Assembly (NCBI RefSeq): GCF_002159705.1
Contig: NZ_NFJD01000002.1
Span: 124,001-188,000, forward strand
Direction of reading: 5' to 3'
Source of the DNA: Elusimicrobium sp. An273
GTDB taxonomy: Bacteria > Elusimicrobiota > Elusimicrobia > Elusimicrobiales > Elusimicrobiaceae
Length of the DNA stretch: 64,000 nucleotides
In this document: positions 1 to 64,000 of the stretch, piece by piece
Layout: every line of letters begins with the position of its first letter
Position numbering within the stretch: position 1 is the stretch's first letter
Translations under genes and position numbers: made by a program
Notes under the pieces: model-generated
Told to the model about the DNA's origin: nothing
Database searches by the model: none
The model's input: the letters and a program-made list of their open reading frames with translations, nothing else

Positions 1-1108
1 CTTCCCGAATGTCTTTATTAAACCATTCCAGCACTTGCCCGCGTTTATTTTTGCGGGCGATCATATACGGAATCAATCCGTCTTTGGCGGCGATGGTCGG
101 GTCGGCGTCGGCTGCCAGCAGGCGGCGCACCACTTCTTCATACCCTTTGGCCGCCCCCCAGTACAAAGCGGTTTGCCCCTGTTTGTTTTGCATATTTACG
201 TCCAGCGGGGCTTGCATCGTCTGCGGTTTTAAAAGCTCGCGGATAATTTCCGGATGATTATAGCGCGCCGCATAAATAAGGGAGGTGTTGCCGTCGTTAT
301 TGGCGGCGTTTACATCGGCCCGGTAGGCCATAAGCGCCTGTACGCTTTCCACATCCCCCAGCGAAGCCGAAATAATAAGCGGCGTGTTTCCTTTTTCATT
401 CTTTACGTTCGGATCCACGCCCCCCTTGAGCATAGCCAACACGCCCATCGGGTTCTTTTTGGCGCTGGCGCGGAAAAGATTGTCGGAATTTAATCCTTCT
501 TTTACGCCGCTGGTAAGGAACAAGTCAATAAATTCGGGCAGTTTCTTCTCCAAGGCCAAATACATGGGAGAATGGTTATAATTGTTCTTGGCATTAATAT
601 CCGCCCCGGAATACACCAGCAGGCGGGTAATCTCCGGGAAATTGCCATACAGGCTGCGCAGAAGGGCCGTGTCTTTGTTAAAGGCGTTTGCCTTATTGAC
701 GTCCGCCCCGTTTAAAATAAGCTGCTGTACGGCTTCCAAATTGCCCATGGTGGCCGCCATTACAATCAGCGGGTCGCCTTTGCTGTTGACGATGTTGGGG
801 TTATTTTTGGTTTGGGTATTTAAAATATCGGTAAACGTTTGTGTATCTTTTTTTTGCAGCGCGTCGGTGGCCTCGTCGGCAATTTCGGTAGGCGTTTTGA
901 CGATGACGATATCGTCAAACTTGGTATTTTTGGAATTGGGGGTGTAGCCGCTTTTAAAGGTGAATGCCAGCATCAAAATTACCGGCAGCGCCGCCACAAT
1001 GGCAAGCGTTACCAGCGGTTTTTTGGTAAGCACGGACAAGGCTTCCGGCAGTTTCCTCTCCGACGACGGAACACTGACTTTCGCAGAGTCCTTCTTATGC
1101 GGAAGCAT
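1..1108 (-). CDS. Membrane-anchored ankyrin-repeat protein (3' end outside window)
   Basis: The frame is open from an ATG at 1108 to the left window edge, so the C-terminus is missing. The first 30 residues are polar. One hydrophobic segment follows at about residues 31-50, and then a series of ankyrin repeats with recurring units such as GADVNKAN, GADINAKN, GVDPNVKN and ADVNAANNDGNTSLIYAA. This predicts one membrane anchor and a large repeat domain for protein binding; the partner is unknown. A clear ribosome-binding site (AAGGAGG) lies 5 nt before the start, and the gene begins 11 nt after the rnc stop, so it is probably the last or a late gene of the fatty-acid/rnc operon. Which side of the membrane the repeats face cannot be read from the sequence. 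Confidence 0.85.
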   Translation of the reverse strand, partial: MLPHKKDSAKVSVPSSERKLPEALSVLTKKPLVTLAIVAALPVILMLAFTFKSGYTPNSKNTKFDDIVIVKTPTEIADEATDALQKKDTQTFTDILNTQTKNNPNIVNSKGDPLIVMAATMGNLEAVQQLILNGADVNKANAFNKDTALLRSLYGNFPEITRLLVYSGADINAKNNYNHSPMYLALEKKLPEFIDLFLTSGVKEGLNSDNLFRASAKKNPMGVLAMLKGGVDPNVKNEKGNTPLIISASLGDVESVQALMAYRADVNAANNDGNTSLIYAARYNHPEIIRELLKPQTMQAPLDVNMQNKQGQTALYWGAAKGYEEVVRRLLAADADPTIAAKDGLIPYMIARKNKRGQVLEWFNKDIRE

Positions 1109-1119
1109 AGGCACCCTCC

Positions 1120-1788
1120 TTATTTCTTTTTCAACTGCTCCAACGCCGCATGCGCAGCGGATTGTTCGGCCAATTTTTTATTTCGGCCTTTTCCGACTCC
1201 CAACTCTTTCTCCCCCAGGCTCACGCGCACGGTAAACGTTTTGTCGTGCTCCGGGCCCACGGTTTGAATCACTTCGTACACGGGCGTATGCTGGCCGCGT
1301 TTTTGCAGAAATTCCTGCAGTACACTCTTAAAATCTTGGGCGTCCTGCGTAAGGGCTTGGGTTTTTACCCAAGGCAAAATCATCGCTTCGGCCGCCGGGT
1401 AACCGCCGTCTATATACACGGCGCCAATCACCGCTTCCACCGCGTTGGAGATGATACTGTCGCGCTCTCTGCCGCCGGTGGCCAGCTCGCCGTGGCCCAA
1501 GCTCATATAACGGCCCAAGTCCATTTGTTTGCCCCAAAGATACAGGTTGCGTCTGGAAACTAAGTTAGACTTAATTTTAGAAAGCACTCCCTCTTCTACA
1601 TGAGGGCATTGGTTGTAGATATAATCCGCAACAATAGCGCCTAATATACTGTCCCCCAGGAACTCCAAGCGCTCGTTGTGTTTGGCGCTGCGGTGCTCCC
1701 CGGCAAAGGACTTGTGAGTGAGTGCTTCCTTTAAAACGGCCTTATCTTTAAAGCAATATCCAATGATATGCTCTATATCCGTATACAC
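1120..1788 (-). CDS. rnc: Ribonuclease III
   Basis: Double-strand-specific endoribonuclease that processes rRNA precursors and structured mRNAs as a dimer. The 222 residues have the usual bacterial length. The RNase III signature NERLEFLGDSIL is at about residues 39-50, with the second acidic cluster in the stretch ISNAVEAVIGAVYIDGG (E near residue 117). The C-terminal third (GPEHDKTFTVRV, AEQSAAHAALEQL) is a double-stranded-RNA-binding domain. It lies 2 nt downstream of acpP, the classical acpP-rnc neighbourhood (acpP-fabF-rnc in many bacteria; fabF is absent here), and is cotranscribed with it. Confidence 0.97.
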   Translation of the reverse strand: MYTDIEHIIGYCFKDKAVLKEALTHKSFAGEHRSAKHNERLEFLGDSILGAIVADYIYNQCPHVEEGVLSKIKSNLVSRRNLYLWGKQMDLGRYMSLGHGELATGGRERDSIISNAVEAVIGAVYIDGGYPAAEAMILPWVKTQALTQDAQDFKSVLQEFLQKRGQHTPVYEVIQTVGPEHDKTFTVRVSLGEKELGVGKGRNKKLAEQSAAHAALEQLKKK

Positions 1789-1790
1789 AA

Positions 1791-2036
1791 TTATTTTTTG
1801 GCGTTTTGTTCAATGTATTCAATCGCTTCGCCAACCGTTTTGATCTTTTCGGCTTTTTCGTCCGGAATTTCGATGTTGAATTCTTCTTCCAGCGTCATGA
1901 TCAGTTCTACCGTATCCAAGGAATCGGCGCCCAAATCATTCACGAACTGGGCTTCGGGTTTCACCTGGTCGGCTTCCACACCCAACTGATCCACAATGAT
2001 ATTTTTTACTCTTTCTTGCACGTTTTCTACAGACAT
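1791..2036 (-). CDS. acpP: Acyl carrier protein
   Basis: Carries growing fatty-acyl chains as thioesters on a 4'-phosphopantetheine arm. It is an 81-residue acidic protein. The attachment serine sits in the motif [13 protein letters not shown], about residue 40. A ribosome-binding site (GGAGG) lies just upstream of the ATG. It follows fabG by 48 nt and precedes rnc by 2 nt. No fabF, fabH or fabD is present in this operon, so the condensing enzymes must be encoded elsewhere. Confidence 0.98.
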
Positions 2037-2084
2037 TTTAGTCCTCCGGTAATTAAAAGGGGCTTCCCCTTGTTTACAATTTTA

Positions 2085-2828
2085 TCAAATATAAAGCCCG
2101 CCATTGACGGCGAGAATATGCCCCGTAATGTACGAAGCATCTTCGCTGGCCAAAAACATTACTGCTTTGGCGATATCCTGCGTCGTAGCAAATCGTTTAA
2201 GCGGCACCGCTTCTAAAGCTTTTGCCTTTACGTCTTCGGGCAGGGCGTCGGTCATGGCGGTTTGCACAAAACCGGGCGCCACGGCATTTACCCGCACGCC
2301 GCGAGAGCCGAATTCTTTGGCGAAAGTTTTCGTCAGCCCGATAATGCCCGCCTTGCTGGCCACATAATTGGCCTGCCCGGCGTTGCCCATTTCCCCCACT
2401 ACGGAAGAAATGTTGACGATGTTGCCGCTTCTCTTTTTAAACATCACTTTCAAAGCGGCCTTGGACATTAAAAACGTACCCTTCAGGTTGACGGCTATCA
2501 CGTCATCCCAGTCTTCTTCGCTCATGCGTACGGTTAAATTGTCTTTGGTGATGCCCGCATTGTTTACCAGTACGTCCACCGAGCCCAATTCTTTGAGGGT
2601 ATTTTGAACAAACTGTTCACAATCCTGCGCGTGGGCTACGTTTACCGGCTGGGTATACACCTTTACGCCGTGGGCGCTTAAGGTTTTGGCCGCCGGGGCC
2701 AAAGCGTCCGGATGGGTGCCGCAAATGGCCAGATTGGCGCCGGCTTTGGCAAATTCTTCGGCGATAGCCAAGCCAATGCCGCGCGTAGCGCCGGTAACCA
2801 AAACGGTTTTCCCTTTAAAATCCGCCAT
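2085..2828 (-). CDS. fabG: 3-oxoacyl-ACP reductase
   Basis: NADPH-dependent reduction of 3-ketoacyl-ACP in fatty-acid elongation. A 247-residue short-chain dehydrogenase. The Rossmann motif TGATRGIG is near residue 13, NNAG is at about residue 90, the catalytic serine is in NISSVVGEMGN, and YVASKAG supplies the catalytic Tyr and Lys. It overlaps plsX by one base (TAATG-type junction) and lies upstream of acpP, so it belongs to one fatty-acid/phospholipid operon. Confidence 0.96.
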   Translation of the reverse strand: MADFKGKTVLVTGATRGIGLAIAEEFAKAGANLAICGTHPDALAPAAKTLSAHGVKVYTQPVNVAHAQDCEQFVQNTLKELGSVDVLVNNAGITKDNLTVRMSEEDWDDVIAVNLKGTFLMSKAALKVMFKKRSGNIVNISSVVGEMGNAGQANYVASKAGIIGLTKTFAKEFGSRGVRVNAVAPGFVQTAMTDALPEDVKAKALEAVPLKRFATTQDIAKAVMFLASEDASYITGHILAVNGGLYI

Positions 2829-3871
2829 TAGGCTTCCTCCTGATGGATTTCTTTTTCAATCGCCTCAAAAGTCGGTTTCAAAGCAGCCATTTTTGCGGCA
2901 ATATCGCCGATGAAATCTTTTTCCACCAGGCGGGCGGCCGTTTTAATGGCGTTAAAAATAGCAAAATCGTTGGATTTGCCGTGCGAAATAATCGCCACGC
3001 CGTTTACCCCCACCAACGGCGCACCGCCGTAGCAGTCCGGGTTGGTATGGTTTTTGACGGCTTTGAAAGCACCCTTGGCAAGCAGGGCGCCCAACACCGC
3101 CAGCGGGCGTTTTTTGATTTCGCGCTTGATCATTTGAATCATCGTTTTGGCCAAACCTTCGGCCATTTTTAAAACGATGTTTCCCACAAATCCGTCGCAG
3201 ACGATGACATCCGTATCGCCTGTATTTACGTCGCGTCCTTCCACCGTTCCTTTAAAGTTCACGCCGATTTCGCGCATATGCGGAATGGTGTGTTTGACCA
3301 AAAAGTTGCCTTTGGTTTCCTCTTCCCCGATGGACAAAATGCCCACCGAAGGCGCCGGAATATCAAACACTTTTTGCATATAGGCCGAGCCCATTACCGC
3401 AAACTGCAGCAGGTGAATGGGTTTGCAATCGGCATTGGCGCCGCCGTCCAAAAGCAGGCTTACGCCTTTGTACGTCGGCATAGGCGTGGCAATAGCCGGC
3501 CGCTGGACGCCTTTAATGCGCCCCATGCCGAACAACGCCGCCACCATTGCCGCGCCGGAATGACCGGCCGAAACAAAAGCATCCGCCTGCCCGCGGCGCA
3601 CCAAGTTGGCGCATACCACGATGCTGGCGTTTTTTTTGCTGCGGCATTCTTTGGCGGGTTCGGCCCCCATGTCAATGGTTTGGGGTGCATGGACGATGGA
3701 AATGTTTTTAGGCAAATCCGCGTAGCCAAGCGTTTTGAGTTCTTCGCGCAATACGGCTTCGTTGCCGACCAAAATAACTTCCAACTTCAGTTCTTTGGCC
3801 GCCTTCAAAGCGCCCAACACGTTGGGCTTTGCGCCGAAATCTCCGCCTAATGCGTCCAGGGCTATTTTCAT
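2828..3871 (-). CDS. plsX: Phosphate acyltransferase PlsX
   Basis: Makes acyl-phosphate from acyl-ACP, the first committed step of the PlsX/PlsY route to phosphatidic acid. 347 residues, normal length. The family opening (MKIALDALGGDFGAKPNVLGA) and typical motifs are visible: FVSAGHSGAAM, LLDGGANADCKP and VCDGFVGNIVLKMAEG. It starts 8 nt after the rpmF stop and is directly followed by fabG, the conserved yceD-rpmF-plsX-fab order seen across bacteria. Confidence 0.97.
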   Translation of the reverse strand: MKIALDALGGDFGAKPNVLGALKAAKELKLEVILVGNEAVLREELKTLGYADLPKNISIVHAPQTIDMGAEPAKECRSKKNASIVVCANLVRRGQADAFVSAGHSGAAMVAALFGMGRIKGVQRPAIATPMPTYKGVSLLLDGGANADCKPIHLLQFAVMGSAYMQKVFDIPAPSVGILSIGEEETKGNFLVKHTIPHMREIGVNFKGTVEGRDVNTGDTDVIVCDGFVGNIVLKMAEGLAKTMIQMIKREIKKRPLAVLGALLAKGAFKAVKNHTNPDCYGGAPLVGVNGVAIISHGKSNDFAIFNAIKTAARLVEKDFIGDIAAKMAALKPTFEAIEKEIHQEEA

Positions 3872-3879
3872 AATAACGG

Positions 3880-4089
3880 TTATTTGGCTTCTTCGGTTGC
3901 TTCGGCCTTGGTTTTCTGGGCCACGACCACTCTGTCTTTATAGAATCCGCAAGTCGGGCAGACGTTGTGCGGCAGTCTGGGAGATTTGCAATTCGGGCAG
4001 GCCACGAGCTGCGGCAATTCTACTCCGGAATTGTGGGATCTTCTCATGTCCCGGCGGGAACGAGTGTGTTTTTTCTTTGGATTCGGCAT
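3880..4089 (-). CDS. rpmF: 50S ribosomal protein L32
   Basis: A 69-residue large-subunit ribosomal protein. The N-terminus (MPNPKKKHTRSRRDMRRSHN) is characteristic. The pairs CPNC and CPTC form the four-cysteine zinc site, so this is the zinc-binding form of L32. A short acidic tail (TKAEATEEAK) follows. Placed between yceD and plsX, as in most bacteria. Confidence 0.97.
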   Translation of the reverse strand: MPNPKKKHTRSRRDMRRSHNSGVELPQLVACPNCKSPRLPHNVCPTCGFYKDRVVVAQKTKAEATEEAK

Positions 4090-4132
4090 TTGTCTAACTC
4101 CTGTTTTACTCTAGTAAAATTCAATCGAATTC

Positions 4133-4627
4133 TTACTTAAATTTTCCTTTCAGTTCGGCGAAAGGCGACAAATTCACCGGCTTGCAGGCGCACGGCCCTT
4201 CGTTTAAATCTTGGCCGCACTGCGGGCAAAGCCCCTTGCAATCGGGCTTGCACAGAAAACGGATTTCCTCCGTTAAAGCCAGCGTTTGTCTTACCAGTAA
4301 CATTATATCAATTATTTCTAACTTGTTGCTATATGTTTCCAAAAATTCTTCGGCAAAGGGCTGCTCGGTCATCTTCAAACAGCGCGCGCACTGCACCCGG
4401 CGCTTGCCGCTGATATTGCCCCGCACCAAAATTTCGTGGGAGGCCACCGAAAAAGACAGCGCCACATTGACCTGCGTAATTTGATTGGGCGCGGCAAAAA
4501 CATCCGCAAAATACTTGGGGCTCAGCCGGGCCGTGCAATCCAGCCCGCCCATGCGGATAATATCGGCGGTTTTAAACTGCAAATCCTGCGGGACATCATA
4601 TTCTTGGTAAAAAGATTTTTCGCTCAT
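4133..4627 (-). CDS. yceD: YceD/DUF177 family protein (large-subunit rRNA accumulation)
   Basis: A family linked to 23S rRNA accumulation, and almost always next to rpmF as here. The conserved cysteine pattern is visible: QCARCLK in the centre and FLCKPDCKGLCPQCGQDLNEGPCAC at the C-terminus, which suggests a metal site. The frame is open to 4645 with a TTG, but the ATG at 4627 (MSEKSFYQ) is the likelier start: an extended -10 (TGCTAAAAT) occupies the preceding stretch and ends 8 nt before this ATG, so the upstream codons would lie inside the promoter. There is no Shine-Dalgarno sequence; the message is probably leaderless or nearly so. First gene of the rpmF-plsX-fabG-acpP-rnc operon. Length about 164 residues. 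Confidence 0.85.
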   Translation of the reverse strand: MSEKSFYQEYDVPQDLQFKTADIIRMGGLDCTARLSPKYFADVFAAPNQITQVNVALSFSVASHEILVRGNISGKRRVQCARCLKMTEQPFAEEFLETYSNKLEIIDIMLLVRQTLALTEEIRFLCKPDCKGLCPQCGQDLNEGPCACKPVNLSPFAELKGKFK

Positions 4628-4635
4628 ATATATAT

Positions 4636-4644
4636 ATTTTAGCA
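4636..4644 (-). promoter_or_regulatory. Extended -10 promoter of yceD-rpmF-plsX operon (leaderless type)
   Basis: Reading the minus strand, TGCTAAAAT ends at 4636 and eight bases (ATATATAT) separate it from the ATG at 4627. With a normal 6-9 nt distance from -10 to start site, transcription would begin at or just before the ATG. No ribosome-binding site fits between. Confidence 0.6.
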
Positions 4645-4659
4645 AATAACTTCTGCCCG

Positions 4660-6030
4660 TTACGCGCGCCGGCGCGTGAAGCTTTTATCTTCCCACTTGC
4701 GGCTTTTCCAGCGGCGTTCAAACACCACGGCGCGGATGTTTTCGTCCAGCGCCATAGCCAGCCATATGCCGTTGAGCCCCCAGCCCCACCAAATGCCCAG
4801 CACATAGGAAAGCAGCGTGGCCACCCCCCACATCACGATAATGCCCGTAATGAACGGATACATAACGTCCCCCGCCGCGTTTAAGGAGTTGACGGACGTA
4901 ATGTTGACCGCCCGGCCGATTTCCAGCAACACATCAATGTACAGCACCGTTGCGCCAATGGAAATCACCTCGGGGTTGGAAGAAAGTAGTTTAAAAATAT
5001 CCGTTCCAACCAGCGCCGTCAGCACCGAAATGCACACCGTTACCAGCATGGCCAGTTTAATGGAGTATTTTTCTACCGAGAAGGCGGCATTGTCGCGCTC
5101 CTCCCCGATCAAATGCCCGATGGAAATGGCCGCCCCCTGGCCGATAGCAATGGCAAACACGTACGAAAACATCACAATGCTCATCGCATACGTACGCGCC
5201 GTCAGCGCGGCCGTACCCAGCATCACGGAAAAGTACGTAATTAACACCTGCGATAAATTATACGACACCTGTTCCCCCGCCGCCGGCAGGCCGATAGTCA
5301 GCAGGTTTTTAATTTTATCCCACGGGAAGGGCTTAAATAATTTAAGGGACGGCACCGCCGTTACTTTGCTAAACAAAATATAGGCCAGCAGTCCCACCGC
5401 CAAGAGGCGGCTTAGCGAGGTGGAAATACCCGCCCCCGTAATCCCCAGGCGCGGCGCACCGAAATTGCCGAAAATCAGCATATAGTTGCCGATGACGTTG
5501 ACGATGTTAATCAGCAAGGTAACAAACATCGGGTAATACGCTTTGTTGTGGCTTCTTAAAATGGCGGAAAGCGTCATGGACAGGGCCTGCAAGAACGAAA
5601 ACCCGCCCACAATTTTCATATACGAAATGCCGTACCCGATCAGGCTCTCGTCCAACCCCATCAGCTGCAGCGAAGGCCGTGCCAAGAAGAACAGCCCTGC
5701 ACTTACCAACAGGCCCATCAGTAAGTTGGCCAGCAGCGAAACCCCTATCACCTGGGCCACATTTTTCTTTTGTTTGGCGCCTAAATACTGCGCGCACAAC
5801 ACGGAAGTGCCCAGCGTGGTAATGCCGTAGAGAATAAACACCAAGTTGAGCAGTTGGTTGACTACCCCCCCGGCGGCGACGGTTTCGTCCGAATAGCGGC
5901 TGAGCATAAACACGTCCACCGTGCCGGTAAGCATAATCAGCAGCGTTTCCACAAAAATGGGGCTGGTTAAATTAAACAATTTCCGGCGGATTACTTTTCG
6001 CGGTTTTTTAGATGAGACCTTTGTTTTCAT
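4660..6030 (-). CDS. MATE family multidrug/cation antiporter
   Basis: Twelve-helix MATE (MOP superfamily) efflux protein of 456 residues, inner membrane, probably Na+ or H+ coupled. The two homologous halves are visible as repeated hydrophobic blocks; family stretches include SPIFVETLLIMLTGTVDVFMLS, GTSVLCAQYLGA and GLPAAGEQVSYNLSQ. The start overlaps the protease stop by four bases (ATGA), so it is translationally coupled to the subtilisin gene and is the last gene of nadE-protease-MATE. The substrate cannot be inferred from this unusual context. Confidence 0.93.
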   Translation of the reverse strand: MKTKVSSKKPRKVIRRKLFNLTSPIFVETLLIMLTGTVDVFMLSRYSDETVAAGGVVNQLLNLVFILYGITTLGTSVLCAQYLGAKQKKNVAQVIGVSLLANLLMGLLVSAGLFFLARPSLQLMGLDESLIGYGISYMKIVGGFSFLQALSMTLSAILRSHNKAYYPMFVTLLINIVNVIGNYMLIFGNFGAPRLGITGAGISTSLSRLLAVGLLAYILFSKVTAVPSLKLFKPFPWDKIKNLLTIGLPAAGEQVSYNLSQVLITYFSVMLGTAALTARTYAMSIVMFSYVFAIAIGQGAAISIGHLIGEERDNAAFSVEKYSIKLAMLVTVCISVLTALVGTDIFKLLSSNPEVISIGATVLYIDVLLEIGRAVNITSVNSLNAAGDVMYPFITGIIVMWGVATLLSYVLGIWWGWGLNGIWLAMALDENIRAVVFERRWKSRKWEDKSFTRRRA

Positions 6031-7034
6031 TTTTTAGCTTCAAATTGGCTTTCCAGTTTGGCAACGTCAATCATTCCGTTTCCTTGGGCAATATCGGGCA
6101 GGCCCGGGATTTTGACGGCCGCTTTTTTAAGGGCGTCTTTCACTTCCTGCGCCGTGGGGTAGCGGCCCAATTGGCGGGTAAGGCCTTCCACCGCCAGCGC
6201 CGCCGCGGCGCTTACAAAGCCCGCCGCCGCGGAAGTGCCGCTCATCAGAGTATAGCCGCCGTCTGAAGAAGCGGTGAATACCCGGTCTCCGGGGGCGATA
6301 AAGTCCACCTCCGGCCCGTAGGCAGAATTGGGATAAAGGGTTTTTCCGTCCGCCCCCAAGGCGCTTACGGCAATGACGGTGGACAAATTGGCCGGGTAAA
6401 ACACGCCCGGAAAGCCATAGTTCCCGGCGGGAGAAACAATCGTAATCCCCGAGTCGTGCGCGCGGTTAACGGCGTTAGTCAGTGCGGCGTAGCCGCCGCC
6501 CGAAACGCCGTAGCTTAAATTAATGACAGTAATTTTATCGTTGGGGTTCTGTTCGTTGTAGGTTAAAATCGTATTGAGCGCATTGGCCGCGGCCTGCGGG
6601 CCGATTAAGCGGCTGCCGTCGTCTATCTTGTAAATAAGCAGCGAGGCTTCCGGCGCAATGCCCGTAAAGCGCAGCCCGCGCGCGCCGATAATGCCGGCCA
6701 CGCCCGTGCCGTGGTTTTTTAAATCCGTCAGCGCGCCGGACATGGTAAAATCCTGCCCCATAATATGTTTGCCGTTAAATTCCGGATGGGAAGAAATGCC
6801 GCTGTCGGCCACGGCCACTTTCACGCCCATGCCCGTCAGCTTTTTTTCAATGGGGTAATAGCGGTAGGCCCACAGGTTGTCAAACGCTTGCGGTTTGGGG
6901 GTTGTATCCACCCACGAAAATTCCCCCTGGTCGCTTACGCGCAGATTCGTCGGGCCAAGGAACACCGTGTCCGCCCCGTACACGCACGAACCGACACACA
7001 GGCACAATCCCAGCCACACGCTTTTGCGAATCAT
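6027..7034 (-). CDS. Secreted subtilisin-like serine protease (S8), possible lipoprotein
   Basis: 335 residues. The hydrophobic N-terminus ends in VGSC-VYGAD, which could be a signal peptidase II lipobox (Cys17) or a plain signal peptide cut after YGA. The S8 triad is complete: Asp77 in AVADSGISSHPEFNG, His108 in NHGTGVAGI, and Ser268 in SGTSAAAGF, with the oxyanion Asn205 in SPAGNYG. There is no obvious long propeptide: the catalytic domain starts about 50 residues after the signal. It overlaps nadE by one base and the MATE gene by four, so it sits in the middle of a tight three-gene operon. Target unknown; an exported protease next to an exporter may hint at an extracytoplasmic processing role, but that is only context. 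Confidence 0.93.
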   Translation of the reverse strand: MIRKSVWLGLCLCVGSCVYGADTVFLGPTNLRVSDQGEFSWVDTTPKPQAFDNLWAYRYYPIEKKLTGMGVKVAVADSGISSHPEFNGKHIMGQDFTMSGALTDLKNHGTGVAGIIGARGLRFTGIAPEASLLIYKIDDGSRLIGPQAAANALNTILTYNEQNPNDKITVINLSYGVSGGGYAALTNAVNRAHDSGITIVSPAGNYGFPGVFYPANLSTVIAVSALGADGKTLYPNSAYGPEVDFIAPGDRVFTASSDGGYTLMSGTSAAAGFVSAAAALAVEGLTRQLGRYPTAQEVKDALKKAAVKIPGLPDIAQGNGMIDVAKLESQFEAKK

Positions 7035-8536
7035 TACAAGTTTACCTTTTTGATAATCGGCCGCAAGACGGATGCAAACGGATGCGCGCTTACCTGCAGG
7101 GCAGGGGCCGTTTGGCGGCGTTTTAAATCCGCCTGGTTGACGCGGGTTAACACATCCTGCACCACAGCCGCCTTAACATGAAATTTTTTGCTGATTTCTT
7201 CCGGTGTTTTGCCTTCTTCCAAATAAGCGCGGAGCATTTTGTCCAGCACGGAATAGGGCGGCAGTTGGTCTTCGTCTTTTTGGTTGGGGCTTAACTCGGA
7301 AGTGGGGGCGCGTTCAATAATGCCGCGCGGAATGAGCTCCCCTTGTTTATTAATGTATTCCGCCAGTTCGTAAATTTCGCTCTTATACAAATCGCCGATC
7401 GGCTGCAAGCTGCCGCCGGCATCGCCGTAGAGTACAAAGGATCCTACCGCACATTCGCTTTTATCGTCGGTAGAAATCAGCATGGCGTGGTATTCGCTGG
7501 CCAGCGCCCCCAAAATGGTGGTGCGCAGGCGGGACTGCAGTTCCTGTTCGGTAGTGTCTTTGGGGTGCGAAACGATATGTGAAATGGCTTCCTTCACGCC
7601 GCCCAACGCCGGAATCACGCCGACTTCTTCCAAATTTACCCCCAACGTGCGGGCCAATTGCCCGGCCAGCGTTTTGCTTAAATCGCTGGTGCAGTAGGAC
7701 GGCAAAGACACGCAGTACACGCTTTCGCCGCCCAGCGCCTTGGCCGCCAGTACGGCCGTGAAGGCGGAATCAATCCCGCCGCTGATGCCAAACATCACCT
7801 TATCCATTCCGCTTTTATGCACATAGTCGCGCAAACCGAATGCAAGCGCCGAAAGCAATTCTTCCTGCCACGGTTTTTTATAGGAAACGGGCGTATATTT
7901 TTCATCCAAATCAAACGTTAGCGTCTGCTCGCGGAAAGGTTCGCCCAGTAAAATTAGGGAGCCTTTTTTGTCGGCCGCGGCCAAGAGGCCGTCAAAAATC
8001 ATTCCGTCCCCGCCGCCTAACAAACAGCATAATAAGGAAGGAACGCCGTGCTTTTTGGCAAACTTTTTAAGCGCGTCCACCCGCGGTGCGATGTTTCCTT
8101 TTAAATAAGGCCGCGCCGCCAGAAAGAGGACGGCGTCCGCGTCCGGGTCGGCCGGGGCCTGATCGGGCGTGCCCAGCACCAGCTGGAGGCGTTTGCCTTT
8201 ATAAGACACGGTTTCGGTGTCAAAAATTTTGGTGATTTTTCCTTTATATATAAATGCCGCGGCGGTGGCGGGCGCGCCGTTTTGTTTGTCCATATACCCC
8301 AAAACGACGGCCGTTTCTTTGGTTTCTTTGGCAATTTCTTTCAACGCGGCCAGATTTTGCGCCAGCAGCCGTTTGTCGTCAAACAAATCAAACAGCGGGC
8401 AGCCGCACAAGGCCGCCTCCGGCAGCACCCATATATCCGCCTGGGGCGCGGGCGCGCGCAGCAAGTCCAGCACGCGGGCAGAATTGTCGGCGGTGTCGGC
8501 CGCCAGCGGATTAAAAGAAACCAAATTTATTTTCAT
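7034..8536 (-). CDS. nadE: NAD+ synthetase with degenerate glutaminase domain
   Basis: Makes NAD+ from nicotinate adenine dinucleotide with ATP. 500 residues: an N-terminal nitrilase/glutaminase-like domain (to about residue 235) fused to a C-terminal synthetase with the ATP-binding P-loop ISGGIDSAFT, STDDKSECAVGSFVLYGD and the late GIIERAPTSEL. In the nitrilase half the first catalytic residue (Glu in LPEAALCG) is present. The segments that normally carry the LPNY-FDE loop with the Lys and the ICEDxW nucleophile Cys are shortened and replaced (RLQLVLGTPDQAPADP), and no Cys is at that position. The protein is also shorter than typical two-domain NadE (about 540-570). It may use free ammonia. 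First gene of its operon, with a promoter at about 8556-8564 and ribosome-binding site GAGG. Confidence 0.93.
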   Translation of the reverse strand: MKINLVSFNPLAADTADNSARVLDLLRAPAPQADIWVLPEAALCGCPLFDLFDDKRLLAQNLAALKEIAKETKETAVVLGYMDKQNGAPATAAAFIYKGKITKIFDTETVSYKGKRLQLVLGTPDQAPADPDADAVLFLAARPYLKGNIAPRVDALKKFAKKHGVPSLLCCLLGGGDGMIFDGLLAAADKKGSLILLGEPFREQTLTFDLDEKYTPVSYKKPWQEELLSALAFGLRDYVHKSGMDKVMFGISGGIDSAFTAVLAAKALGGESVYCVSLPSYCTSDLSKTLAGQLARTLGVNLEEVGVIPALGGVKEAISHIVSHPKDTTEQELQSRLRTTILGALASEYHAMLISTDDKSECAVGSFVLYGDAGGSLQPIGDLYKSEIYELAEYINKQGELIPRGIIERAPTSELSPNQKDEDQLPPYSVLDKMLRAYLEEGKTPEEISKKFHVKAAVVQDVLTRVNQADLKRRQTAPALQVSAHPFASVLRPIIKKVNL

Positions 8537-8555
8537 ATGTTTACCTCTTTAGTTT

Positions 8556-8564
8556 ATTGTAGCA
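8556..8564 (-). promoter_or_regulatory. Extended -10 promoter for nadE operon
   Basis: On the minus strand the sequence reads TGCTACAAT followed by AAACTAAAGAGG and the nadE ATG at 8536. It is divergent from an almost identical element (AAGTGCTACAATAAA) driving the plus-strand surface protein. The two divergent promoters share about 125 bp. Confidence 0.6.
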
Positions 8565-8606
8565 CTTTCTACTCTTGTTTTTCTGTGTAAAAAAATGCCT
8601 AAAAAG

Positions 8607-8615
8607 TGCTACAAT
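8607..8615 (+). promoter_or_regulatory. Extended -10 promoter of the surface repeat protein gene
   Basis: TGCTACAAT at 8607-8615 is followed by a leader of about 40 nt with a strong ribosome-binding site (GGAGG at 8645-8649) before the ATG at 8661. Confidence 0.6.
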
Positions 8616-8660
8616 AAAAACGTTGAATAACTTTAAAACGAAACGGAGGACAACAAACAC

Positions 8661-9179
8661 ATGAAGAAACTAGCCTTGATTATGGCTTTATTTGTGGCGG
8701 CGGCTATGCCCGCGGCTGCCGAAGCGGGCAATTTAAAACTCTCGCTCTGGGACGAAATTGCAGTAGCCGTGCCCAATAACATTCACGACGTAAAAGGCGT
8801 GGATTTGGGTATCGCTTCCAAAACCTCTACCGTCACCGGCTTGCAGTTTGATTTCCTGTTTGCCCAAACCGAATACGAACTCAACGGCGTCAGCATGACC
8901 TGGATCATCAACCTGGCCAACCAAGTAAAAGGCGCCCAGTTTGGGTTGCTGACCAAAAACGACGACTTAATCGGCGCGCAGCTGGGTTTGGTCAACCTGT
9001 CTATGCACAGCACCACCGGCTTGCAGTGGGGCTTCTTCAACCAAGCCGAATACATGAACGGCTTGCAGCTGGGTTTTGTAAACTACGCCAAAACCATTGA
9101 CGGGCTGCAAATCGGTCTTTTAAACATTGCCGAAAACGGCTGGTTCCCGGCGATGGTAATTGTGAACGGACGCTTCTAA
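8661..9179 (+). CDS. Secreted LA_2272-type surface repeat protein
   Basis: 172 residues with a clear signal peptide (MKKLALIMALFVAAAMPAAAEA, cut near residue 22). The mature part is built from degenerate units of about 18 residues around the pattern GxQxGxxN: VKGAQFGLLTKN, LIGAQLGLVNLS, TTGLQWGFFNQA, MNGLQLGFVNYA, IDGLQIGLLNIA. This regular beta-rich repeat matches the LA_2272 surface-repeat family found in spirochaetes and Elusimicrobiota; its function is not established. The protein is likely exported to the periplasm or outer membrane. Monocistronic: own promoter upstream, strong terminator at 9205-9237. Confidence 0.8.
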   Translation: MKKLALIMALFVAAAMPAAAEAGNLKLSLWDEIAVAVPNNIHDVKGVDLGIASKTSTVTGLQFDFLFAQTEYELNGVSMTWIINLANQVKGAQFGLLTKNDDLIGAQLGLVNLSMHSTTGLQWGFFNQAEYMNGLQLGFVNYAKTIDGLQIGLLNIAENGWFPAMVIVNGRF

Positions 9180-9204
9180 ACCGCTGTTCCGTTTAAAAAG
9201 TTTT

Positions 9205-9237
9205 AAACCGCGGGTATATGGCCCGCGGTTTTTTTAT
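9205..9237 (+). terminator. Intrinsic terminator after surface repeat gene
   Basis: AAACCGCGGG and CCCGCGGTTT form a 10-bp stem with a 7-nt loop, followed by a T-tract. Confidence 0.9.
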
Positions 9238-9239
9238 GG

Positions 9240-9245
9240 TATAAT
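9240..9245 (+). promoter_or_regulatory. -10 element of the rpsB-tsf promoter
   Basis: TATAAT at 9240-9245 lies directly after the upstream terminator. It would give a leader of about 125 nt before the rpsB ATG. The leader is long for this genome and could hold an S2-responsive autoregulatory structure, but I cannot assign a known fold to it. Confidence 0.55.
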
Positions 9246-9375
9246 AATACAAGGTGTAATATGAGCGGGATAGCGAAAACAGTTTGTAAATCAAAGCCAG
9301 TCCCGACGACACCCACGGCCAAAACCACCGGGGAAGCCCCCTTCCCTAATTTCGGTTGCGGCCACAGGAGAAAAC

Positions 9376-10434
9376 ATGAGCAACGTATCGATGAAAGCCA
9401 TGCTGGAAGCCGGTGTGCACTTCGGCCACCAAACTTCCCGCTGGAACCCCAAAATGGGCCGCTTTATCTTTGGAGAAAGAAACGGCGTCCATATCTTAGA
9501 CTTACAAAAAACCGCCAAAGAACTGAAAAAAGCCTGTGCTTTTATTAAAGAAGAAAGCAAAAAAGGCTCCAAATTTTTGTTCGTCGGCACTAAAAAACAA
9601 GCCCAGGAAGCCATCCAGGCCGAAGCCGCCCGCTGCGGTGCATATTGTATCCACGAAAAATGGCTCGGCGGCACGCTGACCAACTTCCAAACCGTCAAGA
9701 AATCGGTTGAAAGACTCAACGAACTGGAAAAATGGGAATCTTCCGGCGTGTTTAAAGCCATCTCCAAAAAAGAAGCCAGCCGCTTGACCAAAGAAATGCT
9801 GCGCTTGCAGAAACTTTTGGGCGGCATCCGCGAAATGAAAGTATTGCCGGATGTGGTATTTGTAATTGACCCGGTGGACACCGCCGGCGCCGTGCGCGAA
9901 TCCCATGCGTTGGGCATTCCGGTGGTAGCCGTGTGCGACACCAACGCCGACCCCGATATGATCACGCTGCCGATCCCCGGCAACGATGACGCTGCGCGCT
10001 CCATTAAGCTTTTCTGCTCCGCGATTGCCGACTCCATCTTGGAAGGCAAAGCCGAGCTGGAAGCCGTAAAAGCCGCTGAAAATCAACCCGCCGAAAACCC
10101 GGTAATGGCTCAGGCGTTTGAAACGGCCATGTTGGCCGCCGAAAAAGCCGAAGCCGCTGCCCCGGCCGCCGTGGAAACGACCGTCGTGGTGGAAGAAACG
10201 GTAAAAGCGGAAGAACCGGCTAAAGAAGAAGCCAAACCCGAAGCCGAACAGCCCAAAGCCGAAGAAGCTGCAAAAGCCGAAAAACCGGCCGCCAAGAGAA
10301 AAACGGCCGCCAAAAAACCGGCTGCTTCCAAAGCCAAAAAAACCGTAAAAGCCAAAGCGAAAGCCGAAGCCGAAACGGAAGCTGAACCGAAAGCCGAAGC
10401 CAAAGAAGAAGCTCCGGCCGAAGAAGCCAAATAA
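9376..10434 (+). CDS. rpsB: 30S ribosomal protein S2 with long Ala/Lys/Glu-rich tail
   Basis: Small-subunit ribosomal protein. Residues 1 to about 230 are a normal S2: [72 protein letters not shown]. The remaining 120 residues form a low-complexity tail of Ala, Lys, Glu and Pro, including [16 protein letters not shown], similar in composition to histone H1 tails and to the N-terminus of IF-2 in this same window. Typical S2 ends near residue 240-260. Ribosome-binding site CAGGAG is 6 nt from the ATG. Followed by tsf as usual. Confidence 0.97.
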
Positions 10435-10443
10435 AATTGCTCA

Positions 10444-10475
10444 CGGAAGTTCCCGCTTTGGCGGGAGCTTCCGCT
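10444..10475 (+). other. Hairpin between rpsB and tsf (possible attenuator or processing site)
   Basis: GGAAG-TTCCCGC and GCGGGA-GCTTCC pair around a short loop. There is no T-tract after it (GCTCAGATTTAACC follows), so it is not a standard terminator. It may attenuate or allow cleavage, setting the S2 to EF-Ts ratio. Confidence 0.5.
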
Positions 10476-10504
10476 CAGATTTAACCCTATTATAGGAGAA
10501 CAAA

Positions 10505-11329
10505 ATGTCTTTAGCCGAAAACATTAAAATCCTCAGAGAAAAAACCGGCGCCGGTTTGATGGACTGCAAAAAAGCCTTGGTGGAATGCAAAGACGATATG
10601 GAACAAGCCATCGTATTTTTGCGCAAAAAAGGCTTGGCGGATATGGCCAAACGCTCCGACCGGGAAACCAAAGAAGGACGGGTATCCGTTAAAACCGACG
10701 GCAAAAACTACGCCATGATTTACCTGGGCTGCGAAACCGACTTTGTGGCCAAAACCGATGCCTTCATCAAATTGGCCGACGAGCTGGCCCAATATGTGTT
10801 GGAACACCCCGGCTTGGATTATTCCGCCGATGAAAACATCAAAGCCATGATCGTGGAACAAGCCCCCAAATTTGGCGAAAACACCACCTTCAAAGGCGGC
10901 TACAACTGGACGCCCGCCGAAGGCAGCGTGATGGCTTATTATGTACACTCCGACAACAAAAAAGCTTCCATTTTGGAATTGGCCGTCATCGGCGATTGCA
11001 AAGATATGGAAAAAGCCAAAGAAATTGCCCGCGGTTTAGCGATGCACACCGTCGGTATGCAAAGCGGCTGGGTGGATGCCAAAGACATTCCGCAAGCCGT
11101 GATTGACCGCGAATTGGACATTTACAAAACCCAGGCCATCAACGAAGGCAAACCTGCCGCCGCCATTGAAAAAATGTTGCCCGGCAAAGTTAAAAAGTTT
11201 GCCAAAGAAAACTGCCTCTTGGAACAGCCGACCATTAAAGACAACAAAAAAACCGTTGCCGATTACCTAGCCGAAGAATCCAAGAACTTGGGTTGTGAAC
11301 TGAAAGTCGTTCGTTTCGTTCGCTTCTAA
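10505..11329 (+). CDS. tsf: Translation elongation factor Ts
   Basis: Nucleotide exchange factor for EF-Tu. 274 residues. The N-terminal UBA-like domain reads LREKTGAGLMDCKKALVECKDDMEQAIVFLRKKG. The conserved TDFVAKTDAF follows at about residues 80-89, then the dimerisation/core repeats (LAMHTVGMQSGWVDAKDIP). Ribosome-binding site AGGAGA is near 10496. Terminator follows at 11334-11362. Confidence 0.98.
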   Translation: MSLAENIKILREKTGAGLMDCKKALVECKDDMEQAIVFLRKKGLADMAKRSDRETKEGRVSVKTDGKNYAMIYLGCETDFVAKTDAFIKLADELAQYVLEHPGLDYSADENIKAMIVEQAPKFGENTTFKGGYNWTPAEGSVMAYYVHSDNKKASILELAVIGDCKDMEKAKEIARGLAMHTVGMQSGWVDAKDIPQAVIDRELDIYKTQAINEGKPAAAIEKMLPGKVKKFAKENCLLEQPTIKDNKKTVADYLAEESKNLGCELKVVRFVRF

Positions 11330-11333
11330 TCAA

Positions 11334-11362
11334 AAGCCCCTCCCCGCGAGGGGCTTCTTTTT
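11334..11362 (+). terminator. Intrinsic terminator after tsf
   Basis: AAGCCCCTC/GAGGGGCTT stem with loop CCCGC, then CTTTTT. Confidence 0.9.
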
Positions 11363-11435
11363 ATGCCGGTGCGCAACAGCCAAACCAAACGCCAGCATAA
11401 GAAGAAGCCGCCGCGTAGCGAAGAAAGCGGTTTTG

Positions 11436-11444
11436 TGCTACAAT
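11436..11444 (+). promoter_or_regulatory. Extended -10 promoter of pyrH
   Basis: TGCTACAAT at 11436-11444, about 35 nt before the pyrH start at 11480; GAGAGG at 11465-11470 is the likely ribosome-binding site. Confidence 0.55.
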
Positions 11445-11479
11445 AGTAAAAACAAAATAACCCTGAGAGGATCCCATTT

Positions 11480-12217
11480 ATGGAAACGTGCTGCCCATCC
11501 AAAAACTGCCAACCTAAAAAAAGAGTATTGCTCAAATTGTCCGGCGAGGCCTTAATTAACGAAGGCCACCGCGGCATTAATCCGCAGGCGCTGAAAGAAA
11601 TCGCCGAAGAAATTGCCGACGCGTACCGCTGCGGCAACTGCGAGCTGACCATTGTGCTGGGCGGCGGAAACATCTGGCGCGGCGTACGCGACGGAGGCGG
11701 CGTGATTGACCGCGTCAATTCCGACAATATGGGTATGCTGGCCACCGTCATCAACGCCCTGGCCCTCCAGTCCGCGCTGGAAGAAGCCGGCGTGCCTACC
11801 CGGGTGCTAACCTCTATCAACATTTATCAACTGGCTGAACCGTTCGTGCGCCGCAAAGCCCTGCGCCATTTGGAAAAAGGACGCATTGTTATTTTTGCAG
11901 GCGGCACGGGAAACCCCTTCTTTACCACCGACAGCGCCGCCGCACTGCGCGCCTCGGAAATTAACGCCGATGTGCTGCTAAAAGCCACCCAGGTGGACGG
12001 CGTGTACGACAGCGACCCCAAGAAAAACCCCAACGCCAAACTCATTCACAAAATTACCTACAAAGAGGCCATTGCCCGCCAACTGCAATTTATGGACACC
12101 GCCGCTTTGGCCCTCTGCTTGGAAAACAAAGTACCCGTACAGGTGTTTAACCTGCACACGAAAGGAAACATCAAAAAAGCCCTCTGCGGCGAAGACGTGG
12201 GAACGATTATTTACTAA
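11480..12217 (+). CDS. pyrH: UMP kinase
   Basis: Phosphorylates UMP to UDP in pyrimidine nucleotide synthesis; hexameric amino-acid-kinase fold. 245 residues. Motifs: RVLLKLSGEAL (ATP loop), IVLGGGNIWRG, DNMGMLATVINALAL, GGTGNPFFTTDSAAALRA and LLKATQVDGVYDSDPK. An unusual cysteine-bearing N-terminal extension (METCCPSKNCQPKK) precedes the kinase core. In the usual rpsB-tsf-pyrH-frr order, but with its own promoter and with a gene of unknown function inserted before frr. Confidence 0.97.
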   Translation: METCCPSKNCQPKKRVLLKLSGEALINEGHRGINPQALKEIAEEIADAYRCGNCELTIVLGGGNIWRGVRDGGGVIDRVNSDNMGMLATVINALALQSALEEAGVPTRVLTSINIYQLAEPFVRRKALRHLEKGRIVIFAGGTGNPFFTTDSAAALRASEINADVLLKATQVDGVYDSDPKKNPNAKLIHKITYKEAIARQLQFMDTAALALCLENKVPVQVFNLHTKGNIKKALCGEDVGTIIY

Positions 12218-12230
12218 TTGACAACACCGG

Positions 12231-12266
12231 CCCGAAGTTCCGTTTTGCTTCGGGCTGTTTTATTTT
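12231..12266 (+). terminator. Terminator after pyrH
   Basis: CCCGAAG/CTTCGGG stem with a 10-nt loop followed by CTGTTTTATTTTT. It runs directly into the ATG of the next gene at 12268, which therefore has no ribosome-binding site. Confidence 0.75.
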
Positions 12267-12267
12267 T

Positions 12268-13548
12268 ATGAAAAAACACACGAACCTGACTGTTTTTCTT
12301 ATTTTGGTAGGCTTACTACTGGCCAGCATCTGCTCGCTTATCTGGCAGGTGAAACGCAGCCTGGCGGAGGCCCCACGCGCCCAAGAAGAATTGAATGTGG
12401 CGCCCGTTCCGGCGGCGCCGCGGGAGGAACCGCAGCCTCTCCCCCCCGTACCGCCCAAACAGACAGCCGTTACCCTGCCCCCGGCCGAAGAAGCACCTGC
12501 CCCTTCCCCCATTCTTTCCAACGAGGAACTGCTGCAGTTGGCCAAGCAGGATTTGGCACCTTTTTTCCCGCCGGATCAATTGGAGGAGATGGCCAAGCGA
12601 ACCCAGAATATCGTTTTGTATCCCATGGTCATTGCGGCAGGGACAAAAATCATTCATGCAAAATATCCCAAAACGGATCCTACGCTGGAGCAAACCCGTA
12701 CGGAACAGATAAAGGCCCTGCAAAGAACCGTCTTTGACATCCGAAAACGCATCCAAAAAAATGATCTGTTAAAAAAACGGGTTCCGCCCGAGGAACAAAA
12801 AAATTGGTTGGAACAATCGCCTCTGCACCGCAAGAACATTTCCATTGCCGGGCCCAAAGGCCAAACGCCGCTGCGCCGCATTACCGTTTCCTGCCCGCCC
12901 TGGCAAAAGGACTACGATTTGTGCGAACAGGTTTTTTATTCTAAAAATGAATTCAGTTTATTTCTTTTTAAGAACGACATTCTGCTAAGCCGCGAAGACT
13001 ATCAAGCCCCCAAAAAACTAAGCGCCGGTTATATGTTTTTCCCGCCCAATCCGTATAAAAGCGGCGAATCCGCCGCCGGGCAAGAGCTGCTGCAGGGCCG
13101 GGTGTCCTATTGCGCCCACTGGGATAGCACCCACCCGCTCCCCTTGCGCGAAAGCCGATACCGGGAAAACGGATTATTGCAGCAAAACCTGACACGCAAT
13201 TTTGAAGAAAACACCCAGCAAACGATATTCTACGATGAAAAAGGACAATTTACCCAGCTGGATATTTCTTCCATTTCAACTACCGGCCGCGCCAAACTGC
13301 CGCAAAGCTTAGCGATTATGTCCCGGAAGTACGCTTCCCCCACCGCTTCCTTTGCCTCCGAAGGGAGTTACCGCAAGGACGTTTCCGCCCACGCTTCCGG
13401 CCGCTGGACGGCGTCGCCCGACGGAACCGTTACGTTAGATGAGGGGCGGCGTTTTCCGCCGGCGCAGTCTTTCCCGCGGGCGCCGCTTTACCGCGACATA
13501 TACCCCGCGCAAGTTCCCGCCGCGCAAACCGCGCCAGAATTGCTATAA
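12268..13548 (+). CDS. Membrane-anchored proline-rich protein of unknown function
   Basis: 426 residues. An N-terminal transmembrane anchor (about residues 8-29: LTVFLILVGLLLASICSLIW) is followed by a Pro/Ala/Glu-rich linker (about residues 35-80) and a folded region without a family I recognise. That region contains VSCPPWQKDYDLCEQVFYSKNEF (two cysteines that could pair) and a long polar C-terminus with FYDEKGQFTQLD. Probably an inner-membrane protein with a periplasmic domain. No Shine-Dalgarno: the start directly follows the pyrH terminator, so expression may depend on read-through or on a weak promoter. The frr promoter lies over its last codons. Confidence 0.75.
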   Translation: MKKHTNLTVFLILVGLLLASICSLIWQVKRSLAEAPRAQEELNVAPVPAAPREEPQPLPPVPPKQTAVTLPPAEEAPAPSPILSNEELLQLAKQDLAPFFPPDQLEEMAKRTQNIVLYPMVIAAGTKIIHAKYPKTDPTLEQTRTEQIKALQRTVFDIRKRIQKNDLLKKRVPPEEQKNWLEQSPLHRKNISIAGPKGQTPLRRITVSCPPWQKDYDLCEQVFYSKNEFSLFLFKNDILLSREDYQAPKKLSAGYMFFPPNPYKSGESAAGQELLQGRVSYCAHWDSTHPLPLRESRYRENGLLQQNLTRNFEENTQQTIFYDEKGQFTQLDISSISTTGRAKLPQSLAIMSRKYASPTASFASEGSYRKDVSAHASGRWTASPDGTVTLDEGRRFPPAQSFPRAPLYRDIYPAQVPAAQTAPELL

Positions 13549-13549
13549 T
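13541..13549 (+). promoter_or_regulatory. Extended -10 promoter of frr
   Basis: TGCTATAAT at 13541-13549, covering the stop codon of the preceding gene. ACGAGGAAAT before the ATG at 13584 is the ribosome-binding site. Confidence 0.65.
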
Positions 13550-13583
13550 AAAGTAACATTTCACTATACGAGGAAATAACACT

Positions 13584-14147
13584 ATGGAAGGCATCAGCAA
13601 CCTTTTAAACAAAACCAAAACCAATATGGCCGAACACGTATCCCGCTTGGAACGCGACTTGGCCACCATCCGCACCGGCCGCGCCAGCGCAGGCCTGCTG
13701 GAAAACATCCGCGTGGAATACTACGGTACCCCTACCCCCATTAAACAAATGGCTATCATCAACGTGCTGGATGCCAAAACCTTGGAAATCCAGCCCTGGG
13801 ACGTCAGCTCCATCAACGATATTGACAAAGCCCTTCAAAAAGCCGACTTGGGCGCCAGCCCCGTAAACGACGGCAAAGTAATCCGCATTACGCTGCCTTC
13901 TATGACCGAAGACCGCCGCAAACAGCTGGCCAAAAACATTTCCAAAATGAGCGAAGATTTCAAAGTAGCCGTGCGCAACGAACGCCGCGACGTAATTGAA
14001 AAGCTCAAAAAAGCCCAAAAAGCGGCCGAAATTACCGAAGACGATTTGAAACGCTACGAAGCGGACGTGCAAAAAGCGACCGACGCCAACATCGCCCAAA
14101 TTGACAAGGTAATTAAAACCAAAGAAGACGAAATTATGAAGATTTAA
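13584..14147 (+). CDS. frr: Ribosome recycling factor
   Basis: Splits post-termination ribosomes together with EF-G. 187 residues, normal length. Core motifs: LATIRTGRASAGLLENIRVEYYG, QPWDVSSINDIDKAL, GKVIRITLPSMTEDRRKQL, VAVRNERRD and the helical C-terminus DANIAQIDKVIKTKEDEIMKI. Own promoter and terminator (14164-14189). Confidence 0.98.
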   Translation: MEGISNLLNKTKTNMAEHVSRLERDLATIRTGRASAGLLENIRVEYYGTPTPIKQMAIINVLDAKTLEIQPWDVSSINDIDKALQKADLGASPVNDGKVIRITLPSMTEDRRKQLAKNISKMSEDFKVAVRNERRDVIEKLKKAQKAAEITEDDLKRYEADVQKATDANIAQIDKVIKTKEDEIMKI

Positions 14148-14163
14148 TTCGTTTCGTTTTTTG

Positions 14164-14189
14164 AACCCCGCTTTCCGGCGGGGTTTTTT
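14164..14189 (+). terminator. Terminator after frr
   Basis: AACCCCGC/GCGGGGTT stem, 6-nt loop, T6 tract. Confidence 0.9.
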
Positions 14190-14210
14190 ATTTGCGTAAA
14201 ACGCCAAAAA

Positions 14211-14219
14211 AGCTACAAT
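14211..14219 (+). promoter_or_regulatory. Leaderless-type promoter of uppS
   Basis: AGCTACAAT, with hexamer TACAAT at 14214-14219. Exactly six bases (ATCTTT) then the ATG at 14226. The predicted start site falls on the start codon, and there is no Shine-Dalgarno. Confidence 0.6.
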
Positions 14220-14225
14220 ATCTTT

Positions 14226-14924
14226 ATGAGCCAAACACCCGTCAATCCCGTTCCGCAGCATGTTGCCATTATTATGGACGGCAACGGACGCTGGGCCCAA
14301 GAACGCCGCCTGCCCAGGCTGGCTGGGCATAACGCCGGAGCCAAAGCCGTGGAGCGCACCTTAAAAGCGGCGCAGAAAGCGGGTGTAAAAGTGCTTACGC
14401 TGTACGCCTTTTCTACCGAAAATTGGACGCGCCCGCAGGAAGAAATTGCCGGGCTTTTTAAATTGTTGGCGCAAACTCTTTCCCGCTATACGCAACAGGC
14501 GGATAAATACGGCGTACGCCTCCTGGTAAGCGGCGAGCGGGAGCCGCTGCCCCCGGCTATTCTTAACCAAATAGACCACGCCGTTTCCTCCACGGCACAC
14601 AATACGAGATTTACCCTCAACCTGGCGCTTAACTACGGCGCGCGGCAGGAAATTGTGCACGCCGTCAATGCCCTTTTGCGGGAAGACAAAAAAGAAATTA
14701 CGGTGCAGGACATTTCCCAGCACCTCTACCAGCCCGATCTGCCCGACCCGGAGCTCATTATCCGCACCTCGGGCGAGGAACGCCTGTCCAACTTCCTTTT
14801 GTGGCAGGCAGCCTACAGCGAATTTTATTTTTCGCCCGTATTGTGGCCCGATTTTGACGAAGCCGAATTTGAAAGGGCCCTCGCCGCCTACCGCGTGCGC
14901 AGGCGCCGCTTTGGAGGCGTATGA
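14226..14924 (+). CDS. uppS: Undecaprenyl (polyprenyl) diphosphate synthase
   Basis: Cis-prenyltransferase that extends farnesyl diphosphate to the lipid carrier for peptidoglycan and LPS. 232 residues. The P-loop-like signature IIMDGNGRWAQERRLPRLAGHNAGA (catalytic Asp near residue 19), TLYAFSTENWTRP and the C-terminal IIRTSGEERLSNFLLWQAAYSEFYF are intact. Leaderless-type start. It overlaps the downstream alkD-like gene by four bases. Confidence 0.97.
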   Translation: MSQTPVNPVPQHVAIIMDGNGRWAQERRLPRLAGHNAGAKAVERTLKAAQKAGVKVLTLYAFSTENWTRPQEEIAGLFKLLAQTLSRYTQQADKYGVRLLVSGEREPLPPAILNQIDHAVSSTAHNTRFTLNLALNYGARQEIVHAVNALLREDKKEITVQDISQHLYQPDLPDPELIIRTSGEERLSNFLLWQAAYSEFYFSPVLWPDFDEAEFERALAAYRVRRRRFGGV

Positions 14925-15637
14925 CTTCCCCCATTACCCGTTCCCGCTGTGAAGAACTGCTGAGGCGCATCAAGCGTTTTTCTTCGCCCGCGTTTAAAAA
15001 ACAAATGAGCGAACGCTTTGGCATCTGCATCGACAACGCCCTCGGCACCCCGGTTACGACGCTGCGCCTGCTGGTAAAGGGGCTGCCGCGGCCGGATCAG
15101 GAACTGGCCGAAGCCCTGTGGGAAACCGGCATACACGAGGCGCGCATCACCGCCTCTATGCTGGCCGATCCCGCCCGAATGACGCGCGAGCAATTAAACG
15201 ACTGGGCCCACGCGCTCAATTCCTGGGATATTTGCGATTCGTGCTGCAACAACCTGTTTTCCAAAGTAAAAAATCCGCTGAAACTGGCGGAACGCTGGAT
15301 CAAGCGGGAAGAAGAATTTGTACGCCGGGCCGGCTTTGCGATTATCTGCTCGCTGGCCGCGCCCCGCGCCAAAACAAAAGACGAGGAACTGATTAAGCTC
15401 TTGCCGCTTATCAAAAACCACGCCGCCGATCCGCGGCCGATGGTGTATAAAGCGGTCAACTGGGCGCTTCGCAACATCGGCAAAAAGAACCCGCGCCTGA
15501 CGCCCAAAGCCATTGCCTGCGCCGAAGAAATTTTGGATTTGTACGCGGACAATAAATCCGCCCGTTGGGTAGCCTCCAACGCCTTGTGGGAACTGAAAAG
15601 CCCCAAAATAAAAGCGATGGTAGCCAAACGAAAATGA
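14921..15637 (+). CDS. AlkD-like DNA alkylation repair glycosylase
   Basis: HEAT-repeat-like DNA glycosylase family that removes bulky or charged alkylated bases without base flipping. 238 residues, standard length. Visible family residues: WDICD (the Trp/Asp pair of the active site, around residue 104-108), VRRAGFA (Arg) and MVYKAVNWALRNIGK (the late Trp). ATGA overlap with uppS upstream and with a GNAT gene downstream shows translational coupling. Its insertion between uppS and cdsA is unusual. Confidence 0.88.
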   Translation: MTSPITRSRCEELLRRIKRFSSPAFKKQMSERFGICIDNALGTPVTTLRLLVKGLPRPDQELAEALWETGIHEARITASMLADPARMTREQLNDWAHALNSWDICDSCCNNLFSKVKNPLKLAERWIKREEEFVRRAGFAIICSLAAPRAKTKDEELIKLLPLIKNHAADPRPMVYKAVNWALRNIGKKNPRLTPKAIACAEEILDLYADNKSARWVASNALWELKSPKIKAMVAKRK

Positions 15638-16152
15638 CCACCCCCCTTATCCGCCCGGCCCGGCCGGCCGATTTACCGCGCATCCGCCAAATCATCCGGG
15701 CGGCCAAGTCGCTCTTGCTCAGCCGCCACGTAGACCAATGGCAGGACGGATACCCCAACGAAGCCGTCCTGGCCGACGATATCGCCCGCGGCAAAGGCTA
15801 CGCCGTAGAAACAAACGGCGCCGTGCACGGGTATTTTGCCCTGTCGTTTGAAGACGAAGAACCTTACCGCGTCATTACCCAGGGCGCCTGGCTGACGGAC
15901 GGGCACTACTGCGTTCTGCACCGCCTGGCCCTTACCGAAACCCTGCGCGGCACGGGAGCGGCAGGATTAATCATAGATTTTTGGGAACGCCAAACCCGCG
16001 CCCAAGGCATCCGCTCCCTCCGCGCCGACACCCACCCCCAAAACCATCCCGTGCGCCACCTGCTGTTGCAGCACGGATTTACGGACTGCGGCGTCATTTT
16101 TGTACGCCAAAGCCAAGCGCGCCACGCGTTTGAAAAAGTCCTTTCGTTTTAG
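15634..16152 (+). CDS. GNAT family N-acetyltransferase
   Basis: 172 residues. Acetyl-CoA-dependent acyltransferase fold: opening IRPARPADLPRIRQIIRAAK, the central LHRLALTETLRGTGAAGLIIDF (acetyl-CoA pyrophosphate loop, RGTGAA), and DTHPQNHPVRHLLLQHGFTDCGVI near the end. The start at 15634 overlaps the alkD stop (ATGA). The frame extends upstream to 15565, but that part is inside alkD. Substrate unknown; the LRADTHPQN-PVRHLL pattern is typical of small-molecule or antibiotic-type GNATs. Confidence 0.88.
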   Translation: MTTPLIRPARPADLPRIRQIIRAAKSLLLSRHVDQWQDGYPNEAVLADDIARGKGYAVETNGAVHGYFALSFEDEEPYRVITQGAWLTDGHYCVLHRLALTETLRGTGAAGLIIDFWERQTRAQGIRSLRADTHPQNHPVRHLLLQHGFTDCGVIFVRQSQARHAFEKVLSF

Positions 16153-16184
16153 CTTGTTTTTTCCAAGATAAAACCGCCTAAATA

Positions 16185-16193
16185 TAGTAAAAT
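16185..16193 (+). promoter_or_regulatory. Leaderless-type promoter of cdsA
   Basis: TATAGTAAAAT ends at 16193 (hexamer TAAAAT 16188-16193). Six bases (AAAATT) then the ATG at 16200. No ribosome-binding site. Confidence 0.5.
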
Positions 16194-16199
16194 AAAATT

Positions 16200-17018
16200 A
16201 TGCTATTACCCCGTATTTTAACTGCCCTGATTGGGATTCCCGTTGTACTGGCCGCCATCCACTTTGGCGGCGTGATTTACATGGCCTTTGTAGGCGCTGT
16301 AATTCTGCTCTGTCTGTATGAATACGGACTGGTGCTGACTGCCGGCAAAAAACCGGTGCATATGCCCAGCTTGCTGCTGTTTGGCTTGCTGATGGCAGTA
16401 GTGGCCATTTTGGGCCGCGCGCCGGCCGATATGGTGGATCTGCCCGACAACTTGTACCCGTTCTCCGTCAGCGTGGTCATTTTCGGCGTGCTTTTCTTTG
16501 AAGTGCTTACCCCCAAACGCTCGTGGGACAGAGTCTGCAACACCTTTACGGGCGTGTTTTTAATTCCGTGGTCGCTGGCGCATTTGGTCAACCTGCGCGA
16601 CATTGCCACCTACGGCGAATACTTAACCCTGTTTATGATTATTACCGTGTGGGTATGCGATACGGGAGCCTATTTCAGCGGGCGCTTTTTGGGGCGCCAT
16701 AAACTAAACAAAGAAGTCAGCCCCAAGAAAACCTGGGAAGGGGCCGTCGGCGGTACGGTGCTGGCCGTGGGTGCGGCGGTGCTGATGCGCCATTTGTTTT
16801 TATCCACGCTTTTCTCCGTGAGCGAAGCGGTATGGCTGGGGCTGTTGGTAGCGGTAGTGGGCCAAGTGTCCGACCTGGCCGAATCCGTCATCAAACGCTC
16901 CACCGGCGTAAAAGATTCTTCCAATCTCTTGCCCGGGCACGGCGGCTTTTTAGACCGTTTTGATTCCTACCTGCTCCTGGCGCCGCTGTTCTACTACGTG
17001 GTATTGTATACGTTATGA
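16200..17018 (+). CDS. cdsA: Phosphatidate cytidylyltransferase
   Basis: Makes CDP-diacylglycerol from phosphatidic acid and CTP in the inner membrane. 272 residues with about seven to eight hydrophobic helices. The C-terminal signature is clear: SPKKTWEGAVGG, then SDLAESVIKRSTGVKDSSNLLPGHGGFLDRFDS. It overlaps dxr by four bases (ATGA). Confidence 0.97.
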   Translation: MLLPRILTALIGIPVVLAAIHFGGVIYMAFVGAVILLCLYEYGLVLTAGKKPVHMPSLLLFGLLMAVVAILGRAPADMVDLPDNLYPFSVSVVIFGVLFFEVLTPKRSWDRVCNTFTGVFLIPWSLAHLVNLRDIATYGEYLTLFMIITVWVCDTGAYFSGRFLGRHKLNKEVSPKKTWEGAVGGTVLAVGAAVLMRHLFLSTLFSVSEAVWLGLLVAVVGQVSDLAESVIKRSTGVKDSSNLLPGHGGFLDRFDSYLLLAPLFYYVVLYTL

Positions 17019-18214
17019 AGAACATCGTTATTTTAGGCTCCACGGGTTCTATCGGCACGTCCGCGCTGGACGTGATTGCCCGTTTGGGCCCGGACTACCG
17101 CGTCATCGCTCTCTCCGCCAATAACAATACGGATTTATTTTTAAAACAGCTCCACTCGTTTAAGCCCCGTTTCGCGGCCGTCTTAAACCCGGCCAGCTAC
17201 GAAAAAATCAAAGACCAAATGCCCGAAGGCACCCGGCTCTTGCCGCCGGAAATTGACAGCCTGATGTTTATGGCTTCCTTGCCTACGGCGGATTTAATCG
17301 TCAGCGGCGTGGTGGGCGCGGTGGGCTTTCAGCCGCTGGTCAGCGCCATTAAAGCGGGCAAAACCATCGCCCTTGCCAATAAAGAGCCTATGGTCATGGC
17401 CGGCAAAACCCTGATGAAAGAATGCGAACGCTGGGAAGCCGCCATTTTGCCGGTGGATAGCGAACCCTCCGCCATTTTCCAATGCCTAAGCGGCATGGCG
17501 GACGCGCACGGATATTCCAAACTGGAGCCGCAGATTTCCCGCGTGTTTTTAACCGCTTCCGGCGGGCCGTTTGCCAAGCGAAAAGGAGCGCTCTCCACGG
17601 TTACTCCCGGCGAGGCGCTAAATCACCCCCGCTGGCGCATGGGCAAAAAAATTACGATTGATTCCGCCACGTTAATGAACAAAGGCTTTGAATCCATTGA
17701 AATTATGAATTTGTTTAACCTGCCCGAAGAAAAAGTGCAAATTGTCATTCATCCGCAGTCTATTGTGCACTCGGCGGTGGAATTTAACGACGGGGCTATC
17801 TTGGCGCAGCTGGGCGAGCCGGATATGCGCGTGCCCATTCAATACGCCATCACCTACCCCAAACGTGCGCCCGGGCCGGTTAAAAAACTCAATTTGTTTG
17901 AAACCGCCAAACTGGAATTTTTCGCCCCGGACTTAGACCGCTTCCCCTGCCTGGACTTGGCCTTGGCGGCCGCGCGCAAAGGCGGCCTGCTGCCTGCGGT
18001 GTTAAGCGCGGCCGACGAAGTGGCGGTGGACGCGTTCTTAAAAGAAGAAATCAAATTTACCGACATTGCCAAACTGGTGTACACGGTGCTCAAAGCGGCC
18101 CCGCAAACCCAGGCGGACGCTACCCTCAACCAAGCCTTGGAAGCCGACCGCTGGGCGCGGGAAGCGGCGGCGGCGTGTCTGAAAGAAAAAGCTTATAAAA
18201 AAGCCGTTATCTAG
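17015..18214 (+). CDS. dxr: 1-deoxy-D-xylulose-5-phosphate reductoisomerase
   Basis: Second enzyme of the MEP isoprenoid pathway; NADPH and metal dependent. 399 residues. The N-terminal dinucleotide motif ILGSTGSIGTSALDVI, ALANKEPMVMAG, the catalytic loop PVDSEPSAIFQCL, TASGGPF, MNKGFESIEIM and HPQSIVHSAVEF are all present. Supplies the isoprenoid precursor for the uppS product encoded nearby. Confidence 0.98.
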   Translation: MKNIVILGSTGSIGTSALDVIARLGPDYRVIALSANNNTDLFLKQLHSFKPRFAAVLNPASYEKIKDQMPEGTRLLPPEIDSLMFMASLPTADLIVSGVVGAVGFQPLVSAIKAGKTIALANKEPMVMAGKTLMKECERWEAAILPVDSEPSAIFQCLSGMADAHGYSKLEPQISRVFLTASGGPFAKRKGALSTVTPGEALNHPRWRMGKKITIDSATLMNKGFESIEIMNLFNLPEEKVQIVIHPQSIVHSAVEFNDGAILAQLGEPDMRVPIQYAITYPKRAPGPVKKLNLFETAKLEFFAPDLDRFPCLDLALAAARKGGLLPAVLSAADEVAVDAFLKEEIKFTDIAKLVYTVLKAAPQTQADATLNQALEADRWAREAAAACLKEKAYKKAVI

Positions 18215-18222
18215 GAGAGAAT

Positions 18223-19353
18223 ATGCTTTTATCCGTTATTGCCGTAATTGTGGTGTTAAGCCCTATCGTGATTGTGCACGAATTCGGGCATTATATCGCC
18301 TGCCGCCTGACCGGGATTCGCGTCAACGAATTTTCGTTCGGGTTCGGCAAAATTTTGTGGCATAAAAAAGTGGGCGATACGGATTACCAAGTCCGCGCCA
18401 TTCCGTTTGGCGGCTTTGTGGAGCCAGCCGGCCCGATGTTCCACCCGCAGGACGCGCCCGAACCGCCCAAGCCGTACGAATTTGCGGCCAAGAAATGGTA
18501 CGCCAAATTTTTTATGGTGGTAAACGGTGCGCTGTTTAACTACCTGCTGGCGGCGCTGATTTTTGGCGTTTTGATTTACATTAAAGGCATGCCGGAAACG
18601 GATCCCGTCAAACTGCCGGCGGCGGTGGGAACGGTAGCCAAAGGGTACCCCGCCGAAAAGCTGGATTTGCAGCCGGGCGACGTAATCCGCCAAATCAACG
18701 GGCAGCCCATTGCCAACTGGAAAGATTTAACCCAAGCCATGGCCCTGCGCAAAGGGGACGTAACCCTTTCGTACGAGCGCGACGGCCAAACGCTTACCGC
18801 CACGGCAAAAGCCGCCGATTTCAAGCCGGAGGCTCCCACCGTGCTGGGCATTACCGTCAACCCGACGTTTAAACCCGTTTCCATATGGGCGGCCGCGGGG
18901 CTGGGGTTTTACCAGTGCTACTACTGGACGGACTTTTCCCTGCGCTCGCTGGCGCAAAGCTTTACCAAAAAGAAAGCGCCCGAGCTGGCCGGGCCGATTG
19001 GCATTGTGAACGTGATTCACCAATCGGTGCACCGCAGTTTGTTTGATTTTGTGTTTTTAATTGCCATGCTGTCCTTGGCGGTAGGGATGTTTAACCTGTT
19101 CCCGATTCCGATCTTGGACGGCGGGTATGCGTTGGTATATTTATGGGAAGGGCTGACCAAAAAACTCCCCACCGAAAAAATGCTCAACCGCGCCGCCAAC
19201 GTAGGATTATATATCCTGCTGTTGTTGGTGGTATATGCGTCTTATTCGGATATTAAACGCATTTTCTTTAAACCCAAGGCCGCCGCTGTGGCTACGCAAG
19301 CCCAAGCGGAAAAAGGCACCCCATCCGCGGAGGCGGAACATGTACAAGACTAG
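18223..19353 (+). CDS. rseP: Site-2 intramembrane zinc metalloprotease RseP
   Basis: Cleaves membrane anti-sigma factors and signal-peptide remnants within the inner membrane. 376 residues. HEFGHY near residue 15 is the zinc HExxH motif; NLFPIPILDGG near residue 294 holds the third metal ligand. One PDZ domain is visible between them (GYPAEKLDLQPGDVIRQINGQPI); E. coli has two. The cysteine-free C-terminal tail is Ala-rich. It overlaps ispG by 14 bases. Confidence 0.96.
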   Translation: MLLSVIAVIVVLSPIVIVHEFGHYIACRLTGIRVNEFSFGFGKILWHKKVGDTDYQVRAIPFGGFVEPAGPMFHPQDAPEPPKPYEFAAKKWYAKFFMVVNGALFNYLLAALIFGVLIYIKGMPETDPVKLPAAVGTVAKGYPAEKLDLQPGDVIRQINGQPIANWKDLTQAMALRKGDVTLSYERDGQTLTATAKAADFKPEAPTVLGITVNPTFKPVSIWAAAGLGFYQCYYWTDFSLRSLAQSFTKKKAPELAGPIGIVNVIHQSVHRSLFDFVFLIAMLSLAVGMFNLFPIPILDGGYALVYLWEGLTKKLPTEKMLNRAANVGLYILLLLVVYASYSDIKRIFFKPKAAAVATQAQAEKGTPSAEAEHVQD

Positions 19354-20422
19354 AGAAGTTAAAGTAGGCCCGTATATTTTGGGCTCCGGGCACCCCGTGC
19401 GCGTGCAGAGCATGTGCAACACCGATACGCGCAACGTGCAGGCAACCGCCGCACAAATTAACCTGCTGGAAGACGCCGGCTGCGAAATTAACCGCGTAGC
19501 CGTGCCCGATATGCAGGCCGCGCAGGCTATCGGCGAAATCAAAAAACGCATTCACTCCCCCCTCGTGGCGGATATTCATTTTGACTATAAACTGGCCTTG
19601 GAAGCCATTAAACAGGGCGTAGACAAAGTGCGCATCAACCCCGGCAACATCGGCGCGGTGGAGAACACCAAAGAAGTCGTCAAAGCCGCCAAAGACGCCG
19701 GCGTGGCCATTCGCATCGGGGTAAACGCGGGCAGCGTAAAATACTTAAAAAGCGTGCAGGGCAAAATGGATTTGTCCGATGAAAAATGGGCCGAAGTAAT
19801 GGTAAACGAAGCCCTGGAGCAAGCCAACATTTTGGAGCAGTTAAACTTTAAAGATGTGGTCGTTTCGCTGAAATCGGATAATTTTAAACGCACCGTATTG
19901 GCCAACGAACTGTTTGCCAAACAGAGTGATATTCCGCTGCACATCGGGCTGACCGAGGCCGGCAGTTTTTTAAGCGGCACGGTCAAAAGCGCGGTGGCGT
20001 TGGGAACGCTCTTGCAAAAAGGCATTGGCGCCACGATACGCGTATCGCTGACGGAAGACCCGCGCATGCAAGTGCGCACCGCGTATGAAATTTTAAAGGC
20101 TCTTGGCCTGCGCGAATACGGCCCCAACTTAATTTCCTGCCCCACCTGCGGGCGCACCCAGGTGGACGTAACGGGCACGGTGCACGCGTTGGAAGAAAGA
20201 ATTTATTCCGACAAAGCCCTCCTGCAAAAAGCCACCGGCCTTAAAATTGCCGTAATGGGATGTGTGGTAAACGGCCCGGGCGAAGCGCGCGACGCCGATT
20301 TCGGCATCGCCGGCGGCAAAGGCGAAGGCTTGTATTTTGAACACGGGCAGACGATGTTCAAACTCCCCCAGGAAAAATGGGTAGATTTTTTAATTCAAAA
20401 AATTAAAGACTGGAAAAAATAA
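19340..20422 (+). CDS. ispG: 4-hydroxy-3-methylbut-2-enyl-diphosphate synthase
   Basis: 4Fe-4S enzyme converting MEcPP to HMBPP, the next-to-last MEP step. 360 residues from the ATG at 19340 (MYKTREVKVG), which has GGAGG just upstream. The frame is open further upstream but only inside rseP. Iron-sulfur ligands are SCPTCGRTQ and MGCVVNGPGEARDADFGIAGG. N-terminal TIM-barrel motifs: VQSMCNTDTRNV, LVADIHFDYKLAL and KVRINPGNIG. Confidence 0.97.
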   Translation: MYKTREVKVGPYILGSGHPVRVQSMCNTDTRNVQATAAQINLLEDAGCEINRVAVPDMQAAQAIGEIKKRIHSPLVADIHFDYKLALEAIKQGVDKVRINPGNIGAVENTKEVVKAAKDAGVAIRIGVNAGSVKYLKSVQGKMDLSDEKWAEVMVNEALEQANILEQLNFKDVVVSLKSDNFKRTVLANELFAKQSDIPLHIGLTEAGSFLSGTVKSAVALGTLLQKGIGATIRVSLTEDPRMQVRTAYEILKALGLREYGPNLISCPTCGRTQVDVTGTVHALEERIYSDKALLQKATGLKIAVMGCVVNGPGEARDADFGIAGGKGEGLYFEHGQTMFKLPQEKWVDFLIQKIKDWKK

Positions 20423-20437
20423 AAGGAAACACTACAA

Positions 20438-22162
20438 ATGAAACTCTCAAATTATTATTTGCCTACCTTAAAAGAAGCACCCAAAGATGCCGACACGCTT
20501 TCGGCCAAACTGATGATCCGCGCGGGGCTGATTCGCAAAGTGGCCAGCGGGCTGTATGAATGGCTGCCGTTGGGGCTAAAAGTGCTTAAAAAAGTGGAAA
20601 CGATTGTGCGCGAAGAAATGAACCGCGCCGGCGCGTGCGAAGTGTGGCTGCCGCTGGTGCAGCCCAAAGAACTGTGGGAAGAAAGCGGCCGCTGGACGTA
20701 TTACGGCAAAGAACTGCTGCGCTTTGCAGACCGCAAAGAAGCCGAATTCTGCTTTGCCCCCACCGCCGAAGAAGTAATGACCGATTTAGTGAAAAAAGAC
20801 ACCACTTCCTACAAACAGCTGCCGTTCTGCCTCTATCAGTTCGGCACGAAATTCCGCGATGAAATCCGCCCCCGCTTTGGCGTGATGCGCGCGCGCGAAT
20901 TTTATATGAAAGACGCCTATTCCTTTGCCGCCAACGATGCAGACGCCAATGACTGGTACCAAAAAATGTACGACGCTTACCAGCGCATTTTCAAACGCTG
21001 CGGCTTTGAATTTAAAGCGGTAGAGGCAGACACCGGTGCCATCGGCGGGAACTTTTCGCACGAGTTTATGGTGCTGGCCGATACCGGCGAGGACGCCATC
21101 GCCAACTGCCCCGCCTGCGGCTACGCCGCCAATACGGAGAAAGCCGAAATTCAGGCCCCGGCCGACCTTGCGATAAACGAAGCCGATTTAAAACCCATGG
21201 AAAAGCGGGACACGCCCAAAGCTTATACCATCGAGGACGTAGCGGCCATGCTCAATGTGCCCACTTCCCAGTTAATCAAGCTCTTGGTGTTCACCGCCGA
21301 CGGGAAACCCGTAGTGGCGTTGGTGCGCGGCGACCATGAACTCAATGAATTTAAATTTAAGGCCCTTCTTAAATGCAACGAGCTGGAAAAAGCATCCGAA
21401 GAAGTCTACACCCAGGTAACGGGTTCTTTTGTGGGCTTTGCCGGCGCGCAGGGGCTGAAAGAGAAAAACCCGTCCGTCATGATTTATGCCGATAACTACG
21501 TTAAAAACATCGTAAACGGCGTGTCCGGCGGCAACGGAAAAGACGTGCATATGATCAACGTTACCCCCCGCCGCGACATTAAAGTGGACGTGTACGCCGA
21601 TTTAAAAATGGCCTCCGCCGGCGATAAATGCGCCCGCTGCGGCAAAGAATTTACCTTTACCCGCGGCATTGAAGCCGGGCATGTATTTAAACTCGGCACC
21701 AAATACTCCGCCAGTATGGGCGCCAATTTCTTGGACGAAAACCAAACTTCCAAACCCATGATTATGGGTTGCTACGGCATTGGCATCAGCCGCGTGGTGG
21801 CCGCCGCCATCGAACAATCCCACGATGAAAACGGCATCATCTGGCCCGCGCCGCTGGCTCCGTTTGACGTGGCGTTGGTGGCCATTGATTATGCGTCCAA
21901 CCCCGAAGTCAAAAAACACGCGGACGCCATTACCGAACAATTGGAAGCGGCTGGGCTGTCCGTGCTGCTAGACGACCGCGACGAACGCGCCGGCATTAAG
22001 TTTAAAGATATGGACTTAATCGGCCTGCCGCACCGGTTGGTGGTCAGCAGCCGCACGGTAAAAGACGGGCAGTGCGAATACAAAAAGCGCACGGAGAAAG
22101 AGTCCGTCCGCTGGAATTTGGACGAAGCGGTTAAAAAACTGTTGCAAGCCGCCGGAAAATAA
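20438..22162 (+). CDS. proS: Prolyl-tRNA synthetase (bacterial type with editing domain)
   Basis: Charges tRNA-Pro. 574 residues. Class II motif 1 region GLYEWLPLGLKVLKKVETIVREEM, motif 2 FGTKFRDEIRPRFGVMRAREFYMKDAYSF, the inserted YbaK-like editing domain between about residues 225 and 380 (VPTSQLIKLLVFTADGKPVVALVRGDHELNE), motif 3 CYGIGISRVVAAAIEQ and the C-terminal anticodon domain (DDRDERAGIKFKDMDLIGLPHRLVV). Last gene of the frr-uppS...ispG run, ended by a shared terminator. Confidence 0.98.
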   Translation: MKLSNYYLPTLKEAPKDADTLSAKLMIRAGLIRKVASGLYEWLPLGLKVLKKVETIVREEMNRAGACEVWLPLVQPKELWEESGRWTYYGKELLRFADRKEAEFCFAPTAEEVMTDLVKKDTTSYKQLPFCLYQFGTKFRDEIRPRFGVMRAREFYMKDAYSFAANDADANDWYQKMYDAYQRIFKRCGFEFKAVEADTGAIGGNFSHEFMVLADTGEDAIANCPACGYAANTEKAEIQAPADLAINEADLKPMEKRDTPKAYTIEDVAAMLNVPTSQLIKLLVFTADGKPVVALVRGDHELNEFKFKALLKCNELEKASEEVYTQVTGSFVGFAGAQGLKEKNPSVMIYADNYVKNIVNGVSGGNGKDVHMINVTPRRDIKVDVYADLKMASAGDKCARCGKEFTFTRGIEAGHVFKLGTKYSASMGANFLDENQTSKPMIMGCYGIGISRVVAAAIEQSHDENGIIWPAPLAPFDVALVAIDYASNPEVKKHADAITEQLEAAGLSVLLDDRDERAGIKFKDMDLIGLPHRLVVSSRTVKDGQCEYKKRTEKESVRWNLDEAVKKLLQAAGK

Positions 22163-22184
22163 ACTTTCCGCGCAGTGAGCCTTT

Positions 22185-22216
22185 AAAAAAGCCCCGGCTT
22201 TGCCGGGGCTTTTTTA
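22185..22216. terminator. Bidirectional terminator between proS and pilin
   Basis: A-tract, GCCCCGGC/GCCGGGGC stem with TTTG-type loop, T-tract. It works for proS (plus) and for the pilin gene (minus) that ends at 22217. Confidence 0.9.
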
Positions 22217-22741
22217 TCAACAACAATTACACACTCTATCTTCTATATTTAACGTTTTTGGCACATTAAATTTGGGATAATTTCCGTTACCACACCCAGC
22301 CGGCTCTTGATCGGCAAAGAAATTACCTTCTTCATCAATACATATACATACATCACTTAATTTATGATACCCTACCGCTAATACATCCGGATCAGTTAAA
22401 GAACCTCGGTCAATTATATAGGTAAACTGTTCCGTGTTAAAAAAATAAGAATCCGGCGTACCCAATTCTATATCTAAAGCAGAAGTATCATAACATGGAT
22501 AAGTAGACCACTGTCCGGCAGGAGGGCCCCCATTTGTTAATTCACATACTTGTATGGCTCGTGCCAGATTTTTTAAATTGACAAAAGCTTCACTCATACG
22601 TGCTTTAAAAACTGCTTTTTCATATTGAGGCAAGGCGACCGCTGCCAAAATACCAATAATTAAAACCACTACTAATAACTCTATTAGCGTAAATCCAGCG
22701 TTTTTAGCACCCGGAGATGATTTTTGATAAATTTTGTTCAT
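22217..22741 (-). CDS. Type IV prepilin-like protein (low GC)
   Basis: 174 residues. A 15-residue basic leader ends at NAG-FTLIELLVV, the prepilin peptidase site (Gly, then Phe, Glu at +5), followed by the hydrophobic helix IIGILAAVALPQYEKAV. The soluble domain has cysteines (VCELTNGG, PCYDTS, VCICIDEEG, GCGNGN) and a C-terminal CNCC. Base composition is clearly more AT-rich than the neighbours, suggesting later acquisition. The start has no good Shine-Dalgarno; TGATAAATT ends 6 nt upstream, so it may be leaderless. No pilus assembly genes are near; export depends on machinery elsewhere. Confidence 0.9.
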   Translation of the reverse strand: MNKIYQKSSPGAKNAGFTLIELLVVVLIIGILAAVALPQYEKAVFKARMSEAFVNLKNLARAIQVCELTNGGPPAGQWSTYPCYDTSALDIELGTPDSYFFNTEQFTYIIDRGSLTDPDVLAVGYHKLSDVCICIDEEGNFFADQEPAGCGNGNYPKFNVPKTLNIEDRVCNCC

Positions 22742-23045
22742 AGCCCAAATTTATCAAAAAAAGCGAGTCAAGGGGCGAGCCGCCCCTCCCGACTCAATGC
22801 CCGTTCATCCGATTGGTTTAGGCCACATTGTTTCTGTACTGTTGCACACTAACAAAACGGCAGGCGAGCCGCCCTGCTATACAAAGAAGTATTTCCCTTT
22901 TGTGTTGTTGCCGTTTATCCGCCCCTTTGTCCTGTTTCTAAAAAGCCTTTCAAACGACAAGGCCCTTTTATTGTTCGAGCGAAGCGAGTTGTAAAAGGGT
23001 CCGTTTGAAAGTGATTTTTAGAGAACGCCGGGGCGGACGCTTTTT

Positions 23046-23073
23046 GGTACTTTTTCCCGTCGGAAAAAGTACC
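23046..23073. repeat. Perfect 12-bp hairpin (GGTACTTTTTCC / GGAAAAAGTACC)
   Basis: Arms at 23046-23057 and 23062-23073, loop CGTC. No T-tract follows (CCCCTTGCC), so it is not a terminator. Part of the surrounding repeat mosaic. Confidence 0.85.
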
Positions 23074-23206
23074 CCCTTGCCGGGCCCGGCTGCCCGCTCT
23101 ATGCCCGTTCATTGGACTAGTTTAAGCCACCTTATTTTCACACTGTTACCCCCTTGTAAAACACCTCCGAAATCCAGCCGGAGGTAAAGATTTTTCCTCT
23201 GTAAAA

Positions 23207-23215
23207 AAGTAAAAT
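23207..23215 (+). promoter_or_regulatory. Leaderless-type promoter of acyl-ACP thioesterase
   Basis: AAGTAAAAT; hexamer TAAAAT at 23210-23215, six bases (AGAAAT), then ATG at 23222. Confidence 0.5.
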
Positions 23216-23221
23216 AGAAAT

Positions 23222-23950
23222 ATGTTAGAACAAATTTTTCACGTCCGTTTTGACGAATTAGACGCGGCCGGGCACATCCCCGCCGTTACCTTCTTAAAAT
23301 ACTTCCAGCAAGCCGCCGCACTGGACAGCGCACAATCTGGCTTTGGCTTTGACGATTTGCACCCCCAAAACCTGGCTTGGATCCTGACGCATATGCAAGT
23401 GCGCGCCTTGCAAAAAGACGTTCCGCTGCAGCCCGTAACGCTTAGAACGTGGCACGCTTTTTCGGATAAAATTTTAAGCCGCCGCCAGTTTGTGGCCTAC
23501 GGGAAAGACCAAACGCCGCTGTTTGAAGGTTCTTCCTGGTGGGCGATTATGGATATTGTAAAGCGCCGCCTGACCCGCACGCCCGCGCAGCTCCTGTCCG
23601 TGCGCGCGCCGGAAGCAGACGCCTTGGAGCCCGAAGAAAATTTTAAAGCCCCCCTGCCCGCCGCCGCCCCTGCCGCCACGCTGGAAATTGTTACGCGCGA
23701 GGAAGACTTGGATTTAAATGCGCACGTCAACAACACCCATTATGCGGCGTGGGCCATTCAAAGCGTGCCCCCCTCCGCCCGCCAAGACCGCCAATTAGAC
23801 CGCATGTTAATTTCCTTTAAAAACGAATGCCGCGCAGGAGAAGTCATCCGCATCGGGGTGTATCCCTGTGAAGAAAATGCCTTCTGGCATACGCTTGTCC
23901 GCGCTTCAGACGGCAAAGAAGCCGCCCGCGTATATACCCGCTGGCGTTAA
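23222..23950 (+). CDS. Acyl-ACP thioesterase (FatA/B-like)
   Basis: Releases free fatty acids from acyl-ACP. 242 residues, two hot-dog folds. N-terminal half: FHVRFDELDAAGHIPAVTFLKYFQQAA. C-terminal half carries DLDLNAHVNNTHYAAWA, the typical D-x-N-x-H-V-N-N active-site motif of acyl-ACP thioesterases. Monogenic between the repeat mosaic and a bidirectional terminator. No Shine-Dalgarno; a leaderless-type promoter precedes it. Confidence 0.87.
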   Translation: MLEQIFHVRFDELDAAGHIPAVTFLKYFQQAAALDSAQSGFGFDDLHPQNLAWILTHMQVRALQKDVPLQPVTLRTWHAFSDKILSRRQFVAYGKDQTPLFEGSSWWAIMDIVKRRLTRTPAQLLSVRAPEADALEPEENFKAPLPAAAPAATLEIVTREEDLDLNAHVNNTHYAAWAIQSVPPSARQDRQLDRMLISFKNECRAGEVIRIGVYPCEENAFWHTLVRASDGKEAARVYTRWR

Positions 23951-23972
23951 ACGCAGGCAGAACTGAAACCAT

Positions 23973-24005
23973 AAAAAAAGGAGCCCCGAAAGGAGCTCCT
24001 TTTTT
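23973..24005. terminator. Bidirectional terminator between thioesterase and OMP gene
   Basis: AAAAAAAGGAGC / GCTCCTTTTTT stem with A- and T-tracts; serves both convergent genes. Confidence 0.85.
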
Positions 24006-24018
24006 GACAGGGCGTATG

Positions 24019-24888
24019 TTAAAAGCGCATGCCCAGGCGCAAAAAGGCGGAATGGTATTGCAAATCTTTGTCGCGCCCGTAAGCAGAAAGGTCTTTGTCG
24101 CTGATAAAAGCATACGTATAGCGGTATTCCAACCCGGCAAATACGCGGGCGGAAATATCATACTGCAGGCCTAAACCTACATAAAAACCCGTCCCCCATT
24201 TGGACTCGCTGGAACGGGCCGCATCGGAATGGGTTTTCATTTTGGCGTTCATCATTCCCCAGCCCATGGGCACGTAAAGGCGCCAGCTGTCCCACGCGTT
24301 GATCGTGTACTTGCCGGCCAAAGCAATGCTGTGCAGGTACAAGTCGTCATAATTGCGGGCTTCGCCGTCGTGATTATGCGATTTGTTGCGGGGGTGCAGC
24401 ATCATATAGTCCGCCCCGAAGGCAAAATGGGGCGACACGTGCCACAGCATATTTACGTTGCCCGCCAATCCGTTTGTGGCGTAGCGGTCGCTGCGGTTGT
24501 CTTTGTTGTAGCTGTAGGTTTCCCCCGCCGCAACAGACACTTCCAGGCGGTTGTCGTTGGTTAGGGCCGCTTTGCTGGGCGTATAGCTTTCGTAAACGGC
24601 GCCGTCCGTAGTGGTCTTTCCTTGGGCGTTGGTAACGCTTTGCTCCACAATCACGGAATCCGTCGTGCCTTTTTTGTTGCGAACCGACGTATCATACACG
24701 CTGGTCGTGGTGGTCGTCTTGTTTACTTTAAGCTGCGGCACGCCTTGTTTTAAAGACGCTTCATTGGCTTTTAGCGTAGCCGCCGCGCCCGCTTTTTGCT
24801 GGTAAGCGGCGGAATTCATCCCTTTCTGGGCAAAAGCGGCCGTGGCGCCCAAAAGCGTGCAAACCGCCAGAGCGAATGTTTTTTTCAT
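24019..24888 (-). CDS. Outer-membrane beta-barrel protein
   Basis: 289 residues with signal peptide (MKKTFALAVCTLLGATAAFA, cut before QKG). Residues 25-100 form a Thr/Lys-rich, probably flexible region (KTTTTTSVYDTSVRNKKGTT). The rest alternates as in a beta barrel: LEVSVAAGETYSY, NMLWHVSPHFAFGADYMML, LAGKYTINAWDSWRLYVPMGWG, GTGFYVGLGLQYDISARVFAGLEYRYTY, ending HSAFLRLGMRF with the terminal Phe typical for outer-membrane insertion. Likely an eight-stranded OmpW/OmpA-like barrel. Ribosome-binding site AGGGGGA. No further function visible. Confidence 0.85.
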   Translation of the reverse strand: MKKTFALAVCTLLGATAAFAQKGMNSAAYQQKAGAAATLKANEASLKQGVPQLKVNKTTTTTSVYDTSVRNKKGTTDSVIVEQSVTNAQGKTTTDGAVYESYTPSKAALTNDNRLEVSVAAGETYSYNKDNRSDRYATNGLAGNVNMLWHVSPHFAFGADYMMLHPRNKSHNHDGEARNYDDLYLHSIALAGKYTINAWDSWRLYVPMGWGMMNAKMKTHSDAARSSESKWGTGFYVGLGLQYDISARVFAGLEYRYTYAFISDKDLSAYGRDKDLQYHSAFLRLGMRF

Positions 24889-25224
24889 TTTTCCCCCTGT
24901 AATTTGGAAGTTTGGCGAAAATCGCCTTGATACCTAATCATTTTAGATAAGGCTTTTCCCGCCCGCAACGGCAAAAAAGGATTAGAAGGAAAGTTTATTC
25001 TTCACATTGGATTTTGTGCCGGGCCAAAAAATTTCCGGCTTCAGTCTTCTCCCATTCCAAGCGGGCAAGCATCTTCTCTGCGGCTACTCCGTGCAGGACC
25101 CAGGTTGCCAATTGTTCACTAAAAAGCTCTTTTTATTTCGCACGAACAAAAAAATTCCACACACATAAAAGAGTTCCTGCCCGATGCAAACAATACAGCT
25201 TTATTTAGTTTTTGGATTGTAAAC
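24889..25224. other. Non-coding stretch with a possible decayed or tiny minus-strand frame
   Basis: Upstream of the OMP gene, a short hairpin GGCGAT-TTTCGCC lies in its leader. Between about 25000 and 25125, the minus strand keeps an open frame ending EWEKTEAGNFLARHKIQCEE before a stop at about 25002, preceded by LATWVLHGVAAEKMLAR. A stop codon lies just upstream and only an internal ATG is available. It has no ribosome-binding site. I read it as a remnant, not a confident gene. Confidence 0.35.
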
Positions 25225-25276
25225 TTGACAAAACATATTTTTATAGCTAGAATATGACTGACAGTCAGTCATATTC
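25225..25276 (+). promoter_or_regulatory. Promoter and palindromic operator of the TetR-SMR operon
   Basis: A textbook promoter: TTGACA at 25225-25230, a 17-bp spacer, TAGAAT at 25248-25253. Over the -10 and start site lies a perfect inverted repeat: GAATATGACTGAC (25250-25262), one central A, and GTCAGTCATATTC (25264-25276). A repressor bound here would block RNA polymerase, so the adjacent TetR protein very likely represses its own operon through this site. Confidence 0.88.
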
Positions 25277-25295
25277 TCTTCGTAAAAGAGGTTTA

Positions 25296-25859
25296 ATGGA
25301 TACAAAAACGAAGTTGGTAAACGCCGCCATGGCGGTATTTAAGAAAAAAGGTTTAGAAAAAACCAAGGTTTCCGACATTGTAAAACAAGCCGGCGTAGCG
25401 CAGGGCACATTTTACTTGTATTTTTCTTCCAAACTCTCTGTTATGCCCGCCATTGCCCAGGGCATGGTGCTCAAAATGAGAGAGGAACTGACAAATACGG
25501 TAAATCCGGCCGCCCCGCTGCCACAACAGGTAGACCAAATAGTGGAAAGCATTTTTAAAACGGTAGACAAACACCGCGATATACTGGCTTTTCTCTATAC
25601 GGGGCTTACCCAAAGCGCCGACATTACCAAATGGGAAAGCTTATACGCCCCCATTTATGAATGGATAAAACAATTTCTGCAGCGCAACTGCCTTTCACTG
25701 CGTGCGGGAATGAATGCGCCGTACACGGCGCGATTGCTGATAGCTTGTATTGAAGAAGCGGCCGAACAAGTGTTTCTCTTCAGCCACCGGGATGCACAGG
25801 AGGCCGCACGCCAACAGGAGGAAACCGCCGTATTTGTTAAACACGCTCTGGGAGTCTGA
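25296..25859 (+). CDS. TetR/AcrR family transcriptional regulator
   Basis: 187 residues from the ATG at 25296 (MDTKTKLVNAAM), which has AGAGG at the right distance. An earlier in-frame ATG lies inside the operator palindrome and is not used. N-terminal helix-turn-helix: AAMAVFKKKGLEKTKVSDIVKQAGVAQGTFYLYFSSK. The C-terminal ligand domain is variable. First gene of an operon with two SMR exporters; probably released from the operator by an exported compound such as a cationic drug or guanidine-like molecule. Confidence 0.93.
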   Translation: MDTKTKLVNAAMAVFKKKGLEKTKVSDIVKQAGVAQGTFYLYFSSKLSVMPAIAQGMVLKMREELTNTVNPAAPLPQQVDQIVESIFKTVDKHRDILAFLYTGLTQSADITKWESLYAPIYEWIKQFLQRNCLSLRAGMNAPYTARLLIACIEEAAEQVFLFSHRDAQEAARQQEETAVFVKHALGV

Positions 25860-25883
25860 TGACTAGGCTGGCAGAGGTGTTTT

Positions 25884-26228
25884 ATGAAGAAGTTAAATCC
25901 TTGGATCTTTGTTGTACTCACCTGTGTGTTTGAACTGCTGTGGGTGTATGGATTCAACACAGCAAGCACAGGCTGGCATTGGGGATTGGTAGCTGGGGTG
26001 ATTGGATTGGATTTTTATTTTCTCACCAAAGCGTGCCAATCTTTGCCCACGGGCACGGTATATGCCGTTTTTGCCGCGGCGGGCTCTGCAGGGACGGTGG
26101 TTATGGATCGTTTCCTGTTCGACGAAACGCTTTCCGCAGGGCAGCTTATTTGTATTGCCTTGCTAATTTGCGGAGTCGTCATTTTGAAGTTGTCAGACGG
26201 AAAAGAACCGTCGGGAGGTATCCGATGA
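25884..26228 (+). CDS. SMR family efflux subunit, first of a pair
   Basis: 114 residues, four transmembrane helices, inner membrane. The essential glutamate of the SMR family is Glu17 in VFELLWVYGFN. Other family stretches: FYFLTKACQSLPTGTVYAVFAAAGSAGTVVMDRFLFDE and LLICGVVILKLSD. Longer C-terminal tail (GKEPSGGIR) than its partner. Ribosome-binding site is not strong (GGCAGAGGTG). Forms a gene pair with the following SMR gene (4-base overlap), as in YkkCD- or EbrAB-type heterodimeric exporters. Confidence 0.9.
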   Translation: MKKLNPWIFVVLTCVFELLWVYGFNTASTGWHWGLVAGVIGLDFYFLTKACQSLPTGTVYAVFAAAGSAGTVVMDRFLFDETLSAGQLICIALLICGVVILKLSDGKEPSGGIR

Positions 26229-26539
26229 GTTGGTTATGGGTACTGGCGGCGGCTTTTGCCGAAGTTTGCGGTACAATCGGGCTAAAAAAATTTAGCTCAT
26301 TTCCCACCTGGCGGAATTTGCTATTATTTACAGGCGGGTTTCTGTTCTCTTTTGCCCTGCTCTACACTTCCTTTCAGTACTTGGCCGTAAGTGCGGCTTA
26401 TGCGGTGTGGATTGGGCTGGGAACAACGGGTGCTGTCCTGGTAAATATGTTCTTCTTTCACGAAGGACGCAACGCCGGACGCCTAGCCGGAATGCTTTTG
26501 ATTGTTATCGGAGCCGCCGGCATAAAATGGCTGTCCTAA
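26225..26539 (+). CDS. SMR family efflux subunit, second of a pair
   Basis: 104 residues from the ATG at 26225. Four hydrophobic helices, Glu13 in AAAFAEVCGTIGLKKFSSF, and SAAYAVWIGLGTTGAVLVNMFFFHE, the AYAVWxGxG motif common to SMR proteins. Upstream in-frame sequence belongs to the first SMR gene. ATGA overlap indicates coupled translation in equal amounts, consistent with a heterodimer with opposite membrane orientation. Confidence 0.9.
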   Translation: MSWLWVLAAAFAEVCGTIGLKKFSSFPTWRNLLLFTGGFLFSFALLYTSFQYLAVSAAYAVWIGLGTTGAVLVNMFFFHEGRNAGRLAGMLLIVIGAAGIKWLS

Positions 26540-26598
26540 CGGCACATAACCAAACGTCCCGGCTGCGCCTAGGCGTTTCGTTAAGGCCGTTTGCGGGG

Positions 26599-26628
26599 TT
26601 GACAAACATCCCCCCGGAATGTTATTAT
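26599..26628 (+). promoter_or_regulatory. Promoter of rimP-nusA-infB
   Basis: TTGACA at 26599-26604 and TATTAT at 26623-26628 (18-bp spacer; TATAAT at 26626-26631 is an alternative). Predicted start is just before the hairpin at 26641. Confidence 0.6.
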
Positions 26629-26640
26629 AATAATGTACTA

Positions 26641-26672
26641 GAAAGAGCGACTTGGCAACAAGTCGCTCTTTC
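26641..26672 (+). other. Perfect 13-bp hairpin at the 5' end of the rimP leader
   Basis: GAAAGAGCGACTT (26641-26653) and AAGTCGCTCTTTC (26660-26672) around loop GGCAAC. It lies a few bases after the predicted transcription start and has no T-tract after it. It could stabilise the mRNA 5' end or be a binding site for feedback by NusA or another product. Confidence 0.7.
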
Positions 26673-26701
26673 CATAAATAAGGCACTTACAAGGAGTAGC
26701 C

Positions 26702-27160
26702 ATGAGAGATCCCAAAACCATAGAAGAAACCGTGGCCAAAGCCCTCGCCCCGCAAGAGGTGGAATTGGTGGATTTGGTCATCCAAAACCAAGGCAGAAAA
26801 AAAGTTTTGCAGTTTTTTGTAGACAAAGTCGGCGGCATTACGCTTGACGACTGCGGCGAACTGACGGATAAAATTGATTCCATTTTGGAAATGGAAAATT
26901 TGATGGACGGCGCCTATATTTTGGAAGTATCTTCCCCCGGCGTACAGCGCGTGCTGAAAAAACCCGAACATTTTAAGCGCTTCGTTGGGCAGCGCGCCAA
27001 AATTGTGCTGAAAGTGCCCCTGGAAGGGCGCGGCTCTTTTACCGGAATCATCGCTTCGGCCGATGACGACGCTTTCGTATTGGACGACGGAACCAACCAA
27101 TTTCGCTTTTCATACGACAACATCAAGAAGGCAAACTTGGATCCCGTTCTTGAATTTTAA
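26702..27160 (+). CDS. rimP: Ribosome maturation factor RimP
   Basis: Needed for 30S subunit maturation. 152 residues, alpha/beta N-domain (DPKTIEETVAKALAPQEVELVDLVIQNQGRKKVLQFFVDKVGGITLDDCGELTDKI) and a C-terminal SH3-like barrel with YILEVSSPGVQRVLKKPEHFKRFVGQRAKI. Ribosome-binding site AAGGAG. Heads the conserved rimP-nusA-infB operon. Confidence 0.96.
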   Translation: MRDPKTIEETVAKALAPQEVELVDLVIQNQGRKKVLQFFVDKVGGITLDDCGELTDKIDSILEMENLMDGAYILEVSSPGVQRVLKKPEHFKRFVGQRAKIVLKVPLEGRGSFTGIIASADDDAFVLDDGTNQFRFSYDNIKKANLDPVLEF

Positions 27161-27204
27161 CCCCGCCGCGGCACCCGCCGGGCCATACAAGGAGAATAAT
27201 AAAA

Positions 27205-28590
27205 ATGGAAGGAACAGCTAAAGATTTAGTATTGGCGTTGGAAGGCCTCGAAAGAGAGAAAAACATCAAACGCGAAGACATTTTAAAAACGATTGAAGAC
27301 GCCCTCGTTTCCGCCTTGCGCAAAAACTTGGGCAAAACGGCCCAAATCAGCGCCAAGATTGACGTGGAAAAAGGCACCATTCAGGCCTTTCAAACCTTAA
27401 ACGTAGTGGAACTGGTTACCAACCCGGAAATGGAAATTGACGTGGAAGGCGCCAAAAAATACCTCAAAAACCCCAAAGTGGGCGACGTGGTAACCATTAC
27501 GCTGGAAGTGGAAGACTTCTCCCGCATTGCCGCGCAGATTGCCAAACAGGTGCTGATTCAGAAAGTACGCGGCATTGAACGCGACAATTTTTATAAAGAA
27601 TTTAAACCCCGCGAAGGCGAAGTGGTAACGGGTTCCGTGCGCCGCTTTTCCGACCGGGATATCATCGTAGACTTAGGCAAAATTGAAGCCATTTTGCCCT
27701 ACTGCGAACAAATCAAAAAAGAACGCTATGTAAACGGTTCCCGCGTGAAGGCGGTCATTGCCAAAGTGATGAACCAAAACGACCTGGCCGCCGTAGGAGA
27801 CGACCCCGTGCTTTCCCGCTATAAATCGGCCGCTTACAAAATGGATAAAGGCCAGCGTGGGCCGTACGTGTTTCTCTCCCGCGCCAACGGCAAATTCTTG
27901 GAAGAATTGTTTAAAGTAGAAGTGCCGGAAATCAACGAAGGCATTGTGGAAATTAAAAACATCCAGCGCGACCCCGGCTTCCGCGCCAAAGTGATGGTGT
28001 CGAGCATTGACAGCAAAATTGACCCCATCGGCACCTGCGTGGGCATGCGCGGCATCCGCATTCGCGCGGTGATGAACGAACTCTCGGGCGAACGCATTGA
28101 CCTGATTAACTATTCCGACGATATTTCTACCGTGATTATGAACGCCCTTGCGCCGGCCAAAGCCGACTTCGTAAAGATTGACAGCTTGGCGGAAAAGAAA
28201 GCCACCGTCATCGTGCCGGACGACCAACTGGCCATTGCCATCGGCAAAGATTGGCAGAACATTAAACTGGCTTCCAAACTGACGGGCTGGAACTTGGAAG
28301 TAAAGAGCGAATCCCAAAAAGCGCAGGAAGGCAAAGAAGCTTCCGACGCCGTACAGGCCGCTTTGGCGGATGTGGAAGGGATTGGCCCCAAAATGGCCGA
28401 AGTACTGCAAAAATCCGGTTTTACGAGCGTAGAACAAATTGCCGAAATGGATGTGGAACACTTGTCTACCGTGCAGGGAATCGGCGAAAAAACGGCCGCC
28501 AAAATGATTGAAGGTGCCAAGAAGTACCTGGCGGACAAACAAGCCGCTAACGAGCAGGAGGATGTGAATGACAACCAAGAAAACAACTAA
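27205..28590 (+). CDS. nusA: Transcription termination/antitermination factor NusA
   Basis: Binds RNA polymerase and nascent RNA. 461 residues: N-terminal RNAP-binding domain, S1 domain (GEVVTGSVRRFSDRDIIVDLGKIEAILPYCEQ), two KH domains (PIGTCVGMRGIRIRAVMNELSGERIDLI and PDDQLAIAIGKDWQNIKLASKLTGWNLEV) and a C-terminal helix-hairpin-helix (VEGIGPKMAEVLQKSGFTSVEQIAEM, VQGIGEKTAAKMIEGA). Overlaps infB by 23 bases. Confidence 0.97.
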   Translation: MEGTAKDLVLALEGLEREKNIKREDILKTIEDALVSALRKNLGKTAQISAKIDVEKGTIQAFQTLNVVELVTNPEMEIDVEGAKKYLKNPKVGDVVTITLEVEDFSRIAAQIAKQVLIQKVRGIERDNFYKEFKPREGEVVTGSVRRFSDRDIIVDLGKIEAILPYCEQIKKERYVNGSRVKAVIAKVMNQNDLAAVGDDPVLSRYKSAAYKMDKGQRGPYVFLSRANGKFLEELFKVEVPEINEGIVEIKNIQRDPGFRAKVMVSSIDSKIDPIGTCVGMRGIRIRAVMNELSGERIDLINYSDDISTVIMNALAPAKADFVKIDSLAEKKATVIVPDDQLAIAIGKDWQNIKLASKLTGWNLEVKSESQKAQEGKEASDAVQAALADVEGIGPKMAEVLQKSGFTSVEQIAEMDVEHLSTVQGIGEKTAAKMIEGAKKYLADKQAANEQEDVNDNQENN

Positions 28591-30898
28591 TAGCGAAGAG
28601 GAATCCTCCGCCAAGAAGAAACCCGCGGCCAAAAAAACTGCGGCCAAGACAACGGCTAAAAAAACGACGGCTAAAAAAACCGCCTCTAAAACGACGGCCG
28701 CTAAAAAAACGACCGCCAAAAAGACGACGGCCAAAACAACGGCCGCCAAAAAAACAACCGCTAAAAAGACGGTCAAAAAAGTCGCTTCCGCCGAGCAAGA
28801 AGCGCCCCAAACGCAACCCGTGCAGGACGTTCAGCCGGCAAAAGAAAGCCCCGTTTCCGCAACGCAGCCCGTTGTGAAACCGGCCCAGCCGCAGGCGGCT
28901 CAACCGGCTCCTGCCCAAGCGCCGCAGGCAGTTTCCCAGCCTAAACCGGCTCAGCCGCAGGTGCAGCCCAAACCGGTGCCTCAGCCGGCCCAACCGCAGG
29001 TGCAGCCTAAACCGGCATCTCAGCCGGCACAACCTGTTTCCCAGCCCAAACCGGCGCCCACCCACCCGCAAGGCCCGCGCCACGGGCATCACCACGGCGA
29101 ACAGCAAGCGCCCAAACAGCCGGAAAGAGACCCCAAATGCATCCGCATTGTGGGCCAGCCGACGGTAAAAGAGCTGGCTGAAAAGATGAATTTCAAAACC
29201 AATGATTTCATCAAAAAACTGATGATGATGGGCATTTTCGCCACTATTAACCAGCGTCTGGAAAAAGATATGATTGAGCTGATTGTGGACGAATGCGGCT
29301 TTAAGGCGGAAATGGCGGAAGAAGATTTGGACAAAGAAACCGTCGCCCTGATGGAAACGCCGGACGATCCCGCTTCTTTAAAACCCAGAAGCCCCGTCAT
29401 CACGATTATGGGCCATGTAGACCACGGCAAGACCAGCTTGCTGGATGCTATCCGCAAGTCCAACGTAGCGGCCGGCGAAGAAGGGGCCATTACCCAGCAC
29501 ATAGGCGCCTACCGCGTGACCACGCCGCGCGGTACCCTGACGTTCTTGGATACGCCCGGCCACGAAGCGTTTACCGCCATGCGCGCCCGCGGCGCCCAAG
29601 CCACGGATATTGTGGTGCTGGTGGTATCGGCTACGGACGGCATTATGCCGCAAACCATAGAAGCAATGGAACACGCCAAAGCGGCGGGAGCTCCTATTAT
29701 TGTGGCCATCAACAAGATTGATCTTCCCGGCGCCAATCCGGATCGCGTCAAACAAGACTTGGCGGCCCGCGGCCTGGTGCCCGAAGAATGGCAGGGAAAT
29801 ACGATTTTTGTGGAAATTTCCGCCAAGAAACACATCAACATTGATAAACTCTTGGAAATGATTTCCCTCCAGGCGGAAATGATGGAACTCAAAGCCAATC
29901 CGGATCGCCCGGGTGTAGGCGTGATTTTGGAAAGCAAACGCGACAATAAACGCGGCGTAGTGGCCACGGTGCTGGTACAGAAAGGCACGATGAAAGTGGG
30001 CGACCCGTTTATCGTAGGCACCAACTACGGCCGCATCCGCGCGCTGATTGACGAAAATTCCCAGCGTTACCAAAAAATCGGCCCCAGCACGCCGGCTGAA
30101 ATTTTGGGCATTAACGGGGAGCCGCCCCAAGTAGGCGATACGCTCTACATTATGCCCAGCGAAAAAGAAGCCCGCTACGCCGCCGAAAAACGCAAACTGG
30201 CCCAAAAAGAAGACTCTCAGGCACACCGCAAGCAAATGTCTCTGATGAGCTTGGGCAAGAATGATGAAAACGGCAACCGCGTCAAAAAGCTGCAGCTTAT
30301 CTTAAAGGCGGACGTGCAAGGCTCTATTGAAGCCATTAAAGACGCCTTGCTGCGCATTCCGTCCGATGAGGTGGAATTGGATATCATCCTTTCCGCGCCG
30401 GGCAACATCAACGAGTCGGATATTTTGCTGGCCAAAGCCAGCAATGCCGTAGTGATTGGCTTCCACGTGGACGTGGAAAATAAAGCCCAAGCCGAAGCCG
30501 AACGCGAAGGCATTGAAATCCGCCGCTATACGATTATCTTTGAACTCTTGGAAGACATCAAAGCCGCTATGGAAGGCTTATTGGAGCCGGACGTGGTGGA
30601 AACGGTCGTAGGGACGGCTACCATCAAAAAAGTGATGAAATTAAGCTCCGGTTTAATTTCGGGCTCTTTGGTGGAAAGCGGCACGATTATCCGCGGCTAC
30701 GAAGTGCGCATTAAACGCAACGGACAAGAAGTGGGCCACGGCAAAATCGGCGGATTAAAACGCTTCAAAGACGACGTAAAAGAAGTGGAAAAAGGCTATG
30801 AATGCGGGATCCTGGTGGAAGGATTCAAAGGCGTTGCCGAAGGCGACACGATTGAATGTTTCCGGAAGGATAACGTGACGAGAAGAATTAAAATGTAA
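28568..30898 (+). CDS. infB: Translation initiation factor IF-2 with histone-H1-like N-terminus
   Basis: GTPase delivering initiator tRNA. 776 residues. Residues 10-72 are an almost pure Lys/Ala/Thr tract (AKKTAAKTTAKKTTAKK...), then a Pro/Gln/Ala-rich stretch to about residue 170. The conserved core begins near residue 190 (TVKELAEKMNFKTNDFIKKLMMMG) with G1 GHVDHGKTS, G3 DTPGHEAF and G4 NKID. The last codons and stop lie in an inverted repeat and belong to the first of four tandem repeats. The start overlaps nusA; GAGGATGTG upstream gives the ribosome-binding site. Confidence 0.97.
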   Translation: MTTKKTTNSEEESSAKKKPAAKKTAAKTTAKKTTAKKTASKTTAAKKTTAKKTTAKTTAAKKTTAKKTVKKVASAEQEAPQTQPVQDVQPAKESPVSATQPVVKPAQPQAAQPAPAQAPQAVSQPKPAQPQVQPKPVPQPAQPQVQPKPASQPAQPVSQPKPAPTHPQGPRHGHHHGEQQAPKQPERDPKCIRIVGQPTVKELAEKMNFKTNDFIKKLMMMGIFATINQRLEKDMIELIVDECGFKAEMAEEDLDKETVALMETPDDPASLKPRSPVITIMGHVDHGKTSLLDAIRKSNVAAGEEGAITQHIGAYRVTTPRGTLTFLDTPGHEAFTAMRARGAQATDIVVLVVSATDGIMPQTIEAMEHAKAAGAPIIVAINKIDLPGANPDRVKQDLAARGLVPEEWQGNTIFVEISAKKHINIDKLLEMISLQAEMMELKANPDRPGVGVILESKRDNKRGVVATVLVQKGTMKVGDPFIVGTNYGRIRALIDENSQRYQKIGPSTPAEILGINGEPPQVGDTLYIMPSEKEARYAAEKRKLAQKEDSQAHRKQMSLMSLGKNDENGNRVKKLQLILKADVQGSIEAIKDALLRIPSDEVELDIILSAPGNINESDILLAKASNAVVIGFHVDVENKAQAEAEREGIEIRRYTIIFELLEDIKAAMEGLLEPDVVETVVGTATIKKVMKLSSGLISGSLVESGTIIRGYEVRIKRNGQEVGHGKIGGLKRFKDDVKEVEKGYECGILVEGFKGVAEGDTIECFRKDNVTRRIKM

Positions 30899-31284
30899 TT
30901 TAATTCTTCGTCCTAATCATACGAATTGAAACATAAAGCCCCGGGCGTCAGCTTGGGGCTTTTTATGTAGCGCAGATTGTGACGAGCAGAATTAAAATGT
31001 AATTTAATTCTGATTCCAACAGCAAGAATTAAAACATAAAGCCCCGGGCGTTAGCTTGGGGCTTTTTATGTAGCGCAGATTGTGACGAGAAGAATTAAAA
31101 TGTAATTTAATTCTTCGTCCTAATCATACGAATTGAAACATAAAGCCCCGAGCGTCAGCTTGGGGCTTTTTATGTAGCGCAGATTGGGACGAGCAGAATT
31201 AAAATGTAATTTAATTCTTCGTCCTAATCATACGAATTGAAACATAAAGCCCCGGGCGTCAGCTTGGGGCTTTTTATGTAGCGC
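30875..31284 (+). repeat. Four tandem ~104-bp repeats of the infB 3' end plus terminator
   Basis: Copies start at 30875, 30979, 31082 and 31186. Each starts G(T/G)GACGAG(A/C)AGAATTAAA, the last infB codons, passes the ATGTAA stop context inside an inverted repeat (GAATTAAA/TTTAATTC), and ends with an AAGCCCC/GGGGCTT hairpin, T5 and ATGTAGCGC. Copies 1 and 3 are nearly identical; copy 2 diverges in the middle; copy 4 is missing the last bases. This gives four terminators in a row. It looks like a local tandem duplication of the gene's end. Confidence 0.93.
30935..30964 (+). terminator. Intrinsic terminator of infB (first of four copies)
   Basis: AAGCCCC/GGGGCTT stem with 12-nt loop and T5. 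Equivalent hairpins occur in each downstream repeat copy, at roughly 31038, 31142 and 31246. Confidence 0.85.
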
Positions 31285-31409
31285 GGGTGCGCAATAGGTG
31301 GGCCTTTCTCCCCCTAGCCAAAACAAAACACCCGCATTGCTGGCGCGTATTCATCCGGCTGGAAATTGCCGCGCAACGATTTTCTGTCATTTCCTTTCCG
31401 TCCCGGACA
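31285..31409. other. Non-coding stretch between infB repeats and pilin
   Basis: About 125 bases, no credible gene. Nothing beyond the pilin terminator at its right end. Confidence 0.5.
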
Positions 31410-31440
31410 AAAAAAATCCGGGGCTTTTACAAGCCCCGGA
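31410..31440 (-). terminator. Terminator of pilin gene
   Basis: On the minus strand TCCGGGGCTT/AAGCCCCGGA stem, 4-nt loop, then T7 or more. Confidence 0.9.
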
Positions 31441-31458
31441 AAATATCGTTTGCAAGCG

Positions 31459-31986
31459 TTATTTAATCATACCGCCCGCGTTGCCGTTTGCAATAGATTT
31501 GCAAATGGACGAAGCACCGGTGGTTTTATCCGCCGTTAACACAGCAGTCGGCTTTGCCGTTTCGCACCAGCGGCGAATGTTTCCGTTGGCATCAATGGAA
31601 GCATTGATGGTGTATTGGGTGTCCGTATTCGTAGAGGCCGTAAACGAAGTGCCGCTTACCGTTCCGCGCTGGGCAACCGCCAAGAAGGTGGTGGAAGTAG
31701 CCACCGGAATGGTCAGCTGAAAGTTTTTGGTTAGCGTAGAAGTTTGGGTCGTAGTTCCCGTAACACCCGGCAATTGCAAATCCAAAAGCGACAGGTCATT
31801 GGTGTAAGAACCGTTGGCCATTTTGTAGATTTGCTCCGCATTAATCAAGTCCCCTAACAAAGTAACCGCTTCCGTCGTGCGGGCTTTTTCCACCGCTTTG
31901 GTGTACTGCGGCAACGCCACCGCGGAAAGAATCCCGATAATCAACACGACTACCAAGAGTTCAATTAACGTAAAACCTTTTTTCAT
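31459..31986 (-). CDS. Type IV prepilin-like protein
   Basis: 175 residues. Very short leader MKKG then FTLIELLVVVLIIGILSAVALPQYTKAVEKART, the canonical prepilin cleavage site and helix. The globular part is Thr/Ser-rich (GVTGTTTQTSTLTKNF), with two C-terminal cysteines (RRWCETAKP, SSICKSIANG) probably forming the pilin D-loop disulfide. Strong ribosome-binding site (AAAGGAGAT), own terminator. Monocistronic, no assembly genes adjacent. Confidence 0.95.
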   Translation of the reverse strand: MKKGFTLIELLVVVLIIGILSAVALPQYTKAVEKARTTEAVTLLGDLINAEQIYKMANGSYTNDLSLLDLQLPGVTGTTTQTSTLTKNFQLTIPVATSTTFLAVAQRGTVSGTSFTASTNTDTQYTINASIDANGNIRRWCETAKPTAVLTADKTTGASSICKSIANGNAGGMIK

Positions 31987-32093
31987 AGTTTATCTCCTTT
32001 TTTTGAATGAGCGCAGGAAAAATGCACCTATCAGATATAGTTTAAATATATTTCATTTCTTTTTCAAGTATTTTTTAGCTCGCGAAAGCAAAA

Positions 32094-32102
32094 TGCTATA
32101 AT
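32094..32102 (+). promoter_or_regulatory. Leaderless-type promoter of rbfA
   Basis: TGCTATAAT at 32094-32102; six bases (AGGAAT) then the ATG at 32109. AGGA is present but far too close to the ATG for a normal Shine-Dalgarno. Confidence 0.6.
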
Positions 32103-32108
32103 AGGAAT

Positions 32109-32468
32109 ATGATTGACAGAATTAAACGTTTGGAAACCCTTTTTTTGGAAGAAATTAATACGCTTATTACCAAAATGGCCGCCAACGGCGATTTTGGCGG
32201 TTTTGTTACCATTACGGCGGTGCGCCTGTCTAAGGATTTAGCAAACGCCAAGGTGTTTTTCTCGGTGTTTGGCAGCCCCGAAGACAAAAAGAAAACGCAG
32301 GAAGCCCTGTCGCTCCTGCGCAAGGAAATCGGCGCCAAATTGCGCGGCCGGCTGCATTTAAAGCGGATTCCCTCTTTTAGTTTCGAATTTGACGATACGC
32401 CCGAAAAAGCTTCGCGCGTGGAATCCATTTTCCAAATTTTAGAAAAGGAAAAACAAGATGGAAAATAG
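32109..32468 (+). CDS. rbfA: Ribosome-binding factor A
   Basis: 30S maturation factor with a KH fold. 119 residues: RIKRLETLFLEEINTLITKM, FVTITAVRLSKDLANAKVFFSVFG, LRKEIGAKLRGRLHLKRIPSFSFEFDDTPEKASRVESI. Overlaps the next gene by 11 bases. First of rbfA-nrnA-truB-ribF. Confidence 0.95.
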   Translation: MIDRIKRLETLFLEEINTLITKMAANGDFGGFVTITAVRLSKDLANAKVFFSVFGSPEDKKKTQEALSLLRKEIGAKLRGRLHLKRIPSFSFEFDDTPEKASRVESIFQILEKEKQDGK

Positions 32469-33453
32469 AGAAGAAAGCCTGCAACAAATCTGGCAAGCCA
32501 TCCGCGCCGGAAAACGGTTTTTTATTGCCGGGCACCTCAACCCGGACGGCGATTCTTTAGGCTGCACGCTGACGATGACCTCCCTGCTGGAACGGCTGGG
32601 AAAGACGGTCTATGCCTATGCGGCGCCCGCCATTGGAAACGATTTAAAATTTTTGCCGGGGCTTTCTAAAATTCACGTAGGCGTCTTGCCCGAACAGCCC
32701 GATTTTGACACCGTCATCCTCTTGGAATGTTCCGACCGCCAGCGCGGCGGCGATTTGGAAAGCGTCTTGGGCAAAGCCAAAACGCTGGTCAATATAGACC
32801 ACCACTTGGTAAGCGACGCTTATGGAGACGTCAATCATATTGATTCCAAAGCCTCCTCCACGGCGGAAATTATCTTCCAGCTTTTTGAAGCCTCCGGCGA
32901 GGCTCACTGCCTGCCTACCCCCGACGAGGCCACCTGCCTCTATACCGGCCTTGTGACGGATACGGGCCGCTTTGTGCACTCCAACACCACGGCCGAGGCG
33001 CTGCGGGTGGGTTCTGCTTTGGTGGCGTTGGGCGCCAATGTGGATAAAATCAACCAGGTCATCTATTTCACCAAATCTTACATTGAATTAAAACTGCTGG
33101 GCCGGGCGCTTGAAAAAATGGAAATGCGCTTTGACAACAAATACAGCCAAATTATTCTTACCCGGCGCGATTTTGAATCCTTTGGCGCGACGCCCGCCCA
33201 AACGCAGGGCATTGTCAGCCAACCGACGATGATTCCCGGGGTGGAAGTATCGGCCCTGATTAAGGAAGAGCCGGACAAAGTATCCGTCAATTTACGCTCG
33301 CGCGGCGGGGTGGACGTAAGCAAAATCGCCCAGACGTTCGGCGGCGGCGGGCATGCACGGGCTTCCGGGTTTAAAGTAACCGGCAAAGCCGTCAACGAAG
33401 TAGCCGACGAGCTGGCCCAAGTGGTGTATGATGTCGTCAAAGATATCCGCTGA
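32458..33453 (+). CDS. nrnA: DHH/DHHA1 phosphoesterase (NrnA-like oligoribonuclease/pAp phosphatase)
   Basis: Degrades nanoRNAs and dephosphorylates 3'-phosphoadenosine phosphate in relatives. 331 residues. Metal motifs GHLNPDGDSLGC, ECSD and the DHH-motif NIDHHLVSD are in the N-terminal domain; the DHHA1 domain ends with FGGGGHARASGFKV. Located between rbfA and truB as in many bacteria. Overlaps truB by 26 bases. Confidence 0.94.
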   Translation: MENREESLQQIWQAIRAGKRFFIAGHLNPDGDSLGCTLTMTSLLERLGKTVYAYAAPAIGNDLKFLPGLSKIHVGVLPEQPDFDTVILLECSDRQRGGDLESVLGKAKTLVNIDHHLVSDAYGDVNHIDSKASSTAEIIFQLFEASGEAHCLPTPDEATCLYTGLVTDTGRFVHSNTTAEALRVGSALVALGANVDKINQVIYFTKSYIELKLLGRALEKMEMRFDNKYSQIILTRRDFESFGATPAQTQGIVSQPTMIPGVEVSALIKEEPDKVSVNLRSRGGVDVSKIAQTFGGGGHARASGFKVTGKAVNEVADELAQVVYDVVKDIR

Positions 33454-34147
33454 ACCGCAAAAGAGCGGGCTGTTGCTGCTTGATAAACCGGCGGACTTTT
33501 CTTCGCACGACATAATTGCCATTTCCCGGCGCATTTTAAAAACCAAAAAAATCGGCCACAGCGGCACGCTTGACCCCATGGCCACGGGCCTGTTAATTTT
33601 GCTGGTGGGGCGGGAAGCTACCCGCCGGCAGGACGCTTTTTTGAAATTACCCAAGACTTACCAAGCCCGCTTGCAATTAGGTGCGGAAACGGATTCCTGG
33701 GATGCGTATGGCGAAGTAACGCGCCAAACGCCCGTCCCCCCGCTTACGCCGGAGCAAGTCCGCCAAGCCGCCCAAGCCCTTACCGGCACCATCCGCCAGC
33801 CGATTCCCTTTTTTAGCGCCAAACGCATTGGCGGCAAACATATGTACGATTTGGCCCGGCAGGGCCTGCCGATGGAACGAAGATACAACGACGTAACGGT
33901 TCAATGGCAGGACATCCGCCTGCTTGCGCCGGATAAAATTGAATTTACGGTATTTTGTTCCTGCGGCACCTATGTGCGGTCGTTAGGGTATTTGCTTGCC
34001 AAGCAGCTGGGCTGTGCGGGGCATTTAACGGCGCTGAGGCGTTTGCAAATCGGCCCTTACTGCGTGCAGGATGCGTTTGACGGCAACCTGCTTAAAAACG
34101 CGGATGCGCAAGTATTATACGCGCGGGTAACCCCTATTAGATTATGA
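33428..34147 (+). CDS. truB: tRNA pseudouridine-55 synthase
   Basis: Makes pseudouridine 55 in the T-loop of tRNAs. 239 residues: GLLLLDKPADFSSHDIIA, KKIGHSGTLDPMATGLLILLVG (catalytic Asp in GTLDP), TDSWDAYGEV, QPIPFFSAKRIGGKHMYDLARQG and VFCSCGTYVRSLGYLLAKQLGCAGHLTALRR. Two ATG codons stand together at 33428 and 33431; either may be used. Confidence 0.96.
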   Translation: MMSSKISAEPQKSGLLLLDKPADFSSHDIIAISRRILKTKKIGHSGTLDPMATGLLILLVGREATRRQDAFLKLPKTYQARLQLGAETDSWDAYGEVTRQTPVPPLTPEQVRQAAQALTGTIRQPIPFFSAKRIGGKHMYDLARQGLPMERRYNDVTVQWQDIRLLAPDKIEFTVFCSCGTYVRSLGYLLAKQLGCAGHLTALRRLQIGPYCVQDAFDGNLLKNADAQVLYARVTPIRL

Positions 34148-35058
34148 GCAAGAAAAATTTTATCACCATTGGCACATTTGACGGCGTTCACATCGGACAC
34201 CGCTGTTTATTTAACCGGCTGGAAGCCTTATCCGTCCGGCATTTGCAGCGGCCGCTGGCGCTGTATTTCCCGTATCCGCCCAAAACGCTTTTGTCGGCCC
34301 ATCCCGAAATGACGGTGCTTACCACCCCCTCCGAAAAGAAAGCCCTTCTAAAAACGTTGGTTTCCAACACGCAGGCGCTGGACTTTGCCCAATGCCGCAA
34401 TATGGAGCCGTTGGATTTTTTTGAAAATATACTCTTGCGTACCTTTCAAATGGGCGGGCTTTTGATCGGGCAGGATTTTGCCTTCGGCAAAGACCGCAGC
34501 GGGGACGCGGCCTTTCTGCGGGAAGAATGCACCCGCCGGGGAATTCCGTTTGAAACGCTTCCTTTTTACCAGGTAAACGGGGAGAAAGTATCTTCCTCCT
34601 TAATCCGCAAAACCTTGGCTCTGGGCGATATTGAGCGCGTCAACCTGCTTTTAGGCCGGCCGTACGAATTGACCGGCACGGTCGTGACCGGGCACAAGCT
34701 GGGCCGGCGGCTGGGCTTCCCGACCGCCAATTTGGATACCGGCATTTATAAAATTCTGCCGCTTGGCGTGTTTGCGGTAAAAGTGCGGGTGGGCCGCCGC
34801 TATTACGATGGATTCTGCAACATCGGTTTTCGCCCTACGGTAAACACCATTCATTCCAGCTTGCCGCTGGTGGAAGTAAACATTTTTGATTTTCACCAAA
34901 GCATTTACGGCCGTAAAATTACCGTATGGTTCGCCGGAAAACTGCGCGAAGAAACCAAATTTAACGGCTTGGATGCGCTGGTGGCCCAGCTGAAAAAAGA
35001 CCGCCAAACGGCACGCGCCCTCTTAGCGCAAACGCCGCCGGATATTTTGCAGCGATAA
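34144..35058 (+). CDS. ribF: Bifunctional riboflavin kinase / FAD synthetase
   Basis: Makes FMN and FAD from riboflavin. 304 residues. N-terminal adenylyltransferase: TIGTFDGVHIGH and KVSSSLIRKTLALGDIERVNLLLGRPY. C-terminal kinase: GHKLGRRLGFPTANLD, NIGFRPTV and VEVNIFDF. ATGA overlap with truB; ends at a shared terminator. Confidence 0.96.
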   Translation: MSKKNFITIGTFDGVHIGHRCLFNRLEALSVRHLQRPLALYFPYPPKTLLSAHPEMTVLTTPSEKKALLKTLVSNTQALDFAQCRNMEPLDFFENILLRTFQMGGLLIGQDFAFGKDRSGDAAFLREECTRRGIPFETLPFYQVNGEKVSSSLIRKTLALGDIERVNLLLGRPYELTGTVVTGHKLGRRLGFPTANLDTGIYKILPLGVFAVKVRVGRRYYDGFCNIGFRPTVNTIHSSLPLVEVNIFDFHQSIYGRKITVWFAGKLREETKFNGLDALVAQLKKDRQTARALLAQTPPDILQR

Positions 35059-35086
35059 AAAAAGCCCTCCTTTCGGAGGGCTTTTT
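35057..35086. terminator. Bidirectional terminator after ribF
   Basis: A7, GCCCTCC/GGAGGGC stem, loop TTTC, T5. Serves ribF and the convergent small membrane protein gene. Confidence 0.9.
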
Positions 35087-35101
35087 CAGACTGCAAATTT
35101 T

Positions 35102-35377
35102 TTATTCTTCTTCCGGTTCGTAATAATCGCGCACAAACAGCACGATATACGCCAGCCAAGTGGCCCCGAAAAAAATCAGGAAGCAATACGAAAACCACCA
35201 CAACTTGTTGAGCGGATTGTAGTCCAACACTATGGAATCCACAAACAGCGTGCACAAGATAACCGCTATATACCCCCACAAAAACACAGTCAGGAGTTTA
35301 AGCAGCAGGTCAAACGTGCCGACGATGAAACCCTTTTCGGCATACGGTTTTTTTAAATAGGCCAGTAAAGTTTGCAT
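35102..35377 (-). CDS. Small two-helix membrane protein, unknown function
   Basis: 91 residues with two hydrophobic segments (about residues 24-46 and 62-82), aromatic-rich loop NKLWWFSYCF and acidic tail YEPEEE. No family recognised. TAAAAT on the minus strand ends six bases (AAATTT) before the ATG, so the transcript is probably leaderless. Confidence 0.75.
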   Translation of the reverse strand: MQTLLAYLKKPYAEKGFIVGTFDLLLKLLTVFLWGYIAVILCTLFVDSIVLDYNPLNKLWWFSYCFLIFFGATWLAYIVLFVRDYYEPEEE

Positions 35378-35383
35378 AAATTT

Positions 35384-35389
35384 ATTTTA
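35384..35389 (-). promoter_or_regulatory. Leaderless-type -10 of small membrane protein gene
   Basis: Minus strand reads ATTAAAAT, then AAATTT, then the ATG at 35377: six-base spacing again, no ribosome-binding site. Confidence 0.5.
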
Positions 35390-35413
35390 ATCCCCCTTTT
35401 TCCGTTTGTCAAG

Positions 35414-36235
35414 CTACGGCTGCATGGCCGGGTCGGTAGCGTTATAGCCGAAGGATTGTTCCCCCGCCACCAGGTTATTGTCTAAAAATCCGTTCGGGGC
35501 CGCGCCGCCCGCGTTGCCGGACGGCTGGGAAAGCGGATCGTTTTCCAGCGCGTAGGCTTGCTGCAGTTCCCCCTGCGGGGTGCCGGTAGGAACAGCCGGC
35601 GTTTGCGGCTGGGCGCCCGGATAGGCGGCCGGCTGCGCCGCGTTTACGCCATAGAGGTTTTCATCATAAGAAGAAACGGGCTGAGTCTCTTGGGCGGGCG
35701 TTTTCATAAAGCGGCGGGGCTTTTGGTGGCGCGCCAGCAAGCCGGCTTCATTTTCTTCCGATAACACCGACGGAGCTTCCAACGGCTTTTTTGCCACGGA
35801 TGCTTGAGGCGCGGCCGCGGGCGTTTTGCCCTGCGGTTTGCGCAGCATGGCCGCTTGGGCCGCATCTTGCTTGGCCAAGCGTTCCAAGGCGGCGCGTTCC
35901 TGCTCGCTTAACATTTCGTTTTCAAAAGCAGGGAATTTCTTGGTATCTACAAAATGTTGATTGACGGCGACACCGTCTTTATCAAAATACACGGGCTCGC
36001 GGTCTTTGGCGGGTTCTTGCGTTTCCGGCTCCGGGGCCGTATCGGCCACGCCGTAATACACCAGTTCCGGCCCGGCCGGGAGCGGCGGCTCCGGCTCCGG
36101 CGTAAGGCAATAGGCCACGCGTTGTTTGGTGGTGGCGTCGGGGTGGCTGTCCACGCGGGTTTCACAGGTGGACGCCGCAAAAGCCGGCAAAGCGGCTGTA
36201 AAAAACACAAAAAAGGATGCGAAGGTTTTTTTCAT
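35414..36235 (-). CDS. Secreted Pro/Ala/Gln-rich protein, unknown function
   Basis: 273 residues from the ATG at 36235 (MKKTFASFFVFFTAALPAFA, signal peptide cut before ASTC), with ACGGAGC upstream as ribosome-binding site and TGATAAAAT as -10. The frame is open further upstream but that covers the promoter. Two cysteines near the mature N-terminus (STCETRV, AYCLTPE) could pair. The rest is low complexity: EPEPPLPAGPEL, ALERLAKQDAAQAAML, QPAAYPGAQPQTPAVPTG. Possibly an envelope linker or surface protein. Confidence 0.8.
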   Translation of the reverse strand: MKKTFASFFVFFTAALPAFAASTCETRVDSHPDATTKQRVAYCLTPEPEPPLPAGPELVYYGVADTAPEPETQEPAKDREPVYFDKDGVAVNQHFVDTKKFPAFENEMLSEQERAALERLAKQDAAQAAMLRKPQGKTPAAAPQASVAKKPLEAPSVLSEENEAGLLARHQKPRRFMKTPAQETQPVSSYDENLYGVNAAQPAAYPGAQPQTPAVPTGTPQGELQQAYALENDPLSQPSGNAGGAAPNGFLDNNLVAGEQSFGYNATDPAMQP

Positions 36236-36293
36236 AATAAGCTCCGTAATTTTATCATAGTACATTTTGGCTGTTTTTTCCAGATAAAATAGA

Positions 36294-36323
36294 CAAAAAA
36301 ATACCCTTCCTGGCGGGAAGGGC
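36294..36323 (-). terminator. Terminator of tRNA gene
   Basis: On the minus strand CCCTTCC/GGAAGGG with a 5-nt loop, then TATTTTTTT. Confidence 0.8.
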
Positions 36324-36332
36324 ATAAAAAAA

Positions 36333-36406
36333 TGTCACCGGGTGGGATCGAACCACCGACCTAGCGCTTATGAAACGCTCGCTCTAACCAGCTGAGCTAC
36401 GGTGAC
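36333..36406 (-). tRNA. tRNA with anticodon CAU (elongator Met, or Ile2 if lysidine-modified)
   Basis: Folds as a complete 74-nt cloverleaf on the minus strand: acceptor GTCACCG/CGGTGAC, D arm GCTC...GAGC, anticodon stem AGCGT/GCGCT with loop TTCATAA, T arm GGTGG-TTCGATC-CCACC, discriminator A. CCA is not encoded. The G1-C72 pair excludes the initiator tRNA. Whether it reads AUG or, after lysidine modification, AUA cannot be decided by eye. Confidence 0.93.
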
Positions 36407-36423
36407 GTAAATCTTGTATATTT

Positions 36424-36453
36424 ATTATAACAAAAGATTTGCCGGCCGTGCAA
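36424..36453 (-). promoter_or_regulatory. Promoter of tRNA gene
   Basis: Minus strand: TTGCAC at 36453-36448 and TATAAT at 36429-36424, spacer 18. Confidence 0.55.
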
Positions 36454-36480
36454 ATTTTTTATTTCCCCGTCGGGGAAATA

Positions 36481-37083
36481 CTAGTCTATCATGGAATAGA
36501 CATTCAGCGTAGCCGGCATTTTGCCGGATTTTGCCGCTTCAAAATCCTTTTGGGCCAACTCATGCTGGCCTAATTTTTCATAAGCGGCACCGCGGGCGTT
36601 GTACACTTCGGCCGCCGGGCGCAAATTAATGACGGACGTGTAATCCATAATGGCCTCCTGATAGCGCCCCAGCATAAAATATACCCCCGCACGCGAAAAG
36701 AAAATTTCCGGCTTATTCGGTTTTAACTGCATGGCCAAATTCAACACGGTTAATGCGTTGTGAAAATCCCCCTTGGCCGCGAGCGTGCTGGCATAGGCGG
36801 TATAAGCATCGGCCTGATAAGGGTTGGCTTGCAAGACGCGCAAAAAATCCTGTTCGGCGCGGTCATAATCGCCGGTAAAAAAATACACCGACCCGCGGGA
36901 AGCGTAGCCTTCCAAATTATCCGGATTGAGATCCAAGGCCCGGGTATAGGCTTGCAGGGCCTGCTGGGGTTTGCCGTCTTTAAAATAACCGTCTCCGCGC
37001 AGCAGATATTCCGAAGAAGTAGGCAATGTGCCGCAGGCCGCCAGCCCTATCGCGGCCAATGCGCCCAAGTATTTTTTAAGCAT
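36481..37083 (-). CDS. TPR-repeat lipoprotein
   Basis: 200 residues. Signal peptide with lipobox LAAC (Cys17). About five tetratricopeptide repeats follow, for example GDGYFKDGKPQQALQAYTRALDLNPDN, GSVYFFTGDYDRAEQDFLRVLQANPYQ and GVYFMLGRYQEAIMDYTSVINLRPAA. Lipid-anchored protein-interaction module, similar in architecture to NlpI and PilW/PilF pilotins; a pilus role is possible given the many pilins but is not shown. Promoter TATAAT on the minus strand at 37121-37116, ribosome-binding site AAGGGGGA. Confidence 0.9.
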   Translation of the reverse strand: MLKKYLGALAAIGLAACGTLPTSSEYLLRGDGYFKDGKPQQALQAYTRALDLNPDNLEGYASRGSVYFFTGDYDRAEQDFLRVLQANPYQADAYTAYASTLAAKGDFHNALTVLNLAMQLKPNKPEIFFSRAGVYFMLGRYQEAIMDYTSVINLRPAAEVYNARGAAYEKLGQHELAQKDFEAAKSGKMPATLNVYSMID

Positions 37084-37124
37084 AAGTTATCCCCCTTATC
37101 CAAAAGTCCTAAAAAATTATACAA

Positions 37125-37200
37125 CATTGGGCCTATTTTTTTCTAGGCAAAGGGTTGTCTTTTACATAGGCATTTTTTCTGTTTGCTTTTAGGCCCAATG
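37125..37200. repeat. 11-bp inverted repeat in divergent intergenic region
   Basis: CATTGGGCCTA (37125-37135) and TAGGCCCAATG (37190-37200) are exact inverted copies 54 bp apart. The left arm touches the promoter of the TPR lipoprotein gene; the right arm is just upstream of the candidate sRNA promoter. Possibly paired operator half-sites. Confidence 0.55.
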
Positions 37201-37213
37201 GCCCTGTTGCAGC

Positions 37214-37234
37214 CCCGCGGGAAGTGGTATAGTA
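37214..37234 (+). promoter_or_regulatory. Upstream promoter-like element with CCCGCGGGAA box
   Basis: CCCGCGGGAA, four bases, then TATAGT at 37229-37234. The same arrangement (CCCGCGGGAA, four bases, TACAAT) recurs at the glycosyltransferase promoter 110 bp downstream. Confidence 0.45.
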
Positions 37235-37240
37235 AAGTTA

Positions 37241-37309
37241 TAGAAATTAATTTCCATTTCATCCAAACCGCTGTAGTCCCAAACCCTGCTACAGCGGTTC
37301 CCCTTTTTA
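37241..37309 (+). ncRNA. Candidate small RNA (~65 nt)
   Basis: Inferred transcript between the promoter-like element at 37229-37234 and a strong intrinsic terminator: AACCGCTGTAG (37266-37276), 12-nt loop, CTACAGCGGTT (37289-37299), then CCCCTTTTTAT. It holds no credible open frame. The 5' part includes the palindrome GAAATTAATTTC (37243-37254). Confidence 0.45.
37266..37309 (+). terminator. Intrinsic terminator upstream of glycosyltransferase gene
   Basis: Perfect 11-bp stem (AACCGCTGTAG/CTACAGCGGTT) followed by CCCCTTTTT. There is no annotated gene between it and the preceding promoter-like element. Confidence 0.75.
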
Positions 37310-37321
37310 TACGCTTTGGTT

Positions 37322-37344
37322 TTTCCCGCGGGAAATGCTACAAT
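37322..37344 (+). promoter_or_regulatory. Leaderless-type promoter with palindromic operator candidate
   Basis: The 14-bp perfect palindrome TTTCCCGCGGGAAA (37322-37335) fills the spacer just upstream of TACAAT (37339-37344); six bases (AGCCTT) then the ATG at 37351. TTGGTT at 37316-37321 could be the -35 (17-bp spacer). Confidence 0.55.
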
Positions 37345-37350
37345 AGCCTT

Positions 37351-38112
37351 ATGAAATCTCCCCGAATTACCCTTTTTATTATTGCCCACAACGAGGAGTC
37401 CAAAATTGCCAAATGCATTTTAAGTGCAAGAGGGCTCGCCAATGAAGTGGTGGTGGTAAACGGTTTATCCAAGGATAAAACCGCGCTGGTCTGCCGGGAA
37501 TTGGGCGCCCAGGTGTTTGACCGCGCGTTTGACGGATTTGCCAGCCAGAAGAATTTTGCACTGTCTAAAGTAACGTCGGAATGGGCGCTGAATTTGGATG
37601 CGGACGAAACCCTTTCGCCGCAGCTGAAAGAAGAAATCGCCCGCGTGATTCAAACGACCGACTGCGCCGGATTTGAAATCCCGTTCTGCAATTATTTTTT
37701 AGGCAAAAAAATGCGCTTTAGCGGTCTGAATAAAGAAAAACACCTGCGCCTCGTCCGCACGCAGCAAGCCCGTTACGTGGGCGGGCTGGTGCATGAAGGG
37801 CTGGAAGCAAACGGCAAAATCGGCACGCTGAAACATCCGATTAACCACTATTCCTACGATTCCATTGAAACGTATTTCCGCAAATTTAATAAATATACGT
37901 CGCTGGCGGCCAACCAGATGTATCAAAACGGGCGGCGTTTTTCGCTGTTGTTTATGCTGGTTACGATTCCGTTTGAATTTATAAAACGCTACGTGCTTAA
38001 ACTGGGCGTGTTGGACGGCATGCGCGGCTTGTTGTGGGCGTCGTTTTCCACCTTTTACGTATGGGTGAAATACGCCAAGCTGTGGCAAATTCAGGAGCAA
38101 AACGAAAAATGA
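37351..38112 (+). CDS. Family 2 glycosyltransferase, LPS-core WaaE/LgtF type
   Basis: Adds a sugar (glucose in characterised relatives) to the LPS inner core. 253 residues from the ATG at 37351 (MKSPRITLFIIAHNEESKIAKC). The frame extends to 37183 but that would cross the terminator and promoter. GT-A motifs: VVVVNGLSKDKTALVC and NLDADETLSPQLKEEI (DxD), with GLVHEGLE and a C-terminal hydrophobic helix near FVSLLFMLVTIPFEF. Starts an LPS/polysaccharide gene run; ATGA overlap with the next gene. Confidence 0.88.
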   Translation: MKSPRITLFIIAHNEESKIAKCILSARGLANEVVVVNGLSKDKTALVCRELGAQVFDRAFDGFASQKNFALSKVTSEWALNLDADETLSPQLKEEIARVIQTTDCAGFEIPFCNYFLGKKMRFSGLNKEKHLRLVRTQQARYVGGLVHEGLEANGKIGTLKHPINHYSYDSIETYFRKFNKYTSLAANQMYQNGRRFSLLFMLVTIPFEFIKRYVLKLGVLDGMRGLLWASFSTFYVWVKYAKLWQIQEQNEK

Positions 38113-38897
38113 CCTTCTGCTGGATTGCATTACTTGTGTTGGTAATTTATCTTTTCTGGCGCTTTCCAAACCTGCGCAAAACGTGGTATCTGCCCAAGCG
38201 CAAAGGCTTTGTGGCTTTTATGTATCACCACGTGGGTGTTTTGCAAGACCCGCAGGCCGAACAATATCCCTTCACCATGCGTCCCGATATGCTGGAGCGG
38301 CAGATTTTGTTTTTAAAAGCAAACGGCTACACGCCCCTTTCGCTGGAAGACTTGCAAAACGCCACCCGCGCGGGCAAATCGTCCGTTTCTAAACCGGTGA
38401 TGCTGACCTTTGACGACGGCTACCGCGACAATTACGAAAATTTGTTTCCCCTGCTTAAAAAATACAATCTCCCGGCTTTGATTTTTTTGATTACCGACCG
38501 GATCGGCTCCCCCGAGTACCTGACGTGGGAACAAATCTATGAAATGCAGCAAAGCGGGCTGGTGTCTTTTGGCTCCCATTCCTGCTCGCACCGCAGGCTG
38601 CGCAGTTTATCCGACGAAGAAATCGTGCAGGAGTTGACCTGCAGCAAACAAATTTTAGAAGAAAAACTGGGCCGCGAAATAACGGCGTTCTGCTATCCCT
38701 ACGGCGCCGGCGGGTTTGACAAACGCGTCCGCCCGCAAGTGTTCAAAGCCGGCTACCTTTTTGATTTCAGCACCAAAAAAGGCATCAATCCGTGGCCTTG
38801 GAAAGGAAAATCCACCCTGCGCCGGGCCTTTCCGCGCGGCGGAGAAACCATGTTTGATTATTATCTCCAGCTGACCCGCGGGCAAAGCAAACTTTAA
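38109..38897 (+). CDS. Polysaccharide deacetylase (NodB family), membrane-anchored
   Basis: 262 residues from the ATG at 38109 (ATGA overlap). N-terminal transmembrane helix (FCWIALLVLVIYLFWRF). NodB motifs are complete: motif 1 TFDDGY (Asp102, Asp103), motif 2 SHSCSH (metal-binding His157 and His161), motif 3 FCYPYGAGGFDKR. Removes acetyl groups from amino sugars of a surface or periplasmic glycan; the exact substrate is unknown. Next to a degenerate paralogue. Confidence 0.92.
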   Translation: MTFCWIALLVLVIYLFWRFPNLRKTWYLPKRKGFVAFMYHHVGVLQDPQAEQYPFTMRPDMLERQILFLKANGYTPLSLEDLQNATRAGKSSVSKPVMLTFDDGYRDNYENLFPLLKKYNLPALIFLITDRIGSPEYLTWEQIYEMQQSGLVSFGSHSCSHRRLRSLSDEEIVQELTCSKQILEEKLGREITAFCYPYGAGGFDKRVRPQVFKAGYLFDFSTKKGINPWPWKGKSTLRRAFPRGGETMFDYYLQLTRGQSKL

Positions 38898-38898
38898 T

Positions 38899-39672
38899 AT
38901 GATTTACGGACTTTATACCGCGGCCGGATTATTGGCCGCGCTTTGCATTTACTTTTTGTTGCGGCGCCGGCCGCACGCCTTGTTTGTGCTGGCGTACGAA
39001 AAAGCAGGCGCGGCGCCTAAGCACTCCTCTTTAAAAGGCGAATGGATTTCTCCCCAAGTCTTTGGCCGGCACTTAAACTGGCTTTCCAAACACGGGTTTA
39101 CCGTCATTTCTTTGCAAACGCTTTCATCCGCGCGGCGCCTGCCCGCAAAGCCCGTTGTATTGGCGTTTTTGGGCGGGTATCAGTCCTTTTTTACGCAGAT
39201 TTTCCCCATGCTTAAGCAGGCCAATACGCCGGTCGCGGTATTTTTGCCCCCCGCGCTGGCGGACGCGTATAATGCCTGGCAAGACCCGCACCGCGAGCCG
39301 TGGCAAAACCTGCTGACGGAAAACCAAATAAAAGAAATGCAAAAAAGCGGACTGATCGATTTTGGCGCGCTGTGCGAAAACGGGGAAGACCTGACCCTTC
39401 TCCCCCTGCAGCAGGCGGCAGGTTTACTGCAGGAAAGTGCGGCCGTGATGCAAATCCGCCTTAAGCTAAAGCCGAAAGGATTTGCGTTTTGGCCGGCGGC
39501 CCGTTTTACGCTTAAAAAAGCTTCCCGCCTCCTGCCGGAAGGTTTTGGCGGGCTGGTTCTTACCCCGCTAGAGGGCCCCAACAAGCGCACCGGGAAAAAA
39601 TTATTTTTAAAAGTTCTGTTTCCCGCCCGCCGCCCGCTTGCCGTACGCTGGGCCTTGTGGAAACGGCGCTAG
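38899..39672 (+). CDS. Degenerate NodB-like paralogue, probably catalytically inactive
   Basis: 257 residues with the same plan as the preceding gene: N-terminal helix (LYTAAGLLAALCIYFLL), FVLAYEKAG in place of FMYHHVG, then NodB-like segments. The catalytic motifs are gone: TFDDGY is replaced by AFLGGYQ (about residues 89-95), SHSCSH by FGALCENGED, and FCYPYG by FAFWPAAR. Predicted fold retained, metal-binding and catalytic residues lost. It starts 1 nt after the active gene's stop. It may act as a regulatory or scaffold partner. Confidence 0.75.
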   Translation: MIYGLYTAAGLLAALCIYFLLRRRPHALFVLAYEKAGAAPKHSSLKGEWISPQVFGRHLNWLSKHGFTVISLQTLSSARRLPAKPVVLAFLGGYQSFFTQIFPMLKQANTPVAVFLPPALADAYNAWQDPHREPWQNLLTENQIKEMQKSGLIDFGALCENGEDLTLLPLQQAAGLLQESAAVMQIRLKLKPKGFAFWPAARFTLKKASRLLPEGFGGLVLTPLEGPNKRTGKKLFLKVLFPARRPLAVRWALWKRR

Positions 39673-39685
39673 ACTTTGCTGACGA

Positions 39686-39717
39686 TAAAAAAACCCGGCC
39701 TGAAAGCCGGGTTTTTT
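39686..39717. terminator. Bidirectional terminator between NodB-like gene and lpxK
   Basis: A-tract, ACCCGGC/GCCGGGT stem with 6-nt loop, T6. Confidence 0.9.
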
Positions 39718-39730
39718 GACGGGCGAAAGT

Positions 39731-40834
39731 TCAGCGGTTTTTGATTTTGGAAAATTTCGGATACAGCACGTCCGTAAATTTATCAAATTCCTTTTCCCCG
39801 CCGCGAATTTTTAAATTGACCGACAGCACATACACGTTCTTCGTCAAAATATCGCGCCAGTTGTCGGGGAATTTCACAAAATCCTTAAACGTCGTAATCA
39901 GCGGCAAATCCCCGCGGGTTTCTTCAAACGTGCGCAGGTTTTCTTCCGTATAGAACTGATGATCCGGGAAACGCCATTTTTGTTTCAGTTCCAATCCCAA
40001 ATTTTCCAGCGTTTTTTCAAACGTTTCCGGATGCCCCAGCGCACAAAAACACGCCGCCGGGCCTTGGATGTCTTTCAGTTCCACTTTTTTGGTGTTGCAA
40101 ATATCAAAATAGTATTCCGGCTTGTGTACGCTTTCCAAAATTTCCACCGTGTCGTTCTGCAGGCGGATTTGGTCGCGGATGTCTTCCAGCTGGCGGTCGG
40201 ACACTTGGTCACAATGCGTCAGCACGATTAAGGACGCGCGTTTTAAGGCCGAAAGCGGCTCTCGCAAAATGCCGTATGGAAGCAGGTGATAATTGCCAAA
40301 GGGGTTTTTGGCGTCTATTAAAATAATGTTGGCGTCGCGGCGCAGACGGTGGTGCTGGAAGCCGTCGTCCAACAAAATAATCTGGCTTTTAAAGCGCCGC
40401 AAGGCTTCTTTGGCGGCCTCGGCGCGGTTGGGGCAGATGACGATAGGCACTTTGTATTGGCTCAGCACGCGGCTCATCATAAAAGGCTCATCGCCGGCCA
40501 AGCGCCAATCGGCGTCCGGGTTATCAAAAAGCACCACGGGCTCGTTGCTTTTTTGCTGGCGTTTGTACCCGCGCGACACAATCGCTACGCGGATGCCTTC
40601 CTGCGCCAAAGTGGTAGCCGCCAGCAGCACCGCCGTCGTTTTGCCGGTGCCGCCCGCCGTAATGTTGCCGATGCACACCACCCGGGAATTTACGCTTTGG
40701 GCCGTTTTCCAGCCGTTTTCGTAAGAAGCGCGGTCTAACCACGCGCCCAAGCCGTAAAGTTTAGAGGCAACCAGTAACACCCCGCGCCCCAAAGCGTTTT
40801 GCTGTAAATTTTCTTTTAACTCTAATAAATCCAT
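39731..40834 (-). CDS. lpxK: Tetraacyldisaccharide 4'-kinase
   Basis: Phosphorylates the lipid A disaccharide to lipid IVA at the inner membrane. 367 residues from the ATG at 40834 (MDLLELKENLQQN), with GAGGA upstream. An upstream in-frame ATG at 40876 overlaps the -10 (TGCTAAAAT). Walker A GNITAGGTGKTTAV, IVSRGYKRQ, LLDDGFQHHRLRRDANIILIDA and PYGILREPLSALKRA are typical. Divergent from the LpxL-type gene. Confidence 0.95.
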   Translation of the reverse strand: MDLLELKENLQQNALGRGVLLVASKLYGLGAWLDRASYENGWKTAQSVNSRVVCIGNITAGGTGKTTAVLLAATTLAQEGIRVAIVSRGYKRQQKSNEPVVLFDNPDADWRLAGDEPFMMSRVLSQYKVPIVICPNRAEAAKEALRRFKSQIILLDDGFQHHRLRRDANIILIDAKNPFGNYHLLPYGILREPLSALKRASLIVLTHCDQVSDRQLEDIRDQIRLQNDTVEILESVHKPEYYFDICNTKKVELKDIQGPAACFCALGHPETFEKTLENLGLELKQKWRFPDHQFYTEENLRTFEETRGDLPLITTFKDFVKFPDNWRDILTKNVYVLSVNLKIRGGEKEFDKFTDVLYPKFSKIKNR

Positions 40835-40860
40835 ACATTCCTCAAAAATCGGTTTTAGAT

Positions 40861-40869
40861 ATTTTAGCA
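40861..40869 (-). promoter_or_regulatory. Extended -10 promoter of lpxK
   Basis: Minus-strand TGCTAAAAT at 40869-40861; about 20 nt of leader with GAGGA before the lpxK ATG. Confidence 0.55.
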
Positions 40870-40913
40870 TTTCCAAAGCGTTTTCAAAACCAAACGGGTT
40901 TCCAGCGAAAACT

Positions 40914-40922
40914 TGCTATAAT
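40914..40922 (+). promoter_or_regulatory. Near-leaderless promoter of LpxL-type gene
   Basis: TTGCTATAAT ends at 40922; eight bases (GGGTATAT) then the ATG at 40931. Confidence 0.55.
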
Positions 40923-40930
40923 GGGTATAT

Positions 40931-41875
40931 ATGGAAAAAGCCCGTTTTAAAAAGACTCCGTTTCATTTTATGCAATATGCGGCGCTCAAAACGTTTTGCG
41001 CGCTGTTTGGGCTGCTGCCCTATAAAACCGCCGTTTGGCTGGGGCGAAAAGCCACCGGCGCGGTGCGTTTTGTGATGAAAAAGCGCTTTGAACGCTCCGT
41101 CTACGATATCCGCCGGGCTTTCCCGCAGATGACCCCCGCCGAGGCCCGGGCCGTAGCCTTGGAGTCCTGGCGCAACATGGGCGGCATTTTGGCGGAATTT
41201 ATAAAGCTTACCCGCATGACGCCCGAAGAATTTAAAAAGCACTGCCGCATTATCGGAGCGGAAAAAATGCTCAACGCCCAAGGACACACGGGCGGCATTA
41301 TTCACATCGGGCATTTTACCAACTGGGAAGCGTTCGGCCTGGCGGGCGCCATTTACGGGGTGGACAAAGCCGTACTGGCCCAGCGGGTGGACAACCCGTA
41401 TGTGGACGAAGAAACAAACCGCCTGCGCAATATCTTCACAGGGCGCACGTTTTACAGCAATAATGAAGACAAACCCTTTTTTGCCTGCATGCGCTGGCTG
41501 AAAAAGAAAAAAATGCTGGGCATTTTAATTGACCAAAACGCCGGCTCCAGCGAAGTGTGGATTCCTTTTATGGGGCGCATAGCGGCCTTCTCGCCGATTA
41601 CGGCCCTGCTGGCGATCAAAATGCAGGTGCCGGTGTTCCCGGTGCGGGTCTGGAGAGAAAAAGACGGCACCATCGTTTCGGAAGTGATGGATCCGGTGCT
41701 TCCGCCCAAAGAATACAGTATGGAAAACGCCCGCCAATTTACCAAAACCCTGGTCGGCTATTACGAAGATTGGCTGCGCGCCAATCCGGGCTCGTGGCTG
41801 TGGGCCCATAACCGCTGGAAACGGGAAGCCGAAGGCGAGGCCTACCTGAAAAACCACCCGGAGGAACGGGTATGA
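40931..41875 (+). CDS. Lipid A late acyltransferase (LpxL/HtrB family)
   Basis: Adds a secondary acyl chain to Kdo2-lipid IVA. 314 residues, N-terminal membrane-associated helix. The HX4E active-site motif is His128-FTNW-Glu133 in GGIIHIGHFTNWEAFG. Other family stretches: IRRAFPQMTPAEARAVALESWRNMGGILAEF, LGILIDQNAG and WAHNRWK. Overlaps gmhB by four bases. Confidence 0.92.
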   Translation: MEKARFKKTPFHFMQYAALKTFCALFGLLPYKTAVWLGRKATGAVRFVMKKRFERSVYDIRRAFPQMTPAEARAVALESWRNMGGILAEFIKLTRMTPEEFKKHCRIIGAEKMLNAQGHTGGIIHIGHFTNWEAFGLAGAIYGVDKAVLAQRVDNPYVDEETNRLRNIFTGRTFYSNNEDKPFFACMRWLKKKKMLGILIDQNAGSSEVWIPFMGRIAAFSPITALLAIKMQVPVFPVRVWREKDGTIVSEVMDPVLPPKEYSMENARQFTKTLVGYYEDWLRANPGSWLWAHNRWKREAEGEAYLKNHPEERV

Positions 41876-42438
41876 AGGAGCGGATAAAAGCCGTTTTCCT
41901 AGACCGGGACGGCACCGTCATCCACGAAAAACCGGGCACTTATTTAAGCGACCCAGCCAAAGTAAAACTCTACCAAAGCGCGCCGGCCGCTTTTAAACTG
42001 CTCAAACAATGCGGATTTAAATTTTTTATTGTTTCCAACCAATCCGGCATCGGCCGCGGCTATTTTACCGAAAAAGAAGTCAACGCCGTACACGCCCGGA
42101 TGTTAAAACTGCTTCGCCCGGCCGTAATAGAAGAAATTGCCTTCTGCCCGCACGCCCCGGAGCAAAACTGCAGCTGCCGCAAGCCGAAACCGGCTTTAGG
42201 GCTGCGCCTGATTAAAAAATATCATATTGACCCCGCCCAATCGTATATGATTGGCGACAAGAAAGCCGATGTGGAATTCGGCCACGCGCTGGGGTTTAAA
42301 TCCGTCCTGGTTACTACGGCAAACGGCAAAAACCACTTGCAAAAATACCCGGATTTAAAGCCCGAAAAAGTGGCTTCCAACCTGCTTAACGCCGCACGCT
42401 TTATCGCCAAAGACAGCGGAGCCGCCCATGAAGCATAA
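41872..42438 (+). CDS. gmhB: D-glycero-beta-D-manno-heptose 1,7-bisphosphate 7-phosphatase
   Basis: HAD phosphatase in ADP-heptose synthesis for the LPS core. 188 residues. Catalytic AVFLDRDGTV (Asp11, Asp13), IVSNQSGIGRGYFTE, the zinc loop CPHAPEQNCSCRKP, and IGDKKADVEFGHALG. Next to the kinase of the same pathway two genes downstream. Confidence 0.93.
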   Translation: MKERIKAVFLDRDGTVIHEKPGTYLSDPAKVKLYQSAPAAFKLLKQCGFKFFIVSNQSGIGRGYFTEKEVNAVHARMLKLLRPAVIEEIAFCPHAPEQNCSCRKPKPALGLRLIKKYHIDPAQSYMIGDKKADVEFGHALGFKSVLVTTANGKNHLQKYPDLKPEKVASNLLNAARFIAKDSGAAHEA

Positions 42439-43552
42439 GGTTACCTGCTTGCTGGCGGCCCTGTTGCTGGCGGCCTGCACCGCCCAGCGCCAAACGGTTG
42501 CGGAGCCTGATTCGCCCGCTCCCGTTTTCGCGGCGGCACCCGTAAGCGCCCCAGCTGAGGCGGCCCCGGCCGAGGCTGCCGCCCCGGCTGAAAAACCCGC
42601 TGCAAAACCGTCTATTCCCGTAAATCCGGCCGTTAAAACCGAGCCCCAAACGCAGGCCCCGGCGCCTGCCGCCGCACCCGCGCCTTCCTCCCCCCAGCAA
42701 GAGGAGCCTTCTCCTACGCCGCAAGCCCTGATTCGGCAGGCGCGCCAAGCCCAAACGCTTTCCGCCCCGCCGCAGGATACCCCCGCTTTTGAAGACGAAG
42801 ACCTGATTTCCCTAGAAGGCCGCCGCTTAAGCCCGCTGGCCTATTCGCCCCTGCGCCCCGACACTACGCAAGCCCCCTGGAGCGCGGAAGAACTTAAATA
42901 CGGCGTCTATTATACGTTTATCCGCGCCGGAACGGCCTACATCAAAAACCGCGGGCTGACCACCGTCAACGGGCGGGACGCCTACCTGCTGCAAACCACG
43001 GCGTTTTCGGCCTCGGTCATAGACGCGTTTTTTAAGGTAAGGGACGTAAATTATTCGTGGCTGGACACCGAAAATTTTTATTCGCTGGGCTACCTGCAAA
43101 GCGTGCGCGAAGGCAGCTATAAGCGCGACGAATGGCTGACTTTTGATTACCCCCGCCAATTGTTTTACGGCGAAGTGCAAAAAAAAGAAGATCCCCGCGT
43201 CATCTCGGGAGGGCTGTCCATGCGGGTGTTGGATATGCTTTCTTCGCTGTATTTTGTGCGGGCGCAAAAACTGGAGCCGGGCAAAGACATCGTGTTTGAC
43301 ATCATCAACCGCGAAAAGCAATATCCCTTGGTGGTAAAAGTGCTGGGAAAAGAAACCGTCAAAACCGATGCCGGAGAATTTGACTGTATTGTGGTGGAAC
43401 CTCAGTTTAGAGGCGAGGGCATTTTTGTAAGCAAAGGCAAGAGCCTAAAAGTATGGCTGACGGACGACGCCTACAAAATGCCCGTTAAAATGAAGGCGGA
43501 AGTATTCATCGGCAGCGTATCGGCCGAGCTACTGGAATACAAACGCAATTAA
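42428..43552 (+). CDS. Lipoprotein with DUF3108 domain
   Basis: 374 residues. Signal peptide with lipobox LAAC (Cys17). Residues about 25-110 are Pro/Ala/Glu-rich. The C-terminal domain (about residue 155 on) matches DUF3108: ELKYGVYYTFIRAGTAYIKNRGLTTVNGRDAYLLQTTAFS, FEDxEN-like loops, KVLGKETVKTDAGEFDCIVVEPQFRGEGIFVSKGKSLKVWLTDDAYKMPVKMKAE. A predicted beta-rich periplasmic/outer-membrane protein of unknown role. Overlap of 11 bases with gmhB places it in the LPS operon. Confidence 0.88.
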   Translation: MKHKVTCLLAALLLAACTAQRQTVAEPDSPAPVFAAAPVSAPAEAAPAEAAAPAEKPAAKPSIPVNPAVKTEPQTQAPAPAAAPAPSSPQQEEPSPTPQALIRQARQAQTLSAPPQDTPAFEDEDLISLEGRRLSPLAYSPLRPDTTQAPWSAEELKYGVYYTFIRAGTAYIKNRGLTTVNGRDAYLLQTTAFSASVIDAFFKVRDVNYSWLDTENFYSLGYLQSVREGSYKRDEWLTFDYPRQLFYGEVQKKEDPRVISGGLSMRVLDMLSSLYFVRAQKLEPGKDIVFDIINREKQYPLVVKVLGKETVKTDAGEFDCIVVEPQFRGEGIFVSKGKSLKVWLTDDAYKMPVKMKAEVFIGSVSAELLEYKRN

Positions 43553-43555
43553 ATA

Positions 43556-43561
43556 TATAAT
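43556..43561 (+). promoter_or_regulatory. -10 of heptose kinase gene
   Basis: TATAAT at 43556-43561, about 26 nt before the ATG at 43588; ribosome-binding site CAGGAGAAG. Confidence 0.5.
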
Positions 43562-43587
43562 GGTGTAATAATACAGCAGGAGAAGCT

Positions 43588-44573
43588 ATGCATACGATAC
43601 CGACCAAACGCTTAAAAGAAATTTTAAAAGATTTTGAAGGACAGGAAATTATCGTCGTAGGCGATATTATGCTGGATCATTTTATCAAAGGCACGGTCAG
43701 CCGCATTTCGCCGGAAGCGCCGGTGCCGGTGGTGGACGTAAAGAAAGAATTTTTTGTAGCCGGCGGTGCGGGCAATGTGGCGGTAAACTTGGCCGCATTG
43801 GGTGCGCGCCCGGTGATGATTTCCGTCGTGGGGCAGGATTTGGGCGGCGAAATGCTCAAAGGATTTCTGCGGGAGAAAAACGTCAATATCTACGGCGTGG
43901 CCGAAGACCCCGACCGCCCGACCACCCAAAAAATCCGCGTGATGGCCGAGCAGCAGCAGATCGTCCGTTTTGACCGCGAAAGCAAAAAAACCATTTCCCC
44001 CTCGGTTTCCTCTTTGTGCATGAAAAGCTTTGAACTGGCGGTAAAAACCGCCAAAGGCGTCATTTTGTCCGACTACGGCAAAGGAATGCTAAGCGACCAC
44101 AACATCCAAACCATCATCGAAACCTGCCGCAAGCACAAAATTCCCGTCTGCGTAGACCCGAAAATTGACAACTTTAAAAAATACAAAAACATTACCTGCA
44201 TGACCCCCAACACCAAAGAAGCCTGGGAAGGCATGGGCGAAGCCCCCAAACCCGGCGAAGAAGCCATTGAAACGTTGGGCAACAAAATTTTAAAAATGTT
44301 AAATGCCGACTCTATTTTAATCACGCGCGGCGCTGACGGCATGAGCCTGTTTGAAAAAGGCAAAACAAAACCCGTTACCGTCCGGGCCACCGCACGCGAA
44401 GTGTACGACGTTACCGGCGCGGGCGATACGGTGATCTCCGTACTCACGCTTGCGCTTTCCACGGGCGCCACCCTGCAGGAATCGGCGGTGCTTTCCAACT
44501 ATGCCGCCGGGATTGTAGTAGAAAAATCCGGCACGGCCACCGCCACCCGCGAAGAAATTGAAGGAGTATTGCC

Positions 44574-44577
<4 letters not shown>
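43588..44577 (+). CDS. rfaE1: D-glycero-beta-D-manno-heptose-7-phosphate kinase
   Basis: PfkB-type kinase step in ADP-heptose synthesis. 329 residues corresponding to the HldE kinase domain alone; the adenylyltransferase half is absent and must be separate. Motifs: VGDIMLDHFIKGTVSRISPEAPVPVVDV, GGAGNVAVNLAALGA, LSDYGKGML, VDPKIDNF and DVTGAGDTVISVL (catalytic Asp). ATGA overlap with kdsB. Confidence 0.92.
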
Positions 44578-47017
<2,440 letters not shown>

Positions 47018-47021
47018 AAAC

Positions 47022-47052
47022 ATCCCCCGAAGAAATTCGGGGGATATTTTTT
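47022..47052 (+). terminator. Terminator after pyrG
   Basis: ATCCCCCGAA/TTCGGGGGAT stem, loop GAAA, then ATTTTTT. Confidence 0.92.
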
Positions 47053-47106
47053 AGTACCTTTTCTCTTTCCGCTTGGCTTGCTGTCCAAACCACTTATAGA
47101 AAAATA

Positions 47107-47139
47107 AAAAAACGCCGGAGCATACCCTCCGGCGTTTTT
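47107..47139. terminator. Terminator of nadB
   Basis: Symmetric hairpin AACGCCGGAG/CTCCGGCGTT with A- and T-tracts, just past the nadB stop. Confidence 0.88.
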
Positions 47140-47158
47140 GAAACGATTTGACTGCGCG

Positions 47159-48718
47159 TTATGCGTCTTTCTTTTCGTCGGACAAGTAATGGCAGCCCAC
47201 CGAATGGCGGTTTTTCAAGGCGGCGTAAGTAATTAACAGCGCCGTCTGGGTACCGTTGCGCAAGTCCAAGAGTTCCTGGCACAACGCCGTGCCTTTGTAG
47301 AACGCATCAATTTCGTTATGCAAGTGGCGCAGGATTTTTTCCGCGCGGCCCAAATGCTTGCGGCTGCGGATTAAGCCCACATAGTTCCACATCGTACTGC
47401 GCAGGGTGGCCAGATCCTGTTTTACCAGGTTTAAATCGGGCTTTTCTTCCGGCACGACCCACGGCTTGGGATCGGGAATGTGAAACGACCCCGAGGCGAT
47501 ATCCTTCGCATCCGCCTCGGCACACAAATACCCCATGGCCACCGCTTCCAACAGCGACGTGCTGGCCAAGCGGTTGGCTCCGTGGTAGCCGGTGCACGCC
47601 GTTTCGCCGATGGCGTTTAAATTGGCGATGTTGGTGCGCCCCTGCGGGGTGGCATACACGCCGCCGCAGAAATAATGCGCCGCCGGCACCACCGGCACGG
47701 GCACCTTGGTCATATCAAAGCCTTCTTCCAAACATTTTTTGTAAATAGCGGGAAAGCGCTCTTTGGTTTCTTCTGCCGGGTTGGCGGTGGTATCCAAATA
47801 CACGCAGTCGTGGGATGTTTTCAGCCGTTCTTCTTCAATGGCGCGGGCCACGATATCCCGCGGGGCCAAATCTTTAAGCGGGTGATATTTGGGCATAAAG
47901 GCTTCACCATTGCAATTGCGCAAAATGGCGCCTTCTCCGCGCAGGGCTTCGGAAAGCAAAAAGCTTTTCCCTTTGGCAAACACCGTGGGGTGAAACTGCA
48001 CAAATTCCATATTCATCACGCGCGCCCCCACCCGGTACGCCATCGCCACGCCGTGGCCGTAGGCGTGCGCCGCGTTGGTGGTATGGCGGTACACCTGCCC
48101 CACGCCGCCGGTGGCCAGCACCGTTTTCTTAGCCGTTACGGCAAAGACTTCACCCGTTTTATTATCCAGCACATAGGCGCCAAATACCGTCAGCGGGTAG
48201 TAGCGGTCCATCGGGTCGGGCGAACTGTGGGAAAGGGTCAGCAAATCAATGGCCGAGGCATATTCCCGCACGGTAACCAGCGGGTTTTTGCGAACGGCCT
48301 GCTGAATGGCCGCCAGCATGGCGTGCCCGGTGGTATCCTTGGAATAAATAATGCGGTTTTTGCGGTGGGCGCCTTCACGCGTAAAGCGCAGTTGATGTTG
48401 GGCGTCCCGGTCAAAATTGACGGACAAATCCGTCAGAAAAACTTCTTGGACGGCTTTGCACCCGGCGGCGGAAAGTTCCTTGACCGCTTTTTCGTTGCAC
48501 ATGCCGGCCGTGGCCATTTTTACATCGGCCAACAAATCGTCCATATTCAAGTTGGGCTCGTAAACAATCCCCCCTTGGGCCAAATCGCTGTTGGCTTCGG
48601 GCATATCTCCGCAGCACAAGAGCATGGTTTTAAGGCCTTTTTTGGCGGCTTGGTGGGCGTACACGCAGCCCGCAATGCCGCCGCCTATTACTAAACAATC
48701 GGTGTGAAGTACTTTCAT
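47159..48718 (-). CDS. nadB: L-aspartate oxidase
   Basis: FAD enzyme making iminoaspartate for de novo NAD synthesis. 519 residues: dinucleotide motif VIGGGIAGCVYAHQAAKKG, SDLAQGGI, GAHRKNRIIYSKDTTGHAML, LATGGVGQVYRHTTNAAHAYGHGVAMAYRVGA, EFVQFHPT, RGEGAILRN and HYFCGGVYATPQGRTNI. Normal length. No nadA or nadC adjacent. The start ATG at 48718 has no strong Shine-Dalgarno; an AT-rich sequence lies directly upstream. Confidence 0.96.
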   Translation of the reverse strand: MKVLHTDCLVIGGGIAGCVYAHQAAKKGLKTMLLCCGDMPEANSDLAQGGIVYEPNLNMDDLLADVKMATAGMCNEKAVKELSAAGCKAVQEVFLTDLSVNFDRDAQHQLRFTREGAHRKNRIIYSKDTTGHAMLAAIQQAVRKNPLVTVREYASAIDLLTLSHSSPDPMDRYYPLTVFGAYVLDNKTGEVFAVTAKKTVLATGGVGQVYRHTTNAAHAYGHGVAMAYRVGARVMNMEFVQFHPTVFAKGKSFLLSEALRGEGAILRNCNGEAFMPKYHPLKDLAPRDIVARAIEEERLKTSHDCVYLDTTANPAEETKERFPAIYKKCLEEGFDMTKVPVPVVPAAHYFCGGVYATPQGRTNIANLNAIGETACTGYHGANRLASTSLLEAVAMGYLCAEADAKDIASGSFHIPDPKPWVVPEEKPDLNLVKQDLATLRSTMWNYVGLIRSRKHLGRAEKILRHLHNEIDAFYKGTALCQELLDLRNGTQTALLITYAALKNRHSVGCHYLSDEKKDA

Positions 48719-48819
48719 AATATTTATATTATATAAAAAGGCGTTGGGGGCTGAGGAGCCAAAAAAGCAAAAAAATTATTGCATATTCTTTTTATTTTTG
48801 TTATTATATATATCCTTAA

Positions 48820-48848
48820 TTTACAACGTTACTAAAAATTTGTATAAT
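48820..48848 (+). promoter_or_regulatory. Strong promoter of small peptide gene
   Basis: TTTACA at 48820-48825, 17-bp spacer, TTGTATAAT with hexamer TATAAT at 48843-48848. Leader of about 52 nt follows. Confidence 0.75.
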
Positions 48849-48906
48849 ATTTTAAGAAAGATAAGAAGTTCTCTCCTTATCGGACTTTAAACAGGAGAAT
48901 AAAAAA

Positions 48907-48996
48907 ATGATGAAGTTACTTGAAAAAATGGCTGAAGCTCTGACGAAAGTCGGTGAAAATGTCAGCGGCGCCCATTATATGATCAGCAAAAAATAA
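48907..48996 (+). CDS. 29-residue amphipathic peptide, unknown function
   Basis: ATG at 48907 to TAA at 48996. The peptide begins MMKLLEKMAEALTKVGENV and ends SGAHYMISKK. Leu/Met/Val residues repeat every three to four positions (4, 5, 8, 12, 15, 19), giving an amphipathic helix, followed by a short Ser/Gly/Tyr tail. Support: a near-consensus promoter at 48820-48848 and ribosome-binding site CAGGAG at the right distance. The N-terminal helix resembles that of AgrD-type autoinducer precursors, but there is no Cys, no PK-rich tail and no AgrB nearby, so that is not claimed. Confidence 0.6.
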   Translation: MMKLLEKMAEALTKVGENVSGAHYMISKK

Positions 48997-49029
48997 GGGC
49001 GTCTAGAAGCACACAATTAGCAGTTTGAA

Positions 49030-49082
49030 GCCGGCCAGTTGTTTCGCCGGCGGACAGGGGAAGAAAACTCTTCCGCCTGTCC
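49030..49082 (+). ncRNA. Structured RNA 3' of the peptide gene (two hairpins)
   Basis: GCCGGC (49030-49035)/GCCGGC (49046-49051) pair, immediately followed by GGACAGGGGAAGA (49052-49064) with loop AAAC and TCTTCC-G-CCTGTCC (49069-49082), a 13-bp stem with one bulge. No T-tract follows. It may be the 3' end structure of the peptide mRNA or a separate element. Confidence 0.45.
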
Positions 49083-49140
49083 AAAACGGCTTAACAAGAA
49101 GATTCCATAAAGCATACGCTTTGTGGTTTTTTTATGCCCA

Positions 49141-49166
49141 AAAAATGCCCTGCTGGCGCAGGGCAA
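49141..49166 (-). terminator. Terminator of pilin gene at 49190-49711
   Basis: Minus-strand GCCCTGC/GCAGGGC stem, loop GCCA, then ATTTTTT. Confidence 0.85.
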
Positions 49167-49189
49167 TAAAAACACAAAAGCAGAGCACA

Positions 49190-49711
49190 TTATTTTGTAC
49201 AGCTATAATAAGAACCGGAGCCGGAGCAATTTGTATATCCCATGGTTACGCACAAGTCATGCCCGGTAGCACTGCGCGAGATGCATTGATCCGGGTAGCG
49301 GCCCGAAGCATACTCCGGATACAGGTAGAAATAATAATCTTTTACCGCATTGTTTTGTACGCGGTTTACCTGTACCCCCCAGGTTTGAATAACAATTTCA
49401 AAGTATTTGGTGCGCAGGCAATAGTCTTTATTGGGGTTTATGGTGCACGAACGCGCATTAGACAGCCCAATATCCAAATAATCGGCTTTGGGACGTTTGC
49501 GCTCCGAATCGGATAAATCCGGGTTGTCGTAATAATACCGGTTTACCGCTTCCAGAACCGTATGTCCCGCCACCAGCCCCTCCGTAAAATGGCTGCGTTC
49601 GGCGGCTTTTTTATAAGAGCCCAATGCAACGCCGGACAAAATGGCAATAATAATCACTACGGCCATGAGTTCCGTCAGCGTAAAACCTTTGGCAAGCATA
49701 TTTTTAAGCAT
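49190..49711 (-). CDS. Type IV prepilin-like protein
   Basis: 173 residues. Leader MLKNMLAKG then FTLTELMAVVIIIAILSGVALGSYKKAAER, canonical prepilin. Soluble part: SCTINPNKDYCLRTKYFEIVIQTWG, DQCISRSATGHDLCVTMGYTNCSGSGSYYSCTK, with six cysteines, several near the C-terminus. Divergent from another pilin gene; minus-strand promoter TATAAT at 49751-49746, ribosome-binding site AGAGGT. Confidence 0.93.
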   Translation of the reverse strand: MLKNMLAKGFTLTELMAVVIIIAILSGVALGSYKKAAERSHFTEGLVAGHTVLEAVNRYYYDNPDLSDSERKRPKADYLDIGLSNARSCTINPNKDYCLRTKYFEIVIQTWGVQVNRVQNNAVKDYYFYLYPEYASGRYPDQCISRSATGHDLCVTMGYTNCSGSGSYYSCTK

Positions 49712-49795
49712 AAAAACCTCTGTTCAAAATTTTCATTACTTTATTATTATATCCTTTTTTGCTTTTCTTTCAATGAAACCGCGCCTTTAAAACAA

Positions 49796-49824
49796 TTGAA
49801 AAACCGCCCAAAAACCGATATACT
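49796..49824 (+). promoter_or_regulatory. Promoter of pilin gene at 49849
   Basis: TTGAAA at 49796-49801, 17-bp spacer, TATACT at 49819-49824. A very short leader with ribosome-binding site AAAGGAG. Confidence 0.7.
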
Positions 49825-49848
49825 GTACAAGAAGAAAGGAGTCATTAT

Positions 49849-50352
49849 ATGAAAAGAAATCATACGGGTTTTACGCTTATTGAACTGTTGGCAGTGGTGA
49901 TGATTATTGCCATGTTAACTTCCGTTGCTTTGCCGCAGTACCGCAAATCGGTACAGCGGGCGGAATCGATGGAAGCGTTGGTTAACTTAAGAACGATTTT
50001 TGACGCTGCCAAGCGCTACCGCTCCGCCAATTCCGAAGCGCCGATGAAACTGAACGGATTGGATGTTTCCTTTTTTGATGCCGACACGCCGGAAGCCTCC
50101 TCTTTTAACATCGGAAACTACCATTACGCTTTTTCCGACTGGGGCGTATCCGCCTGCCGCATCAGCGGAAGCGGTTCCTATGCCAATACTTATTGCTTGG
50201 ATATGTATTATACGTACCGCTTGGGAGACACCAAATACAAGGATTTGCTTATTTGCGCGAGCAAGAGCCAAAAATACAGCTGGTTGTGCGACTCTTTAAA
50301 AACAGATGAACTGCCGGACGGAACAGCCGTCATCGGCACGGAACTGGATTAA
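49849..50352 (+). CDS. Type IV prepilin-like protein
   Basis: 167 residues. MKRNHTG then FTLIELLAVVMIIAMLTSVALPQYRKSVQRAE. Soluble domain with SACRISGSGSYANTYCLDMYYTYR and late LICASKSQKYSWLCDS, two likely disulfides. Divergently transcribed from the neighbouring pilin, sharing a 137-bp promoter region, which suggests coordinated or alternative expression. Confidence 0.94.
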   Translation: MKRNHTGFTLIELLAVVMIIAMLTSVALPQYRKSVQRAESMEALVNLRTIFDAAKRYRSANSEAPMKLNGLDVSFFDADTPEASSFNIGNYHYAFSDWGVSACRISGSGSYANTYCLDMYYTYRLGDTKYKDLLICASKSQKYSWLCDSLKTDELPDGTAVIGTELD

Positions 50353-50381
50353 AAAAGAGCTTAAAAAGCCCTTTTTTAACG
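50352..50381. terminator. AT-rich bidirectional terminator between pilin and helicase
   Basis: TTAAAAAAG-GCTT / AAGC-CTTTTTTAA imperfect stem with T6 and A6 flanks. Confidence 0.6.
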
Positions 50382-51968
50382 GTGTTTGCGTTTAGAAAAT
50401 TTTTTGACGTTTTTATGCCCGGTTTTGGATTTTTCCCAAGCCGGGTTTTCTGTCTTGCGGCGGGCGGTTTGCCGAAGCGTCTTTTTGCTGGCGCCTACTT
50501 TAACCGTGCGAAAAGGATTTTGTGTGGTCTCTTCCGCCAACACCGAGGCACCGGCTAACGCTTTGCGAAAGGTTTTTGGCTTTTGCGGGCGAAGAGGAAA
50601 GGCTTTAGTCTCTTCGCGCTTGGCCGGCAGTGTGTTGGGAACTTGGCGAAAGGGTGCTTTGCTGTCGGCAAGAGCGGCCGAGCGTTGAGGCAAATCCACT
50701 TCGCCTTCTTGCAAAAGTTGTTTTGCCAGTGCGGTGGCTTTGGACGGGCGGGACGTTTGGTGAACCCGCGCGCGGCGGCTCTTGCCGTGGGCGGCGCCTT
50801 CTTCCTGCGCCACAAATTTGGGCGCGGGCAGCGGTTCAATGGTTTTTTGAATGGTTTTGACGGGAATAGAAAAACGGGTTACTTTGCAAATCTCTTTCCA
50901 TTTCTCGCCGTCATCTGAAATCAGCGACAGCGCCGCCCCCACCGTTCCCGCGCGGCCGGTGCGCCCGATGCGGTGGATGTAATCTTCCGGGCATTGGGGC
51001 AAATCGTAATTAATCACGTGTGCGATATGCGGCACGTCAATGCCGCGGGCCGCCACATCGGTAGCCACCAAAATCCGCACGGTGCCGTTTCGGAAAAATT
51101 CCAGCACCTGCCGGCGGCGGTTTTGGCGCAAATCCCCGTGCAGGGCATTGGCTTTTTGGCCGTATAATTTAAGCTGTTTGGCCAGCCGTTCCGCCCCGTG
51201 TTTGGTGCGCGTAAAAATCAAGACAGATCCCTTTCTCGTATTCAGTTCGTGCAGCAGCTGCGGCAGTTTTTCCCGCACGTCCACCCGCACAATTTCCTGT
51301 ACCACCAAATCCGCCGGGCTGACCACCGAGCCGATTTGCACCCGCACCGGACGGGTTAAAAATTCCCGGGCCAGCGTTTGGATTTGTTCCGGCAGCGTGG
51401 CCGAAAACAACAGCGTCTGGCGCGGCGCGGGCAAAGCGGCCACAATCCGCCGCATATCGTCAATAAATCCCATATCCAGCATGCGGTCGGTTTCGTCCAG
51501 CACCAGCAGATGCGTCTTTGTTAAATCCACGCTTTTGCGGCCCATATGGTCCATTAACCGGCCGGGCGTGGCGATAATCACGCGCGGGTGTGCGCGCAAA
51601 TCGGCATATTGTTTATGGATATTGTCCCCGCCGATAATAAGAGCCGTTGGAAGCGAAAAAGCCTCCGAAAACAGTTTTTTTAGCTCTTCCTGCGTCTGCT
51701 GCGCAAGCTCCCGTGTGGGCGACAAAATAAGTGCATTTTCCTGCGGATTTTCGGCCAGTTTTACGGCAAGCGGCAGCAAGAAAGCAAACGTTTTGCCCGT
51801 GCCGGTCTGCGCCGTAGCCAACACGTCGCGCCCCTGCAAAGCAGGCGGAACCGCCCCCGCCTGTACGGGCGTGGGGACGGTAATATCCAGGCGGGCCAGC
51901 GCTTGCTGCAAATACGCGGGCAGGCAGGAAAAATCGGGCATTTGTTCATTCGGCGCAGGCTTGTTCAT
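50376..51968 (-). CDS. DEAD-box RNA helicase (RhlE/CshA-like), motif II DETD
   Basis: About 530 residues. ATP-dependent RNA remodelling, likely ribosome assembly or RNA decay. Motifs: GRDVLATAQTGTGKTFAFLLP (I), SPTRELAQQ (Ia), ATPGRLMDHM (Ib), LVLDETDRMLDMGF (II, with Thr instead of the usual Ala), FSATLP (III), ATDVAARGIDVP and HRIGRTGRAG (VI). A basic 150-residue tail (SRRARVHQTSRPSK, TGHKNVKKFSKRKHR) probably binds RNA. ATG at 51968 chosen; a GTG at 51977 and an ATG at 51941 are alternatives. Overlaps the ABC-F gene by about 23 bases. Confidence 0.92.
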   Translation of the reverse strand: MNKPAPNEQMPDFSCLPAYLQQALARLDITVPTPVQAGAVPPALQGRDVLATAQTGTGKTFAFLLPLAVKLAENPQENALILSPTRELAQQTQEELKKLFSEAFSLPTALIIGGDNIHKQYADLRAHPRVIIATPGRLMDHMGRKSVDLTKTHLLVLDETDRMLDMGFIDDMRRIVAALPAPRQTLLFSATLPEQIQTLAREFLTRPVRVQIGSVVSPADLVVQEIVRVDVREKLPQLLHELNTRKGSVLIFTRTKHGAERLAKQLKLYGQKANALHGDLRQNRRRQVLEFFRNGTVRILVATDVAARGIDVPHIAHVINYDLPQCPEDYIHRIGRTGRAGTVGAALSLISDDGEKWKEICKVTRFSIPVKTIQKTIEPLPAPKFVAQEEGAAHGKSRRARVHQTSRPSKATALAKQLLQEGEVDLPQRSAALADSKAPFRQVPNTLPAKREETKAFPLRPQKPKTFRKALAGASVLAEETTQNPFRTVKVGASKKTLRQTARRKTENPAWEKSKTGHKNVKKFSKRKHR

Positions 51969-53793
51969 ATTCTTCACTCAGCCGCATCCATTCGTCTTCG
52001 GCTTTTTGGAGTTGGTCGTTTAACAGGGCCAGCTCAATACTGCCGTCTGCAGAGTATTGGGCCGTCAGTTGTTCTTCCAACGCTTTTTTGCGGGCGGTCA
52101 GCTTTTCTATTTTTTCGTCCAGCGCGCGGATTTCCTTTTTAAGCGGAGCGACGCGCGCCCGCCGTTGGGCGGCGGCACGGCGCTGGGCTTCTTTGGAGGT
52201 CATTTTGTCGCTGGCCAAGTCGTTGCGGTCGTTGTTTTTTAAGAGCTGGGCCTTGTAGTCTTCCAAATCGCCGGTAAACGTTTGGCAGGTGCCGTGGCGG
52301 ACGATCCACAGCGTATCACAGGTATATTCAATCACGTGCAAGTCATGCGTAATCAGCACGACGGCGCCCTCGTAATCGTTCAGCGCCTCCAGCAAGGCTT
52401 GGCGGGATTGAATGTCCAAATGGTTGGTGGGTTCGTCCAAAATCAACAAATGCGGCGCGTCCTTGGTAATCAGCGCCAAAAGCAGGCGGGATTTCTCCCC
52501 CCCGGACAATTTGCCTATTTCCGTATCGGATTTGGCTTTGTTTAACCCAAACGCCCCCAGCTGGGCGCGAATCTGCGTTTCCGTAGCCAAGGGCATCACG
52601 GCGGAAAGCTGTTCGTAGGGCGTTTTTTCCACGTCCAATTCTTCCGTTTGGTGCTGGGAGAAATAGGCGATTTTCATTTTTTTGGCCATCGTCATCTTGC
52701 CCGACATCAATAACAGCCGGTGCGAAAGAATTTTGGCCAGCGTGGATTTGCCGTTGCCGTTGGCGCCCAAGAGGGCGATTCGGTCGTCGGGTTCAATGCG
52801 CAGGTTTAAATTTTGCAAAACGGGTTTATCGTCGTAGCCGGCAACGCCGTTTTCGATGGTAATCAACGAATTCTGCAGCCGCTCCGGCGAGGGAAACTGA
52901 AAGTGCACTTCCGGATCTTTGGGAATGGCGGGCGCGTCACCCAGTTTTTCAATCATTTTAATGCGGCTTTGGGCCTGCTTGGCCTTGGTGGCTTTGTAGC
53001 GGAAGCGGTCTACAAACGACTGCAAATGCGCCACCACGCGCTCGTGCTTGGCGGCCGCCAGCCGGGCGCCTTCTATGGCGGCGGCGCGGGTGCGCTCATA
53101 CGTATCGTAATTGCCGTTATAAAGCTTCAGCTGGGCGTCTTCCACGTGGATGATTTTGTCGCACAGGCGGTTTAAAATATGGCGGTCGTGGCTGATGATA
53201 AAAATGGTTTTGTCCAACCGCACCAGATAGTTTTCCAGCCACATGGCGGTTTCCAAGTCCAAGTGGTTGGTCGGCTCGTCCAACAGCAAACAGTTCGACG
53301 GCGCATACAAGCACGCCGCCACATTGGCGCGCACCTGCCAGCCGCCGGAAAATTCTTTAAGCGGGCGGCGGAAATCTTCGTTCACAAACCCCAGCCCGCT
53401 TAAAATGGCGCTGGCGCGGGCTTCGGCGCTGTGGGCGCCCAAAAATTCCAGCCGGTCAAACACTTCCGCCATCCGCTCGCCCGATATATTGGGGTCTTGC
53501 AGTTCCTTTTGCAGGGCGGAAAGTTCCTTGTCGCTGGCCAGCACATAATCCAAAAGCGCCACGGACGGGTCTTCTATGTCCTGCGCGACGGAAGCTATTT
53601 TGGTGCCGCGGGAGATATCTATGCGTCCCCCGTCCGGCGAGAACTTGCCTTCAATCAGCTTAAAAAGCGTACTCTTGCCGCACCCGTTGGGGCCGACAAG
53701 GCCCACTTTCTGCCCGTCTTGAATCATGACGGAAGTATCTTCAAACAAGGTGCGCAGGCCGAAATGGAAGGAAAGGTCTTTGATGTCTATCAT
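51946..53793 (-). CDS. ABC-F family ATPase (YheS/Uup-like)
   Basis: Soluble twin-ATPase protein that acts on the ribosome in this family. 615 residues. First ABC domain: VGPNGCGKSTLF, FSGGWQVRANVAACLYAPSNCLLLDEPTNHLD. Linker with RYKATKAKQAQSRIKMIEKLG (the P-site tRNA-interaction helices). Second ABC domain: LLGANGNGKSTLAKIL, LSGGEKSRLLLALI, LLILDEPTNHLD. C-terminal coiled coil (APLKKEIRALDEKIEKLTARKKALEEQL). No transmembrane segments. The upstream -10 TATAAT lies 5 nt from the ATG, so leader is very short. Confidence 0.94.
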   Translation of the reverse strand: MIDIKDLSFHFGLRTLFEDTSVMIQDGQKVGLVGPNGCGKSTLFKLIEGKFSPDGGRIDISRGTKIASVAQDIEDPSVALLDYVLASDKELSALQKELQDPNISGERMAEVFDRLEFLGAHSAEARASAILSGLGFVNEDFRRPLKEFSGGWQVRANVAACLYAPSNCLLLDEPTNHLDLETAMWLENYLVRLDKTIFIISHDRHILNRLCDKIIHVEDAQLKLYNGNYDTYERTRAAAIEGARLAAAKHERVVAHLQSFVDRFRYKATKAKQAQSRIKMIEKLGDAPAIPKDPEVHFQFPSPERLQNSLITIENGVAGYDDKPVLQNLNLRIEPDDRIALLGANGNGKSTLAKILSHRLLLMSGKMTMAKKMKIAYFSQHQTEELDVEKTPYEQLSAVMPLATETQIRAQLGAFGLNKAKSDTEIGKLSGGEKSRLLLALITKDAPHLLILDEPTNHLDIQSRQALLEALNDYEGAVVLITHDLHVIEYTCDTLWIVRHGTCQTFTGDLEDYKAQLLKNNDRNDLASDKMTSKEAQRRAAAQRRARVAPLKKEIRALDEKIEKLTARKKALEEQLTAQYSADGSIELALLNDQLQKAEDEWMRLSEEYEQACAE

Positions 53794-53958
53794 AGCTAAT
53801 TATATTTTACTAAATTAAGACGGCGCGCGCCCCAAATTTGCGCGGCGCGCACCGACGGGAATGAGCCAAACGCTTGCGAGCCCCTCCGACGGAGAAATTT
53901 AAATTTTTCGGCCGGCCAAAAACGCCGCCCCTCTACAAAATTGCCAAACGGTTAAATT

Positions 53959-53967
53959 TGATAAAAT
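53959..53967 (+). promoter_or_regulatory. Extended -10 promoter of FtsA-like gene
   Basis: TGATAAAAT at 53959-53967; short leader with ribosome-binding site ACGGAGC before the ATG at 53989. Confidence 0.55.
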
Positions 53968-53988
53968 AACATACAGAACGGAGCCTGT

Positions 53989-55143
53989 ATGAACCGCGAT
54001 ATTTTATCCCTGGATTTTTACGGCGGCGAAATTACCGCCGCCCTGGCCGCCTTGGACGACGAAACCGACACCCTGCGCATCCGCCATATGCTGCGCCGGC
54101 CGTGCCGGTCGTTTGCGGGCGCGTTCGTGCGGGATATGCAAGGGGCGCAGGAAGAACTGGGAAAAGTTTTTGCCGAAGTGTCGGAATATGTGTCGTTTGA
54201 TCCGGCGGTGGTGGTGGGATTGCGCGGCAATTTTTTGTCTTTCAAGCGCTCCAGCGGGTTTAAATCCATAGAATCGCGCCACCGCATCATCGGCCCGAGG
54301 GAAATGGAAGAAGCCGCCCGCTCCTCCGTGCCGCTAAACCTGAGCGACCGCCTGGAAGTGGTGGACATTTTGCCCCAGTTCTACTCGGTGGAAGGAAACA
54401 TTGGCATTAAAAACCCGCAGGGAATGACGGGCTCTTTATTAGAGGTGGAAACATTTCTCTCGTTTGCGGCGTCCAGCCATTTGAACAATTTAAACCAAGT
54501 GTTTAACGCCTGCCACTGTACGGAATATCAGGTGTTGCCGTCGTCGGTTGCGCTGGGGGAGACGCTTCTTAGCACGGAAGAAAAGCAAGCCGGCGCCCTG
54601 CTGCTGGACATCAGCGCCAACCTTACTTCCGGCCTGCTGTACTACAAAGGCACGCTGATGGACGGCTGGGAACTGCCTTTCGGCACCGACCGCCTGTTGG
54701 AAGCCGCATCCGACTTATTGCAAAACGATTTGGAAACCACCCGCCAAACCCTGCGCGGCTACGAGCCGGGAACGGACGAAATTACCGACGAGATTATAGA
54801 AGACGCGGCCGAAAAATTAACCTCCGCCCTCAGTAAAGAGCTCTGCCAGTCGCTTCCGTACCTGCAACATTTGCCGGCGCGGCTGGTGCTGTGCGGCTCG
54901 GGCGCCAATAAAATTGTATTAAAATCCGCCAAACAAACCTTGGGCATACGCAAAGCACGCATCGGCGTATTTGACGATTTAATTTCCGACTGCCCGACCG
55001 ATAACCCCGCCTATTGCGGTGCCTTGGCCCTCATCCGCCACGCCTTAGACCGCGAGAGCAAGCAGCTGGGCGTTGCCAAAACCAAAGAGCCGGGCCTGTT
55101 AGACGGCATTTTAGACAAATTGGGCCTAAGCCAACTTTTTTAA
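53989..55143 (+). CDS. Divergent FtsA-like actin-family protein
   Basis: 384 residues. The central region follows the FtsA pattern closely: VVDILPQFYSVEGNIGIKNPQGMTGSLLEVETF, LNNLNQVFNACHCTEYQVLPSSVALGETLLSTEEKQAGALLLDISANLTSGLLYYKGTLMDGWELPFGTDRL, and a C-terminal amphipathic helix (LLDGILDKLGLSQLF) as in membrane-binding FtsA. The phosphate-2 loop, normally DxGGGTT, reads DISANLTSG (about residues 206-214), so ATP binding may be weak or lost. No ftsZ or ftsQ adjacent. A pilus-type PilM/actin-like role is the main alternative. Confidence 0.7.
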   Translation: MNRDILSLDFYGGEITAALAALDDETDTLRIRHMLRRPCRSFAGAFVRDMQGAQEELGKVFAEVSEYVSFDPAVVVGLRGNFLSFKRSSGFKSIESRHRIIGPREMEEAARSSVPLNLSDRLEVVDILPQFYSVEGNIGIKNPQGMTGSLLEVETFLSFAASSHLNNLNQVFNACHCTEYQVLPSSVALGETLLSTEEKQAGALLLDISANLTSGLLYYKGTLMDGWELPFGTDRLLEAASDLLQNDLETTRQTLRGYEPGTDEITDEIIEDAAEKLTSALSKELCQSLPYLQHLPARLVLCGSGANKIVLKSAKQTLGIRKARIGVFDDLISDCPTDNPAYCGALALIRHALDRESKQLGVAKTKEPGLLDGILDKLGLSQLF

Positions 55144-55172
55144 CTTCCTTTATTTACAGAAATAAAAACAGC

Positions 55173-55204
55173 AAAAAACACCGGCTTCGCAGCCGGTGTT
55201 TTTT
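55173..55204. terminator. Bidirectional terminator between FtsA-like and acetyltransferase genes
   Basis: ACACCGGCT/AGCCGGTGT stem, loop TCGC, A6 and T6 flanks. Confidence 0.9.
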
Positions 55205-55811
55205 AGTAGTCCGACACGTCAAAACGTTTCTTTTTAAAATAAAAAGGGCGGTCTTCCTCGGTAATGGCGCGAAGCACCCGGCAGGGGTTGCCTACCGCCA
55301 GCACGCCTGCGGGAATGTCTTTTACCACCACGCTCCCCGCGCCGATTACGCTGCCGTCCCCCACCGACACGCCGGGCGCCACCACCACATTGGCCCCCAG
55401 CCATACATCTTTTCCAATATAAATGGGTGCGCCGTATTCATACCCGCTTCGCCGCGAAAGCGGATGCAGCGGGTGCCCCGCCGCCGCCAGGCACACATTG
55501 GGGCCAAACAGCGTATTATCCCCTATGTGCACGGGGCAGACGTCCAAGATGACGCAATTATAATTAATAAATACATTGTCGCCCATTTCAATCTGTTTGC
55601 CGTAATCGCAATAAAACGGGGGCAATACCGTTACGTTTTGCCCGCAGCGGCCCAGCATGGAGCCAAGCAGCTGTTTCATCTTTTGCGTTTCATTCGGGCG
55701 GCAGTGGTTGTAATCGTAAATTTTTTGTTTATTTTCAATTTGTTCCTGCGGCAGGCCGTCTTGACTAGCCCGGTATGGCAGGCCCGCCAGCATGCGTTCT
55801 TTTTGGTTCAT
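55203..55811 (-). CDS. Sugar O-acetyltransferase (maltose/galactoside acetyltransferase type)
   Basis: 202 residues. N-terminal maltose-acetyltransferase helical segment (MNQKERMLAGLPYRASQ). Left-handed beta-helix hexapeptide repeats: IEMGDNVFINYNCVILDVCPVHIGDNTLFGPNVCLAAAGHPLHP (catalytic His), APIYIGKDVWLGANVVVAPGVSVGDGSVIGAGSVVVKDIPAGVLAVGNPCRVLR. Acetyl-CoA dependent; sugar substrate unknown. Minus-strand TAGGAT lies six bases before the ATG. Confidence 0.92.
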   Translation of the reverse strand: MNQKERMLAGLPYRASQDGLPQEQIENKQKIYDYNHCRPNETQKMKQLLGSMLGRCGQNVTVLPPFYCDYGKQIEMGDNVFINYNCVILDVCPVHIGDNTLFGPNVCLAAAGHPLHPLSRRSGYEYGAPIYIGKDVWLGANVVVAPGVSVGDGSVIGAGSVVVKDIPAGVLAVGNPCRVLRAITEEDRPFYFKKKRFDVSDY

Positions 55812-55860
55812 ATCCGTATCCTATCAAAATTTATCTTGGCGTGTAGCCAATTCCAACCAT

Positions 55861-55888
55861 AAAAAAGCCGCGGCTTAAACCGCGGCTT
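55861..55888 (-). terminator. Terminator of typA
   Basis: Minus-strand AAGCCGCGG/CCGCGGCTT stem with 6-nt loop, then T6. Confidence 0.9.
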
Positions 55889-55905
55889 ATGAGCCAATAA
55901 AAAGC

Positions 55906-57753
55906 TTAGGCTTCTTCTTCCTCGGCCATTTCGGCGGCGCGTTCCGTGCGTTTTCTAAGCAGGTGAGAAAGAATCTTTTTGCGCAGGCGCAGCGAAGTGG
56001 GCGTAATTTCCACCAGTTCGTCCGGCGCGATGTATTCCACCGCCTGTTCCAAACTCATCACGCGCGGCGGGGTGAGCACGTAAGATTCGTCGCTTGCTTT
56101 GCTGCGCATATTGCTTAGGTGCTTGGCTTTGCAGGGGTTTACCACCAAGTCGTTGGAGCGGGAGTTCTGGCCTACAATTTCCCCGGCGTACACTTTTACG
56201 CCCGGGCCCAAAAAGAGCTCGCCGTTATTTTCCAGCGCAAACAACGCATAAGGCGTCGTTTCGCCGTCTTCTTTGGCAATCAGCACCCCGTTGCGGCGCA
56301 AGTCCGGCAGGTTTACTTTGGGATAATAGCCTTTAAAACTGTGGTGCATAATCCCCGTGCCGCGGGTATTGGTTAAAAATTCGTTTTTAAACCCGATGAG
56401 CGCGCGCGAAGCAATCAAATACTCCAGCCGCAGGCGGTCTTCCCCTTCGGAGACCATATTCTCCAACTTCGCCGCCCGCGTGCCCAACATCGTAAACACC
56501 GGGCCCTGAAATTCCGATTTAATATCCAAAATCAGGTATTCCATTGGCTCCAAAATCTGCCCGTTTTCTTCTTTATAAATTACTTCCGGCGAAGAAACCG
56601 CCAGCTCAAAGCCTTCCCGGCGCATATTTTCAATCAGAATCGTCAAATGCAGTTCGCCGCGGCCGTATACCTTAAATTTGCCTTCGCCTTCCAGCTGCTC
56701 TACGCGCAGCCCCACGTTGGTTTGGGCTTCTTTTTCCAAGCGGTTTTTCAGGTGGCGGCTGGTTACGAACTTGCCTTCACGCCCCGAGAACGGACTGTCG
56801 TTTACCATAAAATCCATAGACATCGTCGGCGCGTCAATGGCCAGGGGCGGCAGGGGTTTTAGGGCGTCGGGGCGGCAGATGGTATCGCCCACGTCTACCC
56901 CCTCCAATCCGGCGATGGAAACAATATCGCCCGCCGTGGCGCTTTCCACTTCCACTTTGCCTAACCCTAAAAAGCGTTCAATTTTAACGGCCTTTGCATT
57001 GGTGGTGGTGCCGTCCGGATGAATCAACGTAACCGGCTGGCCCTTTTGAATGCTGCCCGCCAAAATGCGCCCAATGCCTACATGGCCTAGGAAGTTGTTA
57101 TAGTCCAGCATCGTTACCTGCATTTGCAGGGGAGCGTTGGGCATGGCTTGCGGAGCGGGCACATGTTCCAAAATCGTATCCAAAATAGGGGCGATGTCTT
57201 TGCCTTTTTCTTCCATTTTCAAGCTGGCCCAGCCCGCACGGCCGGAAGCGTAGATAATCGGAAAATCCAACTGTTCGTCCGTAGCGCCCAGTTCCATAAA
57301 CAGGTTGAACACTTCGTCCACCACTTCGCTGGGGCGCACGTGATCACGATCCATTTTGTTAATAACCACAATCGGGCGCAGCCCTAAAGCAAGGGCTTTT
57401 CTTAATACAAAGCGGGTTTGCGGCATGGGGCCTTCCACGGCGTCCACCATCAAAATGGCGCCGTCCACCATGCGCAGCACGCGTTCCACTTCGCTGCCGA
57501 AGTCGGCGTGGCCGGGCGTGTCTACAATGTTAATGGTATGGCCTTTGTAACCGATAGAGGTGCATTTGGCCAAAATGGTAATGCCTCTTTCGCGCTCCAA
57601 GGGGTTGGAGTCCAAAACGGTGTCTTGCGCTTGATCTTCTTTTACTTTAAATTCGCCGGCAAATTTAAGAAGTGCATCCACAATGGTGGTCTTGCCGTGG
57701 TCTACGTGGGCGATAATGGCCACGTTGCGTACGTCCTCGCGGGTATTGTTCAT
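55906..57753 (-). CDS. typA: Ribosome-binding GTPase TypA/BipA
   Basis: Translation-factor-like GTPase for ribosome assembly and stress or cold adaptation. 615 residues. G1 [26 protein letters not shown]3 [10 protein letters not shown]4 NKMD; then EF-G-like domains and the TypA-specific C-terminus ([35 protein letters not shown]). The leader contains a terminator-like hairpin directly after the probable start site, so expression may be attenuated. Confidence 0.97.
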
Positions 57754-57779
57754 AATACAGTCTGATTCCTATTCCTTTC

Positions 57780-57816
57780 CAAAAAAATACCCCTCTAACC
57801 AACTGCGGGGTATTTT
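57780..57816 (-). promoter_or_regulatory. Terminator-like hairpin in the typA leader (candidate attenuator)
   Basis: AAAATACCCC (57784-57793 complement) pairs with GGGGTATTTT (57807-57816 complement) across a 13-nt loop. On the typA strand it is followed by T7 and then GGAAAGGAATAGG and the ATG at 57753. A -10 (TATTAT) lies at 57822-57817, so the hairpin starts about at the first transcribed base. Confidence 0.6.
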
Positions 57817-57923
57817 ATAATAAAGGCAAACGCCTTTAGCTAAATTACTTTTGCAGATATATATATTTTAGTATTTTTTAAGCCTTTCTGCTAAAAAACC
57901 GCAACCGCAGAAATAAAAATTAT

Positions 57924-57929
57924 TATAAT
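57924..57929 (+). promoter_or_regulatory. Leaderless-type -10 of membrane protein gene
   Basis: TATAAT at 57924-57929, six bases (AGCCGT), then ATG at 57936. No ribosome-binding site. Confidence 0.55.
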
Positions 57930-57935
57930 AGCCGT

Positions 57936-58565
57936 ATGGAAAGATTACTGCAAATGCTGGGGGTATTGGCGGCGTTGTACGCGGCCTATGCGCTGAGCAT
58001 CAAAAAATGGGATTATGAAACCGAAGCCCAACGCACGGCCAGACGTACGTTTTTAAAAAGCAAGGGCTTGTCCAACACGTTTTATTTTATCCACGCCGGA
58101 ACGCTGTTTTTGCTTAATTTGCTAAGCGGAGGACTGTTTGCGTTTTATTGGCTCTACCGCCAATGGCAGGCGGTATTGCACGGCTTTCGCCGCTTAAGCG
58201 CCAAGCCGCTTAAACACGGCCCGTTTTTGCGCGCCGTAGGCGGGTTTGGCACGTTCTTCTCCCTAAATGCCATCATCTGCCGCACCTGCGAATATATGCA
58301 CCACAAAGCGCCGCTGCCGCCGTGGGTATGGGGCACGGCGTGGCTGGCCGGGCTGGCGGGCACCCTGGCCGGGACAGACGTTACGACTCGGGCCGCGGGG
58401 TATTTGGTTTTTTGTGCGGCTCCCGCGCTCTTGCAGCGGCGACTGAATGCACTGCCCAAAGAAACGATTCCCCCCCAGCCCAAACCGGCCGAAATTGCCG
58501 CGGCCGCCCTTGCGCTTTTGCTGGCGCTTGGCCTGCTGGTTGCGTGGCGGATTTTTATTAAGTAA
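57936..58565 (+). CDS. Multi-pass membrane protein, unknown function
   Basis: 209 residues with about five to six hydrophobic segments (near 5-20, 52-72, 96-112, 127-145, 150-165, 185-205). Family features not recognised. Aromatic/basic loops (FAFYWLYRQWQAVLHGFRRL, CRTCEYMHH) face one side. Short single gene between typA and a bidirectional terminator. Confidence 0.7.
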   Translation: MERLLQMLGVLAALYAAYALSIKKWDYETEAQRTARRTFLKSKGLSNTFYFIHAGTLFLLNLLSGGLFAFYWLYRQWQAVLHGFRRLSAKPLKHGPFLRAVGGFGTFFSLNAIICRTCEYMHHKAPLPPWVWGTAWLAGLAGTLAGTDVTTRAAGYLVFCAAPALLQRRLNALPKETIPPQPKPAEIAAAALALLLALGLLVAWRIFIK

Positions 58566-58570
58566 CCCAT

Positions 58571-58603
58571 AAAAACAGGCGCCCTGAAATCAGGCGCCTG
58601 TTT
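58571..58603. terminator. Bidirectional terminator
   Basis: ACAGGCGCC/GGCGCCTGT stem with 8-nt loop, A5 and T3 flanks; ends the membrane-protein gene (plus) and the secreted-protein gene (minus). Confidence 0.8.
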
Positions 58604-58619
58604 GAAATATCTTGCCGGT

Positions 58620-59174
58620 TTATTTTTTCTGTTGTCCTAAATTATGTTTGACCGTCCGTTTAACGGCTTCGGCCGCTTTGCGCTGCATATTGTGGCTTTG
58701 GGCCTTGCGCACGGTGTCTTTTAAAACTTCAGGCGTCATGGACAGGCTGTCCTGCACCGTTTGGAACATGCCGTTAATGCCCGCCATTTCGGCCGGCGCC
58801 TCCGCCAAGGCTTGTTTGAGCGATTGATCCTCCACCCGCTGCATCAGGCTCATTTCTTTATGGTATTTTACCGCCGCCGCCAACAATACCGCCAATTTGC
58901 GCTCCCGCGGATATTGCTGATACACCAGCACCGTCGTGCCCACGGTATGTGCGTCTTCGCTTTGAACGGCCAAAAACAGCGCCAAGCTTAAATCTTGCCC
59001 GCCGGCCTCGTCCACCCGGTCTCGCAACAAATCCAGTTTTGCGGGCATTTGGCGGCGGAGCTGTTCAAACGGGGACTGTTCCGCCGATACCGGGGCCGAC
59101 CCCAATAACATTAAAGCACCCGCCACCGTCAGTAATGCTACCGCCCAGCCGTATCTGCCAAATAATGTTTTCAT
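58620..59174 (-). CDS. Secreted alpha-helical protein, unknown function
   Basis: 184 residues. Signal sequence or anchor (GWAVALLTVAGALMLLGSAPVSA, cut before EQS). The mature part is helical and charged (LRRQMPAKLDLLRDRVDEAGGQDLSLALFLAVQSEDAHTV, KYHKEMSLMQRVEDQSLKQALAEAPAEM), Lys/Gln-rich C-terminus. No family recognised. Ribosome-binding site GGAGGTGG upstream. Confidence 0.75.
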   Translation of the reverse strand: MKTLFGRYGWAVALLTVAGALMLLGSAPVSAEQSPFEQLRRQMPAKLDLLRDRVDEAGGQDLSLALFLAVQSEDAHTVGTTVLVYQQYPRERKLAVLLAAAVKYHKEMSLMQRVEDQSLKQALAEAPAEMAGINGMFQTVQDSLSMTPEVLKDTVRKAQSHNMQRKAAEAVKRTVKHNLGQQKK

Positions 59175-59280
59175 AACCCCACCTCCTGCCCTACTATTAG
59201 CCTACGCGCAAACGGCGTTTTTTCAAGAGGGACGCATTTAAAAAGTTTTATTTTTTAGGGATTTTTCATTTTTTCTCCAT

Positions 59281-59312
59281 AAAAAAGCCGCCCCTTGCGG
59301 AGCGGCTTTTTG
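59281..59312 (-). terminator. Terminator after GGGtGRT gene
   Basis: AAAAAGCCGC/GCGGCTTTTT symmetric stem with a short loop and A/T flanks. Confidence 0.8.
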
Positions 59313-59326
59313 CGTTAAAACAGCAA

Positions 59327-60322
59327 TTAGTTGGCTTCGGCTACGGCCACCGCAACGGCTACCGTCGCGCCGACCATCGGGTTGTTGCCCATACCGATTA
59401 AGCCCATCATTTCCACGTGCGCCGGCACGGAGGAAGAACCCGCAAACTGCGCATCGCTGTGCATGCGGCCCATGGTGTCGGTCATACCGTAGGAGGCAGG
59501 GCCGGCGGCCATATTGTCCGGGTGCAGGGTGCGGCCGGTGCCGCCGCCGGAAGCCACGGAGAAGTATTTCTTCCCGTTTTCGGTCGCCCATTTTTTATAG
59601 GTGCCGGCCACCGGGTGCTGAAAGCGGGTGGGGTTGGTGGAGTTGCCGGTGATGGACACGTCCACCCCTTCGTGGCGCATAATGGCTACACCTTCGTTGA
59701 CGTCGTCGGCGCCGTAGCATTTTACTTTGGCGCGGTCGCCGTCGGAGAAGGCTCTTTCGCTCACGATTTTGAGTTCGCCCGTTTTATAGTTGTATTCCGT
59801 TTCCACGGAGGTAAAACCGTTGATGCGGGAAATAATGTAGGCGGCGTCTTTGCCCAAGCCGTTTAAAATCACGCGAAGCGGCGTTTTGCGCACTTTGTTG
59901 GCCGTGCGGGCAATGCCGATGGCGCCTTCGGCCGCGGCGAAGCTTTCGTGTCCGGCCAAGAAGCAGAAGCATTTGGTGTTTTCGGACAAGAGCATCGCGC
60001 CCAAGTTGCCGTGGCCGAGGCCTACGGCGCGTTGATCGGCTACGGAGCCGGGAATGCAGAAGCTCTGCAAGCCCACGCCGATTTTTTCGGCCGCTTCGGC
60101 CGCGGTTTTTACGCCGGATTTAATGGCGATAGCCGCGCCCACCGTGTAGGCCCAGACGGCGTTGTCAAACGCAATGGGCTGAATGCCGCGGACGATTTTT
60201 TCCACGTCAATGCCTTTTTTAGTGCAGATTTCTTTGGCTTCTTCCAAAGAAGCAATGCCGTTTTCTTTCAAAACGGAATTAATTTTATCAATTCTTCTTT
60301 CGTATCCTTCAAACGTAATCAT
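59327..60322 (-). CDS. GGGtGRT family protein
   Basis: 331 residues. Contains the name-giving motif ASGGGTGRTLHPDNMAAGPASYGMTD in the C-terminal third and the conserved FAFLAGHES-like CFCFLAGHESFAAAEGAIGIARTANKVRK in the middle; ends with an Ala/Val-rich segment (GNNPMVGATVAVAVAVAEAN). Family function is unknown; members typically sit next to a NifU-like scaffold gene, as here (18 nt apart). Probably acts with it in an iron-sulfur or metal-related step. Preceded by ribosome-binding site AGGAGA. Confidence 0.9.
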   Translation of the reverse strand: MITFEGYERRIDKINSVLKENGIASLEEAKEICTKKGIDVEKIVRGIQPIAFDNAVWAYTVGAAIAIKSGVKTAAEAAEKIGVGLQSFCIPGSVADQRAVGLGHGNLGAMLLSENTKCFCFLAGHESFAAAEGAIGIARTANKVRKTPLRVILNGLGKDAAYIISRINGFTSVETEYNYKTGELKIVSERAFSDGDRAKVKCYGADDVNEGVAIMRHEGVDVSITGNSTNPTRFQHPVAGTYKKWATENGKKYFSVASGGGTGRTLHPDNMAAGPASYGMTDTMGRMHSDAQFAGSSSVPAHVEMMGLIGMGNNPMVGATVAVAVAVAEAN

Positions 60323-60340
60323 ATGTATCTTCTCCTGGGC

Positions 60341-61042
60341 TTACTCTTTGCGGGGGTCAATTTTCTTGACGGCTTCGTCAAAGCGGCCGTATTTGCTGAC
60401 GTTCTTTTCAAACGCGGCCTTCGGGTCTTCGCCTTTCTTAATGGCATCCATCATTTTGCCCAGGTTGACGAATTTATAACCGATGATTTCGTTGTTTTTA
60501 TCCAAACCGATTTCCAACACATACCCTTCGGCCATTTCCAGGTAGCGGGCGCCTTTGGCTTCGGTACCGTACATGGTGCCGATCTGAGAGCGGTGGCCTT
60601 TGCCCAAGTCTTCCATGCCGGCGCCAATCGGTAAGCCGTCGTCGGAGAAAGCGCTCTGCGTGCGTCCGTAGACGATTTGCAGGAACAGTTCGCGCATGGC
60701 GGTGTTGATGGCGTCGCACACGAGATCGGAGTTTAAAGCTTCCAAAATGGTTTTGCCGGGCAGAATTTCCGCGGCCATAGCGGCGGAGTGCGTCATGCCG
60801 GAGCAGCCCAGGGTTTCCACCAACGCTTCTTTAATAACGCCGTTTTTGACGTTAAGCGTCAGTTTGCAGGCGCCCTGCTGCGGGGCACACCAACCTACAC
60901 CGTGGGTAAGACCGCTGATGTCGGTAATTTGTTTGGCTTTGACCCATTTGCCTTCTTCAGGAATCGGGGCCGGATCGTGCTTGGCGCCTTTGCAGACGCA
61001 GCACATATTCATCACTTCAGGGGTGCATTTTTCACAGCTCAT
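60341..61042 (-). CDS. NifU-like iron-sulfur scaffold protein paired with GGGtGRT
   Basis: 233 residues. N-terminal cysteine cluster CEKCTPEVMNMCCVCKG (possible additional metal site), then an IscU/NifU-like core with GWCAPQQGACKLTLNVKNGVIKEALVETLGCSGMTHSAAMAAEILPGK (conserved cysteines) and DAINTAMRELFLQI. The C-terminal 90 residues are specific to this subfamily (VLEIGLDKNNEIIGYKFVNLGKMMDAIKKG). No iscS or suf genes nearby. Promoter region TATAGT on the minus strand; ribosome-binding site TAGGAGA. Confidence 0.88.
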   Translation of the reverse strand: MSCEKCTPEVMNMCCVCKGAKHDPAPIPEEGKWVKAKQITDISGLTHGVGWCAPQQGACKLTLNVKNGVIKEALVETLGCSGMTHSAAMAAEILPGKTILEALNSDLVCDAINTAMRELFLQIVYGRTQSAFSDDGLPIGAGMEDLGKGHRSQIGTMYGTEAKGARYLEMAEGYVLEIGLDKNNEIIGYKFVNLGKMMDAIKKGEDPKAAFEKNVSKYGRFDEAVKKIDPRKE

Positions 61043-61334
61043 GAGAGTCTCCTATATAAAAGTAAATCTTTCACTATATTTTACAAAATTTCTCCCCCCG
61101 CAAAGCAAACCTTCGCCACCAGTCCCCCTTCATTCCGCGGCGCCGGAAAGAAAAACGACTGCCAACTGAAAAAGACTTCCTCTTTTGACAGGGCATTCTT
61201 AGCCGCAAGGAGGTTGAAAGCAGTTCTGATTAATTCCTATATTCTCGGAAAACGGACGCCGATGCGCGCCGCGTTTGCAGCAAAACGCCCGGCCATTCGG
61301 CCGGGCGTTTGTTGCAGATTATTCTTACGAGGGA
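61043..61334. other. Intergenic stretch with pilin terminator
   Basis: About 290 bases without a credible gene. Holds the NifU-gene promoter near 61065-61080 and the hairpin at 61283-61310; I see nothing else. Confidence 0.5.
61283..61310 (-). terminator. Terminator of cysteine-rich pilin gene
   Basis: Perfect 12-bp stem AAACGCCCGGCC/GGCCGGGCGTTT with a 4-nt loop; short T-run after it on the minus strand. Confidence 0.7.
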
Positions 61335-62747
61335 TTACAACCACACCACCTCATCTGCTGTACAAGTTTCGCCATAGCTTACGCATCTTAATGTCTGCAC
61401 AAACCCGGGGTAGGGGTGGCTACCCACTTGGTATCCCTCATGCGGACAGCTGTATTTATAGGTACAACTCAACCCGCCGTGCGAACCGTTCATTTTGACA
61501 CCGGGCACGACCTGCGCAGGACATTGGGCCATTTCGTTCCCGGCTGCATTCAGACAGTCACTATAAGCCCATCCGCTATGATTATTAAACGTTATGATAG
61601 GGGCTAATTCCACCCGGCAGCAAGCAAATCTGGCCGGACCCGGCTCGGGTTCGGGATCCACCGTCGGAGCGGAAGAAATATTGGGTTTTTCTCCCGTGCA
61701 GGCATATTTTTTGAATCCGCTGGAAATCCACGAGATATTCTCCGACCGTAATTGCTGGCAGTATGTATCGGTAGGGGAACATGTGTTATTGGCAGCGCGC
61801 AGGAAAGAAGAGCCAAAGCCCACCAATTTGCTCGCGCATGCAGAAGCTCCCGCTATAGATCCTATTTCCTTGATATAGCCTAAATTCTTACCGCTGGCGC
61901 AAATATATTCGGTAGAGTCGGCCCCGTATTGTTCCAAAATACAGGCGGTAAATTCGCTGGAAGAAAGGCCGTCTGCACAGCAATCGTCTTCCGTTTCCGT
62001 GCATTCCTCCACGGTTTTGCTGCAGGTTCCCCAAGCGGAAGGTTGCCACTCTCCATTAGCCGTATTACACGCAACGGTACGTGTCTGCGTACCGCAGCCG
62101 TTGCAAGTTTGGGTAGAAGCCGGTTTCCCGTCCTCCGGGCAGGAACAAAACAGCGGCGCGCTGCAAGCCCCCCACGCACCCCACTGGCCCGTGGTGGTAT
62201 TACAGACACGAGATTGGGTACCTTTGCCCAAGCAGCCGCAGGTTTGGGTGGAAGGGCCCACGCACTGCACTACCGTAGGGCGATTGTCCCCCGCACATTC
62301 TGCGCCGCTTTGATAATCCGCCCGGGCAATCAGATCCGAACAAAGCGGATAATCTTTATTTAATTTCAGGCATTCTTCTTCATTTTCGCAGCACAAACGC
62401 CCGTCTTTATACGACGGCATTTTAAGCGTATAGCCGTATTTCCCTTTGCTTTGCGCTTCTATACCCGTACCGGATTCATTGGTGCTGTATACAAAGTTTT
62501 TGGTATTGGTAGAAGGAATGATATCCGATAATTGCGACAAGTCCGCTATATAATCCTTATCCAATGCACAGCGCTTTTCCTGTTCGGTGCGAACGGCCGC
62601 CATCAGCTCTTCGGCTTCTGTTGTTTTGCGCGTCTCAATCACTTTGCTGAACTTTGGCAGCACTACCGCCGACAAAACCCCTATCACAATCACGACCACC
62701 AACAGTTCCGTAAGTGTAAACGCTTTTTTCTTTCGTTGCGTTTTCAT
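61335..62747 (-). CDS. Large cysteine-rich prepilin-like protein with thrombospondin-1-like repeats
   Basis: 470 residues, almost three times a normal pilin. N-terminus: basic leader MKTQRKKKA then FTLTELLVVVIVIGVLSAVVLPKFSKVIETRK; the cleavage residue is Ala rather than the usual Gly. About residues 160-240 hold two units resembling TSP1 modules: CGCLGKGTQSRVCNTTTGQWGAWGACSAP and CNGCGTQTRTVACNTANGEWQPSAWGTCSK. More than 30 cysteines are spread over the mature protein. The long C-terminal half is unique. Likely a pilus tip adhesin or surface-display protein. Ribosome-binding site GAGGAT. Confidence 0.88.
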   Translation of the reverse strand: MKTQRKKKAFTLTELLVVVIVIGVLSAVVLPKFSKVIETRKTTEAEELMAAVRTEQEKRCALDKDYIADLSQLSDIIPSTNTKNFVYSTNESGTGIEAQSKGKYGYTLKMPSYKDGRLCCENEEECLKLNKDYPLCSDLIARADYQSGAECAGDNRPTVVQCVGPSTQTCGCLGKGTQSRVCNTTTGQWGAWGACSAPLFCSCPEDGKPASTQTCNGCGTQTRTVACNTANGEWQPSAWGTCSKTVEECTETEDDCCADGLSSSEFTACILEQYGADSTEYICASGKNLGYIKEIGSIAGASACASKLVGFGSSFLRAANNTCSPTDTYCQQLRSENISWISSGFKKYACTGEKPNISSAPTVDPEPEPGPARFACCRVELAPIITFNNHSGWAYSDCLNAAGNEMAQCPAQVVPGVKMNGSHGGLSCTYKYSCPHEGYQVGSHPYPGFVQTLRCVSYGETCTADEVVWL

Positions 62748-63030
62748 GTGTTATCCTCGTTCTGTTCCAGTAAAATTACAGCTATCGCCTCTGCATAAAG
62801 ACTTCGCTTTTTATAGTATCAAAAGTAAAAAAGAGAGTCAATTCTTTCTCTTCTATGCGTTCCCGTCAAAAAACGTGTCCGTTTCGGGGGAACGGAATAC
62901 TCCTGCATATGTTTATAGTCTACGCATTTACGGATAAAAAACAAGAGATAAAAAACCCCTTTTCTTTTTACGAAACTTTGCTACAATGGAGGGAACTAAA
63001 TACTACAACAGACGTAAAAGGAGAAAGATC
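62748..63030. other. Intergenic region with divergent promoters
   Basis: About 280 bases. For the pilin: GATACTATAAA on the minus strand near 62810-62820. For the aminotransferase: TTTGCTACAAT ending at 62997. No gene seen. Confidence 0.5.
62989..62997 (+). promoter_or_regulatory. Extended -10 promoter of serC-like gene
   Basis: TGCTACAAT at 62989-62997, then a 33-nt leader with AAAGGAGAAAG before the ATG at 63031. Confidence 0.6.
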
Positions 63031-64000
63031 ATGAGCATTCAATTAGACATTTCCAAAATGCCAAGCGCCACTTTTACCTGCGGTCCCAGCCAAGGCCACC
63101 CCGTTATCCGCCAAACCCCGGTTTACAAAACCCTGTTTGAACGCAGCCACCGCGCCAAAGATATTTCTACCGAAGGTCTGTATAAAGAAGCGGTGGACAA
63201 TCTGCGCCAGCTCTTATCGCTGCCGCCGGATTATACCGTTATTTTCTTTTTGGGCGGCGCCACCCCGGCGATGGACGCCGTCATCTGGAGTTTAACCAAA
63301 AATTCGCTTTCCGGGCTTTCGTTTGGGGCGTTTTCCAAACTGTGGGCCGAAAAAATTGCCTCCCGGCTGGAAGGAAAAGTCATCCGCAGCATCCGCAAAG
63401 CCGGCGAAAACGAATTTTTCCCATCCGAAAAACCCGATTATCAAGCCAGCCTGGTTATTTTAACGCCCAACGAAACGTCCACCGGCACCCAAATTCCTAA
63501 CGAATATCTGGAAGAAGCGTGGAAATTAAAAGGGCCGGACACCCTCATCGCCTGGGACTGCACTTCCTGCGCCGGCGGACGCGAACTGCCCAAAAACAAA
63601 TTTGACGTGATGCTCTTTTCCATGCAAAAATGCTTTGGCGTAGGCGGCGGATCCAGCGTCATTATTATGAGCCCGGCCGCCGTCAAACGTTTGGAAGAAG
63701 CCAAAAAATACCGCACCATTCCGTATGCGCTGGATTTATCCGAAGCGGTTGCCAAAGCGCAGGCCAAGTGCCAAACGGTCAACACGCCTTCCACCACTAA
63801 CATTTGGATGTTTAACGAAGCGTGCAAATGGATGAACGAAAACGGCGGCCTGGCAGCGATGGACGCCCTCTGCCGCCAACACGCCAAATACCTGCTGGAG
63901 TGGGCCGCCAAGACCGATTATTTAAAACCCTTAATCAGCGATGAAGCCCACCGCTCCTACACCACGCTTACGCTGGAAGTAACGGATCCCGCCCTGAAAG
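63031..64000 (+). CDS. serC: Phosphoserine-aminotransferase-like class V aminotransferase (3' end outside window)
   Basis: Frame open from the ATG at 63031 to the window end (323 codons). PLP-dependent enzyme of serine synthesis. Features: SATFTCGPSQGHPVIRQT, AKDISTEGLYKEAVDNLRQLL, FFLGGATPAMDAVIWSL, LTPNETSTGTQIP, WDCTSCAGGRELP and the PLP-lysine Lys200 in FSMQKCFGVGGGSSVIIMSP. These match the longer SerC branch rather than the classic E. coli type; a related class V enzyme cannot be excluded because the C-terminus is missing. Confidence 0.82.
   Translation, partial: MSIQLDISKMPSATFTCGPSQGHPVIRQTPVYKTLFERSHRAKDISTEGLYKEAVDNLRQLLSLPPDYTVIFFLGGATPAMDAVIWSLTKNSLSGLSFGAFSKLWAEKIASRLEGKVIRSIRKAGENEFFPSEKPDYQASLVILTPNETSTGTQIPNEYLEEAWKLKGPDTLIAWDCTSCAGGRELPKNKFDVMLFSMQKCFGVGGGSSVIIMSPAAVKRLEEAKKYRTIPYALDLSEAVAKAQAKCQTVNTPSTTNIWMFNEACKWMNENGGLAAMDALCRQHAKYLLEWAAKTDYLKPLISDEAHRSYTTLTLEVTDPALK

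Follow-up and report, generated by a model that had tools for sequence, protein, structure and literature searches.

The VcdRP RNA of Vibrio cholerae comes near in architecture to the locus presented here. In the part of the report that describes it, VcdRP is an RNA of about 300 nt (306 nt) that encodes a 29-residue protein and ends in a Rho-independent terminator, while VcdR uses a four-cytosine seed for target pairing and has a strict need for Hfq (PMC8672173). Two further messages offer parallels in the way in which access to the ribosome is governed. In the aapA3 mRNA of Helicobacter pylori, the Shine-Dalgarno (SD) sequence is sequestered by transient hairpins and an antisense RNA, IsoA3, is essential (from an excerpt of PMC6733600), and in the timP mRNA mutually exclusive conformations set access to the ribosome-binding site, TimP being a toxic inner-membrane protein that is accompanied by an antitoxin RNA (from an excerpt of PMC11228461). 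On the scale of whole catalogues, the abridged account of GMSC gives more than half of the small-protein families with at least three members as genus-specific (PMC11364881).

The locus considered here lies on the plus strand of a 64,000-nucleotide stretch of DNA from Elusimicrobium sp. An273 (hereafter the window), and its features are collected in Table 1. It shares with VcdRP an intergenic position, a length of about 300 nt, a promoter of its own, a 29-residue protein, conserved 3′ RNA and a Rho-independent terminator; it differs in that VcdRP has, by the excerpted report, a four-cytosine seed and Hfq, whereas Hfq has no match here and no unpaired seed is conserved. The likeness is one of architecture (PMC8672173). 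With aapA3 it has in common a short frame behind an SD sequence that may be sequestered, but nothing here corresponds to the IsoA3 of that excerpt, since there is neither a conserved antisense promoter nor a hydrophobic peptide (PMC6733600). As in timP, conformations of the mRNA are predicted to decide access to the ribosome-binding site, whereas the toxic inner-membrane protein and the antitoxin RNA of the excerpted timP account have no suggested counterpart (PMC11228461). Like the genus-specific families of GMSC, as far as its abridged account goes, this is a conserved smORF of one genus and of no known function, with the difference that its untranslated regions hold conserved structure (PMC11364881). 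Genus-specific small proteins being common, it is the structured message that stands out. Among the literature matches listed, nothing dealt with small proteins or regulatory RNAs of the genus or with this gene. We judge it somewhat more probable than its negation (roughly 0.55) that the locus is a stand-alone, cis-controlled mRNA for a helical small protein that binds a partner.

Table 1. Features of the small-protein locus, numbered from the first letter of the window
Feature	Position	Strand	Remarks
Upstream promoter-like element PA, TTGCAT-17-TATTAT, TG (extended -10)	48779..48807	+	
Promoter PB, TTTACA-17-TATAAT	48820..48848	+	TTTACA 48820-48825 and TATAAT 48843-48848, 17 nt apart; 11 of 12 to consensus; TATAAT in 38/38 loci
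5′ UTR	48856..48906	+	Start predicted from the -10
Hairpin H1, GATAAGAAG..CTCCTTATC	48860..48881	+	Predicted to compete with anti-SD:SD pairing; pattern exact in 15/66 genomes
Anti-Shine-Dalgarno, TCTCCT	48872..48877	+	Complementary to SD
Shine-Dalgarno, AGGAGA	48893..48898	+	
Small-protein gene MMKLLEKMAEALTKVGENVSGAHYMISKK, 29 aa + stop	48907..48996	+	Start ATG 48907, 29 codons, frame end 48996 (read from the sequence and the frame list); relatives in 38/66 genus genomes; dN/dS 0.16
P1, 5′ strand	49019..49026	+	Pairs with 49084-49091, one mismatch
P2 hairpin, GCCGGC..GCCGGC	49030..49051	+	G-C to A-U double changes in 12/33 rows, two pairs
P3 hairpin, GGACAGG..CCTGTCC, one bulged G	49052..49082	+	6/12 pairs changed on both sides; 96.5% of cells paired
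P1, 3′ strand	49084..49091	+	AAAC nearly invariant
Intrinsic terminator, CCATAAAGC..GCTTTGTGG-TTTTTTT	49105..49132	+	

A Conserved Gene for a Small Protein

An earlier note on this DNA had proposed a 29-residue peptide gene behind a CAGGAG ribosome-binding site. The site is present just 5′ of the ATG at 48907, and on the comparative evidence the frame is confirmed as a genuine, very short and genus-restricted gene. A peptide profile, built from 19 versions out of at least 31 distinct ones, gives a single match in each of 38 genomes, out of 66 for the genus (Elusimicrobiota MAGs), and zero credible relatives in the other 274 genomes of the phylum. Eight weak profile matches outside the genus (E 0.001-0.01) were dropped on account of lying inside frames of at least 420 codons, and two within it, in G019 and G032 (E 0.05), on account of lying inside frames of 655 and 634. 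The search of related genomes for the short frame and its promoter, which the note had recommended, thus returned 38 carriers, and the TATAAT box of the promoter is found at each of their loci. Interrupted frames in close relatives, which the note had named as evidence against the gene, were not encountered: internal stops are absent from the matched frames of all 38 carriers, and the small-protein frame occurs in none of the 22 gene-less genomes that can be read 5′ of nadB, where the gene is missing whole.

The manner in which the frame has changed is that of a protein-coding sequence. Pairwise comparison over a 20-codon core counts 3347, 1407 and 7220 differences at codon positions 1, 2 and 3, so that the synonymous bias that was to be checked is evident in the dominance of third-position changes, and the median dN/dS of 0.16 (same core; dS was usable for 272 of the 703 pairs) points to purifying selection. 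Conservation in 38 genomes with change mostly of the synonymous type, together with covariation in both of the hairpins that follow, places the frame beyond chance. Residues A9, G16, N18, G21 and Y24 are invariant across the 19 peptide versions aligned, a core motif demanding them is matched in 38 of 38 carriers, and lengths across the family run from 28 to 33 residues.

The family has no match in Pfam, NCBIfam or PHROGs (three peptides each), in PADLOC (two peptides) or among phage records and viral contigs, and the sequences of the PDB gave nothing usable, with six matches all at E 0.74 or worse. The records behind 32 of the loci bear the names uncultured Elusimicrobiales, Elusimicrobia, Elusimicrobium, UBA1436, Candidatus Avelusimicrobium excrementipullorum and 'uncultured bacterium'; that the carriers come from animal guts is our interpretation of these record names.

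Genomic Place and Inheritance

In 36 of the 38 carriers (G025 among them) the gene and nadB stand head-to-head, the exceptions being G045, which has other frames between the two, and G105, where the contig ends. On the other flank, 30 of 37 loci have a convergent prepilin-like gene as the next called frame, and G001 and G018 have a different convergent frame, which brings the convergent total to 32/37. The contig ends there in G013 and G048. In G005, G035 and G021 the called frame is on the same strand, perhaps because the prepilin-like gene was read from the wrong strand. Two prepilin-like genes are neighbours of each other in the window (49190-49711, minus strand, and 49849-50352, plus strand), each with an N-terminal GFTL[TI]E motif, and frames of this kind are common at the fetched loci, where they make up a cluster of 58 members.

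Twenty-eight genomes of the genus lack the small-protein gene; nadB has a match in 23 of them, and the region 5′ of it is readable in 22. When presence and absence are mapped onto a tree of the nadB protein with 59 rows from the genus (36 carriers and 23 others; one gene tree), the pattern needs four changes (4-5 over bootstraps) against 18.4 in shuffles, and at least two changes are forced by well-supported branches. Two carriers were left off the tree, G010, which is short, and G105, whose contig has no nadB, as were the five gene-less genomes without a nadB match. We read the pattern, on this one gene tree, as ancestral presence followed by about four losses; having been lost several times, the gene would not be essential. 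A mobile element was rejected as an explanation on the grounds of the constant genomic place and of a presence pattern that clusters on the gene tree.

The nadB gene itself (47159-48718, minus strand) has a TATAAT box at 48728-48733 on the minus strand. In 34 of 36 loci the distance from the end of this box to the ATG is 6-9 nt, the script having taken an earlier start in the other two, and a TATAAT-like box lies 6-8 nt before the nadB ATG in 18 of 23 further loci. With the box this close to the start codon, the nadB mRNA is probably leaderless across the genus.

A Three-Way Junction Downstream of the Stop Codon

The two stacked hairpins that had been noted behind the frame, one with a 13-bp stem, are both upheld. 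The 134 nt after the stop codon (48997-49130) fold with z = -6.06, 0 of 200 shuffles being as stable, P3 has 13 pairs and one bulged base in the window, and both hairpins covary. A closing helix, P1, turns P2 and P3 into a three-way junction (49019-49091), which lies 3′ of the stop codon in 35 of 38 carriers. In an alignment of 33 of these 35 (near copies G024 and G012 were left out), 13 of 24 junction pairs have changes on both sides, a count that 4 of 500 shuffles reach, and 89.8% of junction cells are paired (0 of 500 shuffles), against 35-55% when the pairing is slid. Further pair types, one of five covariation measures, are not above shuffles (21 against a shuffled mean of 23.7), and most of the double changes follow a single split of 12 versus 21 rows. 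The aligned sequences support P2 and P3 well; P1 is paired in its main register in 71.2% of cells, and in one clade its register appears, by eye, to be shifted. The basal helices have the invariant sequence GGC-GAC-GG..CC-GUC. Neither the length nor the sequence of the hairpin loops is constant, and beyond P2 and P3 near-invariance is limited to the AAAC stretch, which is left unpaired in one clade, so that no obvious pairing seed is present in the junction.

The junction region has no Rfam match at gathering score (lowest E-value 0.028, 20.2 of 50 bits), the sole Rfam match in the 64-kb window being a tRNA at 36333-36406. A model of the junction found, in 149 genomes of the order, no convincing copy elsewhere and none without the protein once eight of the extra matches had been read, whereas G038, G039 and G049 keep the protein and lack the junction, with a terminator-like hairpin by eye. 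The junction thus belongs to the small-protein gene, yet the protein can do without the junction. As to the extra matches, those in G023, G088 and G035 were rejected as copies for want of P2, and that in G146 because most of P3 is missing; those in G090, G146, G088, G096, G035 and G054 were not counted because they fall in open stretches longer than 100 codons. The match in G083, also not counted, has two hairpins and no long frame; it includes non-standard pairs, and the peptide motif is missing from the preceding 260 nt.

Some of these matches merit record in their own right. Those in G083 (L196 1072-1147, 24.8 bits) and G090 (L195 921-1006, 30.5 bits) are weak, have no peptide nearby and come from one other genus of the order, with E-values per genome of 5e-5 and 5e-7; they are possibly due to chance or possibly distant relatives of the junction RNA. 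Contig 27 of G023, a genome without the peptide gene, holds a strong lone hairpin, AGACGGGAAGGAA..TTCCTTTCCCGTCTAAAAAC (L194 325-384), that closely resembles P3 of one clade and overlaps the end of an 84-residue frame. It is either a chance occurrence or a terminator-like element.

The alternative that survives best takes the transcript to be a dual-function RNA, the 5′ half of which codes while the 3′ junction regulates independently through base pairing or through a protein or ligand. Conservation of the junction with covariation in 35 of 38 carriers suits this idea, as does a basal-helix sequence whose invariance exceeds the needs of mere stability, and the architecture is near that of VcdRP as excerpted (306 nt, 29-aa protein, terminator; PMC8672173). 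Hfq and CsrA, on the other hand, are both without a match in the 66 genomes of the genus, where the same searches match 5 and 3 of 14 control genomes, respectively. The absence of these matches, coupled with the absence of a conserved unpaired seed (the loops are variable and AAAC is unpaired in one clade), disfavours the usual form of such RNAs. The lack of Hfq and CsrA matches also means that post-transcriptional control in the genus must rest on other factors. The junction, moreover, is never convincing without the protein, while the protein exists without the junction in three genomes, and we consider an independent regulatory role doubtful. Hfq is not needed by every dual-function sRNA. 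A variant independent of both Hfq and CsrA, in which the 5′ switch would gate the protein and the junction would represent a new class of ligand- or protein-binding RNA, the two forming a single circuit, can be put forward, but only very tentatively.

Promoters and a Leader That May Gate Translation

The near-consensus promoter of the earlier note, TTTACA-17-TATAAT with 11 of 12 positions, stands as described and is here termed PB; one deep clade and G025 have a weaker -35 element, for a total of 8-10 of 12. Upstream of it, the pattern of PA (TTGCnn-N14/15-TGn-TANNNT) occurs in 31 of 38 loci and its hexamers without the TG in 5 more, the last two loci being readable over a short stretch only, 37 nt in G105 (to the contig end) and 46 nt in G025 (to nadB). 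The span originally reported contains the elements attributed to it but is too short, since PA, the 5′ UTR, P1 and the terminator belong to the unit as well. The promoter and the terminator together suggest that one transcript runs across gene and junction.

The 5′ UTR contains a stretch with complementarity to its own SD sequence (48860-48898). An exact SD complement of at least 6 nt is present in 31 of 38 leaders, with 6-9 pairs, and its CTCC core lies 10-19 nt from the predicted 5′ end; among control genes with an SD sequence, the same holds for 1 of the 37 that the window supplied and for 6 of 183 from flanking DNA (the latter after removal of two, out of 185, with no usable SD). The pairing is kept across deep clades with otherwise different leaders, and in some the bases that flank the SD core change on both sides (GTTTCTCC/GGAGAAAC and ATTTCTCC/GGAGAAAT). 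Complementarity of at least 6 nt is absent in G014, G012, G054, G021, G007, G050 and G051, and five of these seven leaders belong to one subclade with the SD sequence AGGAGGA. Because the rows share ancestry, the count of 31 in 38 does not amount to 31 independent events.

A second structure is predicted to compete for the anti-SD stretch. The exact pattern of hairpin H1 is confined to 15 of 66 genomes, with a single match in each and always at the small-protein locus, and H1 is preferred in the local fold of the window species. A hairpin that competes for the anti-SD would make the leader a two-state switch, which is a model and not a proof. In full-length folds of the 38 loci, the ends of which were set by a simple T-run rule, the SD sequence is paired with the 5′ UTR at a mean of 0.60, with the coding sequence at 0.07 and with the 3′ UTR at 0.04. 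In the window species, the SD pairing is 0.12 in the local fold and 0.27 in the full message, so that its leader is predicted to be open by default; with the SD mostly free, the switch would be weakest at the window locus.

The predicted sequestration of the SD sequence by the 5′ UTR recalls the aapA3 (PMC6733600) and timP (PMC11228461) mRNAs as they appear in the excerpts of their reports, and so brings in a second alternative, a type I toxin, that is, a growth-inhibiting peptide whose ribosome site stays hidden until processing and which an antisense RNA represses. The short frame and its repeated, clean loss would fit, and in G046 (0.42) and G038 (0.55) the full-length fold does place the SD sequence partly onto the 3′ UTR. 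Despite these two loci, a long-range 5′-3′ fold of the message was rejected, such pairing being low on average (0.04). A threshold-limited scan at the locus found no conserved antisense promoter, as opposite-strand promoters of at least 10 of 12 occur in 3 of 38 loci only and are scattered over different places. By their composition (GRAVY -0.24 to 0.26, with charges throughout the helix) the peptides contain no transmembrane segment, they carry invariant N, G and Y residues, the gene is present as one copy in a fixed chromosomal place, and PADLOC is without a match. The toxin-type role once suggested is therefore unlikely: the ribosome site could be sequestered as it calls for, with predicted pairing that varies among the loci and is low in the window species, whereas a conserved antisense promoter and a transmembrane stretch were not found.

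Properties of the Protein

An AlphaFold model of a 33-residue homologue consists of one helix over residues 7-32 (mean pLDDT 83.9, pTM 0.44), and such a lone-helix model says little on function. The amphipathic helix claimed in the earlier note is seen in the window peptide, whose helical moment of 0.57 is equalled in a fraction of 0.0006 of shuffles, and two of three homologues tested are similar to it; it is weak in the third, from G028 (0.40, with 0.073 of shuffles as high). GRAVY is -0.13 for the window peptide, and no transmembrane stretch is evident by composition in the four peptides considered. Residues L5, A9, L12, G16 and V19 lie on one helix face with 4-3-4-3 spacing and small residues in every second layer. 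This heptad pattern is our own reading of the alignment and suggests tight helix packing over loose membrane binding. A face of this kind, with its small layers, makes it most likely that the protein binds a specific protein or itself.

The same helix could instead belong to a secreted or membrane-active amphipathic peptide, such as a signal or a haemolysin-like molecule, and the moment of 0.57 and the predicted helix of the homologue would both accord with that. A signalling precursor, as had been proposed, finds no backing: the peptide lacks a Cys ring and shows no signal peptide by eye, the neighbours include no exporter by eye (clusters judged from first residues), and AgrB is without a match in the 66 genomes, although the control for this search is weak (1 of 14 genomes, below the cut-off). 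The amphipathic helix would allow membrane activity, but strict conservation of G, N, G and Y is unusual for an action that depends on amphipathicity only, and these invariant residues favour a specific partner over membrane activity. Taken as a whole, a secreted or membrane-active peptide is improbable. The short frame with RNA structure behind it also recalls a leader peptide, or an attenuator that would act on a gene downstream. This reading is dismissed at the window locus because the unit ends in a terminator and the frame called after it is convergent, as at 32 of 37 loci.

Proposed Explanation and Implications

The explanation that we favour, a stand-alone message controlled in cis, may be set out as follows. 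Two tandem sigma-70-type promoters would drive a single-gene mRNA of about 280 nt that encodes a small protein of the cytosol or the membrane surface. Pairing of the anti-SD stretch with the ribosome-binding site would gate translation in cis, and in part of the genus, including the window species, a hairpin (GATAAG/CTTATC) would capture the anti-SD and free the ribosome site; co-transcriptional folding, a ligand, a protein and temperature are all candidate triggers. The junction and the terminator would close the message, the junction perhaps stabilizing or protecting its 3′ end or docking a protein. The protein itself, we infer, is one helix that acts by binding a specific protein or itself.

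The locus adds to the described repertoire a small-protein family and an RNA element that are absent from the libraries searched, and it does so in the form of a compact unit, consisting of promoters, putative leader switch, protein, junction and terminator, for which the comparative evidence is clear. With 38 species genomes that carry it and about four apparent losses within the genus, it allows presence to be compared with loss. It also belongs to bacteria without Hfq or CsrA matches, in which control at the level of RNA must work another way. If the dual-function reading were true, protein and RNA would share one circuit in the small-genome Elusimicrobiota.

What the first reader, a model, noticed from the sequence alone, without database searches (positions are those of the whole stretch)
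61335..62747. A 470-residue pilin-like protein with TSP1-like repeats and over 30 cysteines
The N-terminus is a type IV prepilin (FTLTELL helix), but the soluble part is three times normal size and contains two thrombospondin-type-1-like modules (CGCLGKGTQSRVC...WGAWGAC and CNGCGTQTRTVAC...WGTC) plus a long cysteine-rich unique region. TSP1 modules in bacteria are uncommon and often mediate binding to glycans or host surfaces. This could be a minor pilin carrying an adhesin to the tip of the fibre. The leader ends in Ala before FTL, not Gly, so processing may be by a variant peptidase or may differ.
Basis: partly seen in the sequence, partly recalled or inferred. Interest (0 to 1): 0.62.

Follow-up and report, generated by a model that had tools for sequence, protein, structure and literature searches.

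The report
Mosaic long pilins with swappable tips
A gut bacterium of the phylum Elusimicrobiota carries a small family of oversized, cysteine-rich pilus proteins that share one base and stalk by recombination between gene copies but end in different tips, which looks like a way to vary what its surface fibres stick to.

Summary
In detail: 61335-62747 (-) encodes a 470-aa prepilin with 34 cysteines and two W..W..C / GTQTR.V.C repeats. It belongs to a family of long pilins in one Elusimicrobiales lineage: prepilin domain (~150 aa), 0 to ~11 Cys-rich repeats, then a tip that differs between copies. Genomes carry about two to six, at separate loci. Base and stalk recombine between loci while flanks and tip stay. 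At one locus, flank and tip are mostly 92-100% identical between two species, but base and stalk are 55-93% identical and match the window gene instead (locus orthology rejected for the stalk, p-AU 3.6e-10; not rejected for the pilin domain alone, 0.175). A single-contig genome of another genus has six such genes with alike bases and mostly unrelated tips. TSP1 membership is not shown: no Pfam hit, no TSP1 fold among the listed Foldseek matches, one weak profile hit to human THSD7A (E 0.0067). Ala at -1 is the rule here (40 of 41; Gly in all 35 short pilins tested), yet one canonical prepilin peptidase was found. Best reading: a minor type IVa pilin presenting a recombinationally diversified tip adhesin; display and binding are inferred.

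The parts
61335..62747 (-). long prepilin gene, 470 aa, 34 Cys (locus A of the family)
   Evidence: ORF; N_methyl and TIGR02532 over cut-off
62721..62747 (-). short type IVa-like leader MKTQRKKKA, Ala at -1, cut expected before F10
   Evidence: sequence; Ala in 40 of 41 long pilins of the genus; cleavage not tested
62295..62720 (-). base: prepilin helix and conserved pilin domain, residues 10-151
   Evidence: 32 invariant columns in 26 members
62145..62264 (-). stalk repeat 1, residues 162-201 (CVGPSTQTCGCLGKGTQSRVCNTTTGQWGAWGACSAPLFC)
   Evidence: alignment A4; AlphaFold2 pLDDT 87 for the repeat pair
62001..62141 (-). stalk repeat 2, residues 203-249
   Evidence: alignments A3, A4
61338..62000 (-). 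variable tip, residues 250-470, 17 Cys; no family match
   Evidence: tip type kept at locus A in four genomes but patches reach dS 1-2 between G000 and G024
62008..62766 (-). stretch (about -19 to +740 of the gene) that corresponds to the shared base-and-stalk exchange tract
   Evidence: sliding identity against G024 locus B, dS, AU test
61283..61310 (.). 12-bp perfect hairpin with loop ATTC after the stop codon, possible terminator
   Evidence: by eye; not picked up by the scanner

Best explanation
The gene encodes a minor type IVa pilin built as base + stalk + tip. The prepilin helix and conserved ~150-aa domain let it be processed by the cell's prepilin peptidase and built into the pilus made by PilB/PilC and retracted by PilT-type ATPases; the disulfide-rich repeats act as a stiff spacer; the variable C-terminal part is the binding head. 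Several such genes sit at separate loci. Homologous recombination between them (gene conversion over the shared base and stalk) keeps the assembly part alike and re-pairs it with different tips, so the lineage diversifies what the fibre binds. Shown here: the family, its modular structure, ectopic conversion, alike bases with unlike tips, presence of pilus machinery. Inferred: processing, place in the fibre, adhesion, and that variation is selected for.
For: Prepilin motif over cut-off. Conserved base, variable tip in 26 and 14 members. Locus B, G000 against G024: upstream flank (-500 to -140) 97-100%, tip and downstream mostly 92-100%, base and stalk 55-93%, while G024-B matches the window gene at 80-100% over most of that tract; dS 0.92 and 1.35 for locus-B base and stalk against 0.32 for its tip, but 0.18 and 0.11 between the window gene and G024-B; locus-B orthology rejected for the stalk, p-AU 3.6e-10. 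Pilin-domain tree clusters by genome, 13 changes against 20.3 shuffled, 0 of 200; loci A, H and F rejected as clades. Six genes in a single-contig genome with 82-95% DNA identity in base and early stalk and mostly unrelated tips. A tip 60% identical between genera whose bases are 37% identical. PilB, PilC, two PilT-family ATPases, minor-pilin operon, PilD, ComEC in the genome.
Against: No experiment: nothing shows cleavage, display or binding. The tip type is retained at locus A in four genomes, so exchange may be slow. Pilin-domain AU test alone does not reject orthology at loci B (0.175) and C (0.32). Most genomes are metagenome bins. Some copies carry a frameshift or stop, so part of the family may be decaying. 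Ala at -1 is not the usual residue.
Confidence: 0.6

Rival explanations
1. Ordinary paralogous pilin family: duplicates kept alike in the base by purifying selection and occasional, selectively neutral gene conversion; tips diverge because they are under little constraint. No adaptive variation.
For: Gene conversion among duplicates is common in bacteria (general knowledge); tips partly follow locus; some copies are broken.
Against: Conversion tracts keep base and stalk but spare tips, in several genomes and in three genera; tips keep their cysteines and are conserved across genera in at least one case (60%), so they are not free of constraint.
Confidence: 0.25
2. Secreted or periplasmic pseudopilin of a type II-like or Tad-like system, not part of a surface fibre; the cysteine-rich part works inside the envelope or is released.
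For: The PilB/PilC operon carries GspG- to GspK-like minor pilins, PilC scores best against GspF, and a TadA-type ATPase is present.
Against: Two PilT-family ATPases over the curated cut-off, which type II systems do not need; tips of up to 2,000 residues are unlikely to sit in a periplasmic pseudopilus (inference).
Confidence: 0.1
3. Programmed DNA rearrangement (shufflon inversion or diversity-generating retroelement) varies the tip.
For: Conserved N-terminus with variable C-terminus, and contigs that often break inside these genes.
Against: No reverse transcriptase found in the genome (control positive in three genomes); no inverted-repeat pair of the kind flanking shufflon segments at the locus, only one 14-bp pair 2.3 kb apart; copies are whole genes at separate loci; variation is by whole tips. 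Recombinase genes were not searched.
Confidence: 0.05

Closest known systems
PilV tip adhesin of the R64/ColIb thin pilus (shufflon); from own knowledge
   Same: Pilin with a constant N-terminal part and a variable C-terminal part that decides binding
   Different: R64 uses a site-specific recombinase and inverted segments at one locus; here whole genes at separate loci and no such repeats; type IVb against a type IVa-like leader
Neisseria pilE/pilS pilin variation; from own knowledge
   Same: Homologous, RecA-type exchange between copies at different loci (inferred here)
   Different: Neisseria varies the major pilin from silent partial cassettes; here copies are mostly complete genes and it is the constant half that is shared while tips differ
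Thrombospondin type 1 domain (Pfam PF00090; THSD7A 8oxr)
   Same: Trp pair, GTQTR.V.C strand, six-Cys unit of similar length; weak profile hit E 0.0067
   Different: Order and spacing of motifs differ; no Pfam hit; no listed PDB fold match
Cys/Trp repeats of large Myxococcota proteins (L098, L099)
   Same: Same repeat unit, e.g. ETQDCGLNNSGSQTRTCTSGSWGNWGAC; 39-51% identical to the window repeats
   Different: Carried by non-pilin proteins, one with a matrixin-type protease domain
Short FTLIELL pilins of the same genome
   Same: Prepilin helix; same machinery presumed
   Different: Mostly 150-250 aa, Gly at -1 in all 35 tested, no repeats or long tip

Membership tests
Type IVa prepilin | Short basic leader, F/M at +1, Glu at +5, hydrophobic helix; curated motif model over cut-off | tested here: met
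   PF07963 26.4 bits over 21.2; TIGR02532 24.4 over 16.3; FTLTE
Type IVa prepilin | Gly at -1 of the cleavage site | tested here: not met
   Ala here and in 40 of 41 long pilins of the genus; Gly in sister genera and in 35 short pilins
Type IVa prepilin | Pilus machinery and prepilin peptidase in the same genome | tested here: met
   PilB/PilC-like, two PilT-family ATPases, one A24 peptidase
Type IVa prepilin | Leader cleaved, protein found in the fibre | not testable with these tools
   needs proteomics or immunolabelling
TSP1 domain | Score over the Pfam TSP_1 cut-off | tested here: not met
   no match at E<=10 for this protein, none at E<=1 for relatives
TSP1 domain | Motif order W..W..CS..CG.G...R.R.C | tested here: not met
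   R..C precedes the Trp pair; CS and CG about 20 residues apart
TSP1 domain | Three-strand CWR-layered fold | tested here: inconclusive
   model pLDDT 87 but no listed TSP1 match, best E 0.39; no positive control run
Neisseria-type pilin variation | Non-reciprocal transfer between homologous copies at different loci | tested here: met
   locus-B tract; that it is non-reciprocal is inferred
Neisseria-type pilin variation | One expressed major pilin locus with promoterless silent cassettes | tested here: not met
   mostly whole genes with start codons and own flanks; expression not testable
Shufflon PilV | Inverted repeats flanking invertible C-terminal segments at one locus | tested here: not met
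   one 14-bp inverted pair 2.3 kb apart only
Shufflon PilV | Dedicated site-specific recombinase next to the gene | not tested
   recombinase families were not searched
Diversity-generating retroelement target | Reverse transcriptase in the genome | tested here: not met
   no PF00078 match in G000, 97.8% complete

The most novel reading that the evidence does not exclude
A family-wide pilus diversification system in gut Elusimicrobiota: general recombination between dispersed long-pilin genes keeps the assembly base and Cys-repeat stalk alike and re-pairs them with a shared pool of tips that also passes between genera, up to giant pilins of over 2,000 residues, giving varying adhesion or antigenicity without site-specific recombinase, silent cassettes or retroelement.
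Probability: 0.35. Interest if true: 0.75.

Novelty: new variant of a known kind. Interest (0 to 1): 0.6.

Why it matters
If true, it adds a distinct route to variable pilus tips: constant halves kept alike by gene conversion across separate loci, with tips exchanged. It would help explain why a poorly known gut lineage with ~1.5-Mb genomes keeps about 45-130 short pilin-like genes plus several long ones, and offers a natural set of tip domains to test for gut ligands. It also shows that TSP1-looking repeats here have bacterial relatives and need not come from a host. I found no description of this in the open papers searched, but the E. minutum genome paper was not held, so earlier notice of parts of it cannot be excluded.

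Tried and rejected
TSP1 by Pfam: nothing; the genome search for PF00090 also rang in no control genome, so alone proves nothing. Full-length AlphaFold2 and its Foldseek search: too poor to use (pLDDT 43). Diversity-generating retroelement: no reverse transcriptase. Shufflon: no fitting inverted repeats. Viral relatives of the protein: none found. Phase variation by homopolymer slippage: in the frameshifted copies looked at, breaks lie at different places without long tracts, so decay or sequencing error is as likely. Assembly chimerism as the cause of the G024 mosaic: unlikely, because its locus-B base differs from its locus-A base by 6.5% in DNA and the pattern recurs in a single-contig genome. 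Literature searches gave no account of long mosaic pilins in Elusimicrobiota.

Full report
1. What is there. The gene at 61335-62747 (-) is a clean 470-aa ORF with an ATG start. Its N-terminus scores over the curated cut-offs for the prepilin motif; the other 400-odd residues match no Pfam or NCBIfam family and no solved structure of weight. It has 34 cysteines. It is transcribed away from an aminotransferase-like gene and is followed by a 12-bp perfect hairpin (gene identities and hairpin by eye). Relatives in named records include 'uncultured Elusimicrobiales bacterium' metagenome genomes. One genome of a sister genus (G128, 1,643,562 bp, one contig) is probably Elusimicrobium minutum (size from memory).

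2. A family, not a singleton. The genome has 50 prepilin-leader loci; most are short pilins. Four belong to the long kind: the window gene (locus A), B (C4:176 kb, 449 aa), C (C3:246 kb, one in-frame stop after the pilin domain) and a more distant D (C1:303 kb). Every one of 60 other genomes of the genus has relatives; in twelve well-assembled ones up to about six clear long copies per genome were seen. Long pilins of the genus are 342-743 aa with a median of 35 cysteines. The layout is constant: a pilin domain of about 150 aa with 32 invariant columns in 26 members, 0 to 11 recognisable cysteine repeats, then a C-terminal part that differs. In two sister genera the same layout recurs: six genes of 527-634 aa in G128, mostly with another Cys repeat (CPTTCPTGQ.RTS.QYSEDGACC) in the stalk, and giants of 1357-2285 aa with 101-164 cysteines in genus g12.

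3. Base and stalk recombine between loci. Between G000 and its close relative G024, locus A is plainly orthologous: 96-98% identity in flanks, dS 0.05 in the pilin domain. At locus B the flank from -500 to -140 is 97-100% identical and the tip and downstream part mostly 92-100%, with dips to 80-85%; between them identity falls, to as low as 39% just upstream of the start codon and 55-93% in base and stalk. From about +40 to +770 the G024 copy instead matches the window gene at 80-100%. Synonymous distances say the same: locus-B orthologues dS 0.92 (pilin domain) and 1.35 (stalk) against 0.32 in the tip, while the window gene against G024-B gives 0.18 and 0.11. G024's locus-B product thus joins an A-type stalk to a B-type tip on one contig. 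A stalk tree rejects locus-B orthology (p-AU 3.6e-10). The pilin-domain tree alone does not for B (0.175) or C (0.32), but does for loci A, H and F (3e-11, 5e-6, 1e-3), and its rows cluster by genome (13 label changes against 20.3 in shuffles, 0 of 200 as low). In G029 two genes with different flanks share 98-99% of base and stalk ends, and the middle is missing from the assembly, as expected of a collapsed repeat; several other assemblies also break inside these genes. In single-contig G128 the six genes are 82-95% identical over base and early stalk.

4. Tips are exchanged or imported. Of 53 long pilins, many pairs with bases 75-100% identical have tips without detectable similarity, and homologous tips occur on bases only 37-60% alike; one tip is 60% identical between genera whose bases are 37% identical. 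Even at locus A, tip patches between G000 and G024 reach dS 1-2 while the pilin domain is at 0.05, which points to imported sequence. Yet tips partly follow locus: the window's tip type is kept at locus A in four genomes. Exchange is real but not shown to be fast.

5. TSP1 or not. The repeats contain TSP1-like pieces but in another order and spacing. Neither this protein (E<=10) nor seven relatives and two Myxococcota repeat proteins (E<=1) hit a TSP1 model. The repeat pair folds confidently in AlphaFold2 (pLDDT 87), but no TSP1 fold is among the 50 best PDB matches listed (small disulfide domains are a hard case and no positive control was run). The repeat profile finds human THSD7A at E 0.0067 and almost nothing else. 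Related repeats occur in Myxococcota proteins, and within the phylum in 3 of 90 sampled genera, all of one family. I call them TSP1-like in motif content only.

6. Leader. Ala at -1 is the rule in the long pilins of this genus (40 of 41), but Gly in all 12 long pilins of the sister genera and in all 35 short pilins tested. The genome search found one prepilin peptidase, with the normal two-domain layout. Ala may slow cleavage and keep these pilins minor; that is a guess.

7. Mechanism, shown and inferred. Shown: pilus machinery (PilB/PilC-like proteins with minor pilins on contig C2, two PilT-family ATPases, PilD), ComEC, family layout, ectopic conversion, tip/base re-pairing. Inferred: that long pilins enter the type IVa fibre, that tips bind something, and that variation is selected. 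No reverse transcriptase or shufflon-like repeat arrangement was found, so ordinary homologous recombination, perhaps fed by DNA uptake, is the simplest route.

8. Standing. It is a prepilin by sequence, with an unusual -1 residue; not shown to be TSP1; works like, but is not, pilE/pilS or the PilV shufflon. New variant of a known kind. The E. minutum genome paper was not held in the library, so earlier notice cannot be excluded.

Noticed in passing
G000 whole genome; the window is C2:124001-188000: 50 prepilin-leader loci in a 1.5-Mb genome, mostly single scattered short pilin genes; relatives show up to 132 candidate places.
   Followed up: partly
L106:5592-6317 against L100:3100-3117 (beyond the window gene's 3' end): In G024 about 725 bp carrying a complete short pilin gene are present where G000 has a few bases, as if short pilins come and go as single-gene units.
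   Followed up: partly
L164:391-7245, L165:535-6114, L166:1591-6321, L167:1-4071: Pilin-like proteins of 1357-2285 aa with 101-164 cysteines in genus g12.
   Followed up: partly
L102 (G000 locus C), L108, L132, L114, L070: One long-pilin copy in each of several genomes is broken by a single frameshift or stop while the rest of its reading frame stays intact.
   Followed up: partly
L098, L099 (Myxococcota MAGs): Very long proteins with many tandem copies of a related Cys/Trp repeat, one with a matrixin-type protease domain; no Pfam model covers the repeat.
   Followed up: no
L101:8190-8318 and 8368-8496: A 129-bp direct repeat at 99% identity in the upstream flank of the locus-B pilin.
   Followed up: no
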